64,000 bases of DNA from Catenaria anguillulae PL171 (Eukaryota; Blastocladiomycota; Blastocladiomycetes; Blastocladiales; Catenariaceae). How positions within the stretch are numbered: position 1 is the stretch's first letter; each line of letters starts with the position of its first letter. The stretch is from positions 62,001 to 126,000 of the forward strand of contig MCFL01000004.1 in NCBI GenBank assembly GCA_002102555.1. The letters are read 5' to 3'. The translations under genes were made by a program, and so were the position numbers. Below, one piece after another: positions 1-64,000 of this stretch. The notes below the pieces were generated by a model, which was not told where the DNA came from, searched no databases, and saw nothing but the letters and a program-made list of their open reading frames with translations.

Positions 1-2
1 GC

Positions 3-1676
3 TTCCTTTCCAACAAGGACAACAACATTCGTTACGTCGCTTTGCAAACCTTGATTCGCACCATCACCATTGACGTGCAAGCCGTCCAACGCCACCGGTC
101 CACGGTGCTTGATTGCCTACACGACCCGGACGTGTCCATCCGGCGCCGTGCCCTCGAGCTCGCCTTTGCGCTTGTCAACGCCACCAACGTGCGCGTCATG
201 ACCAGGGAATTGCTGTCGTTTTTGGAGGTGGCAGACGCAGAGTTTCGCACGTCCATGGTCACCGACATTGCCGCCGTTGCAGATCGGTATGCGCCCAACA
301 AGCGCTGGCATTTGGACACGCTGGTGCGTGTCATGAAGGCCGGCGGCGAGCACGTGCGCGACGACATCGTGTCGCAGTTTGTCAAGCTCGCGACAAACGC
401 ACCGGATTTGCAGGGATATGCTACGCACAAGTTGTATGGCTTGCTCAAGCAAGATGCGTCCCAGGATGGGCTGGTGCATGCGGCCGTGTGGAGCATTGGC
501 GAGTTTGGTGATTCTTTGGTCCAGCCCGCACCGCTGCTCGGGGTGGCGGATCCCGATGATGCGGTTGACGCGCAAGGCGCCACGGTGGTGGCGTCGGGGC
601 CAACGCCGACCGAATCCGATGTGGTCGGTTTGCTCGAGTCCATTTTGGTTGGTGCCTACATTACGCCCGTGACAAAGCAATATGTGCTGGTCGCACTCAT
701 GAAGCTCTCGACACGCTTTTCCAACGCGTCAACCGTCGCCGCCATTAAGAGTCTTTTGGCAAAGTACAAGACGTCCATGAACATGGAGCTCCAGCAACGG
801 TCGGTCGAGTTTACCAATATGTTTGACTTGGACGCCGGCGTTCGCCAAGGGTTGTGGGAACGCATGCCCGTGCAAGAAATGAAGGACGACAAGTATGCGA
901 CCAATGCTGCTGCGGCCGCTGCGGCCGCCGAGCCGTCCATGGGTGGCGCGCAGGCCGCCGCAGGCGCCGCCAATCCGGCCGCAGGTGTGTCGGCATTGCT
1001 TGATCTCGAAGGTTTGTCGCTCGGTTCATCCCCTCCCAAGGGTGGCGCAGGTGCTGGCAACGTGACCAGCCCACGTGATCTCCTTGCCGACATTTTCTCA
1101 TCGCCAGCACCCGGCGCCTCTGCCGCGGCTGCCCCATCAACGTTACCACCCAAAGACCCGCTGGCAATTCTCATGGGCCTTGGAGCTCCTGCGCCGTCGG
1201 CACCTGCACCCGCACCTGCCAACCCGCTCGCCGACATTCTCGGCGGCGCACCGCTCGCTCCCTCAAACCCAACGAGCCCAGCCGCCGCAGTCGCTCCTGC
1301 AGCCGCTGGCATTTGGGACCGCGACTACCCAGCACACAAGAACGCCGACGTGACCATTGTGCTGAAACCAATGCAAGTCACGGACCCAAGTGCCGGCCAG
1401 CTTGTGCAAGTGATTGCCACCATCACCAACCACGGCGCCATGACAGGCTTGTCGGACTTGCAACTGCTGGTGGCCGTGCCAAAGACGCACAAGATTGCCA
1501 TGGCCCCCATGTCAACCAATGCGCTGCCAAGTGTGGGTGCCGGTGCAACCCAAGCGTTCCGGATCTTGAACCCGGAGAGGAAGCAAATCAAGTTGAGGTT
1601 GAAGTTGGTGTACAATGCGGCGGGTCGTGCGGTCGATGAGGTGGTCAACTTTGCCTTCCCGGACGCCATCATCTAG
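3..1676 (+). CDS. AP1G1: AP-1 complex gamma-adaptin, 5'-truncated by window edge
   Basis: Large subunit of the AP-1 clathrin adaptor, which sorts cargo between the trans-Golgi network and endosomes. The reading frame is open from base 3, so the N-terminal trunk lies outside the window; 557 residues and the stop are present. The visible start (NNIRYVALQTL, then DPDVSIRRRALELAFALVN) is the adaptin solenoid trunk, highly typical of gamma-adaptins. Residues about 300 to 430 form a low-complexity Ala/Pro/Gly hinge with acidic-Leu motifs (DLLADIF), the usual place for clathrin and accessory-protein binding. The last ~120 residues, from GIWDRDYPAHKNADV, match the gamma-ear (GAE) domain. A gamma rather than alpha or beta subunit is favoured by the trunk motifs and the single small ear. 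No intron is needed in the visible part. The downstream gene is convergent, with 300 bases between the two stop codons. Confidence 0.93.
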   Translation, partial: FLSNKDNNIRYVALQTLIRTITIDVQAVQRHRSTVLDCLHDPDVSIRRRALELAFALVNATNVRVMTRELLSFLEVADAEFRTSMVTDIAAVADRYAPNKRWHLDTLVRVMKAGGEHVRDDIVSQFVKLATNAPDLQGYATHKLYGLLKQDASQDGLVHAAVWSIGEFGDSLVQPAPLLGVADPDDAVDAQGATVVASGPTPTESDVVGLLESILVGAYITPVTKQYVLVALMKLSTRFSNASTVAAIKSLLAKYKTSMNMELQQRSVEFTNMFDLDAGVRQGLWERMPVQEMKDDKYATNAAAAAAAAEPSMGGAQAAAGAANPAAGVSALLDLEGLSLGSSPPKGGAGAGNVTSPRDLLADIFSSPAPGASAAAAPSTLPPKDPLAILMGLGAPAPSAPAPAPANPLADILGGAPLAPSNPTSPAAAVAPAAAGIWDRDYPAHKNADVTIVLKPMQVTDPSAGQLVQVIATITNHGAMTGLSDLQLLVAVPKTHKIAMAPMSTNALPSVGAGATQAFRILNPERKQIKLRLKLVYNAAGRAVDEVVNFAFPDAII

Positions 1677-1976
1677 GTAGGCGAGGGAGGGTCGAGTTTC
1701 TTCGTGTTTCTTTATGTGAAGGAGACATTGCCACATGAAATCAATGATGTTTGAGCCGCCGTTGTCATTTTGAGTTTTTGCTATCCTTTTCTTTTGAGGA
1801 AAACGGTCAACTGCTGGTATACACACTTCTTCTTCTGCCATCGCTTGCCTTCTCTGTGCGACCCATTGCAAGATTTCTCAATGAATATTGACCTGCGTCA
1901 TCTTTGTAGTGTACACACGACCAAGACATGTCCGCCGCCGCTGGATCTATGAGCTAGCCAATCCCATCCATGCGCA
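1677..1976. other. Intergenic space between convergent genes
   Basis: Three hundred bases between the stop codons of the AP-1 gamma gene (+) and the LRR gene (-). It must hold both 3' untranslated regions. I see no ORF, RNA gene or repeat in it. Confidence 0.6.
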
Positions 1977-3515
1977 TCACTTCTTCTTCTTCTTGCCCTT
2001 CTTTGCCGCCGCGGCCGCCCGCTTCTTCATCAGCGCCTCCATCCATCGATTCAGCTCAATATGCTTTGCAAACACCTCGGTAGGCGACCGTTCCGATAAA
2101 TACACGCACACGGGCGGTGGACTTCCGCCCGATCCACTGGCGGTACCTGATGTCAACCAAGTCTTGCGTGCGCGCAGTCCGTCGAGAAGAATCTGGGCGG
2201 CTTCGTCGCCAATCAGGTTGTGCCGCAAGTCGACAAGAGAGAGGCGGCTTTCCGTGCCTGTTAGGTGCGCGGACAGGTGGGTTGCACCTTGGATGACCCA
2301 TTGAGTGTCGCGAGCAATGGGGTCGCGCTCCAGGGCGGGGTTGACCACAAGCTTGCGAGGGATGGGCGGAACGGGTGCGGATGAAACTACGGCAGGCGGA
2401 ATGGGCGAATCAGATAGTTGGCTAGGGACGGATTTTGGATCGCCTGCTGAAGGTGTCGATGTCGCAGTCACCGATCCAGCGCCGGGCAATGATGGCAACA
2501 ATGCAGTCGCTGCATTCGGGGCCGCGGCCGCGGGCAAGGGAACTTGGAGACCCGGTCGCAATGGATTTGGAATCCGAATGGCGTTGGCAGCCAGAACAAT
2601 GGATTCTATTGATGTGCTTGCCCGAACTCCTTGGCACACGGTAGCGAAACCCTTTGGACCGAGGTGATTCCCACTGAGGTCAATGGCGCGTATCGTGGGA
2701 ACAGTTCGCAACAATTCGGCCAGCCCGTCTGCGGCTTCGGGTCCGACTTCCGCAAAACGAGCGGAGAAGCGCTCAAGGGATGAATGAGGACGTTGACCGC
2801 GAGGAACAATATCCGGAGCGGGGCTTACTGATGGCGACGGCGAGGAGGTGGTTCCGAGAGAGACGGGCGGAGGCAGTGGACTGAGGACTTGCTGTGAAGT
2901 AGCTTGGGCAAGGCAGATAGTGCAAGCCGCGAGCGATACCTGAGCTGGTTTTGCGTTTGCTGGACTGTGCGTTTTCTGCGATAGTAGTGCACCCAGGAGA
3001 ACTGGCCATCCCGATGCAATCGGGTTGTAATCAAGGACAACCTGGCGAATATTGGAGTGTGGAAGGCTGCAGGATAGAATCCTGGCGGAGCTATGGTTCA
3101 ACTTGCCATCAATGATTGTGAGAGACTCGAGCCCACAATGTTCAGCGACTAACTGGCACAAGGTTGAAAGCATCTTGTCATCAAACGCAACCGACGTGAA
3201 TGAAACACTGCGCAGAGCACGATACGACATGAATGAGTTGTTGATTCCCCACAAATCGCTCGCCAGGATGTGCGCCGTTTTCGAAAAGCTGATGCCAGCC
3301 ACGTCGGTTTGCTCGGTAATGGCCCTCTCGATTTCCTTGAGGACATTCGACAATGGATCGCGCAGCAGCAGTTTGGCCTGAGTTGCGTACTCGACTCGCA
3401 GGTCTTTCAGGGCAGCGAGGCGGGCCTCCTGTAACGCTGCCAGGCGGGCGGCTTCTTCTGCCGCCTTGGCCTTTTTGGACTTGCCTGCGCCTTTACTCTT
3501 TTTGGCACCAGGCAT
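1977..3515 (-). CDS. Leucine-rich-repeat (ribonuclease-inhibitor type) protein
   Basis: Single-exon gene of 512 residues; the start is the first ATG of the frame and gives a very basic N-terminus (MPGAKKSKGAGKSKKAK). Residues ~20 to 60 are Ala/Lys/Glu-rich and probably helical. Three groups of LRRs of the RNI-like type follow: residues ~95 to 185 (LRSVSFTSVAFDDKML, LESLTIIDGKLN, VVLDYNPI), ~285 to 340 (IRAIDLSGNHLGPKGFATV) and ~430 to 465 (LSLVDLRHNLIGDEAAQIL). Between them are Pro/Ser-rich linkers. The C-terminus is a lysine run (KKGKKKKK), which suggests nucleic-acid, microtubule or membrane contact, or a nuclear signal. RNI-type LRRs are protein-interaction scaffolds; nothing here identifies the partner. 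No close named family is recognised, so the function stays open. Confidence 0.8.
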   Translation of the reverse strand: MPGAKKSKGAGKSKKAKAAEEAARLAALQEARLAALKDLRVEYATQAKLLLRDPLSNVLKEIERAITEQTDVAGISFSKTAHILASDLWGINNSFMSYRALRSVSFTSVAFDDKMLSTLCQLVAEHCGLESLTIIDGKLNHSSARILSCSLPHSNIRQVVLDYNPIASGWPVLLGALLSQKTHSPANAKPAQVSLAACTICLAQATSQQVLSPLPPPVSLGTTSSPSPSVSPAPDIVPRGQRPHSSLERFSARFAEVGPEAADGLAELLRTVPTIRAIDLSGNHLGPKGFATVCQGVRASTSIESIVLAANAIRIPNPLRPGLQVPLPAAAAPNAATALLPSLPGAGSVTATSTPSAGDPKSVPSQLSDSPIPPAVVSSAPVPPIPRKLVVNPALERDPIARDTQWVIQGATHLSAHLTGTESRLSLVDLRHNLIGDEAAQILLDGLRARKTWLTSGTASGSGGSPPPVCVYLSERSPTEVFAKHIELNRWMEALMKKRAAAAAKKGKKKKK

Positions 3516-3883
3516 GAGGATGTGTGCGTGGCGTTAAACTTTCATTGGCAACTAGACAGCGTAGGGACGCAATTCACGGTTGGTTTCTTGCCTGAATATG
3601 TGAAGGATTCATGCTGAGTGAGCGAGAGGAGTCGAGAGTCGCACGCTGCGAACAAAAGCGATACTCACCACATTCGTGCAATTCACCAACCTCTACTGTG
3701 TTTGGAAGTGTTGCTTGCATTTCAAGTGCCAGCAGATAGAAATAACACGCAAATCTAAACTTCTTCTCAAATCACATGCTCATGAGGCCAGGAAGGAACA
3801 AGGCAAAGACACGAGCAACCGATTCGTCCACATAATGAGGGAAAATATATCAAGATGCAGACATCACCACAAACACAGGGCAC
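3516..3883. other. Intergenic, upstream of LRR gene
   Basis: Contains the promoter of the LRR gene (its ATG is at 3515, minus strand) and the 3' flank of the eL14 gene, both transcribed leftwards. No other feature is evident. Confidence 0.5.
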
Positions 3884-4636
3884 TTAGGCCTTGACGGTCT
3901 TGGCAACCTTGTTCTTGAGGGCAGAGGCCTTCTTCTTGAGGAGGTACACCTTGAAGCGGTCGAAGTCGGTGAGGTGAGCGCGGGTGGCGCGGGTGGCGAG
4001 CTTTTGGGCGCGAGCGGTGGCGGCCCACTTGCCCTCGACATCCTGAGCCTCAATCTTCTTCTTGAGGGCACCGGTGCCAATGGCGCGGGGAACCTTCTCG
4101 AGAACAATGGAGGTGAGGGAGAGACGCTTGAAGGTCAAAACCTGGCGCTTGACGCCGGTGGTGGGGCCATCGACGAGAACCTGTGGATTGTGACGATTCC
4201 AGGGTCAGCATTCATCATTCGTCACACGTGGTCGTTCGAGGTCCGTTTCGCAATGGCAGATGATCCAGGGCGGGAACGGAACAGCCATGTGTCGTCGCAA
4301 CACGGGTCAATCGTCTGCGGATTTGCGGTTCACAATCACCGGAACCGTCGCAGGATTGCAACGGTCGAATTACGCCGCAGAGGGACAGGACAGCCGTCCG
4401 TCTGCAATAGCACACCGGTCGTGTCGCGAATGCCGCGGGATTTGGCATGCCAATCCCAGAAGTCCACGCAACGCTGATGCCCCGCGTATCCCGGCTGTGT
4501 GTTCCCGCTACAAACCCTCCACCATTTCTGAAATCGATCCAAATTCGATACGTACGCGGTTGTGGTCAACAATGTCGACGATCACGGCAAGCTTGCCGGC
4601 ATCGGGACCGAAGGTGACGAGGATGACACGGCCGAC
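3884..4636 (-). CDS. RPL14: 60S ribosomal protein eL14 (two exons found, first exon not found)
   Basis: Structural protein of the large cytosolic ribosomal subunit. The last exon (3884-4180) gives [20 protein letters not shown] and ends in the eL14 hallmark [20 protein letters not shown]. The preceding exon (4556-4636, 27 codons) gives [20 protein letters not shown] then DIVDHNR, the KOW-like core of the family. The two join in phase 0 across a 375-base intron (4181-4555; donor GTACGT, acceptor CAG). The acceptor before 4636 (TTCAG) shows that an upstream exon must encode the usual N-terminus (Met, then a Phe-x-Arg-Phe-Val-Glu-like stretch). I could not find that exon in the ~790 bases upstream. 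Either it is very short and diverged, or it lies in an unusual place. Without it the product is ~125 residues, close to the shorter protist eL14 forms. Confidence 0.9.
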
Positions 4637-5425
4637 CTGAACAAAGGGTGTAGGCGACTACATGCACATATCGACGAGATGACGGCAAGCGGAAGGGGTT
4701 GGGTCATGATGGAGAGACGCTATAGTCAGTCGGTCTGTCTTGCTCGGCCAGAAGCTGATGCGATACGGGGCGGTAGCGGATGCTTTGTGCATTGGATTTT
4801 ACATGGGATTACATTGCGTGCGATACAAACCATGGTGGTGATTTAACGATACTGTTAACCGTTGGGTCAGAAGGGTGGTCCAATTGGCCGTTCGGTGGTG
4901 AGGAAGCGTGCAGCCAAGTGGATGGATGTGGCGCAAATCCGATCGGAGGTCCAAATCCTCGCCGATCCAACGCGGCCTGAATAAAAGTTGGTGCGAACAT
5001 GGTTGAGCAAAACCGCTTGATGGCAGGAAGAGGTCTGTCCACATGACGCATGTACAGTCTCTTTGTCCTGGGCATTCATTGGCGGTCCCAGACCGTAGGA
5101 AAGCAGAGCTCGATGCAAGCTGGCTATTGGCTGGGTCACTTCTCAACAGTGAACGAGACGACCTATTTCATCCCAATCCAAGAAAATTCACCACTCAGAT
5201 CAGCTTAAGTTGATGACCTTATGTTCGGGGGTCTTGATGTTAAATGTACAGTGCGTCCTGTATTGGAACAGACACCTGGCTCATTTTCTGATGCAAGGAG
5301 CACAGGACTGGGTGGAGTTTATTGTTCGGCTGTAACTGTCCCAGACACCCAGATGGAGAACGCCTAACCAAGTGTATCCAGTCTGGTTAAGTGGGATGTG
5401 GAGATAATATGATGGCACATGGGCG
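4637..5425. other. eL14 5' intron/promoter region and GOT1 3' flank
   Basis: Should contain the missing first exon and promoter of eL14, plus the 3' end of GOT1, which reads in the same direction. I searched the minus strand for the conserved N-terminal eL14 residues followed by a GT donor and found no convincing match. No repeats or RNA genes are apparent. Confidence 0.4.
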
Positions 5426-6173
5426 TCACACTGGATACCGCGTGCCAGCCAGGCGGTCAACAAGCTAAGAAGAAAAAGAGGGTTGGAAGAACACGCAGTC
5501 AGCCTAAAACGAACAAATGCTGTGTCGAAGAGCAAAGAAGAGAAGATTTGTACATGTGTCACACCAGGGGCAGAGAGCAGCGGACCAATCACAGGAATCC
5601 GGCGGAGGAAAGCAATGACAACGGGGAAGAAATCACTGTGACAGCAAGGCGAACGACGCAAATCAAGGTGAGTGGTACGGCGATTTGCTACCAGAGTGTG
5701 TGTTGCTGTCATCGTGTCATACCCAAACAAATTGATGAACCCAAAGACTTCAATCATCATGCCGATAATGGGCCAGCGCATGAAGACAAGGAGGATCCCA
5801 GCAAAGAAGCACAAAGTTCCTCGTAGCTTGTTCTTTCGTGCGAAGAATGCAAATGTTTTTGACAAGCCAATGAGCATGGTCACGCCTCCAAGGAATAAGA
5901 CCTGCGGACGAGGCCAGTGAAAAATGAGATGGCTAGACTGGGAATCAAAAAAGAAGTTTGGTGAATAGCACAAAACATACGTTGCCAATGGCAAGTAGGC
6001 CACCGTCAAAGAAGAGCAGGACGCCGAGAAGGAGAAAGAGGGATCCGAAGGCGGTGAGGCCGACCCCAATTTCTGTACGCATGATCCATCATTTGTGAGC
6101 AATCCAGGGGTTGGGAGAGAAAAAATGCGAAAGCGCCGGTACTTTGAGAGTCGGATAGCCAGGCTGAGCTCAT
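5426..6173 (-). CDS. GOT1: Golgi transport protein GOT1 (five exons)
   Basis: Small four-helix membrane protein of ER/Golgi vesicles that helps COPII and Golgi transport. Five exons were assembled: 6143-6173, 5981-6072, 5723-5901, 5563-5635 and 5426-5464, with donors GTACCG, GTATGT, GTATGA and GTGACA and AG acceptors. Together they encode 137 residues, against 138 for human GOT1B. The product starts [20 protein letters not shown] and continues with [22 protein letters not shown] (helices 1 and 2), [34 protein letters not shown] and [16 protein letters not shown]. This matches the family from end to end, including the charged LxKTFxFFxRKxK loop. Exons 1 (31 bases) and 5 (39 bases) are tiny and were placed by frame and homology to the family; the three middle exons are secure. 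It is divergently arranged with the flavin-reductase gene. Confidence 0.92.
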
Positions 6174-6820
6174 GGTTGTTTAAGTTGGTCAATGTCTTGC
6201 GGAAAGGGCAAAAGAGATGGGTATTGAATGGGATGGAAGCTGGGTGAGAGATGAGGAGGGTTCGGTCCCGAGCCAAGTGAGTATGCATATTCTTGCAAGC
6301 TGGGCTATGCTGTGGGGAAATCCAGCGCCCGATTTTTGCTGTACGATACCTGACTGTCCGGTTGGGCGATGGCGTTGCTGGACTTGACTGAGACTGGTTC
6401 ATGACACGTCAACTTGAACGTGGTCGTTGATGGATGTGGCGAGCACAGGTGAAATGAGCTTGAGCTTGAGCTTGACCGATCAATCCTTGAGCTTTTTGAC
6501 GATGGAGGTGAGGTGGCACTGAGTGGAAGTAGGACGCAATTACCGGTACGTGTACAATGTACAGAGAGCGTAATTTGCATCGACTGTTTCAACCATGGAA
6601 CTCTTGGTACATCCATACCTGGACTGAGGCAGGCGAAAAGCTCTCAAGTTCAAAGGAATTTCAAGTCGTCGCGCGCACACAGCCCGTCGATTCAATCATC
6701 CTGCCAGGCCGCAGCAGACCGGCGCCAACTTTTTCCGAGAATGGGCTTTCTCGAGCCATTCACGATTCAGATTCATATTTCATACATGTACCGCACATGC
6801 CTGTATCTCTAATCGTTACC
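6174..6820. promoter_or_regulatory. Divergent intergenic region between GOT1 and the flavin-reductase gene
   Basis: About 650 bases between two start codons pointing away from each other, so both promoters must lie here. There is a Ser/Leu-coding-like AGCTTG repeat at 6458-6475 but no clear TATA box or conserved coding. Open frames across it do not resemble known proteins. Confidence 0.5.
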
Positions 6821-7688
6821 ATGGCCACCTCGCTTCTGCTCCGCCAGCTTCACACCCGCAAACCAGTGCTTGGGCTGCACGCTGTTGTCCGATTGCCGTT
6901 GGGTCCCAGTCGGCACCCGAGTTCGAGTCGCCACCTTTCTTCCTCCGTTGCTCTTCTTGTCAGTACAAGCCCGTTCCTGTCTTTGCCCTTGCCTTTGCGA
7001 CTTGGTCTTGATCGTTTGCTCATCTACCCAACGTCTCCCCATCCATTGACCAGGCCGACAGTCACCATGCCGACAAAAGAATCACGGTGCGCGGGCTTGT
7101 CCTGATGCAATGGAAACCGACTTCCGCCTTGTCATGCGCCAGCAAGCATTCCCTGTTTGCGTGGTGGGATCTGTTCCAGCATCATCGTCGCCAGCACCAC
7201 TTACCGCTGGCGACGCACATCCTCTCTCTTTCCGATTTGCAACACTCTCCAGCTTTACCTCCGTCTCGTTGACTCCGCCCATCATTTCGTTTGCGCTTCG
7301 CGATCCTTCACGCATTGGCGACCTTATTCTGTCTCGGCCTGATCGCCGATTTACATTGCATCTCCTCTCCGAGAGTCAGGCACACTTGTCTCAACAATTC
7401 GCGGATCCGAAAACACAGACGACGCTCGAGCCCAATGTTGCAGTTTCTCAGTGGCTCCATGGCCAGTTTCCCATTCTCGACGGATGCTTGGCGGTACTTG
7501 AATGCCAAGCTGACAAGCCGACTCTTGTGGGCGATCACACCATGTGGTTTGGGAAAGTGATTCAGGTGGTGGAGGCAGCTGGCGGAAGGAAACCACTCTT
7601 GTACATGGATCGAAAGTACACCACCACCGTTGCTCCCGCGCCAGAAGCCAAAGCAATTCCAGCAAAGCATCACGATGTGTCAGACTGA
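6821..7688 (+). CDS. Flavin-reductase-like FMN-binding split-barrel protein, probably mitochondrial
   Basis: Predicted to bind FMN and act as a flavin reductase or flavin-dependent oxidoreductase component. Two exons are proposed: 6821-6958 and 7062-7688, joined in phase 0 across a 103-base intron (donor GTCAGT, acceptor GACAG). The product has 254 residues. Exon 1 encodes an Arg/Ser/Leu-rich, acid-free leader (MATSLLLRQLHTRKP...SSRHLSSSVALL), typical of a mitochondrial presequence. Exon 2 carries the split barrel: DFRLVMRQQAFPVCVV, FATLSSFTSVSLTPP (the flavin-phosphate loop region), PPIISFALRDPSRIGDLI, then FPILDGCLAVLECQ and the terminal strand LVGDHTMWFGKVIQV, all in family order. The barrel is well supported. 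The leader exon is inferred, because the frame just upstream of the barrel has a stop at 7047. An alternative start is the in-frame ATG at 7110. Confidence 0.78.
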
Positions 7689-8180
7689 TGGTCGATCCTG
7701 CCATCACTCCGTCACCCTTGCCTTCACATGACCTTTATCGCCCCGCCTGCCTTCTGCATGCATATTGTGTGGCTGGCAAGTACCTTAACACATACACACT
7801 GCGTGTACCACGTTTTACTTTCAATAAGGCCACCTTGGTGCATCGGTGCCCTCTGGCCAAATCCAACCCGCACATCAATTCCGCGTAACGTCAGGCAAAA
7901 ATGAGTCATGGCTAATCGGCCATCACGTCATGCATCGAGGCGGCTGTGGAGAGTTAATCCTCAAGCAATTTCACTGACAATGACAATGGCAATGACGATA
8001 TTAACTCTGCGCATTTGCTTTCATTGATCGCCTGTCCTGCATTTCTACAACGCTACGCTCAAAGTCTCGACTCTGCACTTCCCCGGTCCCCGACGGCGAC
8101 CAGTCCCCACCCTGTCCACGTCGCGATTGCCACGGTCCTTGTCATTCCAATTTCGGACCCTGCACACTCCAAAAGCCAGC
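7689..8180. other. Intergenic, ATG1 promoter region
   Basis: About 490 bases between the flavin-reductase stop and the kinase start, both on the plus strand. It holds the 3' untranslated region of the first and the promoter of the second. No gene, repeat or RNA seen. Confidence 0.5.
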
Positions 8181-11100
8181 ATGTCGACCGCGCATCAAAC
8201 ACCGCCAGCCGTGCCATCGTCGCAGCCGGACACAACTTTGCAACAGCAGCAGCCGCTTCTGCTGCTCGATGAATACTTTTTACTTGAAGAGGTTGGCCGC
8301 GGATCCTTTGCCACAGTCCATCGCGGTCAATCCCGCTCAACGCTTGCCACGGTCGCCGTCAAGGTCATTCCGATGGACAAGCTGTCAAAGAAACTCCGTG
8401 CCAATCTCAACTCGGAAATCGCCATCCTTCACGCCATGGCCAAAATGTCACACCCGCACATTGTCAATCTCATAGCTTGGGAGCGCCACGACGGAGCAGA
8501 CGCGCAGATACAGCAGCAACAGCAGCAGTCTTCCGGTTCTAGCCAACCTCCGCAACCGCAGTTACCCAAATTGCGAGCTGTGTATCTCGTCATGGATTGG
8601 TGTGCATGGGGAGACTTGTCACAATTTCTCCGAACAAAGACAAAGCGCGGCCATGGAACCATTGTCTCCGAAACCGCTCTCAGCTCAATCGCTGACCGCA
8701 TTCTTGGGCACCCAACAGCCGCAATACCTCGCGAGGATTTGCCACTTGCTGGACCCTGGGGTGGGCTGTACCACACCTTCACATTCTACCTCCTTGGACA
8801 ACTTGGTGCGTGCCCTTCTCTATCCCTACATTCTCGTGATGGTCTGGCATGTTTATTGCAACGCTGACATTTTCCTCTCCCAACCCTCCAATCTTGAGCA
8901 GTCAGTGCACTTGATTTTTTACGAGCCCATTCACTCATGCACCGTGACCTCAAGCCTCAAAACCTCCTTCTGCACCCACCACCAATCACGTCCGGCCTTT
9001 TCCCACTCAATGAAATTGGGTCTGGTGCCACGCGGTTTCATCCGCTCTCCGTCAATGAGAGCTCAGCCTCCTCAGACACTCTACGGGAGCTTGCGATTGG
9101 CATTCTTCCACGCCTGCCTATTCTCAAGCTGGCCGATTTCGGATTTGCCCGATATCTTCCTACCCCGACTTCACTCGCCGAAACTTTGTGCGGGTCGCCT
9201 CTATACATGGCGCCTGAAATCCTCCGATACGAAAAGTACGACACACGGGCTGACCTGTGGTCTGTCGGGGCCGTCTTGTACGAAATGCTGTTTGGGCGCG
9301 TACCATTTCGAGCTCAGAACCACGTGGAACTTCTTCGCAAGATCGAAAAGTACAAGGACAAGTTACGATTCCCAAAAGGGTCTGTGCCTCCAGACGAAAC
9401 CTCACGTTCCTCGTCTGGCACACCCGGAGCCGTGCCGTTCCCTGCACAGCGACACTCGACAACCACGGGTCCGGACGACGGAAATGGTGTCGCGCATTCT
9501 GCACCCTCGGCATTTCGCTTGCCCGAGCGCATGATGGTGCCCCAAACGGCAATCGCATCGTCGCCACCCGACCGATCCGCAACACCTCACCGACCTGCCG
9601 ATAATCGCGCTCCATCGCCCGATGACCCAGAACCAGCTGTTTCAACAGTGGCGCCTCTTCACATGTTGCCTGATGAGATGCATTTGATCATGAATCTGCT
9701 GCGGCAACGGCCTGGGGACCGGTTTTCACTCGAGCAGTTTTTCGAGCACAAGGTGGTGAAAGATGCCCGTGGACTCGCTGATGCCGTCCGTGATTGGCAG
9801 AATCGAGCTGTCGAGCAAGCTGCAGCACCTCGCTTTGAAGGGCCTGCACCTGCATCATCTGCAAATCATCTATCTGCGAACAGCCTGAATCCATTCGTCC
9901 TGCACTTGCACCCGTGGTTAACTACAGCCAACCTCCAGCCGTTGCGTGCATCTCTTCCCTCGCCCGCCCCTGTTCCTTTGCAAACATTGCCACATCAGGC
10001 TCCTGCCGCACCTCCCAGCCGTCAATCACCTCCACCAAGTGCCCCGATACCAATTGCGCAAGCCAACACCCGAACTGCCAACATGTCTCATTTTCAGAAA
10101 CGCGATCACTCTGTATCCCCATCTCCACCCGACGGCCACGTTCGTCCCATGTCGCTTCCTGCTCAACCTTGGACTCAGCGTCAACGGGAGCCGAGCCTCC
10201 GTGCACGAGTTCCTTCAGGATTGTCGACGGTCGACAACGTGCACGCTGTAGATGCACGTCCAATCGAATCATCCCCTCCTGTACCTGTCACACCAACAGC
10301 CCAACGCTTTACGGGTGATCCCAGCATCGTCTCGCCACTTCGGAAGACGCCGTCAGTTGGGCAGTTGTTGCTCCAACGTCGAGGGCAACCGCATACCCCA
10401 ACATCGCCGCCGCAATCTACTGCAAGCGCCGTCGGCGGGACCAGCGCCGAAAAGGATGACTATGTTCTCGTTGAAAGAGACCTTTTCGAAACTCATGGGT
10501 GGGCTGGGGCAGCTTCAAGAGCTCAGCAACAACCACAGCAGCCAGCTGGGCCCACAGACCCACGCGGAAAGCACCGGCGGATACTCGAGTGCTCCTCCAT
10601 CAGAATCATCTCCTACGCGATCTCCAGTGAGCGCCCGACCGCCGAGCCGCCGCTCCTCATTTTCGTTGCTGAACTTTGTCGGCAAGTTGATCACAACAAC
10701 AAGCGCCGCAATTCAGTCCTCTCCCACTGCATCGCCAGCTTCTGCCTTGGCTGCACCGGCCTCGCCGTCCCGATCGCCCCGGGTCCCCTCACGCTCCATG
10801 TCGACCGATAGTTCTCCTGCAACAGCCATCATATCACCCAGCTCGAGCCACCAGCACGCGCATGGAGCACCTGTGGACAATACACCCAGTCAATCCATCC
10901 CCACGTTTGATCAGCGAACAAGCTCGGATCCGCAAGTCAATGGTCTCGTGTTGCAACTGCAGTCTTTTGCACGGCAAGCATGGGCGCTCTCAACATTGAC
11001 GCAGTCGCGGATGGACCAATACCACCAACTGGTCATTGACCCGACCACTGCCAGCCATCCCAATGCTCAGCAAGCAATCCAAAAACTCGCAAGAGAAATT

Positions 11101-11700
11101 ATGTGTGTAGCCGATATTGCATTGTGTATCATTGTCATTGCTACCGAGCGGTACCGCACGTTTTTGGACGCGGTCGGTTTACCCGAAGACCAGGATAGCG
11201 TCCTCGATTCGCCCGTGTTGCACCGCGGCCCAGCAATCTCTCCCACGGAATTGCGACCGCTTACATTTGTCGTCTCGTACCTACGACAATTCTACAACCG
11301 TGTCGTCGATCAACTCCAATACGTGACCTCGCAGAGCATTACTTTGACATTCCTGGACGACGGTTACTTCGGGGAGGAGCCAATAGCACCGGCACAACGA
11401 ATCGTGTTCATGGAGGCGATCGGATTGGTTGACTACGCCATGACGTGCGAAAACCGCGAGCGTGTCATTTACGTGCTTCAGACGGCGCTGTTTTTGTTTG
11501 AGGCGCTCCTGGTTCATGCAGACCATACAGGAACGGTTGCCGCCGCAGGAGCGGCTCTGGGGATCGGATCTGGAGGCGAGGTAACGGACGCGGAGGTGAC
11601 ACAGGGACTGTCAGAAGAGGACATGATCACCGTTACGTTGTACACAACCCAGTTGAGCAATCGCCTGACTCGGTTAATGTCTTCAAATCAACCGATGTGA
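8181..11700 (+). CDS. ATG1: ATG1/ULK-family autophagy-initiating Ser/Thr kinase (needs one frame change)
   Basis: Kinase that starts autophagosome formation with ATG13 and its partners. Exon 1 is 8181-8805; exon 2 starts at 8902 after a 96-base intron (donor GTGCGT, acceptor GAGCAG), joining as [13 protein letters not shown]. Kinase motifs by residue: glycine loop GRGSFATV (~39-46), VAVK lysine 61, MHRDLKPQN (221-229), DFG 287-289, [11 protein letters not shown] (~305), and [18 protein letters not shown], typical of ULK kinases. Loops are enlarged with Gln/Pro tracts, one of them between HRD and DFG. A long disordered linker holds KDDYVLVE, the form of an ATG8-interacting (LIR) motif, as known in yeast Atg1 and ULK1. 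The C-terminal ~270 residues, helical and ending [15 protein letters not shown], look like the ATG13-binding tandem MIT domain. The frame shifts by +1 near 10,480-10,490, at a CTTTTC run; total length would be ~1,140 residues. The start is the first ATG of the frame. Confidence 0.88.
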
Positions 11701-12270
11701 TTGGCGAGCTTGTTTTGTTGTTGTCAACCCATGTTGGAGGGTATGCGAATCTGGTGTCTGTTCGTTGTACATATTTCGCTTTCTTGGGTTCCCCCATTGC
11801 TCGCCCACTGAGCCTGTACCCATTCTTCGTTCCCTTTCCAATTACCGTACACGCTTGCTGTTGACTATAGCTGCTTTCCGCTCTCTTGCATTGCAGCCCA
11901 TCCATCATCCTTCCATTCTCCGCTCGTTGTCCATCCGCGCCCTCGCACTTGCCTTTATTCCCCCTGTCCCCGTCTCCCACTAACTCGTACTTATTTATTC
12001 ATTCCCTGTCCTCACACTCGCCCTAAACAGTCCGCGGATTGTATTATAACCCCCCCCCCATTCTGTCGCACTGCGTCTATTCGTCCTTTCCCAGCGAGGA
12101 GCATCAGCAATTACGCAACACGTGACGATCATTGGCGCCGACTCTCAATACACATGCACACAAATTGGGTTCTTTTTGGATTTGGACAATCAGGTCAACA
12201 ACATAGCGCTACAGCAATACATTAGGCTAAATCAATCCGGAATCCCGGCATACACCACCGCACACAACGA
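11701..12270. other. Intergenic between convergent ATG1 and uL6m genes
   Basis: Holds two facing 3' untranslated regions. It is pyrimidine-rich around 11,800-12,080 and includes a run of ten C at about 12,050. No coding or RNA feature is visible. Confidence 0.5.
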
Positions 12271-13056
12271 TTACCTCTTCCTTTTACCTTCCTTTTGCTG
12301 GATGGTCTCCCCGTTCACAAAGATACCTTTCATCTTGTAAGGCTCTGGTGGCTTGTATGCCCTGATGGTGGCGGCAAATTGCGCGACAGTGTCCTTGTCG
12401 GCACCGGTCAAGGTAATTTGATCCTGAGCAGGCAGCTTTGCCGTGACTCCTTGGGGCAATGGCAACTCGATTGTGTTGGCAAAACCAAGCTTGAGTTGAA
12501 GTAGCTGGCGGCCGCCCGAGTTGGGAACTTCAGCAAGCATGGCACGGTAACCAGTGCCAGAAAGACGCAGGCTATAGGTCCATCCTTGCGTAACGCCTTT
12601 AACCATGTTGGCAAGATGGGCGCGGGTGGTACCCCAGGCGGCACGTTGGGCGTCGGCGTCGGGAAACTCGACATTGACAGAGAGAGCAACCAAATCTGGC
12701 TTGGCCTTTGCAGCCGCCGGCTTGGAAGCATGAGCAGGGGAAGAAGAATCCTCGGGTGAAGCGCTGGCAATACGGACAAATGCTGGCACTTCCCGACTGA
12801 GCTGGCCAAGTGGGCCCGTGACGGTCACACGGAATGGCCGGCGGCGATCGATGGCATTCTTCGGCGGCGGGCCTGCAGTTGCGGGCGGAGGCGGGTATGG
12901 GTTGACGAAATGAACAGAAACAGCCGCAGGATCAAAGGTTACCGGCTGGCGGCCAATGTTGGAGGACAGTGGGCTGCCAGTGGAAAAACAGCGACGAGAG
13001 AACGAGGCCGCCGCGGCCCTCAGCATGGCGGTGGCCGAAGGCATGGGAGTGTGCAT
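12271..13056 (-). CDS. MRPL6: Mitochondrial large-subunit ribosomal protein uL6m
   Basis: Bacterial-type L6 of the mitochondrial ribosome. The single exon of 261 residues starts MHTPMPSATAMLRAAAASFS with RRCFSTG following, an Arg/Ser/Ala presequence with a probable cleavage site near RCFS. A second in-frame ATG at 13026 would give a 10-residue shorter leader. The core has both L6 folds: FRVTVTGPLGQLSREVP, then GTTRAHLANMVKGVTQGWTY, LRLSGTGYRAMLAE and LQLKLGFANTIELPLPQGVT, closing with the strongly conserved QITLTGADKDTVAQFAATIR and YKPPEPYKMKGIFVNGE. The Lys-rich end KEGKRKR is also usual. An insertion of ~30 residues rich in Ala/Pro/Ser (SASPEDSSSPAHASKPA) separates the first strands. The function assignment is secure; only the exact start is uncertain. 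Confidence 0.93.
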   Translation of the reverse strand: MHTPMPSATAMLRAAAASFSRRCFSTGSPLSSNIGRQPVTFDPAAVSVHFVNPYPPPPATAGPPPKNAIDRRRPFRVTVTGPLGQLSREVPAFVRIASASPEDSSSPAHASKPAAAKAKPDLVALSVNVEFPDADAQRAAWGTTRAHLANMVKGVTQGWTYSLRLSGTGYRAMLAEVPNSGGRQLLQLKLGFANTIELPLPQGVTAKLPAQDQITLTGADKDTVAQFAATIRAYKPPEPYKMKGIFVNGETIQQKEGKRKR

Positions 13057-13742
13057 TGCGTTGACTGGGAGTGTGAGGGAAGGTCTGCTGTTGCGAGCAC
13101 GGCCCAATATGTTTTGCCCGAGGCAGATGCAGCACTGTTGACGGTTGGCGGCATCTTTTGGCAAAGTGTCGCCGATCCACTCAAACGCCAACTCTCGAAA
13201 AAACCAGGAGGGCAAAGTCCTTGGCCACCCAGGATCAAGGGACGATGTCAATGTCATGATATGTAAAATACAGGATAGTGTATGCCATTGCCCGCACAAT
13301 GTGTACATGCCAAGTTGAAAGCCAAAGTGAACATCAAGTCCCACCAAAGCTAAAAAGACAGCAAACAACGAGTGAAATGGGAGAGAGCATTTCAGGGGCT
13401 GTGCAAAACCAAGGCCATTATGGCTGATGGAAGAGGGATTGCGACACTTGGCTGGGGCTGTTCGCTGTGGAACCGGTCGGGGAGATGATATTGCGGCAAT
13501 GATCCAATCGTTCCTCAAAAGACTATGACGAAATGAACGCAAGCATTGAAGGGTTTTGTGAGATTCGATGTAGCAGCAATTGCAAGGCCAAAAAAAGTAC
13601 ATAGTGAAGGGAATGAAGGATTGTCACATCAGAAATCATCACACAAATTGTGATGTTGTCGGAGAGCCAGTAAACGGCTGCGCATGAAAATTCAGGAACA
13701 CACACGAGGACAGTCCAAACAGTAACCCTCCGCCGATGTAGG
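13057..13742. other. Intergenic between NudE and uL6m genes
   Basis: Both neighbours are transcribed leftwards, so this is the uL6m promoter plus the NudE 3' flank. The uL6m frame stays open upstream to about 13,600, but that part does not resemble any protein and is treated as non-coding. Confidence 0.5.
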
Positions 13743-14975
13743 CTACCTGCTGGCTGGTGGGAAATTACGACGAGGCGCGGGCAAGAGACGCGAGATGCGC
13801 ACCTTGAATCGATCCATCAGTTGGCGCATTATAGCCTGCGTGTCCTGAGCCCCCATTGGCCGGCAAGCATCGTTTGATGCAAATGATCCGTTTGGAGGGT
13901 GGGCTGGCGACAGCTGTTCGGTGCCATTTACAACCATGGGCTGCGGCGACGACTTGCGCATCGTGGAATCGCTATGTGGATCGGCATGAACGTTCATGTG
14001 ATGATGTTTTGGCGCAAGCATTGCAACAACCTCCATGTGTTGCCCATGCCCAAGCCCATGCCGATGGGAAGGGTCGCCACGGAAAGCTGAAGAGAAAGAC
14101 TCGCGAGTCGCTTCGGTATCCATCGGAATATGTGTTGCATGTGATTGGGATGAGCGGCGGGATGGCGGCCCTGGCGGGAGTCTCCGAGCTGGAGAAAGCG
14201 AAGAGGCACGGGAGAGTGTCGAGGAAGGTGAGGGGAGCGCCAGGGATGATGAGATGGCGCTACGGGATGACATACGCCGTTCGCGGACGTCGAGCTCGTT
14301 TTGTAGGTCACGGATTTCTTCTCGACACCGTTGAACATCAACTTCAAGTTGAGACTTGAGCTCCAACTCTGTTTCGAGCTCAGCCTTTTCCTCGAGAAGC
14401 TTGTTGCAGCGGGATTGCGTGTCGCAGAGCGTGGATTCGAGTTCCCTGCACATGAATGAAGGACAAAGGCGGAGACGATGTGCTGTCAGAAAAAAAATAT
14501 ATTGACACGGTATGAAGAGCAGGAAGAGATACAGACCTTCGCCGCGAATGCAACATGTCGTTCTCCTGCTCCAGTTCGACGGTGCGCTGTCGGTACACGG
14601 CGAGATCTGCTCGCGTTCGTTCCAGTTCTGCCTTGGACGCTTCCAGAGCAGAATTGAGAGCTGCCAAGTTGGACTGTGTCCGTCTCTACGGTTGGTTACG
14701 GAAAGGATAAGTGGTGGTTCATTTGACTTGACCGGCGCACGGGTCTTGCATACCTCACGCTGAGCCATATCATGTTGCAAATGGTCGGCGCGGGACTTGA
14801 GGTGAGCATTTTCTTGCGCAAGCCTATTGAGCTCCCTTTCTTGCTCCGCCTCAATCTCTTTGGATGTTTCTTGAAAGTCGGAAAATTCGGTGTCTCGTTC
14901 GGAAAGCAGAGCCTCAAGCTCCGCAATCCGGGCCAACAGCTGGGATGTTGTGGCTAAGTCTGTGTCCGTATCCAT
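13743..14975 (-). CDS. NDE1: NudE/NDEL1-family dynein-LIS1 regulator (three exons)
   Basis: Coiled-coil adaptor that brings LIS1 to cytoplasmic dynein for nuclear migration and mitosis. Exons 14754-14975, 14537-14685 and 13743-14445 join in frame (donors GTATGC and GTCTGT; acceptors GTAG and GCAG) to give 357 residues. Exon 1 has LEALLSERDTEFSDFQETSK, the NudE signature start, followed by heptads (EIEAEQERELNRLAQENAHL). Exon 2 continues the coiled coil (LNSALEASKAELERTRADLA, VELEQENDMLHSRR). Exon 3 starts ELESTLCDTQSRCNKLLEEK, with ELDVRERR marking the end of the coil at about residue 190, as in animals and fungi. The C-terminal half is Ser/Pro/His-rich and disordered, ending MRQLMDRFKVRISRLLPAP, a short helix that may bind dynein or membranes. 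The NudE call rests on the order of these blocks; there is no catalytic motif to check. Confidence 0.85.
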   Translation of the reverse strand: MDTDTDLATTSQLLARIAELEALLSERDTEFSDFQETSKEIEAEQERELNRLAQENAHLKSRADHLQHDMAQREVCKTRAPVKSNEPPLILSVTNRRDGHSPTWQLSILLWKRPRQNWNEREQISPCTDSAPSNWSRRTTCCIRGEGLYLFLLFIPCQYIFFLTAHRLRLCPSFMCRELESTLCDTQSRCNKLLEEKAELETELELKSQLEVDVQRCREEIRDLQNELDVRERRMSSRSAISSSLALPSPSSTLSRASSLSPARRLPPGPPSRRSSQSHATHIPMDTEATRESFSSAFRGDPSHRHGLGHGQHMEVVAMLAPKHHHMNVHADPHSDSTMRKSSPQPMVVNGTEQLSPAHPPNGSFASNDACRPMGAQDTQAIMRQLMDRFKVRISRLLPAPRRNFPPASR

Positions 14976-15491
14976 GTGAGCAGGCCGGCTGGAGTTGGAG
15001 GTGGGTGGAGCTGTCGTGACTCGGGGTGGAACTTTGGAAAACGACGAGAAATGGCTCTTGGATGGTATTGCCGAGGGTTTGCTTTGTGTTCTTCATAGTA
15101 CAATCCGTACATATCACAGTCAAATAATGACGGGCTGCACAACTTGCCCCACGTCCACAAACACCACCGCCACCAACCCGAACCCGGCGCCAGCGGTCAT
15201 GATGTTTGTTAACCCTGCATGTGCTACGATATGATCGAAAAGCCATAAATGCAGTTGCTAGTGGCGAAAACGAGCAACGAGGGGCAATTTTGAAACAGAA
15301 TTCAATGCCAGGGCCAGAATTCTCCCAGTTGGCACAGGAAACTAAATATGTAGAGTGAAAACCACATGGAAGAATGGCCAACCAACGCTGGTGTATTGAT
15401 GGTCCAGTTATCCGAGCCATGGACAGCATTCAAGCAAAATACATTGTGTTGGCTGAGGAGCAGGCATGGCTCCGAACAAAACAAATGCAGC
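14976..15491. other. Intergenic, NudE promoter and eS17 3' flank
   Basis: Both neighbouring genes read leftwards. I see no further gene. Several short open frames on either strand lack any recognisable domain. Confidence 0.5.
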
Positions 15492-16171
15492 TTACTGTTG
15501 GGTCTTGGGGCGGCGGGGACGGTCACCGCGGTCGCCACGGAAGTTGGCGCCCACAACGGCGTTGCGGCCTTGACGCTCACCCTGGGCGGTGACAGCGACG
15601 GTGCGGATTTGGGGAAGCTTGATGTCGAGGGACGACAAGAGAGCAGCGGTCTCGGTGTCAACAACGAGCTCGTTTTGCTCAAGAGCGGACACATCGGGAA
15701 CGTAGTTGTCCTTGCGCTCGCGCTCCTCTTCTTGGAGCTTGAAGGAGATACCGCGAACGGGACCCTTCTGAATACGGCGCATCAAGTGGGTGGTGAAACT
15801 AAGGCACAGTTATTTGAATGTCAGTTATTCGCCGCACGCTGTTGACACCCGAGTGGCGCAACGCCAATCTGCAAAGTGGTTAAGGATGTACGGACCCAGC
15901 AATCTTGTTGCGGAGACGCTTGGACGAGATGGAAGCAACCTCCGAGGCGACCTTCTTGTTGGACTGGAAATCCAACGTGAGGCGGGGGTAGTACTTCTCA
16001 ATCATGACCCGGGAGGCCTTCTTGACAGTCTTAGTGCGAACGCGACCCACTGCAGAGATGACACAGGTGGTACCATATTACGTGAGTCATGGGTGCCTAC
16101 AATGCGCAACGGCGACTCGGAGTTGTCGACGTTGGGTAGTATCACGAGGTCGACGGGGTTGTGGACGCACT
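15492..16171 (-). CDS. RPS17: 40S ribosomal protein eS17 (start codon probably split by an intron)
   Basis: Structural protein of the small cytosolic ribosomal subunit. Exon 15896-16049 encodes [20 protein letters not shown] and [12 protein letters not shown]; exon 15492-15798 encodes [20 protein letters not shown] and [20 protein letters not shown]. They join in frame across 15799-15895 (donor GTCCGT, acceptor CTTAG). The first of these exons begins TG-GGT-CGC right after a CTGCAG acceptor, so the family's usual Met-Gly-Arg requires an A from an upstream exon. The base before a good donor (GTGCGT, 16165-16170) is A at 16171, which would place AAA before the ATG. So the start codon appears to be created by splicing. 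The product would have 153 residues, longer than human RPS17 (135) because of an Arg/Gly-rich tail ([15 protein letters not shown]). The body is certain; the split start is inferred. Confidence 0.92.
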
Positions 16172-17051
16172 TTTGATAAATTCTGTGACGGAGGAGCATA
16201 GTTTCGAGTGCGAGTTGTTGACGACAGACGGTATACAGTGAGAGGGAGCGAGCGCGAGGGGGATTGGAAAACGGTGCGGTCAGTCATCTGCGTTGCTCGG
16301 GGCATCGCGAGACCATCGGCAATCTGAATCGTCATGATGAGCTGCTGCCGCCATCCCAATACCCGATCCGAACGTCTCGGCCAGACCCGTTGAGCAATCG
16401 AGAGAGGAAATGAGCAGAGGTTCCGCATGTGTTTGAGTTCACGGTGAGGACGGAATGGGTGGCTAGGTTTGAGGGCCTTTGTCGGGTCTTGATAACTGGC
16501 ACAAGTTGTGGGTGGGGGGTTGGCGGCAACAGCAACAATGGCTCGATTCGACGCAGCGATGGTCGGGTGTCTCATTTGAGAGTAACATGAGTGTTTCGTG
16601 CATACATTTCCAAGTTCCAGTGGGGGACTATGTCGGAAAAGAGGTTTGTTCTGACTGTGGTTGACACGGTGGTGGTGGATGCAATCGCGTGAAGGTGGAT
16701 CGGCGAGCCTTGAGCGTGTCGACGCCACGCTGTCCACTTTGCTCTACTGACTTCACTGCCCCACAACCACCCATATCCATGTGATCAACCATTACTCCAA
16801 GATCCCGAATCTGTGTGTTGCGGAAGTTTTAACGAAAGAGCAAACCTGTCTGTCCTTGTCCATTCCATTCGCAACTGGCTGCTGTCGTCGGATCCAGGTG
16901 GATCCGACCAGTTACTTCGCTCCTGAAAACGGTCCAATTGAGACATAATGACTTGTAGAAAGTGCAGGCAATGGAGACACGATATAATACGGAAGTGGCG
17001 ATGATGGTGCAGAGCAATACAGATGGTAAAACAACAACATCGACAACCAAT
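16172..17051. other. Intergenic, eS17 promoter and DIS3 3' flank
   Basis: About 880 bases with no convincing coding on either strand. It should contain the 5' leader and promoter of eS17 and the 3' untranslated region of DIS3. Confidence 0.5.
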
Positions 17052-20000
17052 CTAATTCTTACGCTTCCTTTTCACTTGGCTGGAAGATGAGGGAGGTGGG
17101 GAAGAACTTGCACGCTTCAGTGATGGTTGCTCTTGCTCGGTCGCTTGGGAGCCAGTAGGAACAGTCGTACCCGATCTGGTCGTCGCCTCATTTGCGGGAG
17201 GATCCACCATCATCTCATCACCGCTCGGCGCTGCTGGTTGAATCAAAGTCATGATCACCTTTTGGGATCCTGATCCTCGCTCCAACTCAACAACCTCAAT
17301 GCGCACAGTCACGGGGTCAAACATGGTCAACTCGGCGTACGGCGCGACAATGCAGTTCTTGTCGGCATTGAACTTCCACACATCCTTGTCGAGCACGATA
17401 TTGGCTTCGATCCCATACTTGGGAATCAGTGCCGAAATGCCGTTGCGCAACACGCGCGTCACATACGCCGGCTCGGTCAGCACCTTGCCCTTGAAGTACA
17501 CGTGGGTAAACAACTCGACGGACGACCTTGACGCTTGTTGCGCCATACGGTGGCGGTAGTTGAGGTTCTCCGCAACGCGATTGAGAGCATCCTTGTTGGT
17601 GAGTTCCTCGCCATACGCAAACGAGTCGTGCGCAATGCTGGCAGCCAACAGTCGGTGCACAATGACATCGGCGTACCGACGAATGGGCGAGGTGAAGTGC
17701 GTGTAAATGGGCATGGCGAGACCATAATGACGGAACTGCTCGCGAGGCAGCATGCCAGAGCAAAAGTATTGAGCTTGCATCATGCAGCGAGTGGTCAGGA
17801 TACGGACGAGTTGGTTGAAGTACGGATCCGTTGACGAGACAGCGCGATCGAGCGAATCGGAGAGGGTTTTGGAGCTGGTGACGTCCAAAGATACGTTGAA
17901 TCGCTCAAGCGCCTGGTTGAGCTGCGTAAAGTTTTCGGGGGGTGGAGTCGGGTGGCAGCGAAGCATGGCCGTGTTGGGAAACGTGCTGAACACCTTTTCG
18001 GCAACAGAAACGTTGGCAAGCAACATAAACTCTTCAACAAGCGCATTGGTCTCCTTGAGGGCCTTCAATTCAACGTCAACTGGATCTTGGGCGTCCCCTT
18101 CAAGGCGAAACCGAACTTCGGGCGACGCGAGCGTGAGTGCTCCAGCATCAAGGCGACGCTGTCGCAGCTTTTTCGCAAGCATGTTGAGCTTGCGAACGCC
18201 GTTGGTGAGCTCGTCTTGCATCCGATCGTCATCAATCCGCAGCTGAGCCTCCTCATACGTGAACGAGGCCTTGGAATGGATGATGGACTTGGTGTATTCG
18301 ACCTTGACTATATCCGCGTTGGCCGTCATTTCCCACAAACATGAAAAGGCGAGGCGATCCACGTTGGAGCGCAACGAACAAAGGTTGGTTCCCAGCAAAC
18401 CAGGCAGCATATCGATCCGTTTGTCAACCAGATAAACTGTTGTGCCACGCTTTTCGGCTTCCGCGTCCATTGCCGTCCGTGGTCGAACAAAGTGCGTAAC
18501 GTCGGCAATGTGCACACCCACCTCCAAGTTGCCATTCGGAAGCTCACGAACGTGTAGAGCATCATCAATGTCGGTACAACCGGGCGGATCAATGGAGCAC
18601 ACGGGAAAATGGCGTAGATCGCGACGACGGGCGAGTTCCTCGGGAGAGCAGACCCAATTTTCACCCTCGGATGGCAAATCGTTGAGAACAGCTTGTGAAA
18701 AAGGCTCATACGGGACCCCATGCTCGAGCAAAATGACTTCGGTTTCGGTTTCCTTGTCGAGGGAAGGGCCAAGGAGCTTGACAAAATGGCCATTAGGGTA
18801 GCGAGACGTGCGCTCCCACGAGTCAATATTGACAATGATGCGTTGGCCAACCAGCTGGTCAGCTTGACGAGTTCGAATGCGGATTTTGGGAATACGGCGG
18901 TCCATGGGAAAGAAGTATACGTTTTGAGCACCGGACGACGAGGACGACTTTGGCTTCTCGATGGTGCCGCAAAGCGGGCGCCAGTTGCGCTTGATGACGG
19001 CAACGACCTTGCCAGTGGGTAACAATGAGGCCGAGTCTTTCGTGTCACCGTGAGGCCGACTGGCGTCCGACGACTCTGTTGAGCCGGTGGAAGGGGTGCT
19101 GCCGCCACGGCCTGGAAGCTCCTCATCATCATCGCTTTCAACAATAGCCTGGTCACATGCACCGATCCATTGGTCCTTGGGTAAAATCTGCACCGCGATG
19201 ACGTCGCCTTGAATGGCGCGGTTCAAGTTGGTCCGGCCATGAATGTAAATGCGGTTATCGGTTGAGTTTGGTAACGTAGCCATGATGTGGCCCTCGAAAA
19301 CATTGTAGCCGGAGATCTGGAGAGTGCCCTGCAAAAGCTTTCCGGAGGCGACAGCGGCCGATACGTTGCTCGGAGACAAGTACTCTTCGTATGTGATGAC
19401 GGCTGTGCCGTCAGCAGCCAACCCGTCAATGGATCCACTCGCGCCAACCAAATCAACCAAGTCCGGCGCGGACGAAAACAGCTTGGCGTAGCGGCCAACA
19501 GTGACAGCAGGAAGGCCTTCCTTTTCCGCAAAAGCACGGTTTCCGGCATCGTCAGAGAGCATGATGACGTGAACGTTGGCAGCAGCGAGGTGCTTCCGGA
19601 ACCAGAGGGCAACAACACGGATTGCGCGATCATTCTTGTCGTTGGGAGACTCGCCGGCAAGCTGCTTCACAAGGGTCTCCGGATGATGCTCATTGGAAAA
19701 GACATAAAAGTGGCGCTCGGGATTGGCAATGAGAGCACGAAGCCTGTTGTATGTGGGTAGGCTGCGGTGACGGACTTCCTCGAGCACGGTCTGCGTGACA
19801 ATCATGTTGGAGATGGCGGCGTGTTCCATGAGATCCATGTGGTTGAGAAAAACGTTGGTGTCTGGAACTGCGTAATGCGGGCCGAACGAATCAAGCACTG
19901 GTGGGCTGGACGCTAAGTGCGCTTGCGGTTCCACTGGGGCCGGACAAACGGGGCACAGCACGGAACCACAGTAGATATCGTCACGGACGTAGTGCTCACG

Positions 20001-20063
20001 GACGACATTGACAATCCCGCCGCGCTTGGTTTTCTTGAAGAAGCCCTTGGAAGCAGGCAACAT
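17052..20063 (-). CDS. DIS3: Exosome catalytic subunit DIS3/RRP44
   Basis: Processive 3'-5' exoribonuclease and endonuclease of the RNA exosome. Single exon, 1,003 residues. The chosen ATG gives [20 protein letters not shown], which matches the family N-terminus; the frame is open further upstream but that part looks non-coding. CR3 motif C32-C37-C40 (CGSVLCPVC) is followed by the PIN endonuclease domain (VPDTN 67-70, [15 protein letters not shown]). Two cold-shock domains come next ([40 protein letters not shown]). The RNB domain has all active-site aspartates in [20 protein letters not shown] and the motif [10 protein letters not shown]. Near the end are [20 protein letters not shown] and an S1 domain. 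The C-terminus is disordered and ends in the basic signal VKRKRKN, fitting a nuclear location. An acidic Ser-rich insertion ([10 protein letters not shown]) sits between the cold-shock domains. All catalytic residues visible to me are intact. Confidence 0.96.
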   Translation of the reverse strand: [1003 protein letters not shown]

Positions 20064-20509
20064 TTCGAAGGTCGAGCAACTGGTCGATGGAGGTGCGAGT
20101 AGGCGTTTGAAGACAACAACTGAGAACTGAGACGTCAGTGCTTGGGGTGCATGTGCGTTTCCATAGGGGTTAGGGTGCCGCCAACAGCGTTGAACAATGG
20201 GGTGCACGCACGATGCCATGCTTTGCCGCTGATCGGCGCTGTTGTCTTGGTGAACACCTGGCTGCACGTGTGTTGTTGCGACGATAAGATCGAGGGTGCA
20301 ACATGCGTTCTGATAGCTGGTCTAACGTCGTCACAATCGGCTCGCTGCGCTCGCATGGCCGAAAACCAGTACGGAGGGGAGCCCTCCCATTGAATTATTT
20401 GCGGGTTGCCAACTGATGACGAAGCAGGATGTTGAACAATCACAGTCATAATTTTCCATACATTGACCCATTCAAATGACACATCGCACAACAACTCCAC
20501 GGAATCAGA
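20064..20509. other. DIS3 promoter region and boundary of the gene-rich block
   Basis: The DIS3 frame runs open into this stretch, but the conserved N-terminus begins at 20063. It is the last sequence before foreign-looking fragments start. Nothing else is recognised. Confidence 0.4.
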
Positions 20510-20830
20510 TTAGACCGAGTCATCATCGGCAGTCTTGGCCTTCTTGGCAGCAAGCATGTCAACCAGGGCCTGCAAGTCCTCGCTCGACCTCGTCCGCTTG
20601 AGCTCATGGTCTCATTCTTCATCAAGCGAATGATGTCCGTCGCGCGGTTATTCATGCCAGTTGCAATGCCAGTCTGAGTGTCGCCGCTGAACGAAGGTGC
20701 GGTCACACGGCCATGCAGCTCGACCAGATCGCCCTTGCACACCTTGCCGATGGCGGCATCATAGACGCGGCGGTCCATGATGAAGTTCCACCACCACGAA
20801 GGCTTGTCGGGCTTGTTCCGTTGCGTTCCA
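20510..20830 (-). pseudogene. Fragment of unknown protein with OB-fold-like segment, frameshifted
   Basis: The frame reads MDRRVYDAAIGKVCKGDLVE, LHGRVTAPSFSGDTQTG and NNRATDIIRLMKNE, then goes wrong. In a different frame just downstream the sequence reads LKRTRSSEDLQALVDMLAAK and an acidic tail DDDSV before a stop at 20510-20512, a plausible true C-terminus. One small indel near 20,600-20,620 would join them. The VCKGDLVELHGRV segment looks like a beta-barrel (OB-like) strand pair, but I do not recognise a family. It abuts a helicase fragment on the opposite strand. I read it as a broken piece of transferred or viral/transposon origin; function unknown. Confidence 0.4.
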
Positions 20831-21100
20831 CGGGCTGGTAGGATCCCGGCCGACCTCGATCACCTCGCGTTCCAGATCGTCGAGGCCGATATCCACGGCT
20901 ACCCGCTCGTGCCGGCATTCGCGCTCACGGCACACGGCGTTCAGGGCCTCACGCTCGACAACATTTACGCGACGAAGCTGAGCAGCCGGTGCCGCCAATC
21001 GCTCTACGTCGCGCTCTCCCGGGTTCGCACGAGCACGGGCTTGACCACCAAGGAAGCGCTGACAGAGAATGTGTTCAGGCGATTCGAGCCGAAGCCATGA
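20831..21100 (+). pseudogene. C-terminal fragment of a PIF1/RecD-type DNA helicase
   Basis: About 90 residues ending at a natural stop (21098-21100). The segment YPLVPAFALTAHGVQGLTLD then NIYATKL and QSLYVALSRVRTSTGLTT is the UvrD-like C-terminal motif of superfamily 1B helicases: the AHGVQGLTLD part corresponds to motif V and the YVALSRVR part to motif VI. The Walker A/B half is missing upstream, where the sequence changes abruptly to an unrelated fragment on the other strand. Such helicases occur in Helitrons, large DNA viruses and host PIF1; this piece is too short to choose. It is not a working gene. Confidence 0.65.
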
Positions 21101-22470
21101 CGCTCAAGGGCCAGGAGGATTAGGGCGTCGGCGACCAAGCAATGGGGGGAAAGTTGGAATCGTTGGTGCGACGAGCTTTTGATGCCATGGAAAATGCGCC
21201 TAGGTAAAGCTGATAAATAGATTTGTAACTATTCATTTGTATTTTGACATTCGTTCGAGAAATGGTTCACCGTGAAGGAATGACCAGACCCAGGAAAGCA
21301 TCGAGAGAAGGAAAAGTTAAGGAACGATCAAAGAGCACGACAAAAGCAAAAAGGATCGGCGGGACTGCAGCCAGGGTCCGCCAGGGTCAGGTTGAGTTGC
21401 CGTTGAATGTTTTTCATGACTGATCAGAATTGTGTTTTTTGAATGTTCTGTGAATGTTTTGATTTATGTTCCCCACACAGTGCTGCACACAAACCCATCA
21501 TTGAATGATTTCTTGACTTTTGGCAAGAAATGCTAAGTTGTGACCTTGCAATGTAACACGGCTACTTCGCGCCGCCACCGTCAGCAGCCGCCCGAGCTCA
21601 GGATTCGCCACAACGACCAGGTTTCCGTCCATTGCTGCCACACTACAGTGCCCCGACCCACCGGCCCTCCAACTCCTTGCCTTGCCTTGCCGGCACCCAG
21701 TCCCAGCCCACATCCATCCACACCTGCATGCGCCGACCACTGCCTGCTCCGTGCCAACCAAGGTGATCTCAACCTTGCCAGTTCCGGCACGACTGCATTC
21801 GCATCTATCACCAACGCCGCCCCCAGTTCAATTGCTCCGCAGTGATATGCCGCCGGAGTATCGCCATTGGCCGTCATCATGGCACATCACTACATCCGCA
21901 CTCGCGTCAGGATTTAGGGCCGCATCCCATTCACTGTTGTCAAGAAGAAACGTGTTCGCTGTCCCCAACAACTGTTTCACTCGCAGACGTTCTCTCTTCT
22001 GCGGCCACGAGTGTAACCTATTCATTCCAGTACTGAACTAAAAGCACACAAAGGTGCTGGGAACATGGTTATGCAAGTACGCTCACTTTGATGCATGCCG
22101 TTTGATCTTCCTAGTCATTAACTCTGTCAACGACATCCAGCAAGCCTGTCCCTGGTTTGGGCGAAAAAGACATCAGAAAGCTCCCAAAGGCGCTGCAGGA
22201 AAAGATTTGCAACTCCCCGTACTTTGCTGCAATGCATGAACAAGAAGAGGAGACGGCCGGAGCAGAGCCAGATCACATGAAAGGCGCCTCATGCAATTGG
22301 TATCAATTCACCTTTGCCGTCTCACTGCTACTCGACTGTAGCAAAAAAAGGTACATGTTCGCGTTTGTCCCTATTCTATCCAAGAATCCCACTCACCAAG
22401 CAGTTGACCCAGTTTGCATGCCGATTCTGATGCCGATTCTGGCGATGATTCCCATAACTCGGATGGCTCT
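21101..22470. other. Non-coding stretch before the mobile-element nest
   Basis: About 1.4 kb without a recognisable gene, RNA or complete repeat. Short open frames have Pro/His/Ser-rich compositions but no domain. It may be decayed transposon or intergenic sequence. Confidence 0.4.
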
Positions 22471-22477
22471 GGCTCTG

Positions 22478-23120
22478 GCTGGTACAGATGCCCGGCGCTT
22501 ACCGACGTTCTCTGGACGTGCCGGCTGGATGTGCATGACCAAGTGGTGGAGCTGCTACGGCGCCGTAAGATGACAGCTTACTGTGGACTGGCAAAGACCC
22601 TTGTCGAGCGGCTCATGGGCGTGGCCAAGATCCGAGCAACGGCGGCATGTGTGTCAACATGCATCTGCGGCATCGGTTCCCCGGCCTTGCACCCATCCTC
22701 GCACAAGTTGTTGTGATTGCCTCCACGACCATCCAGACTGTGTGGAAGGAGTGTTGCAAGCTGGTTGGACCGATTGAGCGACGCGCGCCAGAGGAGTTAC
22801 CGGCTCGACAACCCTGCCAAGAGGAGTGCGTCTCGAGACCCCGGCGGTTGCCCATGGACTCTGTGCTTGTTGCCGCACATTACATCTACGAATGTCGCGC
22901 TGGTCGCTCGCCACTTATTGGCTCCTTGGCCACCTCGCCAGTGCCCGTTTTCTTTGGCGAATGGCGGTTCCACGGCACCTTCCCAGGGCTCTCGGCTCCC
23001 CAGTTTGGATTCGATCATTCACAGCAACGCTTTGCTACCCGTGTTGGGGTACAGTCAGGTACACATTCTGTTTTCGTCCCCTCGCTCTCCCATACTGCTG
23101 TCTCTGCACTTGTGGCGTAA
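22478..23120 (+). mobile_element. LINE-A fragment: C-terminal domain of ORF2
   Basis: Matches the C-terminal part of LINE-A ORF2 seen at 51685-52630. It begins in the Cys/His segment (YRCPALTDVLWTCRLDVHDQ) and continues LLRRRKMTAY and KTLVERLMGVAKIRATAACV. A frameshift near 22,650 moves the rest into another frame (LAPILAQVVVIASTTIQTVW, AAHYIYECRAG, FGEWRFHGTFPGLSAPQFGF), which ends at the normal stop. The RT, RNase H and APE parts are missing. No poly-A tail follows; an RNase H fragment of another copy starts about 100 bases on. A dead fragment. Confidence 0.8.
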
Positions 23121-23204
23121 CTTTCCCCTGTCCCTTTCTGTACGCCGTTGACTCAACCCTGTTCTTCATCATCTGTTTTTGGCTTGTCACCTTTTGTCAC
23201 ATCA

Positions 23205-24337
23205 CCAAGTGCAAGTGTGCGGCCATGGACCCTTTCAATGTGCCAGACGATTGCATCCTGCTTCACCTTTGCCCAGATTGTGGTGATCCTTGCAGCTGCC
23301 CATATGCGCCCAATGGGGTTGACTTGCTGGACTGCGTGATGACTGTACCACTCCATTACACACGCCCCATCTCCACCCGCCAAGTGATTTCACGAAGTGA
23401 CGGATCCGACGCCTACATAGTGGACGCGCCCAACCATTGTCTCCCAGAGCATTGCCCTTATGTCACCACGTTCCACCCGTTTCAGGCTGACATGGATGTA
23501 GATGGCGAAGTGGAGCACGCTCAGCCTGAGCAAGCATTTGCATTTTTGCCATCCACTTGTACTGCACCGCCTACCATGTTGCATCGACTCGATCTAGCCC
23601 TTGATTGCTGGACGGATGGGTCCCAGTGTCCTGCCACCGACACTTTGGCTGCATTCATGGGTTTTGGGGCACACTGTCCTGAGCTTGGACTGGAGCTTTT
23701 TGGCCGCCTACCACCCGCTCGCACCAGCTCCACTCACCCAGAAATGGCCGCAGTAGTTGCACTCATTGACAAACTCCCGGATGGCTCCAAGGCTAGGGTT
23801 CATATGGATTCCGCAGCCGTCACATTTGTTGTGCCAGCGTTTTTGACCCTATCTGACACCAAGGCTGTTTCAACGAGGCGGCTGTTGCCACTCCACAACC
23901 TATTGCTCATCCTCCGGGCCATCTCAAGACGGAAAGATATCCAATTAGAATTTGTCAAGGTCAAGGGCCATGCAGGCGACGCGGGAAACGAGAAGGCAGA
24001 TGTACTCGCCAACCGTGGCGCAAGCCAATGGCAAGTCTCGAGTCTGCAACAGGATTTCTTGGGCACAGTAGACTTTGGTGCAGTTGTGCAGGTTGGTCAT
24101 GAGCTTGTGTACACAACGCACAAGATTTGCAAGAGGGTTATCCGGACTGAAACTCAATGCAATACGCTCTTACAATTGAATACCATCGATTCTGCTGCCC
24201 AAATGTCTTCCAACGCCCCCCAAGTGGGCCCTGGCGACCCTAAGCCGACCCAACACAGGGGACACGACCGCGAGACGCGCCCCACCACAGGTGATCAGCA
24301 ACAAACCTACGACGACCAGCAATTGAAACTGTTGTGA
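23205..24337 (+). mobile_element. LINE RNase H fragment
   Basis: An open frame from about 23,205, with ATG at 23225. It covers the Cys-rich connector (LLHLCPDCGDPCSCPY) and RNase H domain of a LINE related to LINE-A. The four RNase H carboxylates are all visible: LDCWTDGS (D), HPEMAAVVALID (E), VHMDSAAV (D) and VKGHAGDAGNEKADVLA (D). After GHELVYTTHKICKRV it leaves the LINE-A pattern and ends in a Gln/Thr-rich tail. The RT is absent. The domain is intact at motif level but isolated, so it is a 5'-truncated, rearranged copy. Confidence 0.8.
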
Positions 24338-24869
24338 TTTGGTCTGAAGTGGAGATGAAAACAGCAATCGATAGGGGATCTGTGTGTCTTGATTGATACA
24401 GATCTGTCCGACTTTGTGGGCGGGAGCGGTCCGCTATTTGTACCCTCATCAGGCACATGTCTGGGCCCACCAGGTCCGCTCGGGGATACTCTGTAGTCCC
24501 CTTGGCGACGAGCTCTTCACTCTGTACTTACTCAGCGATACGGTAAATCTAGGTATGCCATGAAAGGCTGTGTCCTTGCCGCACTCATGCATGGGATAAG
24601 CATGGTGGTGTCGGATACTAATTCCTAGCCTTAATCGCTCATAGGTACTCGCTGTTGGCACTGAGGTATTGACTCACAGTCAATGGGAATGAAGGCTCTC
24701 TTTAACTATGTATCCAGCCATTACCAGATAGTGTTGGTCAATGCTCTGCCGCGGCTGTGTCAGTCAGGTAGTTGCCATCGAGCAGTGTGCGGCAAGGCTT
24801 AGCATTTCACAACAGAAACCTTTTATTTATTTTTTTCAAATCACTACCACATGTATTAAATCCGTCCTA
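24338..24869. other. Unassigned stretch with a degenerate LINE-A tail
   Basis: No coding is recognised in 24338-24830. At about 24833-24866 a T-rich run followed by the minus-strand LINE-A end motif (ATCACTACCACATGTATT) marks the 3' end of a heavily truncated LINE-A-type insertion. Confidence 0.4.
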
Positions 24870-25001
24870 CCACGTGCTGTGCATGGTAGAGGTGGATAGC
24901 TGTCCCTCAGGCCAACATGTTTATTCGTACCCCTGCCTTGACTGGGCACTTGAGAGCGACGGCCACATGGCCCGTTCACACGGGCGACACGAAAGGTGCT
25001 T

Positions 25002-25288
25002 TTTTTTTTAAATACAACCATCTTTGCATTTAGCGGAGACACAAGTATTTACACAAGTAACATAGACTCACACACACCACTACACACAACTCCCAAGGAC
25101 TTGATGCACTTGATGGTGCTTGTTAACTTGATGCTTGGCTAAAGCAACCACACACATTGGTGGACCAGGGCCTCGACTTGCAAATGGAGGTGGACAAGAT
25201 AGATGGAGGGCCAAGCGACTTGAGTGGGGTTCGAACCCACAACCTTTGTCTTGCAAGACGGGAGTGTTACCACTGTGCCAAAACCACT
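25002..25288 (-). mobile_element. SINE-1 copy a (tRNA-derived)
   Basis: A 287-base SINE on the minus strand, inserted in LINE-B copy 1. Its head is tRNA-like, with an A box TGGCACAGTGG and a B box GGTTCGAACCC. The anticodon arm is degenerate (a 6-base loop), so it is not a working tRNA. The tail is AT-rich and ends in A9 (T run at 25001-25009 on the plus strand). The flanking repeats (24983-25001 and 25289-25307, GGCGACaCGAAAGGTGCTT with one mismatch) are the target-site duplication. Confidence 0.85.
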
Positions 25289-26003
25289 GGCGACGCGAAA
25301 GGTGCTTGATTGTTGGACCAATGGCTCACACCAGCCTGCCACCAGCGCCTTGGTAACGCTCATGGGATTTGGTGCACACTGCCCCACACTTGGCATTGAG
25401 CTTTTTGGCCGCCCCCACGGCACCAGCCAGCTTGACTCGTGCCGAGCTTTACGCTGTCTGCGCGCTCGCTGTGTACCTGCCTCCAAGTTCTTGCGCCTGT
25501 GTCCACTCTGACTCGGCAGCCGCGTGTCTCCCTGTCACCACCACACTCTCTGAACCCACCACAATCACAGCCGAAATGCGCTCGCCACCCACGCTGCTCG
25601 ATCTCCTCCTTGTGTTGAGGGCAATTGTGCGCCGCCGCAACCTGAGCATCACCATAGTCAAGGTCAAAGGCCACTCAGGAGACCGCAACAACGACAAGGC
25701 TGATCAGCTTGCGTCGCGGGGGGCATCTGCGCCTTGGGCGTGCAGGTTTAGCAAGGAATTTCTCGCAGAGATTGACTTTGGCGCACTGTTGCAGCTTGGG
25801 CACTTGCCAGTGTACACTAGCCTCGGCAAGGCGCTCCAGGCAGCATCCCGGGCAGAAGCAAGGGTGCAGCTCGCAAGCCATGTGTACAAGCTCATCCCGG
25901 AACCCGACATGCTCATATTTGCAAAGGCCATTCGCAGTGGCCGCAAGCCCGCTGCGCATGTCGCATCATTCTCCCTCGACTCTTTGGTCACTTTTCGCGT
26001 CAA

Positions 26004-26199
26004 TTTTTTTTTTTAAATTTAACCTCAGACAATTGCACTTAAATGACATTCAAGGACACACAACCACACAACACAATGACTTGATGGACGAGGGAGGGAA
26101 CTTGGGAAGTCTTGTGCTTTGACATAGGCATGACCACAGAGGGACATGCGATGCTTGTCTTGAGAGGACCAAGCGACTTGGGTGGGGTTTGAACCCACA
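26004..26199 (-). mobile_element. SINE-2 copy, 5'-truncated
   Basis: A 196-base insertion that splits the coding sequence of LINE-B copy 1 between TFRV and KVLMG. A perfect 15-base target-site duplication, CACTTTTCGCGTCAA, flanks it (25989-26003 and 26200-26214). On the minus strand it starts inside a tRNA-like T arm (GTGGGTTCAAACCCCAC), so the A box is lost, and it ends AAATT then poly-A. The 3' part resembles the fuller SINE at 47408-47780. Confidence 0.85.
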
Positions 26200-27565
26200 C
26201 ACTTTTCGCGTCAAGGTGCTCATGGGGCGGCTCCCAACGCTTGCCCAATTGCACATGTACTGGCCAGATCGCGCCCTGTCACCGCTCTGCACGCTGTGTG
26301 GCTCTTTGGATGACCAGCAGCATTGGGTGGTGTGTCCAAGGCTGGCTGACGAGTGGTGGGAGCTTGGCGTGGCGGCCCACGAATGCGTTGAGCAACTTTT
26401 GCCAGGCGCTGACACGACTCTCGCCGTCCAGGCAAGAAGTGTGCTTGCCCACTTGTTGCACCCAAGTCGCCTGCGCGCGACAGCAGTGTGCGTAGTAGAC
26501 TTGACACTACGCAGGAGGTTCCCCGGACTTGCACCCCAGCTCCCGCGGATTGTGGCAAGTGTTTCGTTGCTCATATGGTGCACGGTGTGGAAGCTGCGGT
26601 GTGAGAAGGTTGGCTCGATTGCTCCACCAGGCCAAGACAACCGAGGCGCGACCAATTGCCTCTGCCAAGTATGCACGACCAAAGGTCAACAACGACATCA
26701 AGTAGCGGCGTCCATGTCTGCAGCTGAAATTGCATGCCACTTCACGCACGAGTTGGCTGTTGGTGCTCCACCCCTCCTTGGTGCTGCCCAAGACGACATC
26801 AGGCCGCTTCCGTGGGCATTCTGGCATCACCTTGGTGCCATGCCAGGCCTGGCACAACCGCTATTCGGACTCCAGCCATCAACAAAACGTTTCGTAAACT
26901 GGGTTGTGGTGCGCAGCTTGTCTGGGCCCCACACGACTTTTGTTCCTGTCCTCTCCCTGCCACAAACCTAGCCCCCGACAGTCACCCTGCCCGCCTCACT
27001 CCCTCTTCTGAACTTCCGTTGGAAAAATGAAAACCACCGCAAAAAAAAAAAAAAAGATCAGATGTCTCACATGGACTGTTTGTTTCCCACGCTCCCCTGC
27101 ATCGATTGCCATACGCCCGTGCCTCGACCCCCCCCCCCAACCTGCACTCTTGATGCTGCCTTTGCCCTCACCTTGATTTCTTGCCCTTATCACCATTGGC
27201 TTACATATTCTTCCTTCCCCCTCCCCCCTCCCCCCCCGCCCCACTGTTGCCAACCACTCCTTCCATTGTGTTGTGTGCCTGTTGCTGCCTCTGGCAGGTG
27301 TATTCTGAGTGTCTGTTTGAATTATCCACCCTTTCCCTTCCTCTTTGGGTGTTCAGAGCTGATACGATTTTATAAATACATGCAACGTGGTTAACAAAAA
27401 AAAAGGACATGCTAAAGAAGAAGAACTTCGAACGTTAATGTATTCCATATGCAACAGCTACGTACAAAAAACGAACATTGACCCAGCACCATGTTCCCAA
27501 TTGTATTTCCAGAGTCCATGCCAACCCAAGCATCAAGTCTGGCAAGCACGCTGTGTCAAGTAGTT

Positions 27566-28959
27566 TTTTTTTTTTTTTTTTTTTTTGAATCACTACTACA
27601 TGTATTGAGGGCTGCAACCAACTTTGATGCTTAAAGGGGATGAAAGCAAGAAGGAGGAGACCAAAACACAACCACCACAAAATGGGTGACACAAGCAAGC
27701 AGGGGGAAGGGCAGGAAAGTGGTAGTAGGGGCCGCAAGCAGCCATGGGGAGGGGCGGGGAAGGAGGGTGAGGGGCAAAAGGGGAGGAACAACAAAACCAC
27801 TCAGCCAAGGGCATCAAGGCCCTGACTCCTGCAGCGACTTATCAATGAGCTTCAAACCTTTGAACGCTAAGGTCAGCCAAGTAAGCTTCTTCTCAGCATC
27901 CTCAAAACGCTCCTCCAAGCTCACGAGCGTTCTCTGCAGGTCATCCAGGGCACCATCAGTTGCCTTGAGATCACAGGTCAGGTCAGTGTAGCGACGATGG
28001 ACAGTATCCCGCACCACCGCAGTCACATCAACCAGATCCTGCCTCAACTTGTCCTGTTCCAACCTGAGGGCTGCAAACAGCACATCTTGTTGGGCACAGA
28101 ACTTGCTGAGTTGATCCTGCATGGCCAATATGGTGTTGGACAGACCTGCCACCTTGGCACGCAAATCCTTGTCCACCTTGTCGATAGCCTGCTTGGCCGC
28201 ATCAGCATAGCTGACACCACCAGCACTTGTTGGAGGGACGAGGGCAGGCAATGGACCTGGGAGAGAGACCTTGGTAGAAACAGGCTTGGACGGGCAAGCC
28301 AACTTGTAGTGGCCCGGCTCGCCACACAGGTAGCAAAGTCGAGCAGAACCAGCGGCAAAACACAAATCATGACCATTGACCAATAACTTGCCAAGCGAAA
28401 TGGCAGCCGACGCATCTTCTTGGTTCTCATAGTGCCAGAGCACACGAGAGAAGGAACGGACCTGGGAGTTGTCAACCATGAGGGCCTGGCCCTTGGCGAG
28501 CAGCTCGCCCAAACAACGCACAGCCTTGAAGGGGCAAAGTACTTGTACGTTCTTGTTGACAGCACTGCGCTTGTCTAGCCAACCTTGCAAATTGTCAAGG
28601 ACGTGCAAGAATTGGCCACAGAAATACATTGGTGACTTGCTGGTGGCCGAGGCCAGATCTTCGTGGCATGTGAATGCAACTTTGCAGAAACAAAATCCGG
28701 ACAGCGAGCGCTCATTGACAATGCGAGAAACCTTGTAGGTGCGTTGTAGGTAGGACAGAGCAGGTTCTTGGTGGACAGAATGGGGCATGGGCCCCACCCA
28801 AGCTGTGATTGGCAATGCCGTGGCATTGACAACCATAGCATCGGACATGGCAGGCAGCGGGGCGGCAACTGATGTTGGCTTGTTTTGGGATGCTGAGCTG
28901 ATCGCTGAAAGTTTTATATGCTTTTATTCATGGGATGTGTTGGGTTGCTGCATCCGATC
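27566..28959 (-). mobile_element. ORF1-only retroelement 1 (no RT)
   Basis: A complete 1,394-base insertion bounded by a perfect 17-base duplication CGCTGTGTCAAGTAGTT (27549-27565 and 28960-28976). In its own sense it has a 111-base 5' leader, one intact ORF, a ~230-base 3' UTR and a ~22-base poly-A. There is no reverse transcriptase, APE or RNase H. The 3' end (CTCAATACATGTAGTAGTGATTC then A's) resembles the LINE-A 3' end, and the leader is related to that of ORF1-only element 2. See the paired finding. Confidence 0.9.
27814..28848 (-). CDS. ORF1 (gag-like) protein with CCHC zinc knuckle
   Basis: Intact 344-residue ORF of ORF1-only element 1. It is probably an RNA-binding protein that coats retroelement RNA. 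The N-terminal half (residues ~10 to 185) looks like a divergent RRM-type fold (QVLCPFKAVRCLGELLAKGQ, FSRVLWHYENQEDASAAI). A CX2CX4HX4C zinc knuckle follows at about 190-205 (LCYLCGEPGHYKLACPSKP). The rest is a predicted coiled coil (KQAIDKVDKDLRAKVAGLSN, LVSLEERFEDAEKKLTWLTL), suited to forming trimers or higher oligomers. The layout RRM-like, zinc knuckle, coiled coil fits ORF1 proteins of non-LTR retrotransposons. It is clearly homologous to the 408-residue protein at 47851-49077 but well diverged from it. Confidence 0.85.
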   Translation of the reverse strand: MSDAMVVNATALPITAWVGPMPHSVHQEPALSYLQRTYKVSRIVNERSLSGFCFCKVAFTCHEDLASATSKSPMYFCGQFLHVLDNLQGWLDKRSAVNKNVQVLCPFKAVRCLGELLAKGQALMVDNSQVRSFSRVLWHYENQEDASAAISLGKLLVNGHDLCFAAGSARLCYLCGEPGHYKLACPSKPVSTKVSLPGPLPALVPPTSAGGVSYADAAKQAIDKVDKDLRAKVAGLSNTILAMQDQLSKFCAQQDVLFAALRLEQDKLRQDLVDVTAVVRDTVHRRYTDLTCDLKATDGALDDLQRTLVSLEERFEDAEKKLTWLTLAFKGLKLIDKSLQESGP

Positions 28960-29344
28960 CGCTGTGTCAAGTAGTTGGTCAACTTGGTATGAAGCGCATC
29001 ACCACGGAAAGCAAGGAATACAATTGGGTGACTGTTGCAGCCACCATTCATGTTGGAGAAGAGACAACGATGCCAACCACCTGCACCAAGGCCGAACCAA
29101 AGAAGATTACTCTGAGTCCAGGCAAGAAAAGGGCTCATTGAATGATTATGTTTCCTGGAACCAAAGCGTCTTGAGTTGTTCTTAACAGGGCATAAACAAT
29201 GCAGGCCATTATTCCCACAATCATGAGCCAGTACCAGTATTGCATTGCAAAGATACTGTGTTTGCATGGGGCAAGTATTGGTATGACATGTCAAATCCAG
29301 CAACCTGTACAAGAATAGACATCAGAAGAAAATGATAGTACATG

Positions 29345-29715
29345 TACCAAAATGCGTCAGGTCATGTGGCAAGTCTATGTTGGCAAGTGCGTGACACTTG
29401 AGCCAATGCTGTTGATCGTCGAGAGCACCACAGAGAGCACAATTTGGGGATGGTACCCTCTCTGGCCAATACTTGTGGAGTTGAGCACGAGTTGGCAGGC
29501 GACTCATCAAAACCTTGACGCGGAACATGACTGATGCATCGTTGGCAAACAATGTGAACATGGCCGATGCCTTGCGAGCATTACAAATGGCCCCATAAAG
29601 CACCATCAGGGCAGGCTGCCCAACCAACTTGAGCATATACGAGTACAAATTGATGCGGGATGTACCTGTGCTTGACGCCGAATCGCGTGGCCCACCTGCG
29701 CATACACCAGCTCAT
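29345..29715 (-). mobile_element. LINE-A copy, part 2: start of C-terminal domain
   Basis: Continuation of the LINE-A element at 31139-34499, cut off from it by LINE-B copy 2. It reads GHAIRRQAQVHPASICTRIC in a shifted frame, then LYSYMLKLVGQPALMVLYGA and the Cys/His segment RLPTRAQLHKYWPERVPSPN with CALCGALDDQQHWLKCHALA. After that the similarity stops abruptly (about 29,380), so the 3' end of this LINE-A copy is missing. Confidence 0.8.
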
Positions 29716-31138
29716 TTGGCGCACTGTTGCAGCTTGGGCACTTGCCAGTGTACACCAGCCTTGGCAAGGCGCTCCAGGCGGCATCTCGGGCAGAAGCAAG
29801 GGTGCAGCTCGCGAGCCATGTGTACAAGCTCGTCCCGGAGCCCAACATGCTCATATTTGCAAAGGCCATTCGCAGTGGCCGCAAGCCCGCCGCGCGTGTC
29901 GCATCATTCTCCCTTGACTCTCTGGTCACTTTCCGTGTCAAGGTGCTCACGGGACAGCTCCCAACGCTTGCCCAATTGCACATGTACTGGCCAGATCGCG
30001 CCCTGTCACCGCTCTGCACGCTGTGTGGCTCTTTGGATGACCAGCAGCATTGGGTGGTGTGTCCAAGGCTGGCTGACGAGTGGTGGGAGCTTGGCGTGGC
30101 GGCCCACGAATGCGTTGAGCAACTTTTGCCAGGCGCTGACACGACTCTCGCCGTCCAGGCAAGAAGTGTGCTTGCCCACTTGTTGCACCCAAGTCGCCTG
30201 CGCGCAACAGCGGCGTGTGTAGTAGACTTGGCACTACGCAGGAGGTTCCCCGGACTTGCATCCAAGCTCCCGCGGATTGTGGCAAGTGTTTCGCTGCTCA
30301 TCTGGTGCACGGTGTGGAAGCCCCGGTGTGAGAAGGTTGGCTCGATTGCTCCACCAGGCCAAGACAACCGAGGCGCGACCAATTGCCTCTGCCAAGTATG
30401 CACGACCAAAGGTCAACAACGACATCAAGTAGCGGCGTCCATGTCTGCGACTGAGATTGCATGCCACTTCACACACGAGTTGGCTGTTGGTGCTCCACCC
30501 CTCCTTGGTGCTGCCCAGGGCGACATCAGGCCGCTCCCTTGGGCACTCTGGCATCACCTTGGTGCCATGCCGGGCCTGGCACAACCACTTTTTGGACTCC
30601 AGCCATTGGCAAAACGTTTTGCAAACCGCATTGTGGTGCGTAGCTTGCCCGGGCCCCCCCGACTTTTGTTCCTGCCCTCTCCCTGCCACAAACCTAGCCC
30701 CCCGACAGTCACCCCGCCCGCCTCACTCCCTCTTCTGAACTTCCGTTGGAAAAATGAAAACCACTGCAAAAAAAAAAAAAAAAGATCGGATGTCTCACAT
30801 GGACTGTTTGTTTCCCACGCTCCCCTGCATCGATTGTCATACGCCCGCGCCTCGACCCCCCCCCCCCCCCAACCTGCACTCTTGATGCTGCCTTTGCCCT
30901 CACCTTGATTTCTTGCCCTTATCACCATTGGCTTGCATATTCTTCCTTCCCCCTCCCCCCTCCCCCCCTCCCCACTGTTGCCAACCGCTCCTTCCATTGT
31001 GTTGTGTGCCTGTTGCTGCCTCTGGCAGGTGTATTCTGAGTGTCTGTTTGAATTATCCACCCTTTCCCTTCCTCTTTGGGTGTTCAGAGCTGATACGATT
31101 TTATAAATACATGCGACGTGGTTAACAAAAAAAAAAAA
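29716..31138 (+). mobile_element. LINE-B copy 2, 5'-truncated, nested in LINE-A
   Basis: A 1,423-base insertion with a perfect 13-base target-site duplication TACACCAGCTCAT (29703-29715 and 31139-31151). It starts inside ORF2, just after RNase H (LQLGHLPVYTSLGKALQAAS), keeps the Cys/His domain (LCTLCGSLDDQQHWVVCPRL) and the 3' UTR with an internal A run and a long C run, and ends CGTGGTTAAC plus poly-A. It is nearly identical to copy 1, so both are young. The protein frame is open to beyond the normal stop because of a C insertion near 30,655. Confidence 0.93.
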
Positions 31139-34100
31139 TACACCAGCTCATGGCCTACCTGCACCAGCACGCCGAAATCAATTGCGTCCAGAAACCGTGG
31201 CGAAAAGGCGTACACCTCGCGGCAATTTGCACCACAACGGGCAAGCTTGTCAGCCTTCTCGTTCCCTGCATTCCCATCATGGCCCTTGACTGTCACAAGA
31301 TCCAGCACGAGCTTCTTTTCCTTGACCAGTGCACGAAGGACAAGTAACAAGTCGTGCAGCGGCGACGGGTGACGTGGCCCAATCGCCTTGGCATCGGGCA
31401 GGCCCAGAAACATGGGAACAACCTGCACAGCAACAGCCGAGTCTGAGAAAACACGCACATGCGATCCATCAGGGAGCTTGTCAACAATGGCAATGATAGC
31501 AGCAACCTCAGGGCACGATGAGCTGGTTGGCGCAGGTGGCAAGCGGCTGATGATTTCCAGGTCAAGCTGGGGGCAGTGAGCGCCAAGCCCCATGGCGGCG
31601 TTGTCTGCGTCCGTGGCAGGCCGCAGCGAGCCATCAGTCCAACAGTTGAGGATCGTGCCATGGTGTGCTGTGAGCGGTCGTGTGACATTCGCAAGTGGAG
31701 GATCTGAGTAGGCTGAGGTTGGACGGTGGCACTGGTTGTCGTCACTGCCGTTGTCGCTGTCTACATCCATGTCGTCTTGCGCATATCCAGGGAAGAAACT
31801 GGATATGTACGGGCAGTGCTCCGGCAATTCGCGGTTGGGCGCAAGAACAACATATGCGTCCACACCGTCCCGACGCGCCGTGAGCGTCTTGGCTGAGATT
31901 GGGTACGTGTACGCAAGTGGGATGGTGACGAGGCAGTCAGGCACGTCACACTTTGCTGATGACAATTGGCAGTTACCCGTATCGCCACAGTCAAGGCATA
32001 AATGGAGGAGAGTGTGGTCGGGGGGCACAACACCCTCGTCAAGCATCAGGCAAGTGCATTCTGCAAGGTGGCGCAGCGTGATGATTGGTCCGTTCACCGT
32101 GTTATGGGAATCAACGGCAACACACACACCAAAGGTTGGCAGCCCGTTTTCCCCCACGAAGACCATGAGTTGGCCAACATGGTGTCGCGGCGCAAGGGCC
32201 AGGCGGGGCTGAATCGGCATCGCAGCAACTGGGCAGAGAGACATGCACCAGTCGGAAACGGCGTTGGTCAAAGCAACCAGGGCATTGTGCAGGCGACCAT
32301 GGTGAGGGCATCTCTTGGCAAGCAAATGCCGGATAGAGACGAATGCGTTTGCATACCGTGCTGGGGTACTGTCCTGGTCTTGGAAACAACAGAGGGAAAC
32401 AAGGGGAGAAAGTGAGTAAACACCAGCAGCATGGAGACGGGAGCGCAAGGTATGAAGGACAGGCGATGGGATAACGGCCTCCAAAGGGATGTCATCCACT
32501 GGACAAACACGTAAAGGGTCAGCACGCCCAGCGAGGTGAATTGAGGTGAGAGAACTAGAAAGAAAGGGAAGAAGGTTTAGAAGCGGAGAGGCAGGGAGAC
32601 CTGCTGATGTAAATTGGCTTGGCGGGTGCAAGAGTGGGTTGGCCCACCAATGGATTGCACGTTGGGCAAGACTGGATATGGTGCATGCGACTTGAAAATG
32701 CTTGCTTTGCACGGTTTGGCTCAAACAGTAGCAAAGGTGCGAGACTCGAGCTGTGAGGATGGTGTGCTTGATGGAGGCAAGTCTGTATGTGGCTGCATCG
32801 TAGAAGACCAAGACTGGTGTGTTGGATGGCAATCTGGCCGCAGCTCGAACCACTGCACGGAGCTTCGCGTCAAGCTGGTCAAGGAAAGTCGGTGACGGGA
32901 TGTAACCAAACGCACTGTACGCAACCGCGGGGATGATTGCTGAGTTGATCACATATACCACAATCCTGGCAGGGACCCGTTTCGTCCTCAGGACGTTGAT
33001 CGCACTTGTCACAGCATCCCTCATCACTTTTTCTGTCGCCTTCCTTGGTCCAGACCCATCCACAAATACACCCAGGTATCTCTTCATCTCTCCTTGGCCT
33101 GCGTGCGGCACCTCAACTCTTCTCGACGTCACACTCCCCACCCCACCATCTCTTGTGTTGAAAGCCAGTACAAAGCCTTTGCTTGCGTTTGCCCGGATCC
33201 GGGTGAGTAGGTTGAACGCGTCGACCAAGTCCACAACCTGCTGGAGCAGCTCATGCGAGCGGGCAAAGAAAATAGCATCGTCAATATACCCAATTGCTAC
33301 GTACCGCCGACGATCAATCACTTTCACACTTCCGAACGGCTTCCCACCACCTGTGTCCGGTACCTTAACTAGTAGCTCGACACAACCGCTGCTCTCGTCC
33401 ACCGCACACAGCAGAATGTCGTAGAATGCATTCCATAGGAACGGCGATTCGACGCCACCCTGGGGTATACCTCGGTGAAGCTGAATCCGCCTTGTCAATC
33501 CAAATGCCGTGATCACCGACGCAGTGCGCCCCTCTAGGAAGTTGCGACAATAGAAATCCACAAATTGCACCGGCAAACGCAATCGCAAGAGCGCCAGGCG
33601 TACAAAGTGATGTGGCACAGTGTCAAATGCTTTCGACTTGTCTTCTAAATACGCCCACAGCTCCTCCTCAGCGTCGGCTGCTTGCGCTTGGGCGATAAGA
33701 CCATGGAGAATGTCGATTGGGAGGCGTGTGTCAGTACCCTTGAGCGCTGAGAATCGAGCACCACGCAGCACTTGTCTTTCGACGGCCACGTCTTGAATAC
33801 GCCGCCACATGACCGCACATTCGAGTAGGGTGATGGGTCGCATGGCGTCACCGTCGCCCGTGTAGCCCTCTGCCTTTTTGGCGCCAGGTAAATGACTCCA
33901 TATCGCCACTCGCTCGGCACCCAGTCCGCCAAATACATGTCAGTGAACAAGCGTGCTAGAATTCTGTGCCCGACGGTTCCAAGCGCAGCGTAGTGGCGGT
34001 GTCGAAGTTCTGTTGCCCCTGGGGCCTTGTCGATGTCTACAGAACACAAGACGTGAGCAATGTCCTCGGGTGTAACCTCCTTTCCACTCCACCCCACCAC

Positions 34101-34499
34101 GATTCGTGGACCCAATGCAGTGGTTGCAATGCTCGGCGGATCGAGGCTGGAGCTGATCTACGTTCCCATGTTCCTCATGTCCGAAGCAACCTTGCCAGTG
34201 AGCGGCTGTCGCATCCATGACCTCGCTTGGAAGCAGCTTGATGCCGTCTGCAGTCACCACCCGATCCAGGCAGTTGGGTGGTTGTTTTCGCTCCATGACT
34301 GATCGCATGACAACCCCGGTCTTGACGCCAAACTTTTCCGTTCGCGAGGCCACTGCAGCGTCGATCTGCTCCCTTTTTGCCTGTCCGACTCCGTTGCACA
34401 ATCTCAAGCAGTCGTTCTTTTTCACGCACCAGGTCGTCGCGCGAGGATTCCGTACCAATCGCTGGTGCCACTTGACTGAGCGCATCACGTTCTTCAACT
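31139..34499 (-). mobile_element. LINE-A copy, part 1: RT and RNase H
   Basis: The fullest LINE-A reverse transcriptase in the window. The long frame ending at 31139 (from about 33,900) contains RT blocks MRPITLLECA, GARFSALKGTDTRL, EDKSKAFDTVPHH, HRGIPQGGVESPFLWNAF and the intact catalytic YIDD box (YVAIGYIDDAIFFA). A His/Cys connector (CLDCGDTGNC) and RNase H with all four acidic residues (NCWTDGS, PEVAAIIAIVD, VFSDSAVAV, GHDGNAGNEKADKLA) follow. The upstream linker (33,880-34,499) is broken by frameshifts, and six residues are missing after LLECA relative to the copy at 53,880. So the element is inactive even apart from the LINE-B insertion at its end. Confidence 0.9.
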
Positions 34500-36888
34500 T
34501 AGGATCACTACCACATGTATTGAAGCTGAAAAACCAACACAGAAGTCTTGAAAGAAGGTACAAGAGCAGGAAGGTCACAGATTCAAGACACTCAACGGAT
34601 GACAAAAGCAAGCAGAGAAAATGGCAAGCGGCACAGCAGTAGCTCCGACACTTGGTCATGTACATCCAGCCGGCACGTCCAGAGAAAGTTGGTGAGCGCT
34701 GGGCATCGGAACCAGTGCTGCTGATTGTCGAAGGCACCACAAAGTACACAGTTCGGGGATGGCACCTGGCTCGGCCAATATTGTGGAACTGGGCGCGAGT
34801 CGGCAGACGCCCCGTCAAAACCTTGACGCGGAATGTGACTGAGGAGTCGTCAGCATGTGCAATCTTGATCATCCACTCTTGGTTAAGGGTCGCACAAACT
34901 CAGGCTGCGGGCCGCCTTGTCGGACAGCTTGGTTTGTGTGGTTACCACAATACCTGCGTGTTGTCGTTGCGCGTAGTTGAGGGTCTCGACAAGGCGGTTG
35001 TGCGCTTGGGAGCCACGGATGTTGGCGACTAGGATGTTGACAGGGAACTCGGCGTGTGTTGCATGGGAGTCAATATCTGTGTTGTTGCCGCTCAGTCGGA
35101 GTCTTACAGTCTGTGGTTGCCGCCAATGCGGCTTACGTCTATTAGTAAGGTTGTTCTGTGGTGAGATTGAAGCAGTACCAAAAGCTGTTGTCCGATGCGG
35201 TATATCCAAAAAGTCGACAGGTTGGTTGGGTGGAACCATCATTGGGCTGGGGAATGTCAGCCGTTTGGTTTCAGACCCCCTTGTCTCTCCACCAGCGCCA
35301 CCTTCTCCGTGCAGGCGATTTTGCGAAGTTTCACCCGAGCGGCTCGTGGCAGCTCCCGCTGCACCACCCAATGGGAGAGTTGACCGTCCAGTTGCCGGGA
35401 CCGGCGTTGCGTCGCGTGACCGCGATTGTCTGCCTGGTTGTTGTGTTCACCCGCCAAGGAAAAAGCGAGGGGACTGGTCAATGGTGGACGCCATGACTTG
35501 TTGATTGCCAAAGATGGCCTTGTAGAAGTGAGATCCGTTGACAAGCTCTCACCGGCAATGGCAGTCAACTTGTACTTGCGCTTGAGGAGCCTCCGAGATG
35601 CGCTCTGGGAATGCGGCGTCGCCGTCCACGATCAGGTCGAGCTATTGCTTCGCAGGCATGGCCTGACTGCCCATGCCCAGTTGGCACGTACCCTTGTTGA
35701 CTCGTTGTTGACGGGGCAATCCCTCCGTGCCACGGCAGCGTGCATTGTCGACCTTTCCGTCCGCCTACAGTTCCCTCAGCTGGCACCGCTTCTGCCGCAT
35801 ATCGTCATGTGCGCATCAGCCACCATATGGCAAGTGGTTTGGAAACAGCACTTTGCACTCGTTGGGCCAATCAGCGAGGAGGATCCAGATGCCACCCAGT
35901 GTCTCTGCGACATTTGCCGGCCAGCACAATCGGCAGCTCGGCAGCCTGTTGGGTTGGGTAATGATGCGACCCTGGTCGCCACACACTACCTCCACGAGTG
36001 CCATGCAGGTCTCCCCCCCCCCCCCCCCCTTCTTGGCAAGCGGTCGATGGCTCTGCACCCAGTCCCCCTTGGCGTTTGGCAGGCACATTCGGCGCTCCCT
36101 GGTTTGGCAACCCCACGGTTGGCTTTGCGCAGTCTCGGCGACAGTTTGCATTGCGTGTTGGTATGTCGTCTGGTACCCATATTGTTTATTCTCCCATCCT
36201 CTCTGTGATCAGCATTTCTCGTTGATGTCACAATGACTGCATAGTTCAGCAACAAAAGCCAAAAAAAGAGGGTAGTTCTCGTTGTGTACGGATTGGTGTG
36301 GTGTCGGTCCTGCCTGGTTTTGCTCTCCCTTGTTCCCGCCCATCACCCATGCGACATTGTGTTCCCGCCCTCCCACTTCCTTGTACAATTGCTCTTTCCC
36401 TTTCACTTGTTGTGTTTTGTATTTGTCTTGTATTTGCTCTGGTCATTGTTTTGTTTTGTTTCATCACCTCTGCTTCCTCCCCCCCCCCCCTATTTCATCT
36501 CCCCCGCCGGTCATTCTTGACCCCTACTGCCACTCGCTTGCTTCTCTTGCTTGCCTGTGCCTCTTTTCATGGGTGCTTAAGACCCCAGCCTAGTTGCTCT
36601 TGTATTTTTGTCCCCGAGCCTCCTTTGTTGGTTTCTTGTCTTAATGCATGCAGTAGCGATTGGAAAAAAAAAAGTACTTGCGCTTGAGGTGCTCAAGGGC
36701 GGCATCTTGATTGACAGAGTGGGGTATGGGCCTACCCAAGCCATCAACGGCGACGCCGGGGCATCAACATCAATGGCATTGGACATTGTGATCGTATTGT
36801 GTACCTGGATAGGGGTTGCGGGGGGCTTGCTGAGTTGATTGCTTAAAGTTAAATGTCTTGGCTATGAATAGAGTTCCGTCAAGTCCTC
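34500..36888 (-). mobile_element. LINE-A deletion derivative (ORF1 start, APE start, C-terminal piece, 3' tail)
   Basis: On the minus strand, a 5' leader and ORF1 start (ATG at 36786, MSNAIDVDAPASPLMAWVG) are interrupted by LINE-C and resume at 35587. ORF1 breaks off near 35,455 and is followed by the start of ORF2, an APE-type endonuclease N-terminus (VNILVANIRGSQAHNRLVET, GIVVTTQTKLSDK). This in turn is joined near 34,875 to the C-terminal Cys/His region and the 3' UTR, ending in the LINE-A tail at about 34,503. Large internal deletions removed most of ORF1, APE, RT and RNase H. It links the CCHC-type ORF1 and LINE-A ORF2 to one element type. Confidence 0.7.
35588..36673 (+). mobile_element. 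LINE-C fragment: C-terminal domain and 3' end, nested in LINE-A ORF1
   Basis: A 1,086-base 5'-truncated insertion with a 16-base duplication GTACTTGCGCTTGAGG (35572-35587 and 36674-36689). It encodes a C-terminal ORF2 domain related to but distinct from LINE-A and LINE-B (LRDALWECGVAVHDQVELLL, LRATAACIVDLSVRLQFPQL, LCDICRPAQS, ATHYLHECHAG). Then comes a pyrimidine-rich 3' UTR ending GCAGTAGCGATTGG plus poly-A. A run of about 17 C at 36010-36026 within the coding part probably marks slippage. Confidence 0.88.
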
Positions 36889-37410
36889 CACCTTGTATGG
36901 AATACCCACAGCATTGCACGCCTTTTCAAGTGCTGTGCAGATGGTTGGGCTGAAGTAGAGAGTTGAGAGGAGTTTCCTCAGCTGGTAATGCAAGTGGTGT
37001 GTTAGTCAGAGTCAGACTGATGCAGACAGAAAACCAGTGCAAGTTTAATAACACACCCCAGGTACAAGTCAGTGAAGCATATCAATGACCCTTTGTGCAG
37101 CTCAGTTGGTCTGTGCTGCAGGCAGTACACGCCCTCAAATTTGTGAGACAAGCCTTCCCTGCGAAGCATGCTGTTGAGGGTAAGGGGCTTTTGTGATTGA
37201 GGAGGCGTTGTTCATTGTGAGCGCAACAACTTGCTCAAGTGTAAGCAGCAAGCACGTTCTTGATTAGATGAGCAATTTCATCACCAGTCTTTGCATTGGG
37301 TGGGACAAAGTCGAGGAGAGCTTGGTGGTGGATGGCATGTTGATCGTTAAGAGTGAGGAACGACGCGGTGATTGCTGGTTGATCAAGTGAGACAGCAGCA
37401 CAGTTGGTTT
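36889..37410 (-). pseudogene. Decayed transposase remnant, possibly hAT
   Basis: A minus-strand frame near 37,250-37,390 reads ITASFLTLNDQHAIHHQALL then DFVPPNAKTGDEIAHLIKNV before a stop. The pattern (aromatic/Leu strand, then an xTGxxIAxxIxxxL helix) resembles the RNase-H-like core of hAT transposases. There is no full domain, and flanking parts have stops. The call is tentative; it may belong to the same family as the hAT C-terminus at the right edge of the window. Confidence 0.3.
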
Positions 37411-37683
37411 TTGTTTTTTGTTAACCACGTTGCATGTATTTATAAAATCATATCAGACATGAACACCCAAAGAGGAAGGGAAAAGGGGATAATTCAAACA
37501 GATACTCAGAATACACCTGCCAGAGGCAGCAACAGGCACACAACACAATGGAAGGAGCGGGGGAGTGGGGGAAAGAAGCAGTTCATGTGGGACATTCAAT
37601 CAGTTCGTTTTTTTTTCCATGGTTTCTGTTTTCAAAAGGAAGTTTAAAGGAGGGGTGAGGTAGGCGGGTTGAAGGCCATGGAG

Positions 37684-40600
37684 CTAGGTTTGTGGCAGGG
37701 AGAGGACAGGAACAAAAGTCGTGTGGGGCCCGGACAAGCTGCGCACCACAACGCGGTTTGCAAAACGTTTTGCCGATGGCTGGAGTCCAAAAAGTGGTTG
37801 TGCCAGGCCCGGCATGGCACCAAGGTGATGCCAGAGTGCCCAAGGAAGCGGCCTGATGTCGCCTTGGGCAGCACCAAGGAGGGGTGGGGCACCAACAGCC
37901 AACTCGTGCGTGAAGTGGCATGCAATTTCAGTCGCAGACATGGATGCCGCTACTTGATGTCGTTGTTGACCTTTGGTCGTGCATACTTGGCAGAGGCAAT
38001 TGGTCACACCTTGGTTGTCTTGGCCTGGTGGAGCAATCGAGCCAACCTTCTCACACCGCAGCTTCCACACCGTGCACCATACGAGCAACGAAACACTTGC
38101 CACAATCCGCGGGAGCTGGGGTGCAAGTCCGGGGAACCTCCTGCGTAGTGCCAAGTCTACTACGCACGCCGCTGTTGCGCGCAGGCGACTCGGGTGCAAC
38201 AAGTGGGCAAGCACACTTCTTGCCTGGAGGGCGAGAGTGTTGGTCAGCGCCTGGCAAAAGTTGCTCAACACATTCGTGGGCCGCCACGCCAAGCTCCCAC
38301 CACTCGTCAGCCAGCCTTGGACACACCACCCAATGCTGCTGGTCATCCAAAGAGCCACACAGCGTGTAGAGCGGTGACGGGGCGCGATCCGGCAAGTACA
38401 TGTGCAATTGGGCGAGCGTTGGGAGCCGCCCCGTGAGCACTTTGACGCGAAAAGTGACCATTGAGTCGAGGGAGAATGATGCGACACGTGCGGCGGGCTT
38501 GCGGCCACTGCGAATGGCCTTTGCAAATATGAGCATGTCGGGTTCCGGGATGAGCTTGTACACATGGCTTGCGAGCTGCACCCTTGCTTCTGCCCGGGAT
38601 GCCGCTGGAGCGCCTTGCCGAGGCTAGTGTACACTGGCAATGCCCAAGCTGCAACAGTGCGCCAAAGTCAATCTCTGCGAGAAATTCCTTGCTAAACCTG
38701 CACGCCCAAGGCGCAGATGCCCCCGCGACGCAAGCTGATCAGCCTTGTCGTTGTTGCGGTCTCCTGAGTGGCCTTTGACCTTGACTATGGTGATGCTCAG
38801 GTTGCGGCGGCGCACAATTGCCCTCAAACAAGGAGGAGATCGAGCAGCGTGGGTGGCGAGCGCATTTCGGCTGTGATTGTGGTGGGTTCAGAGAGTGTGG
38901 TGGTGACAAGGAGACACGCGGCTGCCGAGTCAGAGTGGACACGGGCGCCGAGAACTTGGAGGCAGGTACGCAGCGAGCGCGCAGACAGCGTAAAGCTCGG
39001 CACGAGTCGAGCTGGCTGGTGCCGAGGGAGGCGCCAAAAAGCTCAATGCCAAGTGCGGGGCAGTGTGCGCCAAATCCCATGAGCGTTACCGAGGCCTGGT
39101 GGCAGGCTGGAGTGAGCCATCGGTCCAACAATCAAGCACCTTCCGCGTCGCCGCATGAATGGGCCACGATTCAAGGTTGGCGGGTACTCGAAAATAGCCG
39201 GCTCGCTGGCATGTACTGAGTCGTCATCGTCGCTGTTGCTTGAACGGTCCTCGGGTCTGACACGCCGCGGTTGGGATCGCCAAGTACCGGTTCTCGCAGC
39301 AACTGGACATATGGGCACAGGTGTGGGTGGGCAGAATCTGGAGCGTGGACCAAAAAGGCAACTGGGCCGTCCCGTCGGTCTACTGATTGAAGAGCAGAGA
39401 CTGGCCGGGCGAGCGAAAGCGGTACCGCGTTGGTGCAGTCTGGCCTGTTGAGGCGGTCATGTGCGAATCTGCATTGGAGTGGGTCGTCGCAATCGAGGCC
39501 GAGGTGTAGAAGAGTGCAGCCAGGCTCGGGCACTACTTGGTGGGCCAGTGGGCAGCGGCATGGCCGGAGGTGCCGCAATAAAAGGATTGTGTCGTTGGGG
39601 TCACTTCGGTGGTCGACATCGGAGCAGAGGCCGAAGACAACGGCGCCGTCACTCTCCCAGACGAAAAGCTGGCCGACGTGATAGTACGGTTGCCTGACAT
39701 GGCGCGGCGCGGTGAGCGGGTGGAGCGTGCGACTGAGCGATGCGCACCGCGCGGCGACGCAATCGACTAGTCGTTGGAGCGCGTGAAAAACACGCCCGTT
39801 TCTTCGGCACCAGGGCGCAAGGAGGCGATGAGTGGATGCTACGGCGTTTGCAAACCGGGTCGTGGTGCTGTCTTGGTCATAGAAACAAGTGGTAGAGATC
39901 AGGGGGGAAAGGGAAAGAACACGGAAGCGGAGCAGGTGGGGTCTGAGAATGTGCAACACGTCAAAAGGAATAGCCGACTCAAGGGGGATGTCGTCAGTGG
40001 GTGAGACAAGGAACGGATCAACACGACTGACGAGGTGGATGGACAAAAACGACTGCGAGAAAAGGGGCAAGATGTTGATGATGGGCGACGGGATTCTTTG
40101 GACGACGTGGGAGCGGATGCTCGGTGGTGGGTATGCTAACGGGGAGGTCCACCAGCGCAGAGCGCGCTGGGCTTGAGCAACTTGGGCGCAAGCCACGTGG
40201 AAGTGTTCGCTTGTCGTCGGTTGAGACAGGCAAAACCTGAGCCAAGAGGCCTTTGAGAAGAGCAAGGCACGTGCGATTTATTTCAGGCCGTAGGTAGACT
40301 CGTCGTAAAGCACTGAGGCTGGGGTGTTGGACGGGAGGCGAGCTACATGTCTGAGTGCATTGCGTAGTCTAGCGTCAAGACAGTCAAGAAACGAGGGTGA
40401 GGGAATGAAACCGCTGGCTCGGTAGGCTGCTGATGGGACGATCACCGCGTTGATCACGTAGGCGGCAATCTGCGCCGGAATGAGCTTCGACCACAGCACG
40501 TTGAGGGCACCAGTGACCGAGCTGAGCATTGCTCTTTCGGTCGCTTTCCTCGGCCCTGTACCATCAATGAAAACACCCAGGTACCGACGCACATCACCTG

Positions 40601-43243
40601 CGCTCACCCGAGGCACCGCCACGCCTTGCGACATTACCGTGCCTGTCCCTCCATCACGAGCATTGAAAGCCAGCACGAATCCTTTGCTTCCATTTGCCTT
40701 GATGCAAGCCAATTCGTTGAACTCGTCCACCAGGTCAACCACTCGCTGTAGTTCCTCTCGCGACTTGGCGAAGAAGATGGCGTTGTCAATGTACCCAATC
40801 GCTACGTACTTCCGCGTTGCCACCACCTCCGAGTCGCCCACCCGCGACCCCACGTCAATTTTCGGCACTCGCACTTCGAGGTTCACGCCCTCGCAGGCGT
40901 CCTCGACCGCGCACAACAAGATGTCGTAGAACGCGTTCCAGAGGAACGGCGACTCGTCGGCTCCTTGCGGTATGCCTCGGTGAAGGTTGAACTTGTCGGT
41001 CTTGCCAAAGGCTGTGATGACCGAGGCTGTACGATCTTGCAAGAAGTTGCGGCAGTAAAAGTCGACGAATCGGTCTGGCAAACGTAGGCGCTCAAGTGCC
41101 AGTCGTACAAGTCGGTGCGGGACCGTGTCGAAGGCTTTTGACTTGTCTTCTGAGTACGCCCACAACGCCTCGTCCGAACCCGCCGCCTGCGCCTGCGCCA
41201 CTAAACCATGTAACACGTTCACTGGTAGCCTCGTGTCCGTACCTCGGAGCGCTGAGAACCTTGCACCTCGTAGTACCTTGCGCTTTGCGGCTGCCGATTG
41301 GATGCGGTTCCACACAATCGAGTTGAAGAGTTTGGACGCGCACTCGAGCAACGTGATTGGCCGCATGTTGTTGACGTCGCCTGTATACCCTTCGGGTTTC
41401 TTCGGCGTGAGGAATATGACACCGTGGCGCCATTCGTCGGGGTCCAACCTTTCTGGTACATGTCAGTGAACAGTCGCGCGAGTACCTTGCGTCCCACCGT
41501 ACCTAGTGCTGCATAGTGGCGGTACCCAAGTTGCGATTCTCCTGGCGCTTTGTCCAGGTCCACCCGGTTGAGCCCTCCTGCGACGTCCACCTCAGAGATC
41601 TCATGCTCGACACCATCCCAAACTGTTGCCGCCACATGTTGCAGTGGTTGGCAAGCTTGCCAAATCGGATCCGATGCATTGAGCGGGTCACCTGGTTGTT
41701 GGAAGTCGAATTTTGCCGATACCGCACTTGCCACGCCCTGCTTGACGGCGTTTGGCTCCAGCACCAGCTCGTCCCCATCGAAGATACAATCGACGCAACT
41801 CGCCGGTTGTTGCCGGTCCAGTACCGAGCTCACCACGGACCCCAGATTCGTCGCAAAGCGCTCTACCCGCCTTTTGACCGCTGTATCTATGGCCTCGCGG
41901 CGTCGCCGACCCGCCTCTTGCATTACTCGCTCCGCCAGACGGGCCCGTGCGTCCATGAGCGCAACATTACCCAGAGGGAGCACCACTCCGGGTAGCACCG
42001 CCTCGATTCGTCGTCGCTCATCGTCGTTCAACGTCGCTTCCGGGTCGCGCAACATTTTATCTAGTGCCATGGGCGCCACGCAAGCGTCCGACTTGTCCTG
42101 ATTCGGTCGCAGGGCGTGATTGGGCCTTGGTGCCGGTCCGCGTTTGCGTCTAGGCAGTTCTGTTTCCAATGCTTGCGCGGCTACTCTGTGGAATTTCTCC
42201 CACCGGGTCTGGATCGGTCAATGAGTCAAGAATATCGATTTCGGGCTGGGTGCTTGCTGCTTGGATCGCGTCTGCTTCCACCCATGACGGAAACGTGTCG
42301 TCGTCGGCCAGAGTCAGGCCAAGATCGCTGATTACCCGGCTGCTATACTTGGCCCAGGATTGTGGTGTCAGTTTCTCGGTGTCAAGAACGTATCGGGCTG
42401 CCGCTCGGCGGGCTTCTGCTTGTGCGCGGGCAATGCTACGGTCCAAACGGACTGCCAGCGATGACAGTAGCAGGAGACGGGAGTGGTCAAAGCCACTGGC
42501 TGGTTGCACAAGGAGGGCGTGTGCGTCGTGCAGGAATCCCGGCGATGCGTAGATGCGATCCAGCCGGCCACCGGCGACATGTGTTGGGCCGTTTGCGTCA
42601 CGGTGTAGAGCCACGTCCACCAAACCGTTTCCCAGGCAGAACCGTTCAATCGGCCGGCTCGGCGCATCGTCCCGCTCGTTCATATCACCTGCCACCAACA
42701 GCAAATCGCCCGTGCGATTCGAACGTTCTGTCTCCTGTTTCAGCGCCTCTAGTACCACCGCTCTGGCATCGGCGTCTTGCGGCGGCGCATAAACTCCAAC
42801 AACACGCAATCTGTAATGGTACCGCCCCTGGATGCTGAACGCAACAACGTAGCCGCCATATCGGGCCCAGTGGCAAGTGTGACGGGCAAGCACCGGTTCA
42901 ACGGCGACAAGAGCACCTGATCCTTGGGGTTTGTCTTGGTCATGCGCGAGGTGCACGATCCACTCCTGGCTCAACATGCGGCAATCAAGTGCTCGGGACG
43001 ATTTGTGTGAGAGTTTTGTTTCCGTTGTTATTACAATACCCACTCCGCTTTCTGCTGCATGGTTAAGTTTTGCGATGAGACGGTCGTTTGCCTGTGAACC
43101 CCTACATTTGCCACAAGAATGTTTGTCCGATAATTCTGGTTAGTATTCGCCCTTGATCTTGTGGGTTGTCTTGAATGAAAATGAATCGCTCGAGCGTGGT
43201 TTTGTCCTTGGCTGGCTGTAGTCGTGGGTGTCGTTGGCATCAT
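37684..43243 (-). pseudogene. LINE-B ORF2: APE endonuclease, RT, RNase H, Cys/His domain
   Basis: The start overlaps ORF1 by four bases. The parts read in several frames. APE: TNILVANVG, then VVGVYAPPQDAD, LLVAGDMNERDD and GGRLDRIYASPGFLHDA with GFDHSRLLLL, i.e. the GDMN and DHS catalytic motifs. The linker runs to LNRVDLDKAPGESQLGYRHY. RT: MRPITLLECASKLFN, GARFSALRGTDTRLPV, EDKSKAFDTVPHRL, HRGIPQGADESPF, and YVAIGYIDNAIFFA, in which the second catalytic Asp of YxDD is Asn. The connector LLHLGLDCDDPLQC is followed by RNase H and the Cys/His domain with further frame changes (near 43,040, 42,160, 41,440, 40,270, 39,150 and 38,640). A dead copy, but the best guide to the family. Confidence 0.85.
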
Positions 43244-43788
43244 TGTGGGTTGGGGCTGTCAGTTCCTGCGTTTTGTGTGCCACTGTCCGTGCTTGGCTCG
43301 GACTGACCGGCTGTCAGCGGGCGGTGGGCTCTTGCAGAGTCCGTTGATGGCATGGGTGTTCTTTCCCTGTCAACCTTGCTCGTCTCCGCTTGCTTGTCGT
43401 CCGTCATGTCGATTGTCTTCTGACGATTGTTCCTGCCTCGATCTGTTGGTGACTGTGAAACGTCCTCGTGCGGCCGGGTTTGTGGTCGCCGCCTGGCCAC
43501 CGGTTCTTGATTCACCTCCATCTCGTCTCCTCCGTCCTCTTGGCCTTGTGTAGTTGCCTCCATGTTCTTCCGAATAGCGACTGCCGCCTCCATGGCCGCG
43601 CCATTGTCGCCCTTGGCCAGTGATTCGACCACCGACAAAAGCGATCCAAGAAGCTGGTTTTGCTCTTGCATCTTTTCATCGACCCGGCGCTCGCTGCCCT
43701 TCAAACCTTCCACCGTCGCTTCCAATCTGCCAATGGTGCTTCCAATCGGCAAACATGTTTCGCCAACCATTGTGCCTCCTTGTCCCAT
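43240..43788 (-). CDS. LINE-B ORF1, C-terminal part, overlapping ORF2
   Basis: From an in-frame ATG at 43788 (MGQGGTMVGETCLP) the sequence has a heptad-rich coiled coil (IGRLEATVEGLKGSERRVDE, QNQLLGSLLSVVESLAKGDN) and a long polar, Arg/Thr/Ser-rich tail. The stop TGA at 43240-43242 overlaps the ATG of ORF2 (43241-43243) as ATGA. No zinc knuckle is visible, unlike the LINE-A-type ORF1. The frame is open further upstream, but that part does not look coding, so the true start could lie elsewhere. Probably an RNA-binding, oligomerising partner of ORF2. Confidence 0.55.
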   Translation of the reverse strand: MGQGGTMVGETCLPIGSTIGRLEATVEGLKGSERRVDEKMQEQNQLLGSLLSVVESLAKGDNGAAMEAAVAIRKNMEATTQGQEDGGDEMEVNQEPVARRRPQTRPHEDVSQSPTDRGRNNRQKTIDMTDDKQAETSKVDRERTPMPSTDSARAHRPLTAGQSEPSTDSGTQNAGTDSPNPQ

Positions 43789-44658
43789 CCATCTGCACCC
43801 GACTCCTGATCCTGCTCTGACCAGTATCAACCTCAAGTCCAATCCTCCGTTTCCACTCGACTCAGAAGATCGTATCTGTTTGCACTCCAATCCCTTCTCG
43901 GAACAGATCTTTCGGATGCGCAAGCAAACGATGTGGCGGATTATTGCGAGAATCGGCTCGACCAGGTCCGTAGCTTGCTCTTCATGTTGTCTCACTGTGA
44001 CGCACCACCATCTATTTACACACGATGTTCCCTGACACATTATGTTCACTGGCAGCTCTTTGCCCAGCATCCGGAACTTGACCCGTCAATTTGCCCAAAG
44101 CCCCTGCTAGTTGTGCTACACACGATCCGCAACAAGCTTGCGCACCACAGCTTCTTTCGTTTACTGATGCAAACGCAAAGTTGTGGGATGGTCATGGACA
44201 CGAATATGCATTTGTGCATGTCGATTTGACTGATGCACTACTCCACCTCATTGCTCGCCCACAACTCGCTGCGTTCTTTCAACTCCTGTCCAAAGTTCAC
44301 ATTCAACCTGGCCCAAACGGGCCAGACTGTGTCTAATAGTCATGCCAACCCCTAGGTGTTCCAGATCATGAAGGATGCTTTCATATGGTACTCGTTGTAT
44401 TAAATAACTATAAACGCTTCAAACTCTGACTGAGTCAGATTGCTGTTGACTTGAAGTCAAATGCCAATGGTCGGGAATCACAGCCGACCGATCTCACAAG
44501 ATAATGGAAAATCACGGATAATCTCAAACATTGTTCGGAGCTAGAACCCAACGCTGTCGAATGCCTGCCACATGCGTGGGTTACACTGAGAAGATATTCG
44601 ACAACCTGGCCATTCCAGCCACGATCTTCGCCGATCTTGCGGTATATTTAAATATCAA
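43789..44658 (+). other. Unrecognised coding remnant on the plus strand, then non-coding
   Basis: From about 43,820 a plus-strand frame reads STRLRRSYLFALQSLLGTDL, then ADYCENRLDQVRSLLFMLSH and LVVLHTIRNKLAHHSFFRLL. Near 44,170 a better frame takes over (FVHVDLTDALLHLIARPQLA, QLLSKVHIQPGPNGPDCV) up to a stop at 44334-44336. This looks like a decayed helical protein with one frameshift; I do not recognise it. From 44,337 to 44,658 nothing is seen apart from the end of a gag-like fragment. Confidence 0.35.
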
Positions 44659-44674
44659 CAGATTTCGCATCGCC

Positions 44675-44847
44675 CCCATGGCCAAGTGCCCCTACCACCA
44701 ACTGCTTGCCATTTTCTCTGCTTGCTTTTGTCGTTTATTGAGTGTTTTGGATCTGTGACCTTCCGGCTCTTGTGCCTTATTTCAGGGCTATTGTGTTGGT
44801 TTTTCAGCTTCAATACATGTGGTAGTGATTTAAAAAAAAAAAAAAAC
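44675..44847 (+). mobile_element. LINE-A tail-only insertion (TSD-bounded)
   Basis: About 173 bases of LINE-A 3' UTR ending AATACATGTGGTAGTGATTT plus poly-A. It is flanked by a 16-base duplication CAGATTTCGCATCGCC (44659-44674 and 44848-44863). It is inserted into a gag-like fragment on the minus strand. Extreme 5' truncation of a LINE-A copy is the simplest reading. Confidence 0.88.
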
Positions 44848-44863
44848 CAGATTTCGCATCGCC

Positions 44864-45327
44864 AACCAAGACGGCGATGCAGCTGGCATGTACACCAGCG
44901 GGTTGTTGGTTGCTTCTTTGTCGGCACCCTTGTTGGGCGGCACAGTGAATGGGTCGCGGGCTTTGCCTTTGGCGGCGAGCTGCTCAAGGATCGGAGCAAG
45001 CTTGTCGAGGTACTTCTGGTAGCGCGAGACGCCTCGCTCCAAGGGTTTGATGCGGGCATCCACATCGATCGTGGGGTCCGCCTTGTAGTCGCGCTCAAGT
45101 TGGTCTTGCTGCTCCTCTAGTTGCTGTTGCTGCCTGGCATAGTATTGCTTGGCCCGCCGCAGGACCGTTGGGTTGGGCGTCACCAGTTCGGTGTTGGTGA
45201 GCTTAATGGCTTGGTGCTCGAAGAAGCGCTTGCTGGCAGCGTCGCCTGCCAATTGAAGCCATTCGAGGATGGCGTGGGGCTCAAGGGCACTGATATTGTT
45301 GATTTGCTGATCCGTCAGGTCGGCCAT
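44864..45327 (-). pseudogene. Gag-like protein fragment of the unclassified retroelement
   Basis: Starts at the element's own ATG (45327): MADLTDQQINNISALEPHAI. It then follows the intact copy at 49423 (GDAASKRFFEHQAIKLTNTE, KQYYARQQQQLEEQQDQLER, IKPLERGVSRYQKYLDKLAP) to about residue 150. There it diverges and is interrupted by the LINE-A tail insertion. Only about 30 bases of the 5' leader precede the ATG, after which LINE-A coding sequence on the other strand begins. A broken copy. Confidence 0.8.
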
Positions 45328-46173
45328 TGTTGTTTGAAAGTGCAACGTTGAGCGAGACAATGCCGACGACGCATCAGTCACGTTCCGCGTCAAGGTTTTG
45401 ACGAGTTGTCTGCCAATTCGCGCTCAACTCAACAAGTATTGGCCAGAGCGGGTGCCGTCCCCAAATTGTGTGCTCTGCTGTGTTCTCTACAATCAACAGC
45501 ATTGGCTCAGGTGTCGCACACTTGCCAACATACTCTGGACGTGCCGATTGGATGTGCACGAATAAGTTGTGGAGCTGCTACGGCGTTGCAGGATGACGGC
45601 ACACCAAGCGGCAGCAAAGACACTCGTTGAGCAGTTAATGGATCCAGCAAAATTACAGGCAACTGCAGCATGCGTAGTCGAAGTGCGCCTACAACAACAA
45701 TTTCCCAACCTCGTATCTATCCTCGCGCGAATTGTCTCAATTGCTTCCACAACCATCCAAGCTGTGCTGTGGAAGGAGCGTTGCAGGCTCATAGGACCGA
45801 TTGAGTGACACATGCCAGAAGACCCGCTTGCGGCCCGGCAGCCCTGTCAATGTCCCCACTGTCGGGAGGCATGCGCCCCAGTGGCCCAGGAGCCGCCCAT
45901 GCACCTTGCGCTCGTTGCTGCACATTACATCCACAAGTGCCACGCTGGCTGCCCACCCCTTGTTGGCTCCTTATCAGCCATGCATGCACCGGTTTCCTTT
46001 GGCGAATGGTGGTTCGACGGCACCTTCCCAGGGCTCTCAACCCCCAGATTTGGGTTTGGACACTCACAGCAACGCTTTGCTACCCATGTCGGGGTACAGT
46101 CAGGTACACATTCTGTTTTTGTCCCCTTGCTTTCTCCAACTGCTGCCTCTGCGCATATGATGTAACCTTCCCT

Positions 46174-46474
46174 TTTTCTTTTTTTTAAATACAACCATCT
46201 TTGCATTTAGTGGAGACACGAGTATTTACACAAGTAACATAGACTCACACACACCACCTACACACAACTCCCAAGGACTTGATGCACTTGATGGGTGCTT
46301 GTTAACTTGATGCTTGGCTAAAGCAACCACACACATTGGTGGACCAGGGCCTCGACTCCCAAATGGAGGTGGACAAGATAGATGGAGGGCCAAGCGACTT
46401 GAGTGGGGTTCGAACCCACAACCTTCGTCTTGCAAGACAGGAGTGTTACCACTGTGCCAAAACCACTGGCTGGC
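46174..46474 (-). mobile_element. SINE-1 copy b (tRNA-derived)
   Basis: A 301-base insertion, closely similar to SINE-1 copy a over its whole length. It has the same tRNA-like head (A box TGGCACAGTGG, B box GGTTCGAACCC) and the same A-rich tail. The duplication GTAACCTTCCCT flanks it (46162-46173 and 46475-46486). It lies in the 3' UTR of a LINE-A copy. Confidence 0.88.
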
Positions 46475-46497
46475 GTAACCTTCCCTGGTCCTCGTAT

Positions 46498-46715
46498 TTT
46501 TTTTTAACATCACTACCACATGTATTGAAGCTGAAAAAAACCAACACAATAGCCCTGAAATAAGGTACAAGAGCTGGAAGGTCACAGATCCAAAACACTC
46601 AATAAACGACAAAAGCAAGCAGGGAAAATGGCAAGCAGTTGGTGGTAGGGGCACTCGGCCATGGGGTGAAAAAAAAGAGGGTGAGGAGGAGAGGGAAAAA
46701 GAGGAGGTAAACAGA
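46498..46715 (-). mobile_element. LINE-A tail-only insertion (TSD-bounded)
   Basis: A 218-base minus-strand insertion: LINE-A 3' UTR, the TACATGTGGTAGTGATG end and poly-A (T run at 46498-46504). It is flanked by a perfect 17-base duplication TTCCCTGGTCCTCGTAT (46481-46497 and 46716-46732). The left duplication overlaps the right duplication of SINE-1 copy b, so the two insertions hit neighbouring sites. Confidence 0.9.
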
Positions 46716-47016
46716 TTCCCTGGTCCTCGTATGCTTACTGTTGTTTTGACTCTCTTTCCCTTTATTTGACTTCGAACTTTCTTGGTTCTCTGTTGCATGT
46801 TGTTCAATTTGTGCATCCGTGATGTGGTTGAATGTTGACCTCAGACGGCGGCGTATCCATGGCAGATGTGCTTGAGCTGCTAGCAAGTGTCGAATTTCTG
46901 TTTCCTGGCGATTCCGAGACCAGTGCACTGGGCGGGTTTCCCAAGACAATCATTGTGTTGGGGTTGTGTAGGAGAGCGTATGTGTTTGTCATTCACGTGT
47001 GTGCATGTGATGAGTT

Positions 47017-47111
47017 TTTTTTTTTTTTGGGTCACTACCACATGTATTGAAGCTGAAAACCAACGCAGAAGCCTTGAAGGGTACAAGAGCAGGAAGGTCA
47101 CAGATTCAAGA
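47017..47111 (-). mobile_element. LINE-A tail-only insertion (TSD-bounded), 95 bases
   Basis: A very short LINE-A 3' end (about 80 bases plus poly-A) on the minus strand, flanked by a 16-base duplication GTGCATGTGATGAGTT (47001-47016 and 47112-47127). It sits in the leader of the gag-like element. Confidence 0.9.
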
Positions 47112-47407
47112 GTGCATGTGATGAGTTATTGAGTTGTTGTGTGTTTGTGTTGTGATCCATGACCCAGCAGTTGGGCACCAACCCATGGTTAGCTCTTCAG
47201 ATAATTCTGGGTTGTTTAGTATATACTTTTTTTTTTTGCTACACTACTGCATGTATTGTGGGCTACAACCAACTCACAAACTTCAAAAAAAGGAGGAAGC
47301 AAGAAGGAAGAGACCAGAACACAACTGCTACAAAATGAGCATCACAAGCAAGCAAGAGGGGAGGGCAGGCAAGTGGCAGTAGGGGCCGCAAGCGACCGTG
47401 GGGATGA

Positions 47408-47780
47408 TTTTTTTTTTTTAAATTTACCTCAGGACAATTGTACATATGGTGACAATCCATGAACAAATACAACACAAACTTGAAGCTTGGAGGACTTGGA
47501 CTTGGGTCTTGTACTTGACACAGGCGGGAACACAGAGGGACACACAGTGCTTGCCGAGAGGGGGCTCTGATTGAAGTTGAGCAGGCGGGATCCACCCCGG
47601 ACGGCTTGGACCTGAAGCAACTTGAATTTTAACTTGTGCTTGGCAACCAAACCAAATCCACGCACAAGCGAGTGGCAAGGACTATAGAAACACTATACCA
47701 GAATTGCCGCCTGTGGGGTTTGAACCCACGACCTCCACAGTGGACGCCCGGCGCCTTAACCACTGGGCCACGACAGCCCT
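47408..47780 (-). mobile_element. SINE-2, full-length tRNA-derived copy
   Basis: A 373-base insertion in the 3' UTR of ORF1-only element 2, flanked by a 16-base duplication GCGACCGTGGGGATGA (47392-47407 and 47781-47796). On the minus strand it begins with a tRNA-like head: A-box-like TGGCCCAGTGG, then GGTTCAAACCC as B box, with the spacing expected of an RNA polymerase III promoter. A ~290-base unrelated body follows and ends GTAAATTT plus poly-A. It is the youngest layer at this site. Confidence 0.9.
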
Positions 47781-47850
47781 GCGACCGTGGGGATGAGGAT
47801 GAGGTGGGGAAGGAAAGTGAGGAGTAGGCGGGGAGGAGAAAGCAAAACAA

Positions 47851-49077
47851 CTACGACTTGTTGGGGAAGGGGCCGGGGTACGCAATGGAACCCTGCGCCT
47901 TTGCCTGGTGGGCCCAACTCTTCTCCCGCGCAGCCGCCAAGTGTTCCTCAAAGTCGTCGTACAAGCGAAGCTCGTCCAAAGCGACCTTGAGATCCACCTC
48001 GACGATGGCGAGGTCACGGTTGACCCGCATGTACCGCTCAGAGGTCTTGGCCCGGTGGGCCGTCAGCTCGGCCACATCCTCCATTGTTGTCTCCAACGCT
48101 GGCTTGATGGCCTCAGACTTGAGCTCAAACTTTTTCGTGAGAGTCTCAAAGCCCGCCAAGAGCCCCTCCACCGAACCAGCAAGGGACCCCAAACGTTCCT
48201 CAATCCCCTTAACCTCCTCTTTGGTTGCCGACAACCTCTTCTCGAGACCATTGACCCGGGCAACAACCTGCTTGGACATGTCCGACTTGAACGCCATTAG
48301 CAGGGCCTCTTGGTCGGCCATGAACTTGGCCATTTGTCCGTGCATGGCCATGATCTTGTCGGCCAAGTCATCAATCTTGCCACGCAAATCCTTGTCAAGG
48401 GTGTCGACCTTGTCGACAGCTTGCTTGGCGACATCAGCATAGCTGAAGCCACCACGTGTTGGCGCCGAGGCGCAAGAGCGAGACGAGGGAGGCAAGACCT
48501 TGGCAATGGCGGGCCGCGATGGGCAGGCCAGCTTGACATGGCCGCGCTCGCCACAGGAGTAGCAGAGCTTGGCCGAACCGGGGAAGAAACACAACTCATG
48601 CCCGTTGGACGCAAGCTCGCCCAGGGCAACAGCATCCATGGCATCTTGTTTGGTCTCATAGCGCCAAACGACACGCGAGAACGACCGAGCACGACTGTTG
48701 TCAACCAAGAGCGCTTGACCCTTGGCAACCAGGGAACCAAGTTGGCGCACGGCACTGTAGCCGCACAAGACTTGTACGAGCATGTCCTCGTCGGTGAGCT
48801 TGCTGGCCCAGTCTTGCACATCACCAACAACATGCAGGAACTGGCCGCGGAAAAAGCAAGGGGACTGGTCAATGGCAGACGCCATGTCTAGTTGATTGCC
48901 AAAGATGGCCTTGTAGAAGCGAGATCTGTTGACAAGCTGCTCACCGGCAATGGCGGTCGACTTGTACTTGCGCTTGAGGTGCTCAAGGGCGGCATCTTGA
49001 TCGACAGAGTGGGGGATGGGCCCTACCCAAGCCATGAACGGCGACGCCGGGGCATCAACATCCATGGCGTTGGACAT
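47851..49077 (-). CDS. ORF1 (gag-like) protein with CCHC zinc knuckle, intact
   Basis: 408 residues starting MSNAMDVDAPASPFMAWVGP. The N-terminal domain (residues ~30-195) resembles a divergent RRM: FYKAIFGNQLDMASAIDQSP, VQVLCGYSAVRQLGSLVAKG, and SRVVWRYETKQDAMDAVALG as its last strand and helix. The zinc knuckle LCYSCGERGHVKLACPSRP (CX2CX4HX4C) is at about 198-216. After a Pro/Ser linker there is a long coiled coil (~245-385), with KQAVDKVDTLDKDLRGKIDD and LEKRLSATKEEVKGIEERLG, and a short tail. There are no stops or frameshifts despite the insertion history around it. It should bind the element's RNA and oligomerise. A truncated relative with the same N-terminus is at 36,786. Confidence 0.88.
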   Translation of the reverse strand: MSNAMDVDAPASPFMAWVGPIPHSVDQDAALEHLKRKYKSTAIAGEQLVNRSRFYKAIFGNQLDMASAIDQSPCFFRGQFLHVVGDVQDWASKLTDEDMLVQVLCGYSAVRQLGSLVAKGQALLVDNSRARSFSRVVWRYETKQDAMDAVALGELASNGHELCFFPGSAKLCYSCGERGHVKLACPSRPAIAKVLPPSSRSCASAPTRGGFSYADVAKQAVDKVDTLDKDLRGKIDDLADKIMAMHGQMAKFMADQEALLMAFKSDMSKQVVARVNGLEKRLSATKEEVKGIEERLGSLAGSVEGLLAGFETLTKKFELKSEAIKPALETTMEDVAELTAHRAKTSERYMRVNRDLAIVEVDLKVALDELRLYDDFEEHLAAAREKSWAHQAKAQGSIAYPGPFPNKS

Positions 49078-49422
49078 GGCGATTGTATTGTGGACACGGA
49101 TAGGGGTTGTGGGGGGCTTGCTGAGTTGATTGCTTAAAGTTAAATGTCTTGGCTATGCATAGAGTTCCCTTAGTCGCGGCCTGATTAGCGCTTGTTTAGT
49201 ATATACTACCCGTGCTTGATGACCTTCTAGTCTTACCTATGTAAGCACGCCAACATTTTTTTCATCAAGTTCTGCCAACAGAATATCCCAGCACACAACA
49301 ACCTGGCCGTCGTCACTTAGCCCCATCCATTGTCGCTTAGCTCCACTCATTGCTGACTCATTCCATCGGCCACAAATCCAACCACACTTTCGTCTCGCTC
49401 GACGCTGCACTTTCAAACAGCA

Positions 49423-50353
49423 ATGGCCGACCTGACGGATCAGCAAATCGACGCTATCAGTGCCCTTGAGCCCCACGCCATCCTTGAATGGCTGCAATCG
49501 GCGGGCGATGCTGCCAGCGAGCGCTTCTTCGAGCGCCAAGCCATTAAGCTCACCAACACCGAACTGGTGACGCCCAACTCAACGGTCCTGCTGCGGGCCA
49601 AGCAATACTATGCCAGACAGCAACAGCAACTAGAGGAGCAGCAAGACCAACTTGAGCGCGACTACGAAGCGGACCCCACAATCGATGTGGATGCCCGCAT
49701 CAAACCCTTGGAGCGAGGAGTCTCACGCTACCAGAAGTACCTCAACAAGCTTGCTCCGATCCTTGAGCAGCTCGCCGCCAAAGGCAAAACCCGCGACCCA
49801 TTTGCTGCGCCGCCTAACAAGGATGCCGACAAAGAGGCAACCAACAACCCGCTGGTGTATATTCCAGCTGGTCAATCGATTCCCTCAGCGCTCGCCCGCA
49901 TGACCTTTGAGCGAGCCGAGACGGTCACTGAGTTGGTGGCACAATTGCGTTTGCGGGCGGGTAACCACCAAGACATGATGGTGGCCAATCTCAAGCGCAG
50001 CATTCGGTACTTCTCCGAGCGCGCCCACGCCGACATTTCACGTTTTCCGAACGATTTGGATGAGGGCGAGCTGTTCCGCCGCCTGTTGGACACTCTCGAC
50101 TGGCCCAAGCGCCATGCGCAACGGATGGCGATCCAGGATGTGTTGCCGGTGGAGGGCAAAACGGTCGCCGACTACATCATCGCTGTTTCACTGGCATTGC
50201 TCGTGTACTTGCCCCGAGGCACGCATCCTGAGGACACCCCTCTTTGGCACTCGCCCATTGTGAAGAATATCGTCATTGGCGTCATTGCCTCGATCTGGCA
50301 GACCGAGGTCAAGACTACGTGGTTTGAGGCGGCTGACAACACCTTGACGGACA
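49423..50353 (+). CDS. Gag-like protein, 3'-truncated by LINE-A insertion
   Basis: MADLTDQQIDAISALEPHAI begins ~310 residues of mostly helical sequence with a long charged coil (RQQQQLEEQQDQLERDYEAD). A globular part follows: MTFERAETVTELVAQLRLRA, RYFSERAHADISRFPNDLDE, LPVEGKTVADYIIAVSLALL, ending near WFEAADNTLTDIW. There the reading passes into LINE-A sequence (FGVC...). The style resembles gag capsid proteins of Ty3-like elements, but there is no zinc knuckle in the remaining part and I cannot assign a family. Two other copies (45327 and 54487) start the same way, so the start is secure. Confidence 0.6.
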
Positions 50354-51316
50354 TTTGGTGTGTGTGCTGCAGTCGATCTGCGAGACACGGTACACGGGCC
50401 TCTTGTCACGCTGCGCCATCTTGTGGAATGCACTTGCCTGATGCTTGACGAGGGTGTTGTGCCCCCCGACCACGCTCTACTCCATTTGTGCCTCGACTGC
50501 GGCGACACAGGTAACTGCCGACTGGCACCGACAACTCGTGACGTGCCTGACTGCCTTGTCACCGTTCCACTTGCTTGCACATATCCCATCTCAGCCAAGT
50601 CTCTCACGACGCGTCGGGACGGTGTAGACGCGTATGTAGTCCTAGCGCCTAACCACGAACTGCCTGAGCATTGCCCATACATGTCCAGCTTCTTCCCTGG
50701 GTATGTCCAGGATGATATGGATGTTGACAGTGACGATAGCGACGGTGATGACGACGGCCACCATTCAATCTCAGCCTACTCAGCTCCACCTCTCGCCAAT
50801 GTCACGCAACCGCTCACAACGCACCATGGCACAATCCTTGACTGTTGGACCGACGGCTCGCTGCAACCCGCTACAAATACGGCTGATGCCGTTATGGGAC
50901 TCGGTGCCCACTGCCCCCAGCTCAACCTGGAAATCTTCGGCCGACTGCCGCCTGCTCCGACCAGCTCATCACGCCCCGAGGTTGCTGCTGTTCTTGCGAT
51001 TGTTGACAAACTTCCTGTTGGGTCGCGTGCGCGTGTCTTTTCCGACTCAGCGGTTGCTGTGCAGATCATCCCAATGTTTCTGGGCTTGTCCGATACAGAA
51101 GCGGTTGCGCCACGTCACCCGTCGCCACTGCACAATTTGCTACTCGTCCTTCGCGCACTAGTTAAAGAAAGGGGTATTGTGCTAGAGCTCGTCAAGGTCA
51201 AGGGCCATGATGGGAACGCGGAGAATGAGAAGGCGGACGAGCTGGCTCGCTGTGGTGCAAATTGCCGCGAGGTGTGCGCCCTGTCACCACAGTTTCTGGA
51301 CAAGATTGACTTTGGT
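50354..51316 (+). mobile_element. LINE-A fragment: connector and RNase H
   Basis: A 5'-truncated LINE-A piece that enters at FGVCAAVDLRDTVHG. It keeps the Cys-rich connector (LHLCLDCGDTGNCRL) and a full RNase H with all four acidic motifs (LDCWTDGS, PEVAAVLAIVD, VFSDSAVAV, GHDGNAENEKADELA). It breaks off at FLDKIDFG, where a minus-strand LINE-A tail begins. The open frame spans the whole piece, so it is fairly young, but RT is missing. Confidence 0.85.
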
Positions 51317-52632
51317 TTTTTTTTAATTTTTTTTTAAAACACTACCACATGTATTGAAGCTGAAAAACCAACACAATAGCCCTGAAATAAGGTACAAGAG
51401 CCGGAAGGTCACAGATCCAAAACACTCAATAAACGACAAAAGCAAGCAGAGAAAATGGCAAGCAGTTGGTGGTAGGGGCACTTGGCCATGGGGTGAAAAA
51501 GGAGGGTGAGGAGGAGACGGAAAAGAGGAGGTAAACAGAAGGAGTAACAAAATCCAAAAGTTAACACTCAACCACATCATGGGTGCACAGAATCAACAAC
51601 ATGCAAAAGAAAATCAATGGTTCAAAAGCAGATGATGGGGAACAGGGTAAGTTCAACAAGAGACATGGAGGGATGGAAGAGGAATTATGCCACGAGCGCA
51701 GAGATAGCCGTAGGGGACGGCGAGGGGACAAAAATAGAGTGTGTACCTGGCTGTACTCCAACACGAGTGGCAAAGCGTTGCTCTGTGTGGCCAAATCCGA
51801 ATCGGGGGGTCGAGAGCCCTGGGAATGTGCCGTGGAATCTCCACTCATCAAAGGAAACTGGCACTTGCGAGGTGGTCAGGGAGCCAGCAAGTGGCGGGCA
51901 GCCAACATGGCACTCGTGGATGTAGTGCGCGGCAATGAGTGCGGAATCCATGAGCGACTGCTGGGTCCCTGACGTGCGTCCCTCTTGGCAATGGGCACAA
52001 TGGCAAGGCCGATGAGTTGACCGTTCCTCTGGTGTGTGCCGCTCAATTGGTCCAACAAGCCTGCAACGTTCCTTCCACAATACAGTCCGAATGGTTGTGG
52101 AGGCAATGGCAACAATCTGCGCGAGAGCGGGTGCAAGTTGGGGGAACTGCTGTCGCAAGTGAACGTCAACCACGCACGCTGCTGTCGCTTGGATCTTGGG
52201 CAAGCTCATGAGTCGCTCGACCAGTGTTCTTGCAGACACACAGTGCGCTGTCATCTTACGGCGTCGTAGCAGCCCCAACACTTGATCATGCACGTCTAGC
52301 CGGCACGTCCAGAGAAAGTCGGCGAGCGCTGGGCATCTGAACCAGTGCCATTGATCGTCAAGCGCGCCACAAAGCACGCAATTCGGGGATGGTACCTGGC
52401 CCGGCCAATACTTGTGGAGCTGGGCGCGAGTTGGCAGGCGGCCCGTCAAAACCTTGACGCGGAACGTGACTGATGAATCGTCAGCCAATGACGCAATCAT
52501 GGACGACGCCTTACAGCCGTTGCGAATGGCCCCATCAAACACGATCAAGTCCGGCTGGCCAACCAGCTTGAGCATATACGAATACAGCTCGATACGGGAT
52601 TGCACCTGCACTCGACGCCGGATTTCGTGGCC
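51317..52632 (-). mobile_element. LINE-A 3' half: intact C-terminal domain, 3' UTR and tail
   Basis: On the minus strand, GHEIRRRVQVQSRIELYSYM opens ~315 residues of uninterrupted C-terminal domain ending at the stop at 51685. The Cys/His segment is LCGALDDQWHWFRCPALADF; a second Cys/His cluster is HRPCHCAHCQEG. A ~350-base 3' UTR follows, ending CTTCAATACATGTGGTAGTG and an A-rich tail (51317-51340 on the plus strand as T's). The best LINE-A 3' end in the window. At 52,632 it meets a LINE-A 5' segment in the opposite orientation. Confidence 0.88.
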
Positions 52633-54090
52633 CCACGAGGCTGGTGGGCGCCTGGACCGTGTCTTTGTTTCGCCAACCATCACACATGACGTGCTTGCCA
52701 TGTCAATTGTTGACGCCCAGGGCTTTGACCACACGCGACTCGTTCTTCAAACGGCGCTTGCACTCCGACTGGACCGCGACCTTGTTCACATGCGACGACA
52801 AGCCCGACAAGAGGCCGCCAGGTATGTACTCGATGAGAACCGTCTAACTGGCAAGTCGTGGGCCGCGTTTGTCTCCAGAGTGTGCACAGATCTAGGGATT
52901 CGAATCAACAACATCGACACCTTCCCAGCGTGGGTCGACGCCGAGTCACTCGAAATCAGCAACAACAATCAACGTCCGGCCGTTTTGGACCCAGCACTGC
53001 CAATTGGGCACAGATGGTACCTGTTTGAGAATGTAATGCTGGCTGCCAGCCGTGCACGATTGCCTCACAAGAAGCGTTGTGCCTCCGAGTCGTACGGATC
53101 TGTTTTGAAGCCACCAGAGAGCAAGACGGATTCGGCATTGGCGCTCGGTGCGCTGCGACGCTTGCTTGACGACCCTTCCACTAACTTGACTGTCAAAGAA
53201 CGTGATGCGCTCAGCCGAGTGGCGCCAGCGTTTGGTACAGAATCCTTGCATGACGACCTGGTGCGTGAAAAAGAACGACTGCTTGAGATTGTGGCAACGG
53301 AGTCGGCACAGGCAAAAAGGGAGCAGATCGACGCTGCAGTGGCCTCGCGAACGGAAAAGTTTGGCGTCAAGACCGGGGTTGTCATGCAATCAGTCATGGA
53401 GCGAAAACAACCACCCAACTGCCTGGATCGGGTGGTGACTGCAGACGGCATCAAGCTGCTTCCAAGCGAGGTCATGGATGCGACAGCCGCTCACTGGCAA
53501 GGTTGCTTCGGACATGAGGAACATGGGAACGTAGATCAGGCTCCAGCCTCGATCCGCCGAGCATTGCAACCACTGCATTGGGTCCATGAATCGTGGTGGG
53601 GTGGAGTGGAAAAGGAGGTTACACCCGAGGACATTGCTCACGTCTTGTGTTCTGTAGACATCGACAAGGCCCCAGGGGCAACAGAACTTCGACACCGCCA
53701 CTACGCTGCGCTTGGAACCGTCGGGCACAGAATTCTAGCACGCTTGTTCACTGACATGTATTTGGCAGACTGGGTGCCAAGCGAGTGGCGATATGGAGTC
53801 ATTTACCTGACGCCAAAAAAGGCAGAGGGTTACACGGGCGACGTTGACGCCATGCGCCCCATTACCCTACTCGAATGTGCATCCAAGCTGTTCAATGCGG
53901 TCATGTGGCGGCGTATTCAAGATGTGGCCATTGAAAAGCAAGTGCTGCGTGGTGCTCGATTCTCAGCGCTCAAGGGTACTGACACACGTCTCCCGATCGA
54001 CATTCTCCATGGTCTTATTGCCCAGGCGCAAGCAGCCGACGCTGAGGAGGAGCTGTGGGCGTATTCAGAGGACAAGTCGAAAGCATTTGA
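52633..54090 (+). mobile_element. LINE-A 5' segment, inverted: APE end, linker and start of RT
   Basis: An open plus-strand frame starting in the APE domain (GGRLDRVFVSPTITHDVLAM, DAQGFDHTRLVL with the DH motif). It continues through the linker (SRARLPHKKRCASESYGSVL, LSRVAPAFGTESLHDDLVRE, IDKAPGATELRHRHYAALGT) and RT blocks (MRPITLLECASKLFNAVMWR, GARFSALKGTDTRLPIDILH) to SEDKSKAFD. There the leader of the gag-like element begins (54091). The frame is free of stops. It joins head-to-head with the LINE-A 3' half at 52,632, as expected for a 5' inversion. Confidence 0.85.
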
Positions 54091-54680
54091 TGTTGGGGTT
54101 GTGTAGGAGAGTGTATGTGTATGTCGTTCACGTGTGTGCATGTGATGAGTTATCGAGTTGTTGTGTGTTTGTGTTGTGATCCACGACCCAGCAGTTGGGC
54201 ACCAACCCATGGTTAGCTCTTCAGATAATTCTGGGTCGTTTAGTATATACTACCCGTGCTTGATGACCTTCTAGTCTTACCTATGCAAGCACGCCAACAT
54301 TTTTTTCATCAAGTTCTGCCAACAGAATATCCCAGCACACAACAACCTGGCCGTCGTCGCTTAGCCCCATCCATCGTCGCTTAGCCCCATCCATCGTCGC
54401 TTAGCTCCACTCATTGCCGACTCATTCCATCGGCCACAAATCCAACCATACTTTCGTCTCGCTCAACGTTGCACTTTCAAACAACAATGGCCGACCTGAC
54501 GGATCAGCAAATCGACAATATCGGTGCCCTTGAGCCCCACGCCATCCTCGAATGGCTTCAATCGGCGGGCGACGCTGCCAGCGAGCGCTTCTTCGAGCGC
54601 CAAGCCATCAAGCTCACCAACACCGAACTGGTGACGCCCAACTCAACGGTCCTGCTGCGGGCCAAGCAGTACTATGCCAG
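54091..54680 (+). mobile_element. Unclassified gag-like retroelement, copy 2 (leader and gag start)
   Basis: Starts TGTTGGGGTTGTGTAGGAG directly after LINE-A RT sequence. The ~395-base leader is uninterrupted and so shows the original sequence at the sites of the two insertions in copy 1. It carries an extra tandem unit CGTCGCTTAGCCCCATCCAT near 54,355-54,400. The gag ATG is at 54487; 64 codons remain before the copia LTR cuts it at 54681. Confidence 0.7.
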
Positions 54681-54951
54681 TGTTGGAAGTCCAGCCATAA
54701 CATAGCAAGATAGGAAGGGACTGGACCAGAGGGAGCAGGTAGCGCTCCCCCGAGTTCTCAGTCTGATAGGAAGGGGTGTGTGTGTTGAATGCTTTGAGTC
54801 TATTATTCAGGCAGTGTATCTATGTCTATCTATTCACGTTTTCTCTCTTCCACATGCTCAACATCATCCTGACCCATGTCATCATGTTCTGCCTGTACAA
54901 GATCGATCAGCATGGTGATCAGAGGGACGCGTTTGATCATGATGCGCAACA
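54681..54951 (-). repeat. copia 3' LTR
   Basis: 271 bases; on the minus strand it runs TGTTGCGC...CTTCCAACA, with perfect TGTTG/CAACA ends. A purine-rich GCGGGGGAG lies just inside it (54952-54960 complement), in the place of the polypurine tract. Confidence 0.9.
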
Positions 54952-55281
54952 CTCCCCCGCAGGCGGTACATGGGGTGCTGGTCAGATGATGAAGCATTGG
55001 AGCTTCTGGAAAGAGAGAGGGGCAAGGACCATACCTCCCCCGCAGGAGCAAAGTGTGAGGCAGTGGACCAGGAACCCACAGCATGTGGAGCTCGGGGATG
55101 CACGTTCGCGCGTGCACGACACAAATTGTATGTCAAGAAAGACAAAGAAAAACAAAGGGGAAAGAGAAAACAAACAAAAAAAAATACGAGCAATCCCAGG
55201 GCACATGACAAAGTCGTGATCAGGGATGGGACTGGGACATGAAGAATGTGTGGGCGGCACACAACAATGGCAAGAACAACA

Positions 55282-58200
55282 TCAACCTGAGGCATCAAGG
55301 GGGACCGGGCAAGGCGAGAGGCCGAAGAGGTCATGAGCATGCAGGAGCGCGGCAAGGGGGACAGGCTTTGTCAGCACATCAGCCAAGTTGTCCAATGAGG
55401 CAATGTACGCAAGGCGGACAAGATCACGCTTCTCGTTATGCTCACGGAGAAATGCAACGCGCATAGCAATATGGCGTACAGAGCGGCTGAGCGAGTTGCA
55501 ACCACGGGCAAGTTCAATGGCGCCCATGTTGTCCTCGTGCAAGGTAATTGGGCACCGCTCGCCATCAGCACGGGGCACAAGCTCCTCCAGGAACTCGACC
55601 ATCCACGACCCGTTGCGCGTCGCCTCAGTTGCCGCATTGACCTCGGCCTCGGTCGTTGACAGTGCGACCCATGCCTGCCGCTTGCTGCACCAAGACACGG
55701 CCGACCGACCAATACGGAACACAAAGCCGGATGTTGAGCGCTTGGTTGTTGGGTCATCGCAAAAGGACGCGTCACAGAACCCATCAACACTCGACCAAAA
55801 GTCTTGGCCCTCAGGGACACGAGGAAAGAACAATCCCAGCGTGCGCGTCGTCTTGAGGTAGCCAACAACCCGCAGGAGCTCCTGCCAATGCGACACAGTC
55901 GGGCATGATGCATATCGAGCGCAAAACGCCACGGCAAACGCAATGTCCGGGCGGGACCCAGTCGCAACAAAAAGGAGCATGCCAAGGAGCTGTTGGTAAC
56001 GCCGCCTCGCAGTGCCGTCAAGGGCTGGGGCGCCCTGCGCTGTCTTCGGCCACGGGCGAGCAGGCGTATCCTTGCACCAACCTCGTCACCAAACTCGTCA
56101 ATGATTGCGGCAACATGTTTGGGCTGACCAAACCAGATGCCGCCATCGGTCTGGACAATGGCAGCATTCAGAAACGAGTCGGCCACACCAAGGTCCTTGA
56201 TGTTGAGGACGCGATGGCCGCCCTCCTCCAGTGCAGCGAGTTCCGGACTTGGCACCCTCCACCCGGGTCGGCAGCGGGCCGGTAATCAACAAGTCATCGA
56301 CGTAAAACACTACGACAACAAGATCTTGGCCTGAGCCGCGCAACATTACGCAGTCGTTGTTTTTGGAGACATGGAAACCAATCCGAGCGAGCTTGTCACG
56401 CAAATAGTACGACCAGTTGCGGCCTGCATCACGGAGGCCGTACAAGGACTTGTCCAACAAGAGCGCAAAACCGTCAGGCACAAAGACACCAGCCGGGGGC
56501 CGCATGAGGACGCGGTGCTTCTGCGGGCGTGCAGGTAGGCGTTTGACACATCCATCGTATGCACAACCCAGCCTCGGCCAGCGGCAACAGCAAGTACAAT
56601 GCGCACGACTGCGATCCCCGGCGTTGCCGAGTACGTCTCCATCTCAGCACCGGACTGCTGGTCACCACGGGCAACAAGACGGGCTTTGAACTTGGTCAGC
56701 ACACCATCGGGTCCACTCTTGGTGTCGTATACCCACTTGGATCCAATGAACGAGTCCCCAGGGCGGACCTTTTCTAGTCGCCAAGTCCCATTCGCCTCGT
56801 GAGCCGCCAACTCGATATTCTCGGCCTGCTGCCAAAACAACCGGTGCGGAGATGCACGTGCGCCTTGAACGATTTAGGGACAGCAATGGACGCGGCAAGG
56901 ACTTTTGGGACAACGAGTGCGGTTGCGTGCGGCACACCGAGCTTGCCAAGATTCTTCTCGATTTCACGGCGCGTGGGCCGGTTGAATGGGCGAGGCGGAT
57001 CAGGTTGCACAGGTAGGTCCAAAACAGGGACATGGTCCAGGTCAAGAGACACACATGCAGAATCGCCCGGGAGCGAGATGGTGGCGGATGTTACTGGTCG
57101 ATAGTGTGGGAAGCGAAGGCGCAATGATGGCGACGCAGGCGGGATCTCAACCACAGGGCGCAGACGACGTGGGTGCATGCTACTTGTCGGCTCGTCAGAC
57201 AAGGGCGGCGTCGCAGGCCGGGGTGCACGCGTATCAAACACCTCCCACTCGTTGTCGTCATCGTCATCATGGTCCGATGGTGCGGGGTCTGGTTCAAAAT
57301 CGCCGTCGGCTGGGTCGTCTGCAAGCGCCGGGTCAACGCCGCCAGGCAAGAACGCATCGCGGATCGCGTCGCAGAACGCGGGCGAGGGACCCACAAGTAT
57401 GCGACGGACAATGGGGTCGTCATGGACTGTCGCGGCACGGTGAAAGCGGATCTTGCCTGCATCAGGGTCGAACAAGGCAACCTCGCGGCACGACTCGTCC
57501 TTGTAACCCGCAAACACGTGACGGACAGACACCGGATTGAACTTGAACGCCCTCTTGTCTGTTGCGCGGGATGGAAACGCGTCGGCTCCAAATACGTGAA
57601 GGCTCTAGGGTGCTGGCGAAGGCAGGTTGAAAAACAGCGAGAAGGGCGTGCGCCCATCAAAGCGAGCAAGCGGTGTGTGGGCCCGCGTCACAAGCGCATA
57701 TTGGGCAGCCTGCGGCCACAACAGTACTGCCGTCTCTGCATCCACGGACCCGTCCAAGTGCAGGAGCTGCGCCCGGACACCCTCAGCAATCCAACGCATG
57801 AGGCGCTCGACGCGGCCGGCGGACTCGTGGTGGCCTGGGGTAGTCAACGTCCGCGCGACGTGGTTTCGCCCGACCCATCCATTGAATTTGTCGTTGACGA
57901 ACTCGGTACCACGGTCATGGTGCATGGCCTCGACCACGGCAGCGGACTGGCGCTCAAGGCGTGCAATGAGCTGCGTGAATGCATGGAAAACGGTCTTTTC
58001 GTGCTTGTCCGGGATGGGAACGCCCACGAGCAGTCCGAGTAGTCATCAATCACGACAAGGAGGTGTTGCACGTTACCAAGGCCAGGGCGCGCGATGATGT
58101 CGAGGTCAACGAAAATGCGTTGCAGAGGCCGCGTCGCGCGCGGGAATGGCGACGAGTTGACCGACCGAATTGCCGTCGGGAATTCCATGGTGTAGTCCCA

Positions 58201-59010
58201 ATCCTCATCATCTGGAATGCAACCGGCATAAACAGAGCAAGGTGCCGTGGACAAGAGGGCAGCATCATACACGGTGGGCGCAGGCGGGTCCGCATCGTGC
58301 ATGTGGTTGACATCGACAAATGCTTTGAGGAAACCCAAACCGGAGCTACGCTCAAGTGCAACCGTCGAGATTGATTCGGGAGGGCACGTCGAGCAGCGAA
58401 AGTAGCCGCGCCCCAGGTAGTCCGGCACCTGGGCCGGGCGGCAAGTTGACGGGTGAATGTCGAGGCGCTGCACGCCCAGCATGTGTTGAATTGGAACGTC
58501 GGCATGGACAACGTGAGTAGAGTGGTGGAAAGAAGACGGACAGCGAGGTCGGGAACAAGGAGTGAACCAACAAGTGTGGCCCGCGGTGCAGACTTGCCAG
58601 TAGCGATGACGATTGGAATATCACCCATGTGTGTCGCGTGCAAGTGGAGCCATTACCGAGCGTGACAGGGCGTGGTGGGTTTAAGGGCACAAGGAACAGG
58701 AAATCCGAGGCAAACGGCGACATACTGCGTGAAGCGCCGGAATCCGCGACAAAGTACTTGTTGCGGTGGAGAAGAGCCTTGTTGGTGATTGCGTGCTCGG
58801 CCGTGGACTCACCAGGGGACGCAAGCGCAGCCGTGAAAGCGTGAAAGATTGGTGGTGCAGATTGTGGAAGGAACGAGGGTTCTGTTGGCGGTTTGGCGCA
58901 CAGAGTGGGTGACGGCGCGGCATGATAGGGATCGGCTCGGGGCCATGTAGTCAGGCGCGATTCGCGCCAGGGGCCTCTCGCGCCTCGAGCACTTTGGCAT
59001 GGACGCGGCA
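55282..59010 (-). pseudogene. copia pol: protease, integrase, RT, RNase H (frameshifted)
   Basis: Protease: YFVADSGASRSMSPFASDF (~58,720-58,780). Integrase: QRIFVDLDIIARPGLGNVQH (first Asp), AMHHDRGTEFVND (second Asp) and TPGHHESAGRVERLMR (Glu), so the DDE triad is present. A Pro/Asp-rich linker follows (SDHDDDDDNEWEVFD). RT: IGSKWVYDTKSGPDGVLTKF, ARLVARGDQQ, VVHTMDVSNAYLHA, LDKSLYGLRDAGRNW and FYVDDLLI (intact YVDD). RNase H: GFCDASFCDDPTTKRSTSGF, VALSTTEAEVNAATEA and LHEDNMGAIELARG, ending near 55,290. The segments fall in different frames (changes near 58,640, 58,480, 58,030, 57,540, 56,840, 56,500 and 55,990). Motifs are intact but no continuous ORF exists. Confidence 0.9.
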
Positions 59011-61673
59011 AAGTGTTGGCTCACATCCAAATCGCAAGCCGCCGTATCATGGCGGATCCACCCGCACTTCCCGCATTTGCTCTTGACAAAGCGGTTGCAG
59101 TTGCGCGCCCCATTTGTCGCACCAGGGCACGCATGCAGGAGGCACGAGATGCAGCGGTTCGGGAAGTGTTCCGCGCGCTCACTACAGTGAGGGAGTTTGA
59201 CGATCTTGGGCGGTAATGGTGTCCCGCGGAGGAGGCCGAGCTTGCAGGGTGGGCGCCAGACAACGAGCGGTTGCCAGTCTTCTGAGCCGCAGGCGGTGGG
59301 TTCGACGGGCGAGACGCCGAGTCGCCGGCAGATGACTGCTCGGCATTGGAACGGCGGGCGCTCTTTGCACGGTACTTGGCGTCCCACAATTGCTGGATCT
59401 CAGAACCAGCGTAGAGACCAAAATACTGCTTGAGGACAGCAGTAATGTCGGACCATGTCTTGATAGACCCTTGATGGTGAGACTGGCGCAACATGCGGGC
59501 AAACTCGGTCGACACAGGGCCAAGGTGGTTGGTGAGCATCTTGATGAGGCGATCCATGTCGTCTCGCTCGAGCTCAGCTTGCAAATCCTTGCCACGGGCC
59601 ATCATGAGCTGGGCAAGTCGCTTGTGGATCTCGGTCTGGTAGTCGGGGACACCGCGAAAGTCTGCGGGCCGGATGGACTCGAGGTGCTGGACGGCGTCAA
59701 TGGCAAGGCTTTCCTTGAGCGGTGCCGACAGCTCGTGTAGGTACTGCCAGTACCCTTGCGGCGTTGAGAAGCAATCGCGTGTCGAGGCATCGGCATCAGT
59801 CGTGTCAAAGAGCAAGTCAAGGGCAGCACGGGCATACTCGGAAGAATCAATGGGGAGGTCGGTCTCGCCAAATGTCGCTACCCGCCACTCCTGGTGGGTG
59901 CCCGTGAGCAGCATGATGAGCTTCATGGGGCAATCAAAACGGTCTAGAATGCTGCGCTCGTATCCCGCCCACTTGAGGCCGTCCCGGCAGGAAAGATCAA
60001 TCTTCTTGACCGAAAACGTGCGGATGTGCTCTGGCTTGGTGAAGGTACCCTTGACGGCCTCCATACCATACGCGGCCATGAGCGAAGCAAAAGATGCAGT
60101 CGTGGGTGCCGCGGGCGTCGTGGGTGCGGGGCGCGTCGTGAGTTGTCGTGCGAATCGGTCAGCAGGGGCGGCTGGCGCGAGCGAGATGGCCGGGGCTTGC
60201 AAGTGGGTGGCACTGAGCGTCGGCTGGGTATCGCCGGCTTCAAGGGCCGCCAGTTGCGCGCGACGTTCGGCCAGGAGCTGCTGCTTATCCTCGATCTTGC
60301 GCCGCTTTGCCTCAAGGCGGTTGGCCCTGATCGCCTCCATGGCGCGATCCAGTTCTGCGAGCTCGCGGTCGGCGTTGTTGTCAATATCGTCAAGCATGGC
60401 CTCCTCTTCATCGCCGAAATCGAGATCCTCGTCAGCAGGACCACGCAGGGGCAAACCAGCCGATTCAGCAGTACGCTTCGACGCGGATGTGAGGGCATGC
60501 GGGTCTGAAAGACGGCAGAGCAACGTGAATGGCAGGTCAGATACATGTTGTATGTGCATGATGGATGGTTTTAGGTCTCCATGGCACATACCCTCGGGAA
60601 CCGAGTCCTGAGCGCCAGCGTGGTAAGGAGTACGCGTGAGGGGAGGCGCGTGACCGTGAGGGTCTTGCGACGTGCTGGGAGCAGACGTGGTCGTGGCCAA
60701 CGTGTGCACCGCGGCAAAGTGGAGGGATTCATCGCCGTCCGTGGCGGCAGGAGCGTAAACTTCGCCTACAATAAGCAAGCGTCAGGTAAAGGCGACCAAC
60801 ACGGGATGAACGCGCGGGCAAAGATACCTGAGACGTGAGGCAAGGTCATTTGAGGAGCATGGTCACCAGCGGGATCTGCCGAAGCGTTGTCATGGTCACC
60901 AGCGTAGTCTGCCGAAGCGTTGTCACTGGTGGGGCCTGCACGCGAGGGCGAGGTCGAGTTCTGGCCAGCGCCACCAGTAGCGCCGCGTGCATCGAGCTGG
61001 GCAGCGTGCGAGGTGGCCGCTTGCGCGGCAGCCTTTCCAGCAGCACTTTGGGCCACTAAGGCAGCGTACGTTGCTCAACGTCGGTGCAACGGTCACGGAG
61101 GATGCGGTACACTGCGCAAGCGACGGGCGACTGTGAGTCGAGGCCAGTGGGAGCGTCCTGCACGCACTGCCAGAGGCGACGGGCAGTCTCAGAAGCACCG
61201 TTCGCCACGGTGGGGCCGTTGTCGCCTTGGTTCGCGAGAATTCACGACACCATTGCGCAAAATCGCGGTGCTGAAGCAAGACTGGTTGGAACGACGGGTC
61301 CTCGTGGGCAATCGTGATGACGGTGCTGTTGGCGGTCTCAACACCCGCCTGGGTGTCAGCGGTGACATTGCGCCAGACGTAGTACTTGAGTCCATAGATC
61401 GCACGCTGGTGGTCGGACAGCGCATTGAATTCCGAAGCAGAGACGAGCCTGCGAGTGAATTGTTCGGCACCGTCATCGAAGAGGCGATCAAGCGAGTCGC
61501 CCACGTGATACGTTATCCACCATTTGTGCCCATTCGTGCGGCCCAAGCGGTGGTGGAAAATGGCGGCGAGTTGGTCAGCGAATACGACCGGGTCCGAAGT
61601 CTTGGACATGAGCGACATGATGACGGTAAGTGATATGGAGCGTTGCCGTATACAGACGGTGGTGCGTGTCGAC
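59011..61673 (-). pseudogene. copia gag region with candidate introns and CCHC knuckle
   Basis: The upstream part starts near 61,673 (MSKTSDPVVFADQLAAIFHH, ITYHVGDSLDRLFDDGAEQF). A frame change is needed near 61,240. After an Ala/Gln-rich stretch (VAQSAAGKAAAQAATSHAAQ), a 62-base candidate intron (60766-60827, GTATCT...TTGTAG) and an 87-base one (60505-60591, GTATGT...TTTCAG) can be removed. The main gag follows: LDRAMEAIRANRLEAKRRKI, a coiled coil, then FSVKKIDLSCRDGLKWAGYE and the UBN2-like helical part (ESLAIDAVQHLESIRPADFR, TEFARMLRQSHHQGSIKTWS). A zinc knuckle CGKCGWIRHDTAAC (CX2CX4HX4C) lies at about 59,060 in another frame. Confidence 0.75.
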
Positions 61674-62144
61674 AGAGCCGAAGTAAATGTGCGCGAAAGC
61701 AAAGGAACGGGGCGGCCGGAAAGAGAACACCCATTTTGGAGGGAGTGGGAGGGGACAGCGGGTATTTACATGTGACGACTCAAGTCTGTGCAGGCGGGCA
61801 GCGCACACGAGGTGGACTTGAGCCCGCTCACAGGTGTAGCGCCAGGTGGTTGTCGCGTCTCGCATTCAAATCATGGACGAGGACGTTTGAGCGCGTGTTC
61901 AGAGCCCGTTTGAGCGCGTGTTCAGTCCCATGATATTCGAAGGCATGAGGCGCGCAAAAGCAGCGCAGCGGCCCCGTGATTTACCAACTCGGCCACAGGG
62001 CATGCAGTATGTCATATCTCGCACATGTAAACGCGTGTGGACGGATCCAGACCAGTGGCAGACCCGAGACAATTGGAACAACGCAAACCAACTGGGGGGG
62101 GGGGGGTGGCAATACACAAGCTGAATAGACGGTCCAATCCGGCA

Positions 62145-62515
62145 CTAGCACAAGTCTGAACTGAAGGAGCAAGTCCAATACCAACACGAATCTGAACTGG
62201 AGGAACAAGGCCAACAGCCGCGAACACGAATCTGAATGAAGGCTTCAATGGCCAACAGCAGCACGAATCTGAACTGGAGGAACAGGTCCAACAGCAGCGC
62301 GAAACACGAATCTGAACTGAAGGCTTCAAGTGGCCAACAGCAGCACGAATCTGAACTGGAGGAATGGTCCAACAGCAGCGCGAAACACGAATCTGAACTG
62401 AAGGCTTCAAGTGGCCAACAGCAGCACGAATCTGAACTGGAGGAACAGTCCAACAGCAGCGCGAACACGAATCTGAACTGAAGGCTTCAAATGGCCAACA
62501 GCAGCACGAGTATGA
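62145..62515. repeat. Tandem repeats in the copia 5' leader
   Basis: Imperfect tandem units built on CAACAGCAGC(A/G)CGAATCTGAACTGGAGGAA alternate with CGAATCTGAACTGAAGGCTTCAA. There are about ten units in ~370 bases, between the primer-binding site and the gag region. They probably arose by replication slippage during reverse transcription or in the genome. Confidence 0.85.
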
Positions 62516-62584
62516 GAGCGAGGAACGAAGGACATGAACTCACCAGTTATGGCTGTGACATTCCGCCGGCAAGCATGGTAATCC

Positions 62585-62601
62585 GCTTGAGACTCTTAAT
62601 C
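62585..62601 (-). promoter_or_regulatory. copia primer-binding site, matching the anticodon arm of tRNA-Lys(CUU)
   Basis: Directly inside the 5' LTR, the plus strand reads GCTTGAGACTCTTAATC. The last 14 bases (TGAGACTCTTAATC) equal the anticodon stem and loop of eukaryotic tRNA-Lys(CUU) up to position ~40. So the primer would be a 5' tRNA half ending in the anticodon 3' stem, as known for Drosophila copia with initiator tRNA-Met. Confidence 0.65.
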
Positions 62602-62871
62602 TGTTGGAAGTCCAGCCATAACATAGCAAGATAGGAAGGGACTGGACCAGAGGGAGCAGGTAGCGCTCCCCCGGTTCTCAGTCTGATAGGAAGGGGTGTG
62701 TGTGTTGAATGCTTTGAGTCTATTATTGAGGCAGTGTATCTATGTCTATCTCTTGTCGTCTTCGTTCTTCCACATGCTCAACATCATTCTGACCCATGTC
62801 ATCATGTTCCGCCTGTACAAGATCGATCAGCATGGTGATCAGAGGGACGCGTTTGATCATGATGCGCAACA
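62602..62871 (-). repeat. copia 5' LTR
   Basis: 270 bases, about 95% identical to the LTR at 54681-54951; the differences cluster in a ~20-base patch near 62,750. Ends TGTTG/CAACA are preserved. Confidence 0.9.
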
Positions 62872-62911
62872 GACTGCGCTGACCTCATCGCTGCCCGACC
62901 AAACCGCGGCT

Positions 62912-63529
62912 ATGCCCAGCTCTGATGGATCGGTCGGTTACAACCTGACGGCCCAGGAACTCCATGCCAACACGGCCGATGAGGCCAAAGAAGACACCGA
63001 GCATGACAAGACTGGCTCATCTCGCGCCACCAGGCGCGTCATGGACCCACGGAGCGTCTCTGCCGCGCAAGTCCACGAGTTCCATCGGCGCAGTTTGCTT
63101 CCCATGGACGATCTGGACTGGTGTGATCCGACTGGTGGAATCCTGCCCCGTGACAAGGACGGCAAGATCCCCTCTCAGTACAAGGAGATGATTGAGTTGA
63201 TGTTATACGAGCTGTACAAGCGGCAAGAAGGGACGGACCTGGCCCTCGTCAAGGCTGTGGAGGAGGATGCGGCCGCGTCTCTGGCTACCCATCAAGGCAA
63301 GTGGTTCCAAGTCCACTATACTTCAGGGTCTGGCATCCACTTTGTGGAGGAGCCACCCCAAGGTCGCGTCTTGGAGGTGCTCAAGGAGATTCTCAAGTGG
63401 CTCGAGCAGGTTGGGCACAATTTGGTAGACTTGCCACGTGCTCAATACTGGGTTTGCCTTCCACATAGTATATACTCAAAAATGGTGATACTGCTGTATT
63501 GGTATCTGTCGCTTGCGAGATTTTTTTGA
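62912..63529 (+). CDS. Unknown ORF next to the copia LTR
   Basis: An open frame enters from the LTR; the first ATG beyond it is at 62912. About 205 residues: a polar Asp/Glu-rich start (HANTADEAKEDTEHDKTGSS), then DPRSVSAAQVHEFHRRSLLP, DWCDPTGGILPRDKDGKIPS, KEMIELMLYELYKRQEGTDL and RVLEVLKEILKWLEQVGHNL. The last ~40 residues (from LVDLPRAQYWVCLP) run into AT-rich, repeat-bearing sequence and may not be coding. No family is recognised. The LTR insertion may have removed its 5' end. It could be a host or transposon ORF. Confidence 0.4.
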   Translation: MPSSDGSVGYNLTAQELHANTADEAKEDTEHDKTGSSRATRRVMDPRSVSAAQVHEFHRRSLLPMDDLDWCDPTGGILPRDKDGKIPSQYKEMIELMLYELYKRQEGTDLALVKAVEEDAAASLATHQGKWFQVHYTSGSGIHFVEEPPQGRVLEVLKEILKWLEQVGHNLVDLPRAQYWVCLPHSIYSKMVILLYWYLSLARFF

Positions 63530-63765
63530 GAACCAGTATTGGTTTTTGGGCATTTTTTCACCATTTTTCAGTATATTGGTGGGTGGTATTGGTATTTCAG
63601 AGTCTGGTGCTCAGGCAGTATTGGTATTCAGGAATCTGATGTTGGCATAGTATCAGCATTTAAATGGGCAGTATTTGTAAAATAGTCTGATCATAAAAAT
63701 TGGGAGAATACATTATCCATACAATAAAGCTAAAATGGAGCAACATCTGACGAACACACACCACA
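63450..63765. repeat. Clustered CAGTATTGGTAT-type motifs, likely hAT subterminal repeats
   Basis: At least five copies of (C)AGTATTGGT or GTATTGGTAT in ~200 bases, at about 63,496, 63,534, 63,586 and 63,617, with variants near 63,571 and 63,668. One copy is inverted (CAATACTGGG at about 63,445). They lie just beyond the stop codon of the hAT transposase, where hAT elements carry subterminal transposase-binding repeats. Similar motifs occur at about 29,230-29,290. Confidence 0.55.
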
Positions 63766-64000
63766 TCATTCCTTGGCCTCAGACAACATGGCCATTTTCT
63801 TCAACACGGTTGCCCGGAACAGCTGAGCTGACATGCGACCACGAGTATGCCGCAGGATGTTGCGGCAGACAGAGAAGATGCGCTCGACACTGGTGGATGT
63901 ACCTGCGATGGGGAGCAGGTCCTTTGCCACTGAATGCAGCATTGGGAACTGATCCCTTTGCCCATGCCAAAAGGCAAACGAGTCAACACCTTTCCCATCT
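63766..64000 (-). CDS. hAT-family transposase, C-terminal dimerisation domain (runs off window)
   Basis: The last 77 codons of a transposase whose start lies beyond base 64000; the stop is at 63766-63768. The frame reads DGKGVDSFAFWHGQRDQFPM, then LHSVAKDLLPIAGTSTSVER and IFSVCRNILRHTRGRMSAQL. It has the hAT C-terminal pattern: W, then FPxLxxxAxDLLxIxxTSxxxERxFS and a following Arg-rich helix with Leu. This domain mediates dimer formation and is needed for transposition. No stop or frameshift occurs in the visible part, so the element could be intact. This reading is not the longest open frame here, but its motif match is clear. Confidence 0.85.
   Translation of the reverse strand, partial: DGKGVDSFAFWHGQRDQFPMLHSVAKDLLPIAGTSTSVERIFSVCRNILRHTRGRMSAQLFRATVLKKMAMLSEAKE

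Follow-up and report, generated by a model that had tools for sequence, protein, structure and literature searches.

In the 64-kb window, i.e., the whole stretch of DNA analysed here, positions 47227..49191 (minus strand) harbor a complete copy of a diversified ORF1-only retroelement family of Catenaria anguillulae PL171, assigned to subfamily A with tail type A1. The element is bordered by exact 15-nt target-site duplications (TTGTTTAGTATATAC) at 47212..47226 and 49192..49206. Reading along the minus strand, we identified a 5' leader (49078..49191), of which the stretch 49078-49166 has 22 matching places genome-wide, a single intact ORF1 of 408 codons in the ORF listing (47851..49077), and a distal 3' tail with poly-A of type A1 (47227..47391; 28 genome places), the terminal poly-A appearing as a T run at 47227-47237 on the plus strand. 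The 5' region and the tail were common to sister copies in an alignment, and a check of ORFs and Pfam profiles revealed no reverse transcriptase (RT) or endonuclease ORF inside the element. The duplication and the arrangement of leader, one ORF, 3' UTR, and poly-A without RT, which a sequence-only reading had described, were both recovered.

Searching for TTGTTTAGTATATAC with up to two mismatches resulted in four matches in the window, compared to a shuffle mean of 0.01. One of them (54236..54250) differs by one mismatch. Since the element's flanking sequences, once joined computationally, align through the junction to 54136-54680 (92.8% over 545 columns), this is an unoccupied paralogous site. 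The uninterrupted target proposed for 54,236-54,250 therefore exists as an unoccupied site, but as a paralogous one with one mismatch. Likewise, the view of 47227-49191 as one unit holds for its outer duplications, but its 3' UTR contains a separate insertion, namely a tRNA-Gly-derived SINE of 373 nt (47408..47780, minus strand). This SINE has its own exact 16-nt target-site duplication (GCGACCGTGGGGATGA, 47392..47407 and 47781..47796) and a tRNA-Gly head (47705..47777, minus strand) detected by ARAGORN and by Rfam (tRNA, 35.8 bits). It was found at 44 places genome-wide and is missing from the aligned sister copies of the ORF1-only element. As its head is the sole tRNA-like match of ARAGORN and Rfam in the window, and as ORF1 is constrained (see below), we rejected a SINE identity for the ORF1-only element itself.

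Related elements were also identified elsewhere in the window. A second complete ORF1-only element with its own target-site duplication (27564..28959, minus strand) carries an ORF1 of 344 codons in the ORF listing (27814..28848, minus strand). By sequence match, a third A-type fragment, consisting of leader and ORF1 start (about 36674..36875, minus strand), is interrupted by the insertion of LINE-d. By tail matches, a LINE-d copy lies at 35426..36663 (plus strand), comprising an ORF2 C-terminus (35426-36208) and a 3' tail of a type that is also found in ORF1-only subfamily B.

The predicted ORF1 protein

A structure model of the whole ORF1 protein was weak (pLDDT 62.7) and gave no match in the PDB at E <= 0.001; therefore, the core was refolded together with LINE ORF1 rows. 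The resulting AlphaFold2 core model (pLDDT 87.5) revealed 89 Foldseek matches in the PDB at E <= 0.001, displaying tandem RRMs, the best being RRM1-2 of PABP. Based on these models, the fold is predicted to consist of two RRMs, at residues 14-84 (48826..49038) and 100-166 (48580..48780), a CCHC zinc knuckle at residues 172-185 (48523..48564), and, in the whole-protein model, a long helix and probable coiled coil at residues 213-370 (47968..48441), all on the minus strand. Pfam zf-CCHC was detected with an E value of 0.0023 and 18.4 bits, under the curated cut-off of 20.8, and C172, C175, H180, and C185 were invariant across 22 aligned rows. The prediction agrees with the RRM-like, CCHC, and coiled-coil protein read from the sequence. 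RRM fold(s) followed by a CCHC knuckle, as predicted here, correspond to the class of type I ORF1p. Public databases carry these ORFs under C. anguillulae as hypothetical proteins.

Over the RRM-CCHC part, this ORF1 is about 30% identical to the ORF1s that accompany an RT in LINEs of this genome. Most of the latter possess a long N-terminal part ahead of the RRM, and their alignment to this ORF1 is confined to residues 5-228. To our knowledge, tandem RRMs plus CCHC are not the layout of L1 ORF1p. An identity with mammalian HAL1 was rejected, as the genome is fungal and the nearest RT-bearing ORF1s, among the ORF1s compared, are those of the same-genome LINEs with tandem RRM and CCHC.

Genome copies, constraint, and 3' tails

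A genome search with ORF1 resulted in 106 matches, and merging of pieces on one strand by distance led to 90 places, namely 75 of the ORF1-only type (43–100% identity) and 15 LINE-type ORF1s (28–33%). With 102 of 224 candidates scored, these are minimum counts, and they depend on the merging rule; the assembly is fragmented into 457 contigs. An endonuclease match was located downstream in 13 of the 15 LINE-type places. By coordinates, an endonuclease ORF in line with ORF1 was found at none of the 75 ORF1-only-type places. Five of the 75 had an endonuclease match within 3.5 kb, all of which terminate earlier in their own tail and poly-A, four with target-site duplications; counting endonuclease fragment rows as well resulted in a gain at just one place already flagged (C436:16358). 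The sequence-only reading had named as its own counter-case that most copies continue from ORF1 into an APE/RT ORF. With 0/75 in line, such continuation is not the rule, and we rejected an ordinary internally deleted LINE.

RT matches within 4.5 kb downstream were present at 10 of the 75 places. Four of these reach a listed ORF1-only tail before the RT (C436, C196, C440, and C286), two carry a poly-A and a duplication of their own (C212, corresponding to L051, and C167, corresponding to L052), three are RT fusions, and one is a 5' fragment (C428:10948-11229) with the RT match 1.2 kb downstream. Together with a further fusion at C165:15209, seen in the sequence of L022, this makes four ORF1 places, forming two inverted pairs on C13 and C165 (ORF1 76–77%), that continue in frame into the middle part of an RT, with no endonuclease. 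Because the endonuclease and the first RT part are absent, we read them as chimeras; alternatively, an RT-bearing relative could have left them as relics.

Within 700 nt, 51 of the 75 ORF1 places have a tail of one of the three known ORF1-only types, and many of the 24 places with no listed tail are partial. Target-site duplications of about 13–20 nt were detected at 22 of 34 places examined, 15 of them with an intact ORF1; at the other 12 no duplication was found, and that of L018 is weak (score of 13, shuffles reaching at most 12). Of 19 aligned insertion sites, 13 carried an A ahead of the nick, and a strong motif was not evident; L018, the twentieth site entered, gave no match and was left out. 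Several copies are inserted into LINEs, for example in ORF1 (L052 and L056) or in the tail (L028). A1-tail places with no merged ORF1 (L046-L050 read) turned out to be 5'-truncated copies or solo tails, and none of these five, out of six A1-tail places beside neither ORF type, showed an ORF2 running into the A1 tail.

In the ORF1 tree (chosen rows, near-copies excluded, midpoint-rooted), 12 ORF1-only rows and 13 LINE rows were parted by one branch with 100/100 support and about 1.9 changes per site. Ratios of dN/dS ranged from 0.15 to 0.61 in 15 subfamily-A pairs and from 0.24 to 0.37 in 10 pairs between subfamilies, and reached up to 0.97 in subfamily B. The ratios are thus mostly well below 1, as the sequence-only reading had expected of an active lineage, and ORF1 is under purifying selection, but with weak or no constraint in some pairs; for L016-L018, Fisher's test gave p 0.28 (under a single assumed synonymous-site fraction, 0.23, and a single selection of six pairs without overlap). 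Young pairs were identified as well (dS of 0.0075 for L028-L029 and 0.011 for L002-L003), and dS was at least 0.6 in nine of 10 between-subfamily pairs. DNA identity of subfamilies A and B was 65% over codons 1-330 and 90–94% over codons 331-408; the alignments showed that ORF1-only subfamilies have exchanged the C-terminus and the 3' UTR. Two database searches matched C. anguillulae only (2 and 12 matches; 7997 candidates scored in the second, with a word filter that easily misses distant relatives). As no relative was found in another species, the age of the family rests on divergence inside one genome.

SINEs possess a 3' tail homologous to that of a LINE, likely used by the LINE RT, and encode no protein. 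The Catenaria family revealed SINE-like tail homology, but retains a constrained ORF1. The 3' UTR of subfamily B showed 80–84% identity to LINE-d tails over about 190 nt (E to 6e-52), and of 41 B-tail places, 12 were behind an ORF1-only ORF and 12 behind an ORF2 C-terminus. Three tail types occur behind ORF1s of the subfamily C type (subfamily C itself, with L027 and L052 as near relatives); for two of these tail types, an ORF2-bearing LINE was identified, a different one in each case. L052, whose ORF1 is 88–98% identical to subfamily C (40-residue windows starting at residues 1-241), carries a LINE-c tail (105 of 138 columns). The A1 tail is homologous to tails of ORF2C_a-group LINEs at about 72% (L002, 96–99 of 137 columns). 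An ORF2 C-terminus ahead of the tail was found at 0/28 A1 and 0/37 A2 genome places, using an ORF2 list of 147 of 283 candidates; all but two of these 147 rows entered the count, those two lying far from any tail. The LINE-A-like 3' end of the element proposed earlier is therefore recovered as homology, but copying by LINE-A ORF2 is not matched by any A1 tail behind an ORF2, and we rejected LINE-A as a proven helper of 47227-49191. The convincing pairing is that of sister subfamily B with a different LINE. Altogether, the tails suggest a family that may be mobilised in trans, with helpers switching over time.

Origin, mobilisation, and known counterparts

We favor, with a probability of roughly 0.73, an ORF1-only family whose RNA is likely bound by ORF1p and likely copied by a trans-acting ORF2 enzyme from LINEs that share its tail. 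ORF1p would bind the RNA of its own element and be needed in cis, which would explain the constraint on ORF1. The ORF2p of a LINE would recognise the shared tail and prime reverse transcription there, and template switching at the 3' end could provide a copy with a new tail and, with it, a new helper. Going further, the family might be a counterpart of satellite viruses, i.e., an old lineage with its own RNA-packaging protein and no polymerase that moves from helper to helper via template-switched tails of unrelated LINEs; we put this forward tentatively, at slightly less than even odds. An autonomous parent may be extinct or unassembled.

Homology over RRM-CCHC to the ORF1s of this genome's RT-bearing LINEs, together with homology of the tails, would also be expected if the family were an internal-deletion derivative of one ordinary two-ORF LINE, of the HAL1 or TRE5-A.2 type, carried by its parent. 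Against this stand the absence of an in-line endonuclease ORF at all 75 places, the long fully supported branch to the LINE ORF1s, the long N-terminal part of most of the latter with alignment limited to the RRM-CCHC region, and the high between-subfamily dS. If a deletion founded the family, this happened long ago; a recent one is disfavoured by the coordinate test, the tree, and the five nested cases near an endonuclease match, and we regard such a derivation as rather improbable. Somewhat less improbable, though still unlikely, are ORF1-only leftovers of an autonomous LINE with this ORF1, which copied them in the past or persists in unassembled repeats. The four partial-RT fusions, the A1 and A2 tails with no close ORF2-linked match, and the fragmented assembly with its lower-bound counts would fit such leftovers, but young pairs exist with 0/75 in line with an endonuclease ORF, and subfamily B has an extant tail partner with ORF2. 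The fusions lowered our estimate for the favored reading from 0.76 to 0.73 and slightly raised that of the leftovers.

A role of ORF1p as a decoy restraining LINE ribonucleoproteins, similar to the idea for domesticated L1TD1, for which LINE interference has been proposed in the available text of PMC4161310, could account for a constrained ORF1 with no RT and for insertions sitting in LINEs. Scattered copies with duplications and poly-A resemble a selfish amplifier rather than a domesticated gene, however, and these insertions may merely mirror a LINE-rich habitat, making this role improbable. Least credible are retrocopies of a host RRM-CCHC gene, as the database names and NCBI annotation might suggest, given a leader conserved at 22 places, several subfamilies, each of them amplified, and 3' UTRs homologous to LINE tails.

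ORF1-only elements are already known, namely HeT-A, HAL1, and Dictyostelium TRE5-A.2. According to the available text of PMC5391098 and PMC5633606, TRE5-A.2 of Dictyostelium discoideum lacks the entire ORF2 and is mobilised in trans by the ORF2p of TRE5-A.1, while TRE5-A inserts beside tRNA genes and has an ORF1p that is said to differ from those of other elements. The suggestion that an ORF1-only element in a microbial eukaryote may be undescribed is thus not supported. As far as these accounts go, TRE5-A.2 resembles the Catenaria family in being a non-LTR element that has ORF1 but lacks ORF2 and resides in a microbial eukaryote, and mobilisation in trans would be a further likeness. It is, however, a derivative of TRE5-A.1, whereas the Catenaria family has no complete RT-bearing parent with the same ORF1 and comprises several subfamilies with 3' tails matching different LINEs. 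A deletion derivative of the TRE5-A.2 type would call for a complete parent in the genome that combines this ORF1 and this 3' end with an RT; 0/75 ORF1 places were in line with an endonuclease ORF and 0/28 A1 tails were ORF2-linked, in lower-bound searches that include the four partial-RT fusions.

HeT-A of Drosophila is described in the available text of PMC5537684 and PMC11698117 as a gag-only, RT-less LINE-type element using RT from other elements. It shares with the Catenaria family a gag-like ORF with no RT, but adds at chromosome ends and maintains telomeres, whereas the Catenaria copies lie at internal sites between their duplications. For mammalian HAL1, the available text of PMC5753468 and PMC4161310 reports ORF1p as the sole product, likely use of the L1 machinery, and several independent origins from L1. 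On this account, encoding ORF1p alone is common to both, but HAL1 stands for several L1 derivations, and the Catenaria ORF1s fall together on a single side of their tree, to which no complete RT-bearing element belongs. HAL1, named earlier as the closest precedent, thus remains a parallel, though HeT-A and TRE5-A.2 are parallels as well. In the fungus Blumeria, the EKA/AVRk1 family consists of truncated LINE ORF1s, with the full forms Kryze and Satine in the genome, and is proposed to encode effectors (available text of PMC4641428). It resembles the Catenaria family in its many ORF1-derived copies with a CCHC-type domain, but is not reported there as ORF1-only elements bounded by target-site duplications (PMC4641428). 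The available text of PMC5006619 mentions no ORF1-only forms, and a search for literature on C. anguillulae retrotransposons gave nothing on the subject.

With elements of this kind, one may ask which function ORF1p serves, and for whose benefit. A parasite able to rely on its helper's ORF1p would be expected to lose its own ORF1 to decay, as in SINEs. Constraint on ORF1 across several subfamilies, apparently served by different LINE enzymes, would mean that the role of ORF1p is separable from ORF2. Here, a single genome combines one ORF1 type with three tails and shows one tail type following both an ORF1-only ORF and an ORF2; whether the 3' tail selects the helper, and whether template switching changes that selection, would become directly testable. 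On the practical side, ORFs of a retroelement are publicly listed as hypothetical host proteins.

Organization of the element and its encoded protein

The ORF1-only retroelement is a real feature of the window, located at 47227-49191 on the minus strand and consisting of a leader, one ORF of 408 codons (ORF1, 47851-49077, minus strand), a 3' UTR, and poly-A. Exact copies of the 15-nt repeat TTGTTTAGTATATAC flank it at either end, as stated in the sequence-only reading, which had taken this duplication as the boundary of one unit. A third copy of TTGTTTAGTATATAC with one mismatch was found at 54236-54250, and the joined flanks of the element run across it in an alignment of 545 columns with 92.8% identity; it therefore represents an unoccupied paralogous site, in agreement with the earlier claim of a target copy lacking the insert. 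The proposed order of leader, ORF, 3' UTR, and poly-A was also correct, but the unit is not a simple one, as a tRNA-Gly-derived SINE with its own exact 16-nt duplication sits as a separate insertion in the 3' UTR (47408-47780), went unnoticed in that reading, and is absent from aligned sister copies.

Fold prediction for the whole-length ORF1 protein was weak (pLDDT 62.7). Refolding of the core, i.e., the first 200 residues, together with LINE ORF1 rows resulted in a model with a pLDDT of 87.5, in which two full RRM patterns were predicted at residues 14-84 and 100-166. A Foldseek search with this model gave 89 hits among solved structures (E <= 0.001); the best 50 of these are mostly tandem-RRM proteins with PABP RRM1-2 on top. 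Residues C172, C175, H180, and C185 were invariant in all 22 rows, while the Pfam CCHC match falls under its cut-off. A single long helix, predicted at residues 213-370 in the whole-length model, is a probable coiled coil. These predicted features agree with the RRM-like, CCHC, and coiled-coil composition suggested before.

Genomic copies, their ends, and ORF1 constraint

Searching the assembly (41.07 Mb, 457 contigs) with ORF1 resulted in at least 106 matches, which were merged by place into 75 places of 43-100% identity and 15 places of 28-33%. An endonuclease match was present within 3.5 kb downstream in 13 of the 15 low-identity places (about 1.1 kb away in nine). Such places represent ordinary two-ORF LINEs, a layout seen directly in most of the fetched low-identity stretches. 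None of the 75 ORF1-only places revealed an ORF1 running in line into an endonuclease ORF, because all five with an endonuclease match nearby reach their own tail and poly-A first. Two of these (L020 and L051) carry 17-nt duplications and two carry 16-nt duplications, lying within another LINE's ORF1 (L052) and within a LINE ORF1 (on contig C400), while a duplication was looked for and not found at L024/L032. One of the three known ORF1-only tails lies within 700 nt in 51 of the 75 places. An internal deletion of a LINE had been considered for the case that most copies continue into an APE/RT ORF; with a family of at least 75 places and none of these in line with an endonuclease, a single deleted LINE is disfavored. 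All matches listed in protein database searches came from Catenaria anguillulae PL171, a fungus of the Blastocladiomycota, and are annotated as hypothetical proteins, the form in which the ORF1-only proteins are deposited publicly.

RT matches were detected within 4.5 kb downstream of ten of the 75 places. Six of these reach their own tail first, and one (C428:10948) is a 5' fragment of 94 residues. The other three, plus a fourth found on reading, are in-frame fusions of ORF1 (76-77% identity) to the middle of an RT, lacking the endonuclease and the first part of the RT. We take them as chimeras from template switching or recombination, though they may instead be remnants of a relative that carried an RT. 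The fusions form two pairs (L022/L023 on contig C165 and L025/L026 on contig C13) with opposite orientation within the contig, resembling inverted duplications.

Of 34 places examined, 22 carry target-site duplications (12 among 30 ORF1-search loci, then nine more, then one), and 15 of these 22 harbor an intact ORF1; no duplication was found at loci L004, L010, L012, L013, L016, L021-L026, and L029. In the listed subfamily A copies (L001-L014), differing short stretches of about 7-30 nt, many of which end in AA, separate the duplication from the conserved start CTCTATGCATAGCC; they could derive from untemplated addition, template jumping, or variable transcript starts. Loci L003, L004, and L008 all adjoin the identical target sequence TCCGTTGGTGGGTTA, reflecting either duplication of the segment or a target that is itself repeated.

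In a midpoint-rooted tree of the RRM-CCHC core, 12 ORF1-only and 13 LINE rows were split by one branch of about 1.9 changes per site (support 100/100). Values of dN/dS were 0.15-0.61 within subfamily A (n = 15 pairs; the top value from a pair with just nine changes), 0.13-0.97 within B (n = 10), 0.15-0.22 within C (n = 3), and 0.24-0.37 across subfamilies (n = 10). Equality was rejected in five of six non-overlapping pairs (p 5e-7 to 8e-4; sixth pair p 0.28). Thus, the dN/dS below 1 proposed as a mark of an active lineage holds for most pairs, but not clearly for all. The low dS of the youngest pairs (0.0075 and 0.011) argues for recent copying.

3' tails, candidate helpers, and known systems

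The last 150-190 nt of most compared ORF1-only elements were homologous to tails behind ORF2 C-termini, with a closeness varying between subfamilies. The subfamily B 3' UTR aligned with LINE-d tails along about 190 nt with 80-84% identity (lowest E 6e-52), beginning 20-40 nt past the ORF1 stop, and at least 41 B-like tail places were found, 12 behind an ORF1-only ORF, 12 behind an ORF2 C-terminus, and 17 behind neither. Among the ORF2 matches listed, a close ORF2-linked match was found for none of 28 places of tail A1, the type of the window's copy, and none of 37 of tail A2, their best ORF2-linked relatives reaching about 70-76%; so no helper was found for the window's copy. Of the earlier proposal, the LINE-A-like 3' end is thus retained as tail homology, which gives copying by LINE-A ORF2 partial support for A1.

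Subfamilies A and B shared 65% DNA identity in codons 1-330 and 90-94% in codons 331-408, and loci L024 and L028 shared 62% and 88% with each other in these two regions, respectively. A1-type tails were found behind both A and C ORF1s, and A-type ORF1s bear at least three tails. L052, which is 88-98% subfamily C-like in windows starting at residues 1-241, carries a LINE-c-type tail (105/138) and not that of the ORF2C_a group, while L027 (78-100% C-like, windows starting at residues 1-327) carries a LINE-d-type tail (134/152). Such 3' exchange is most simply explained by template switching while co-packaged RNAs are reverse transcribed, with DNA recombination as a possible alternative source.

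The element would be transcribed from its leader, and the ORF1p produced may bind its own RNA, which a LINE ORF2p would recruit via the 3' tail and copy at the nick, leaving poly-A and a target-site duplication. ORF1 would be retained because ORF1p presumably acts mostly in cis. A template switch near the 3' end may confer a different tail on the copy, and hence a new helper.

As described in the respective papers, TRE5-A.2 has no ORF2 at all and is trans-mobilised (PMC5391098, PMC5633606), a gag-like protein is the sole product of HeT-A (PMC5537684, PMC11698117), HAL1 encodes ORF1p only and had several origins (PMC5753468), and Blumeria harbors numerous truncated LINE ORF1 copies (PMC4641428). 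ORF1-only elements are therefore already known as a kind, microbes included, and the suggestion that a microbial case may be undescribed falls with TRE5-A.2. Three features are unusual here: this ORF1 is deeply separated from those of RT-bearing LINEs in the same genome, the ORF1-only family has diversified, and its tails match different LINEs.

Other repeats in the window

Apart from the element, the window harbors a second complete ORF1-only element (27564-28959) and a third fragment (about 36674-36875). An ORF (MADLTDQQI...) occurs in two copies in the repeats flanking the element (44830-45393 and 49423-50448), the latter giving no Pfam family above cut-off. The family of the nested SINE occupies at least 44 places in the genome, and its 3' end, judged by eye, is unlike the LINE tails compared here. 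5'-truncated ORF1-only copies directly adjoin the repeat that was also hit by the window's element (L046 342-547 and L047 4682-4888; window 54091-54299), which is possibly a recurrent target.
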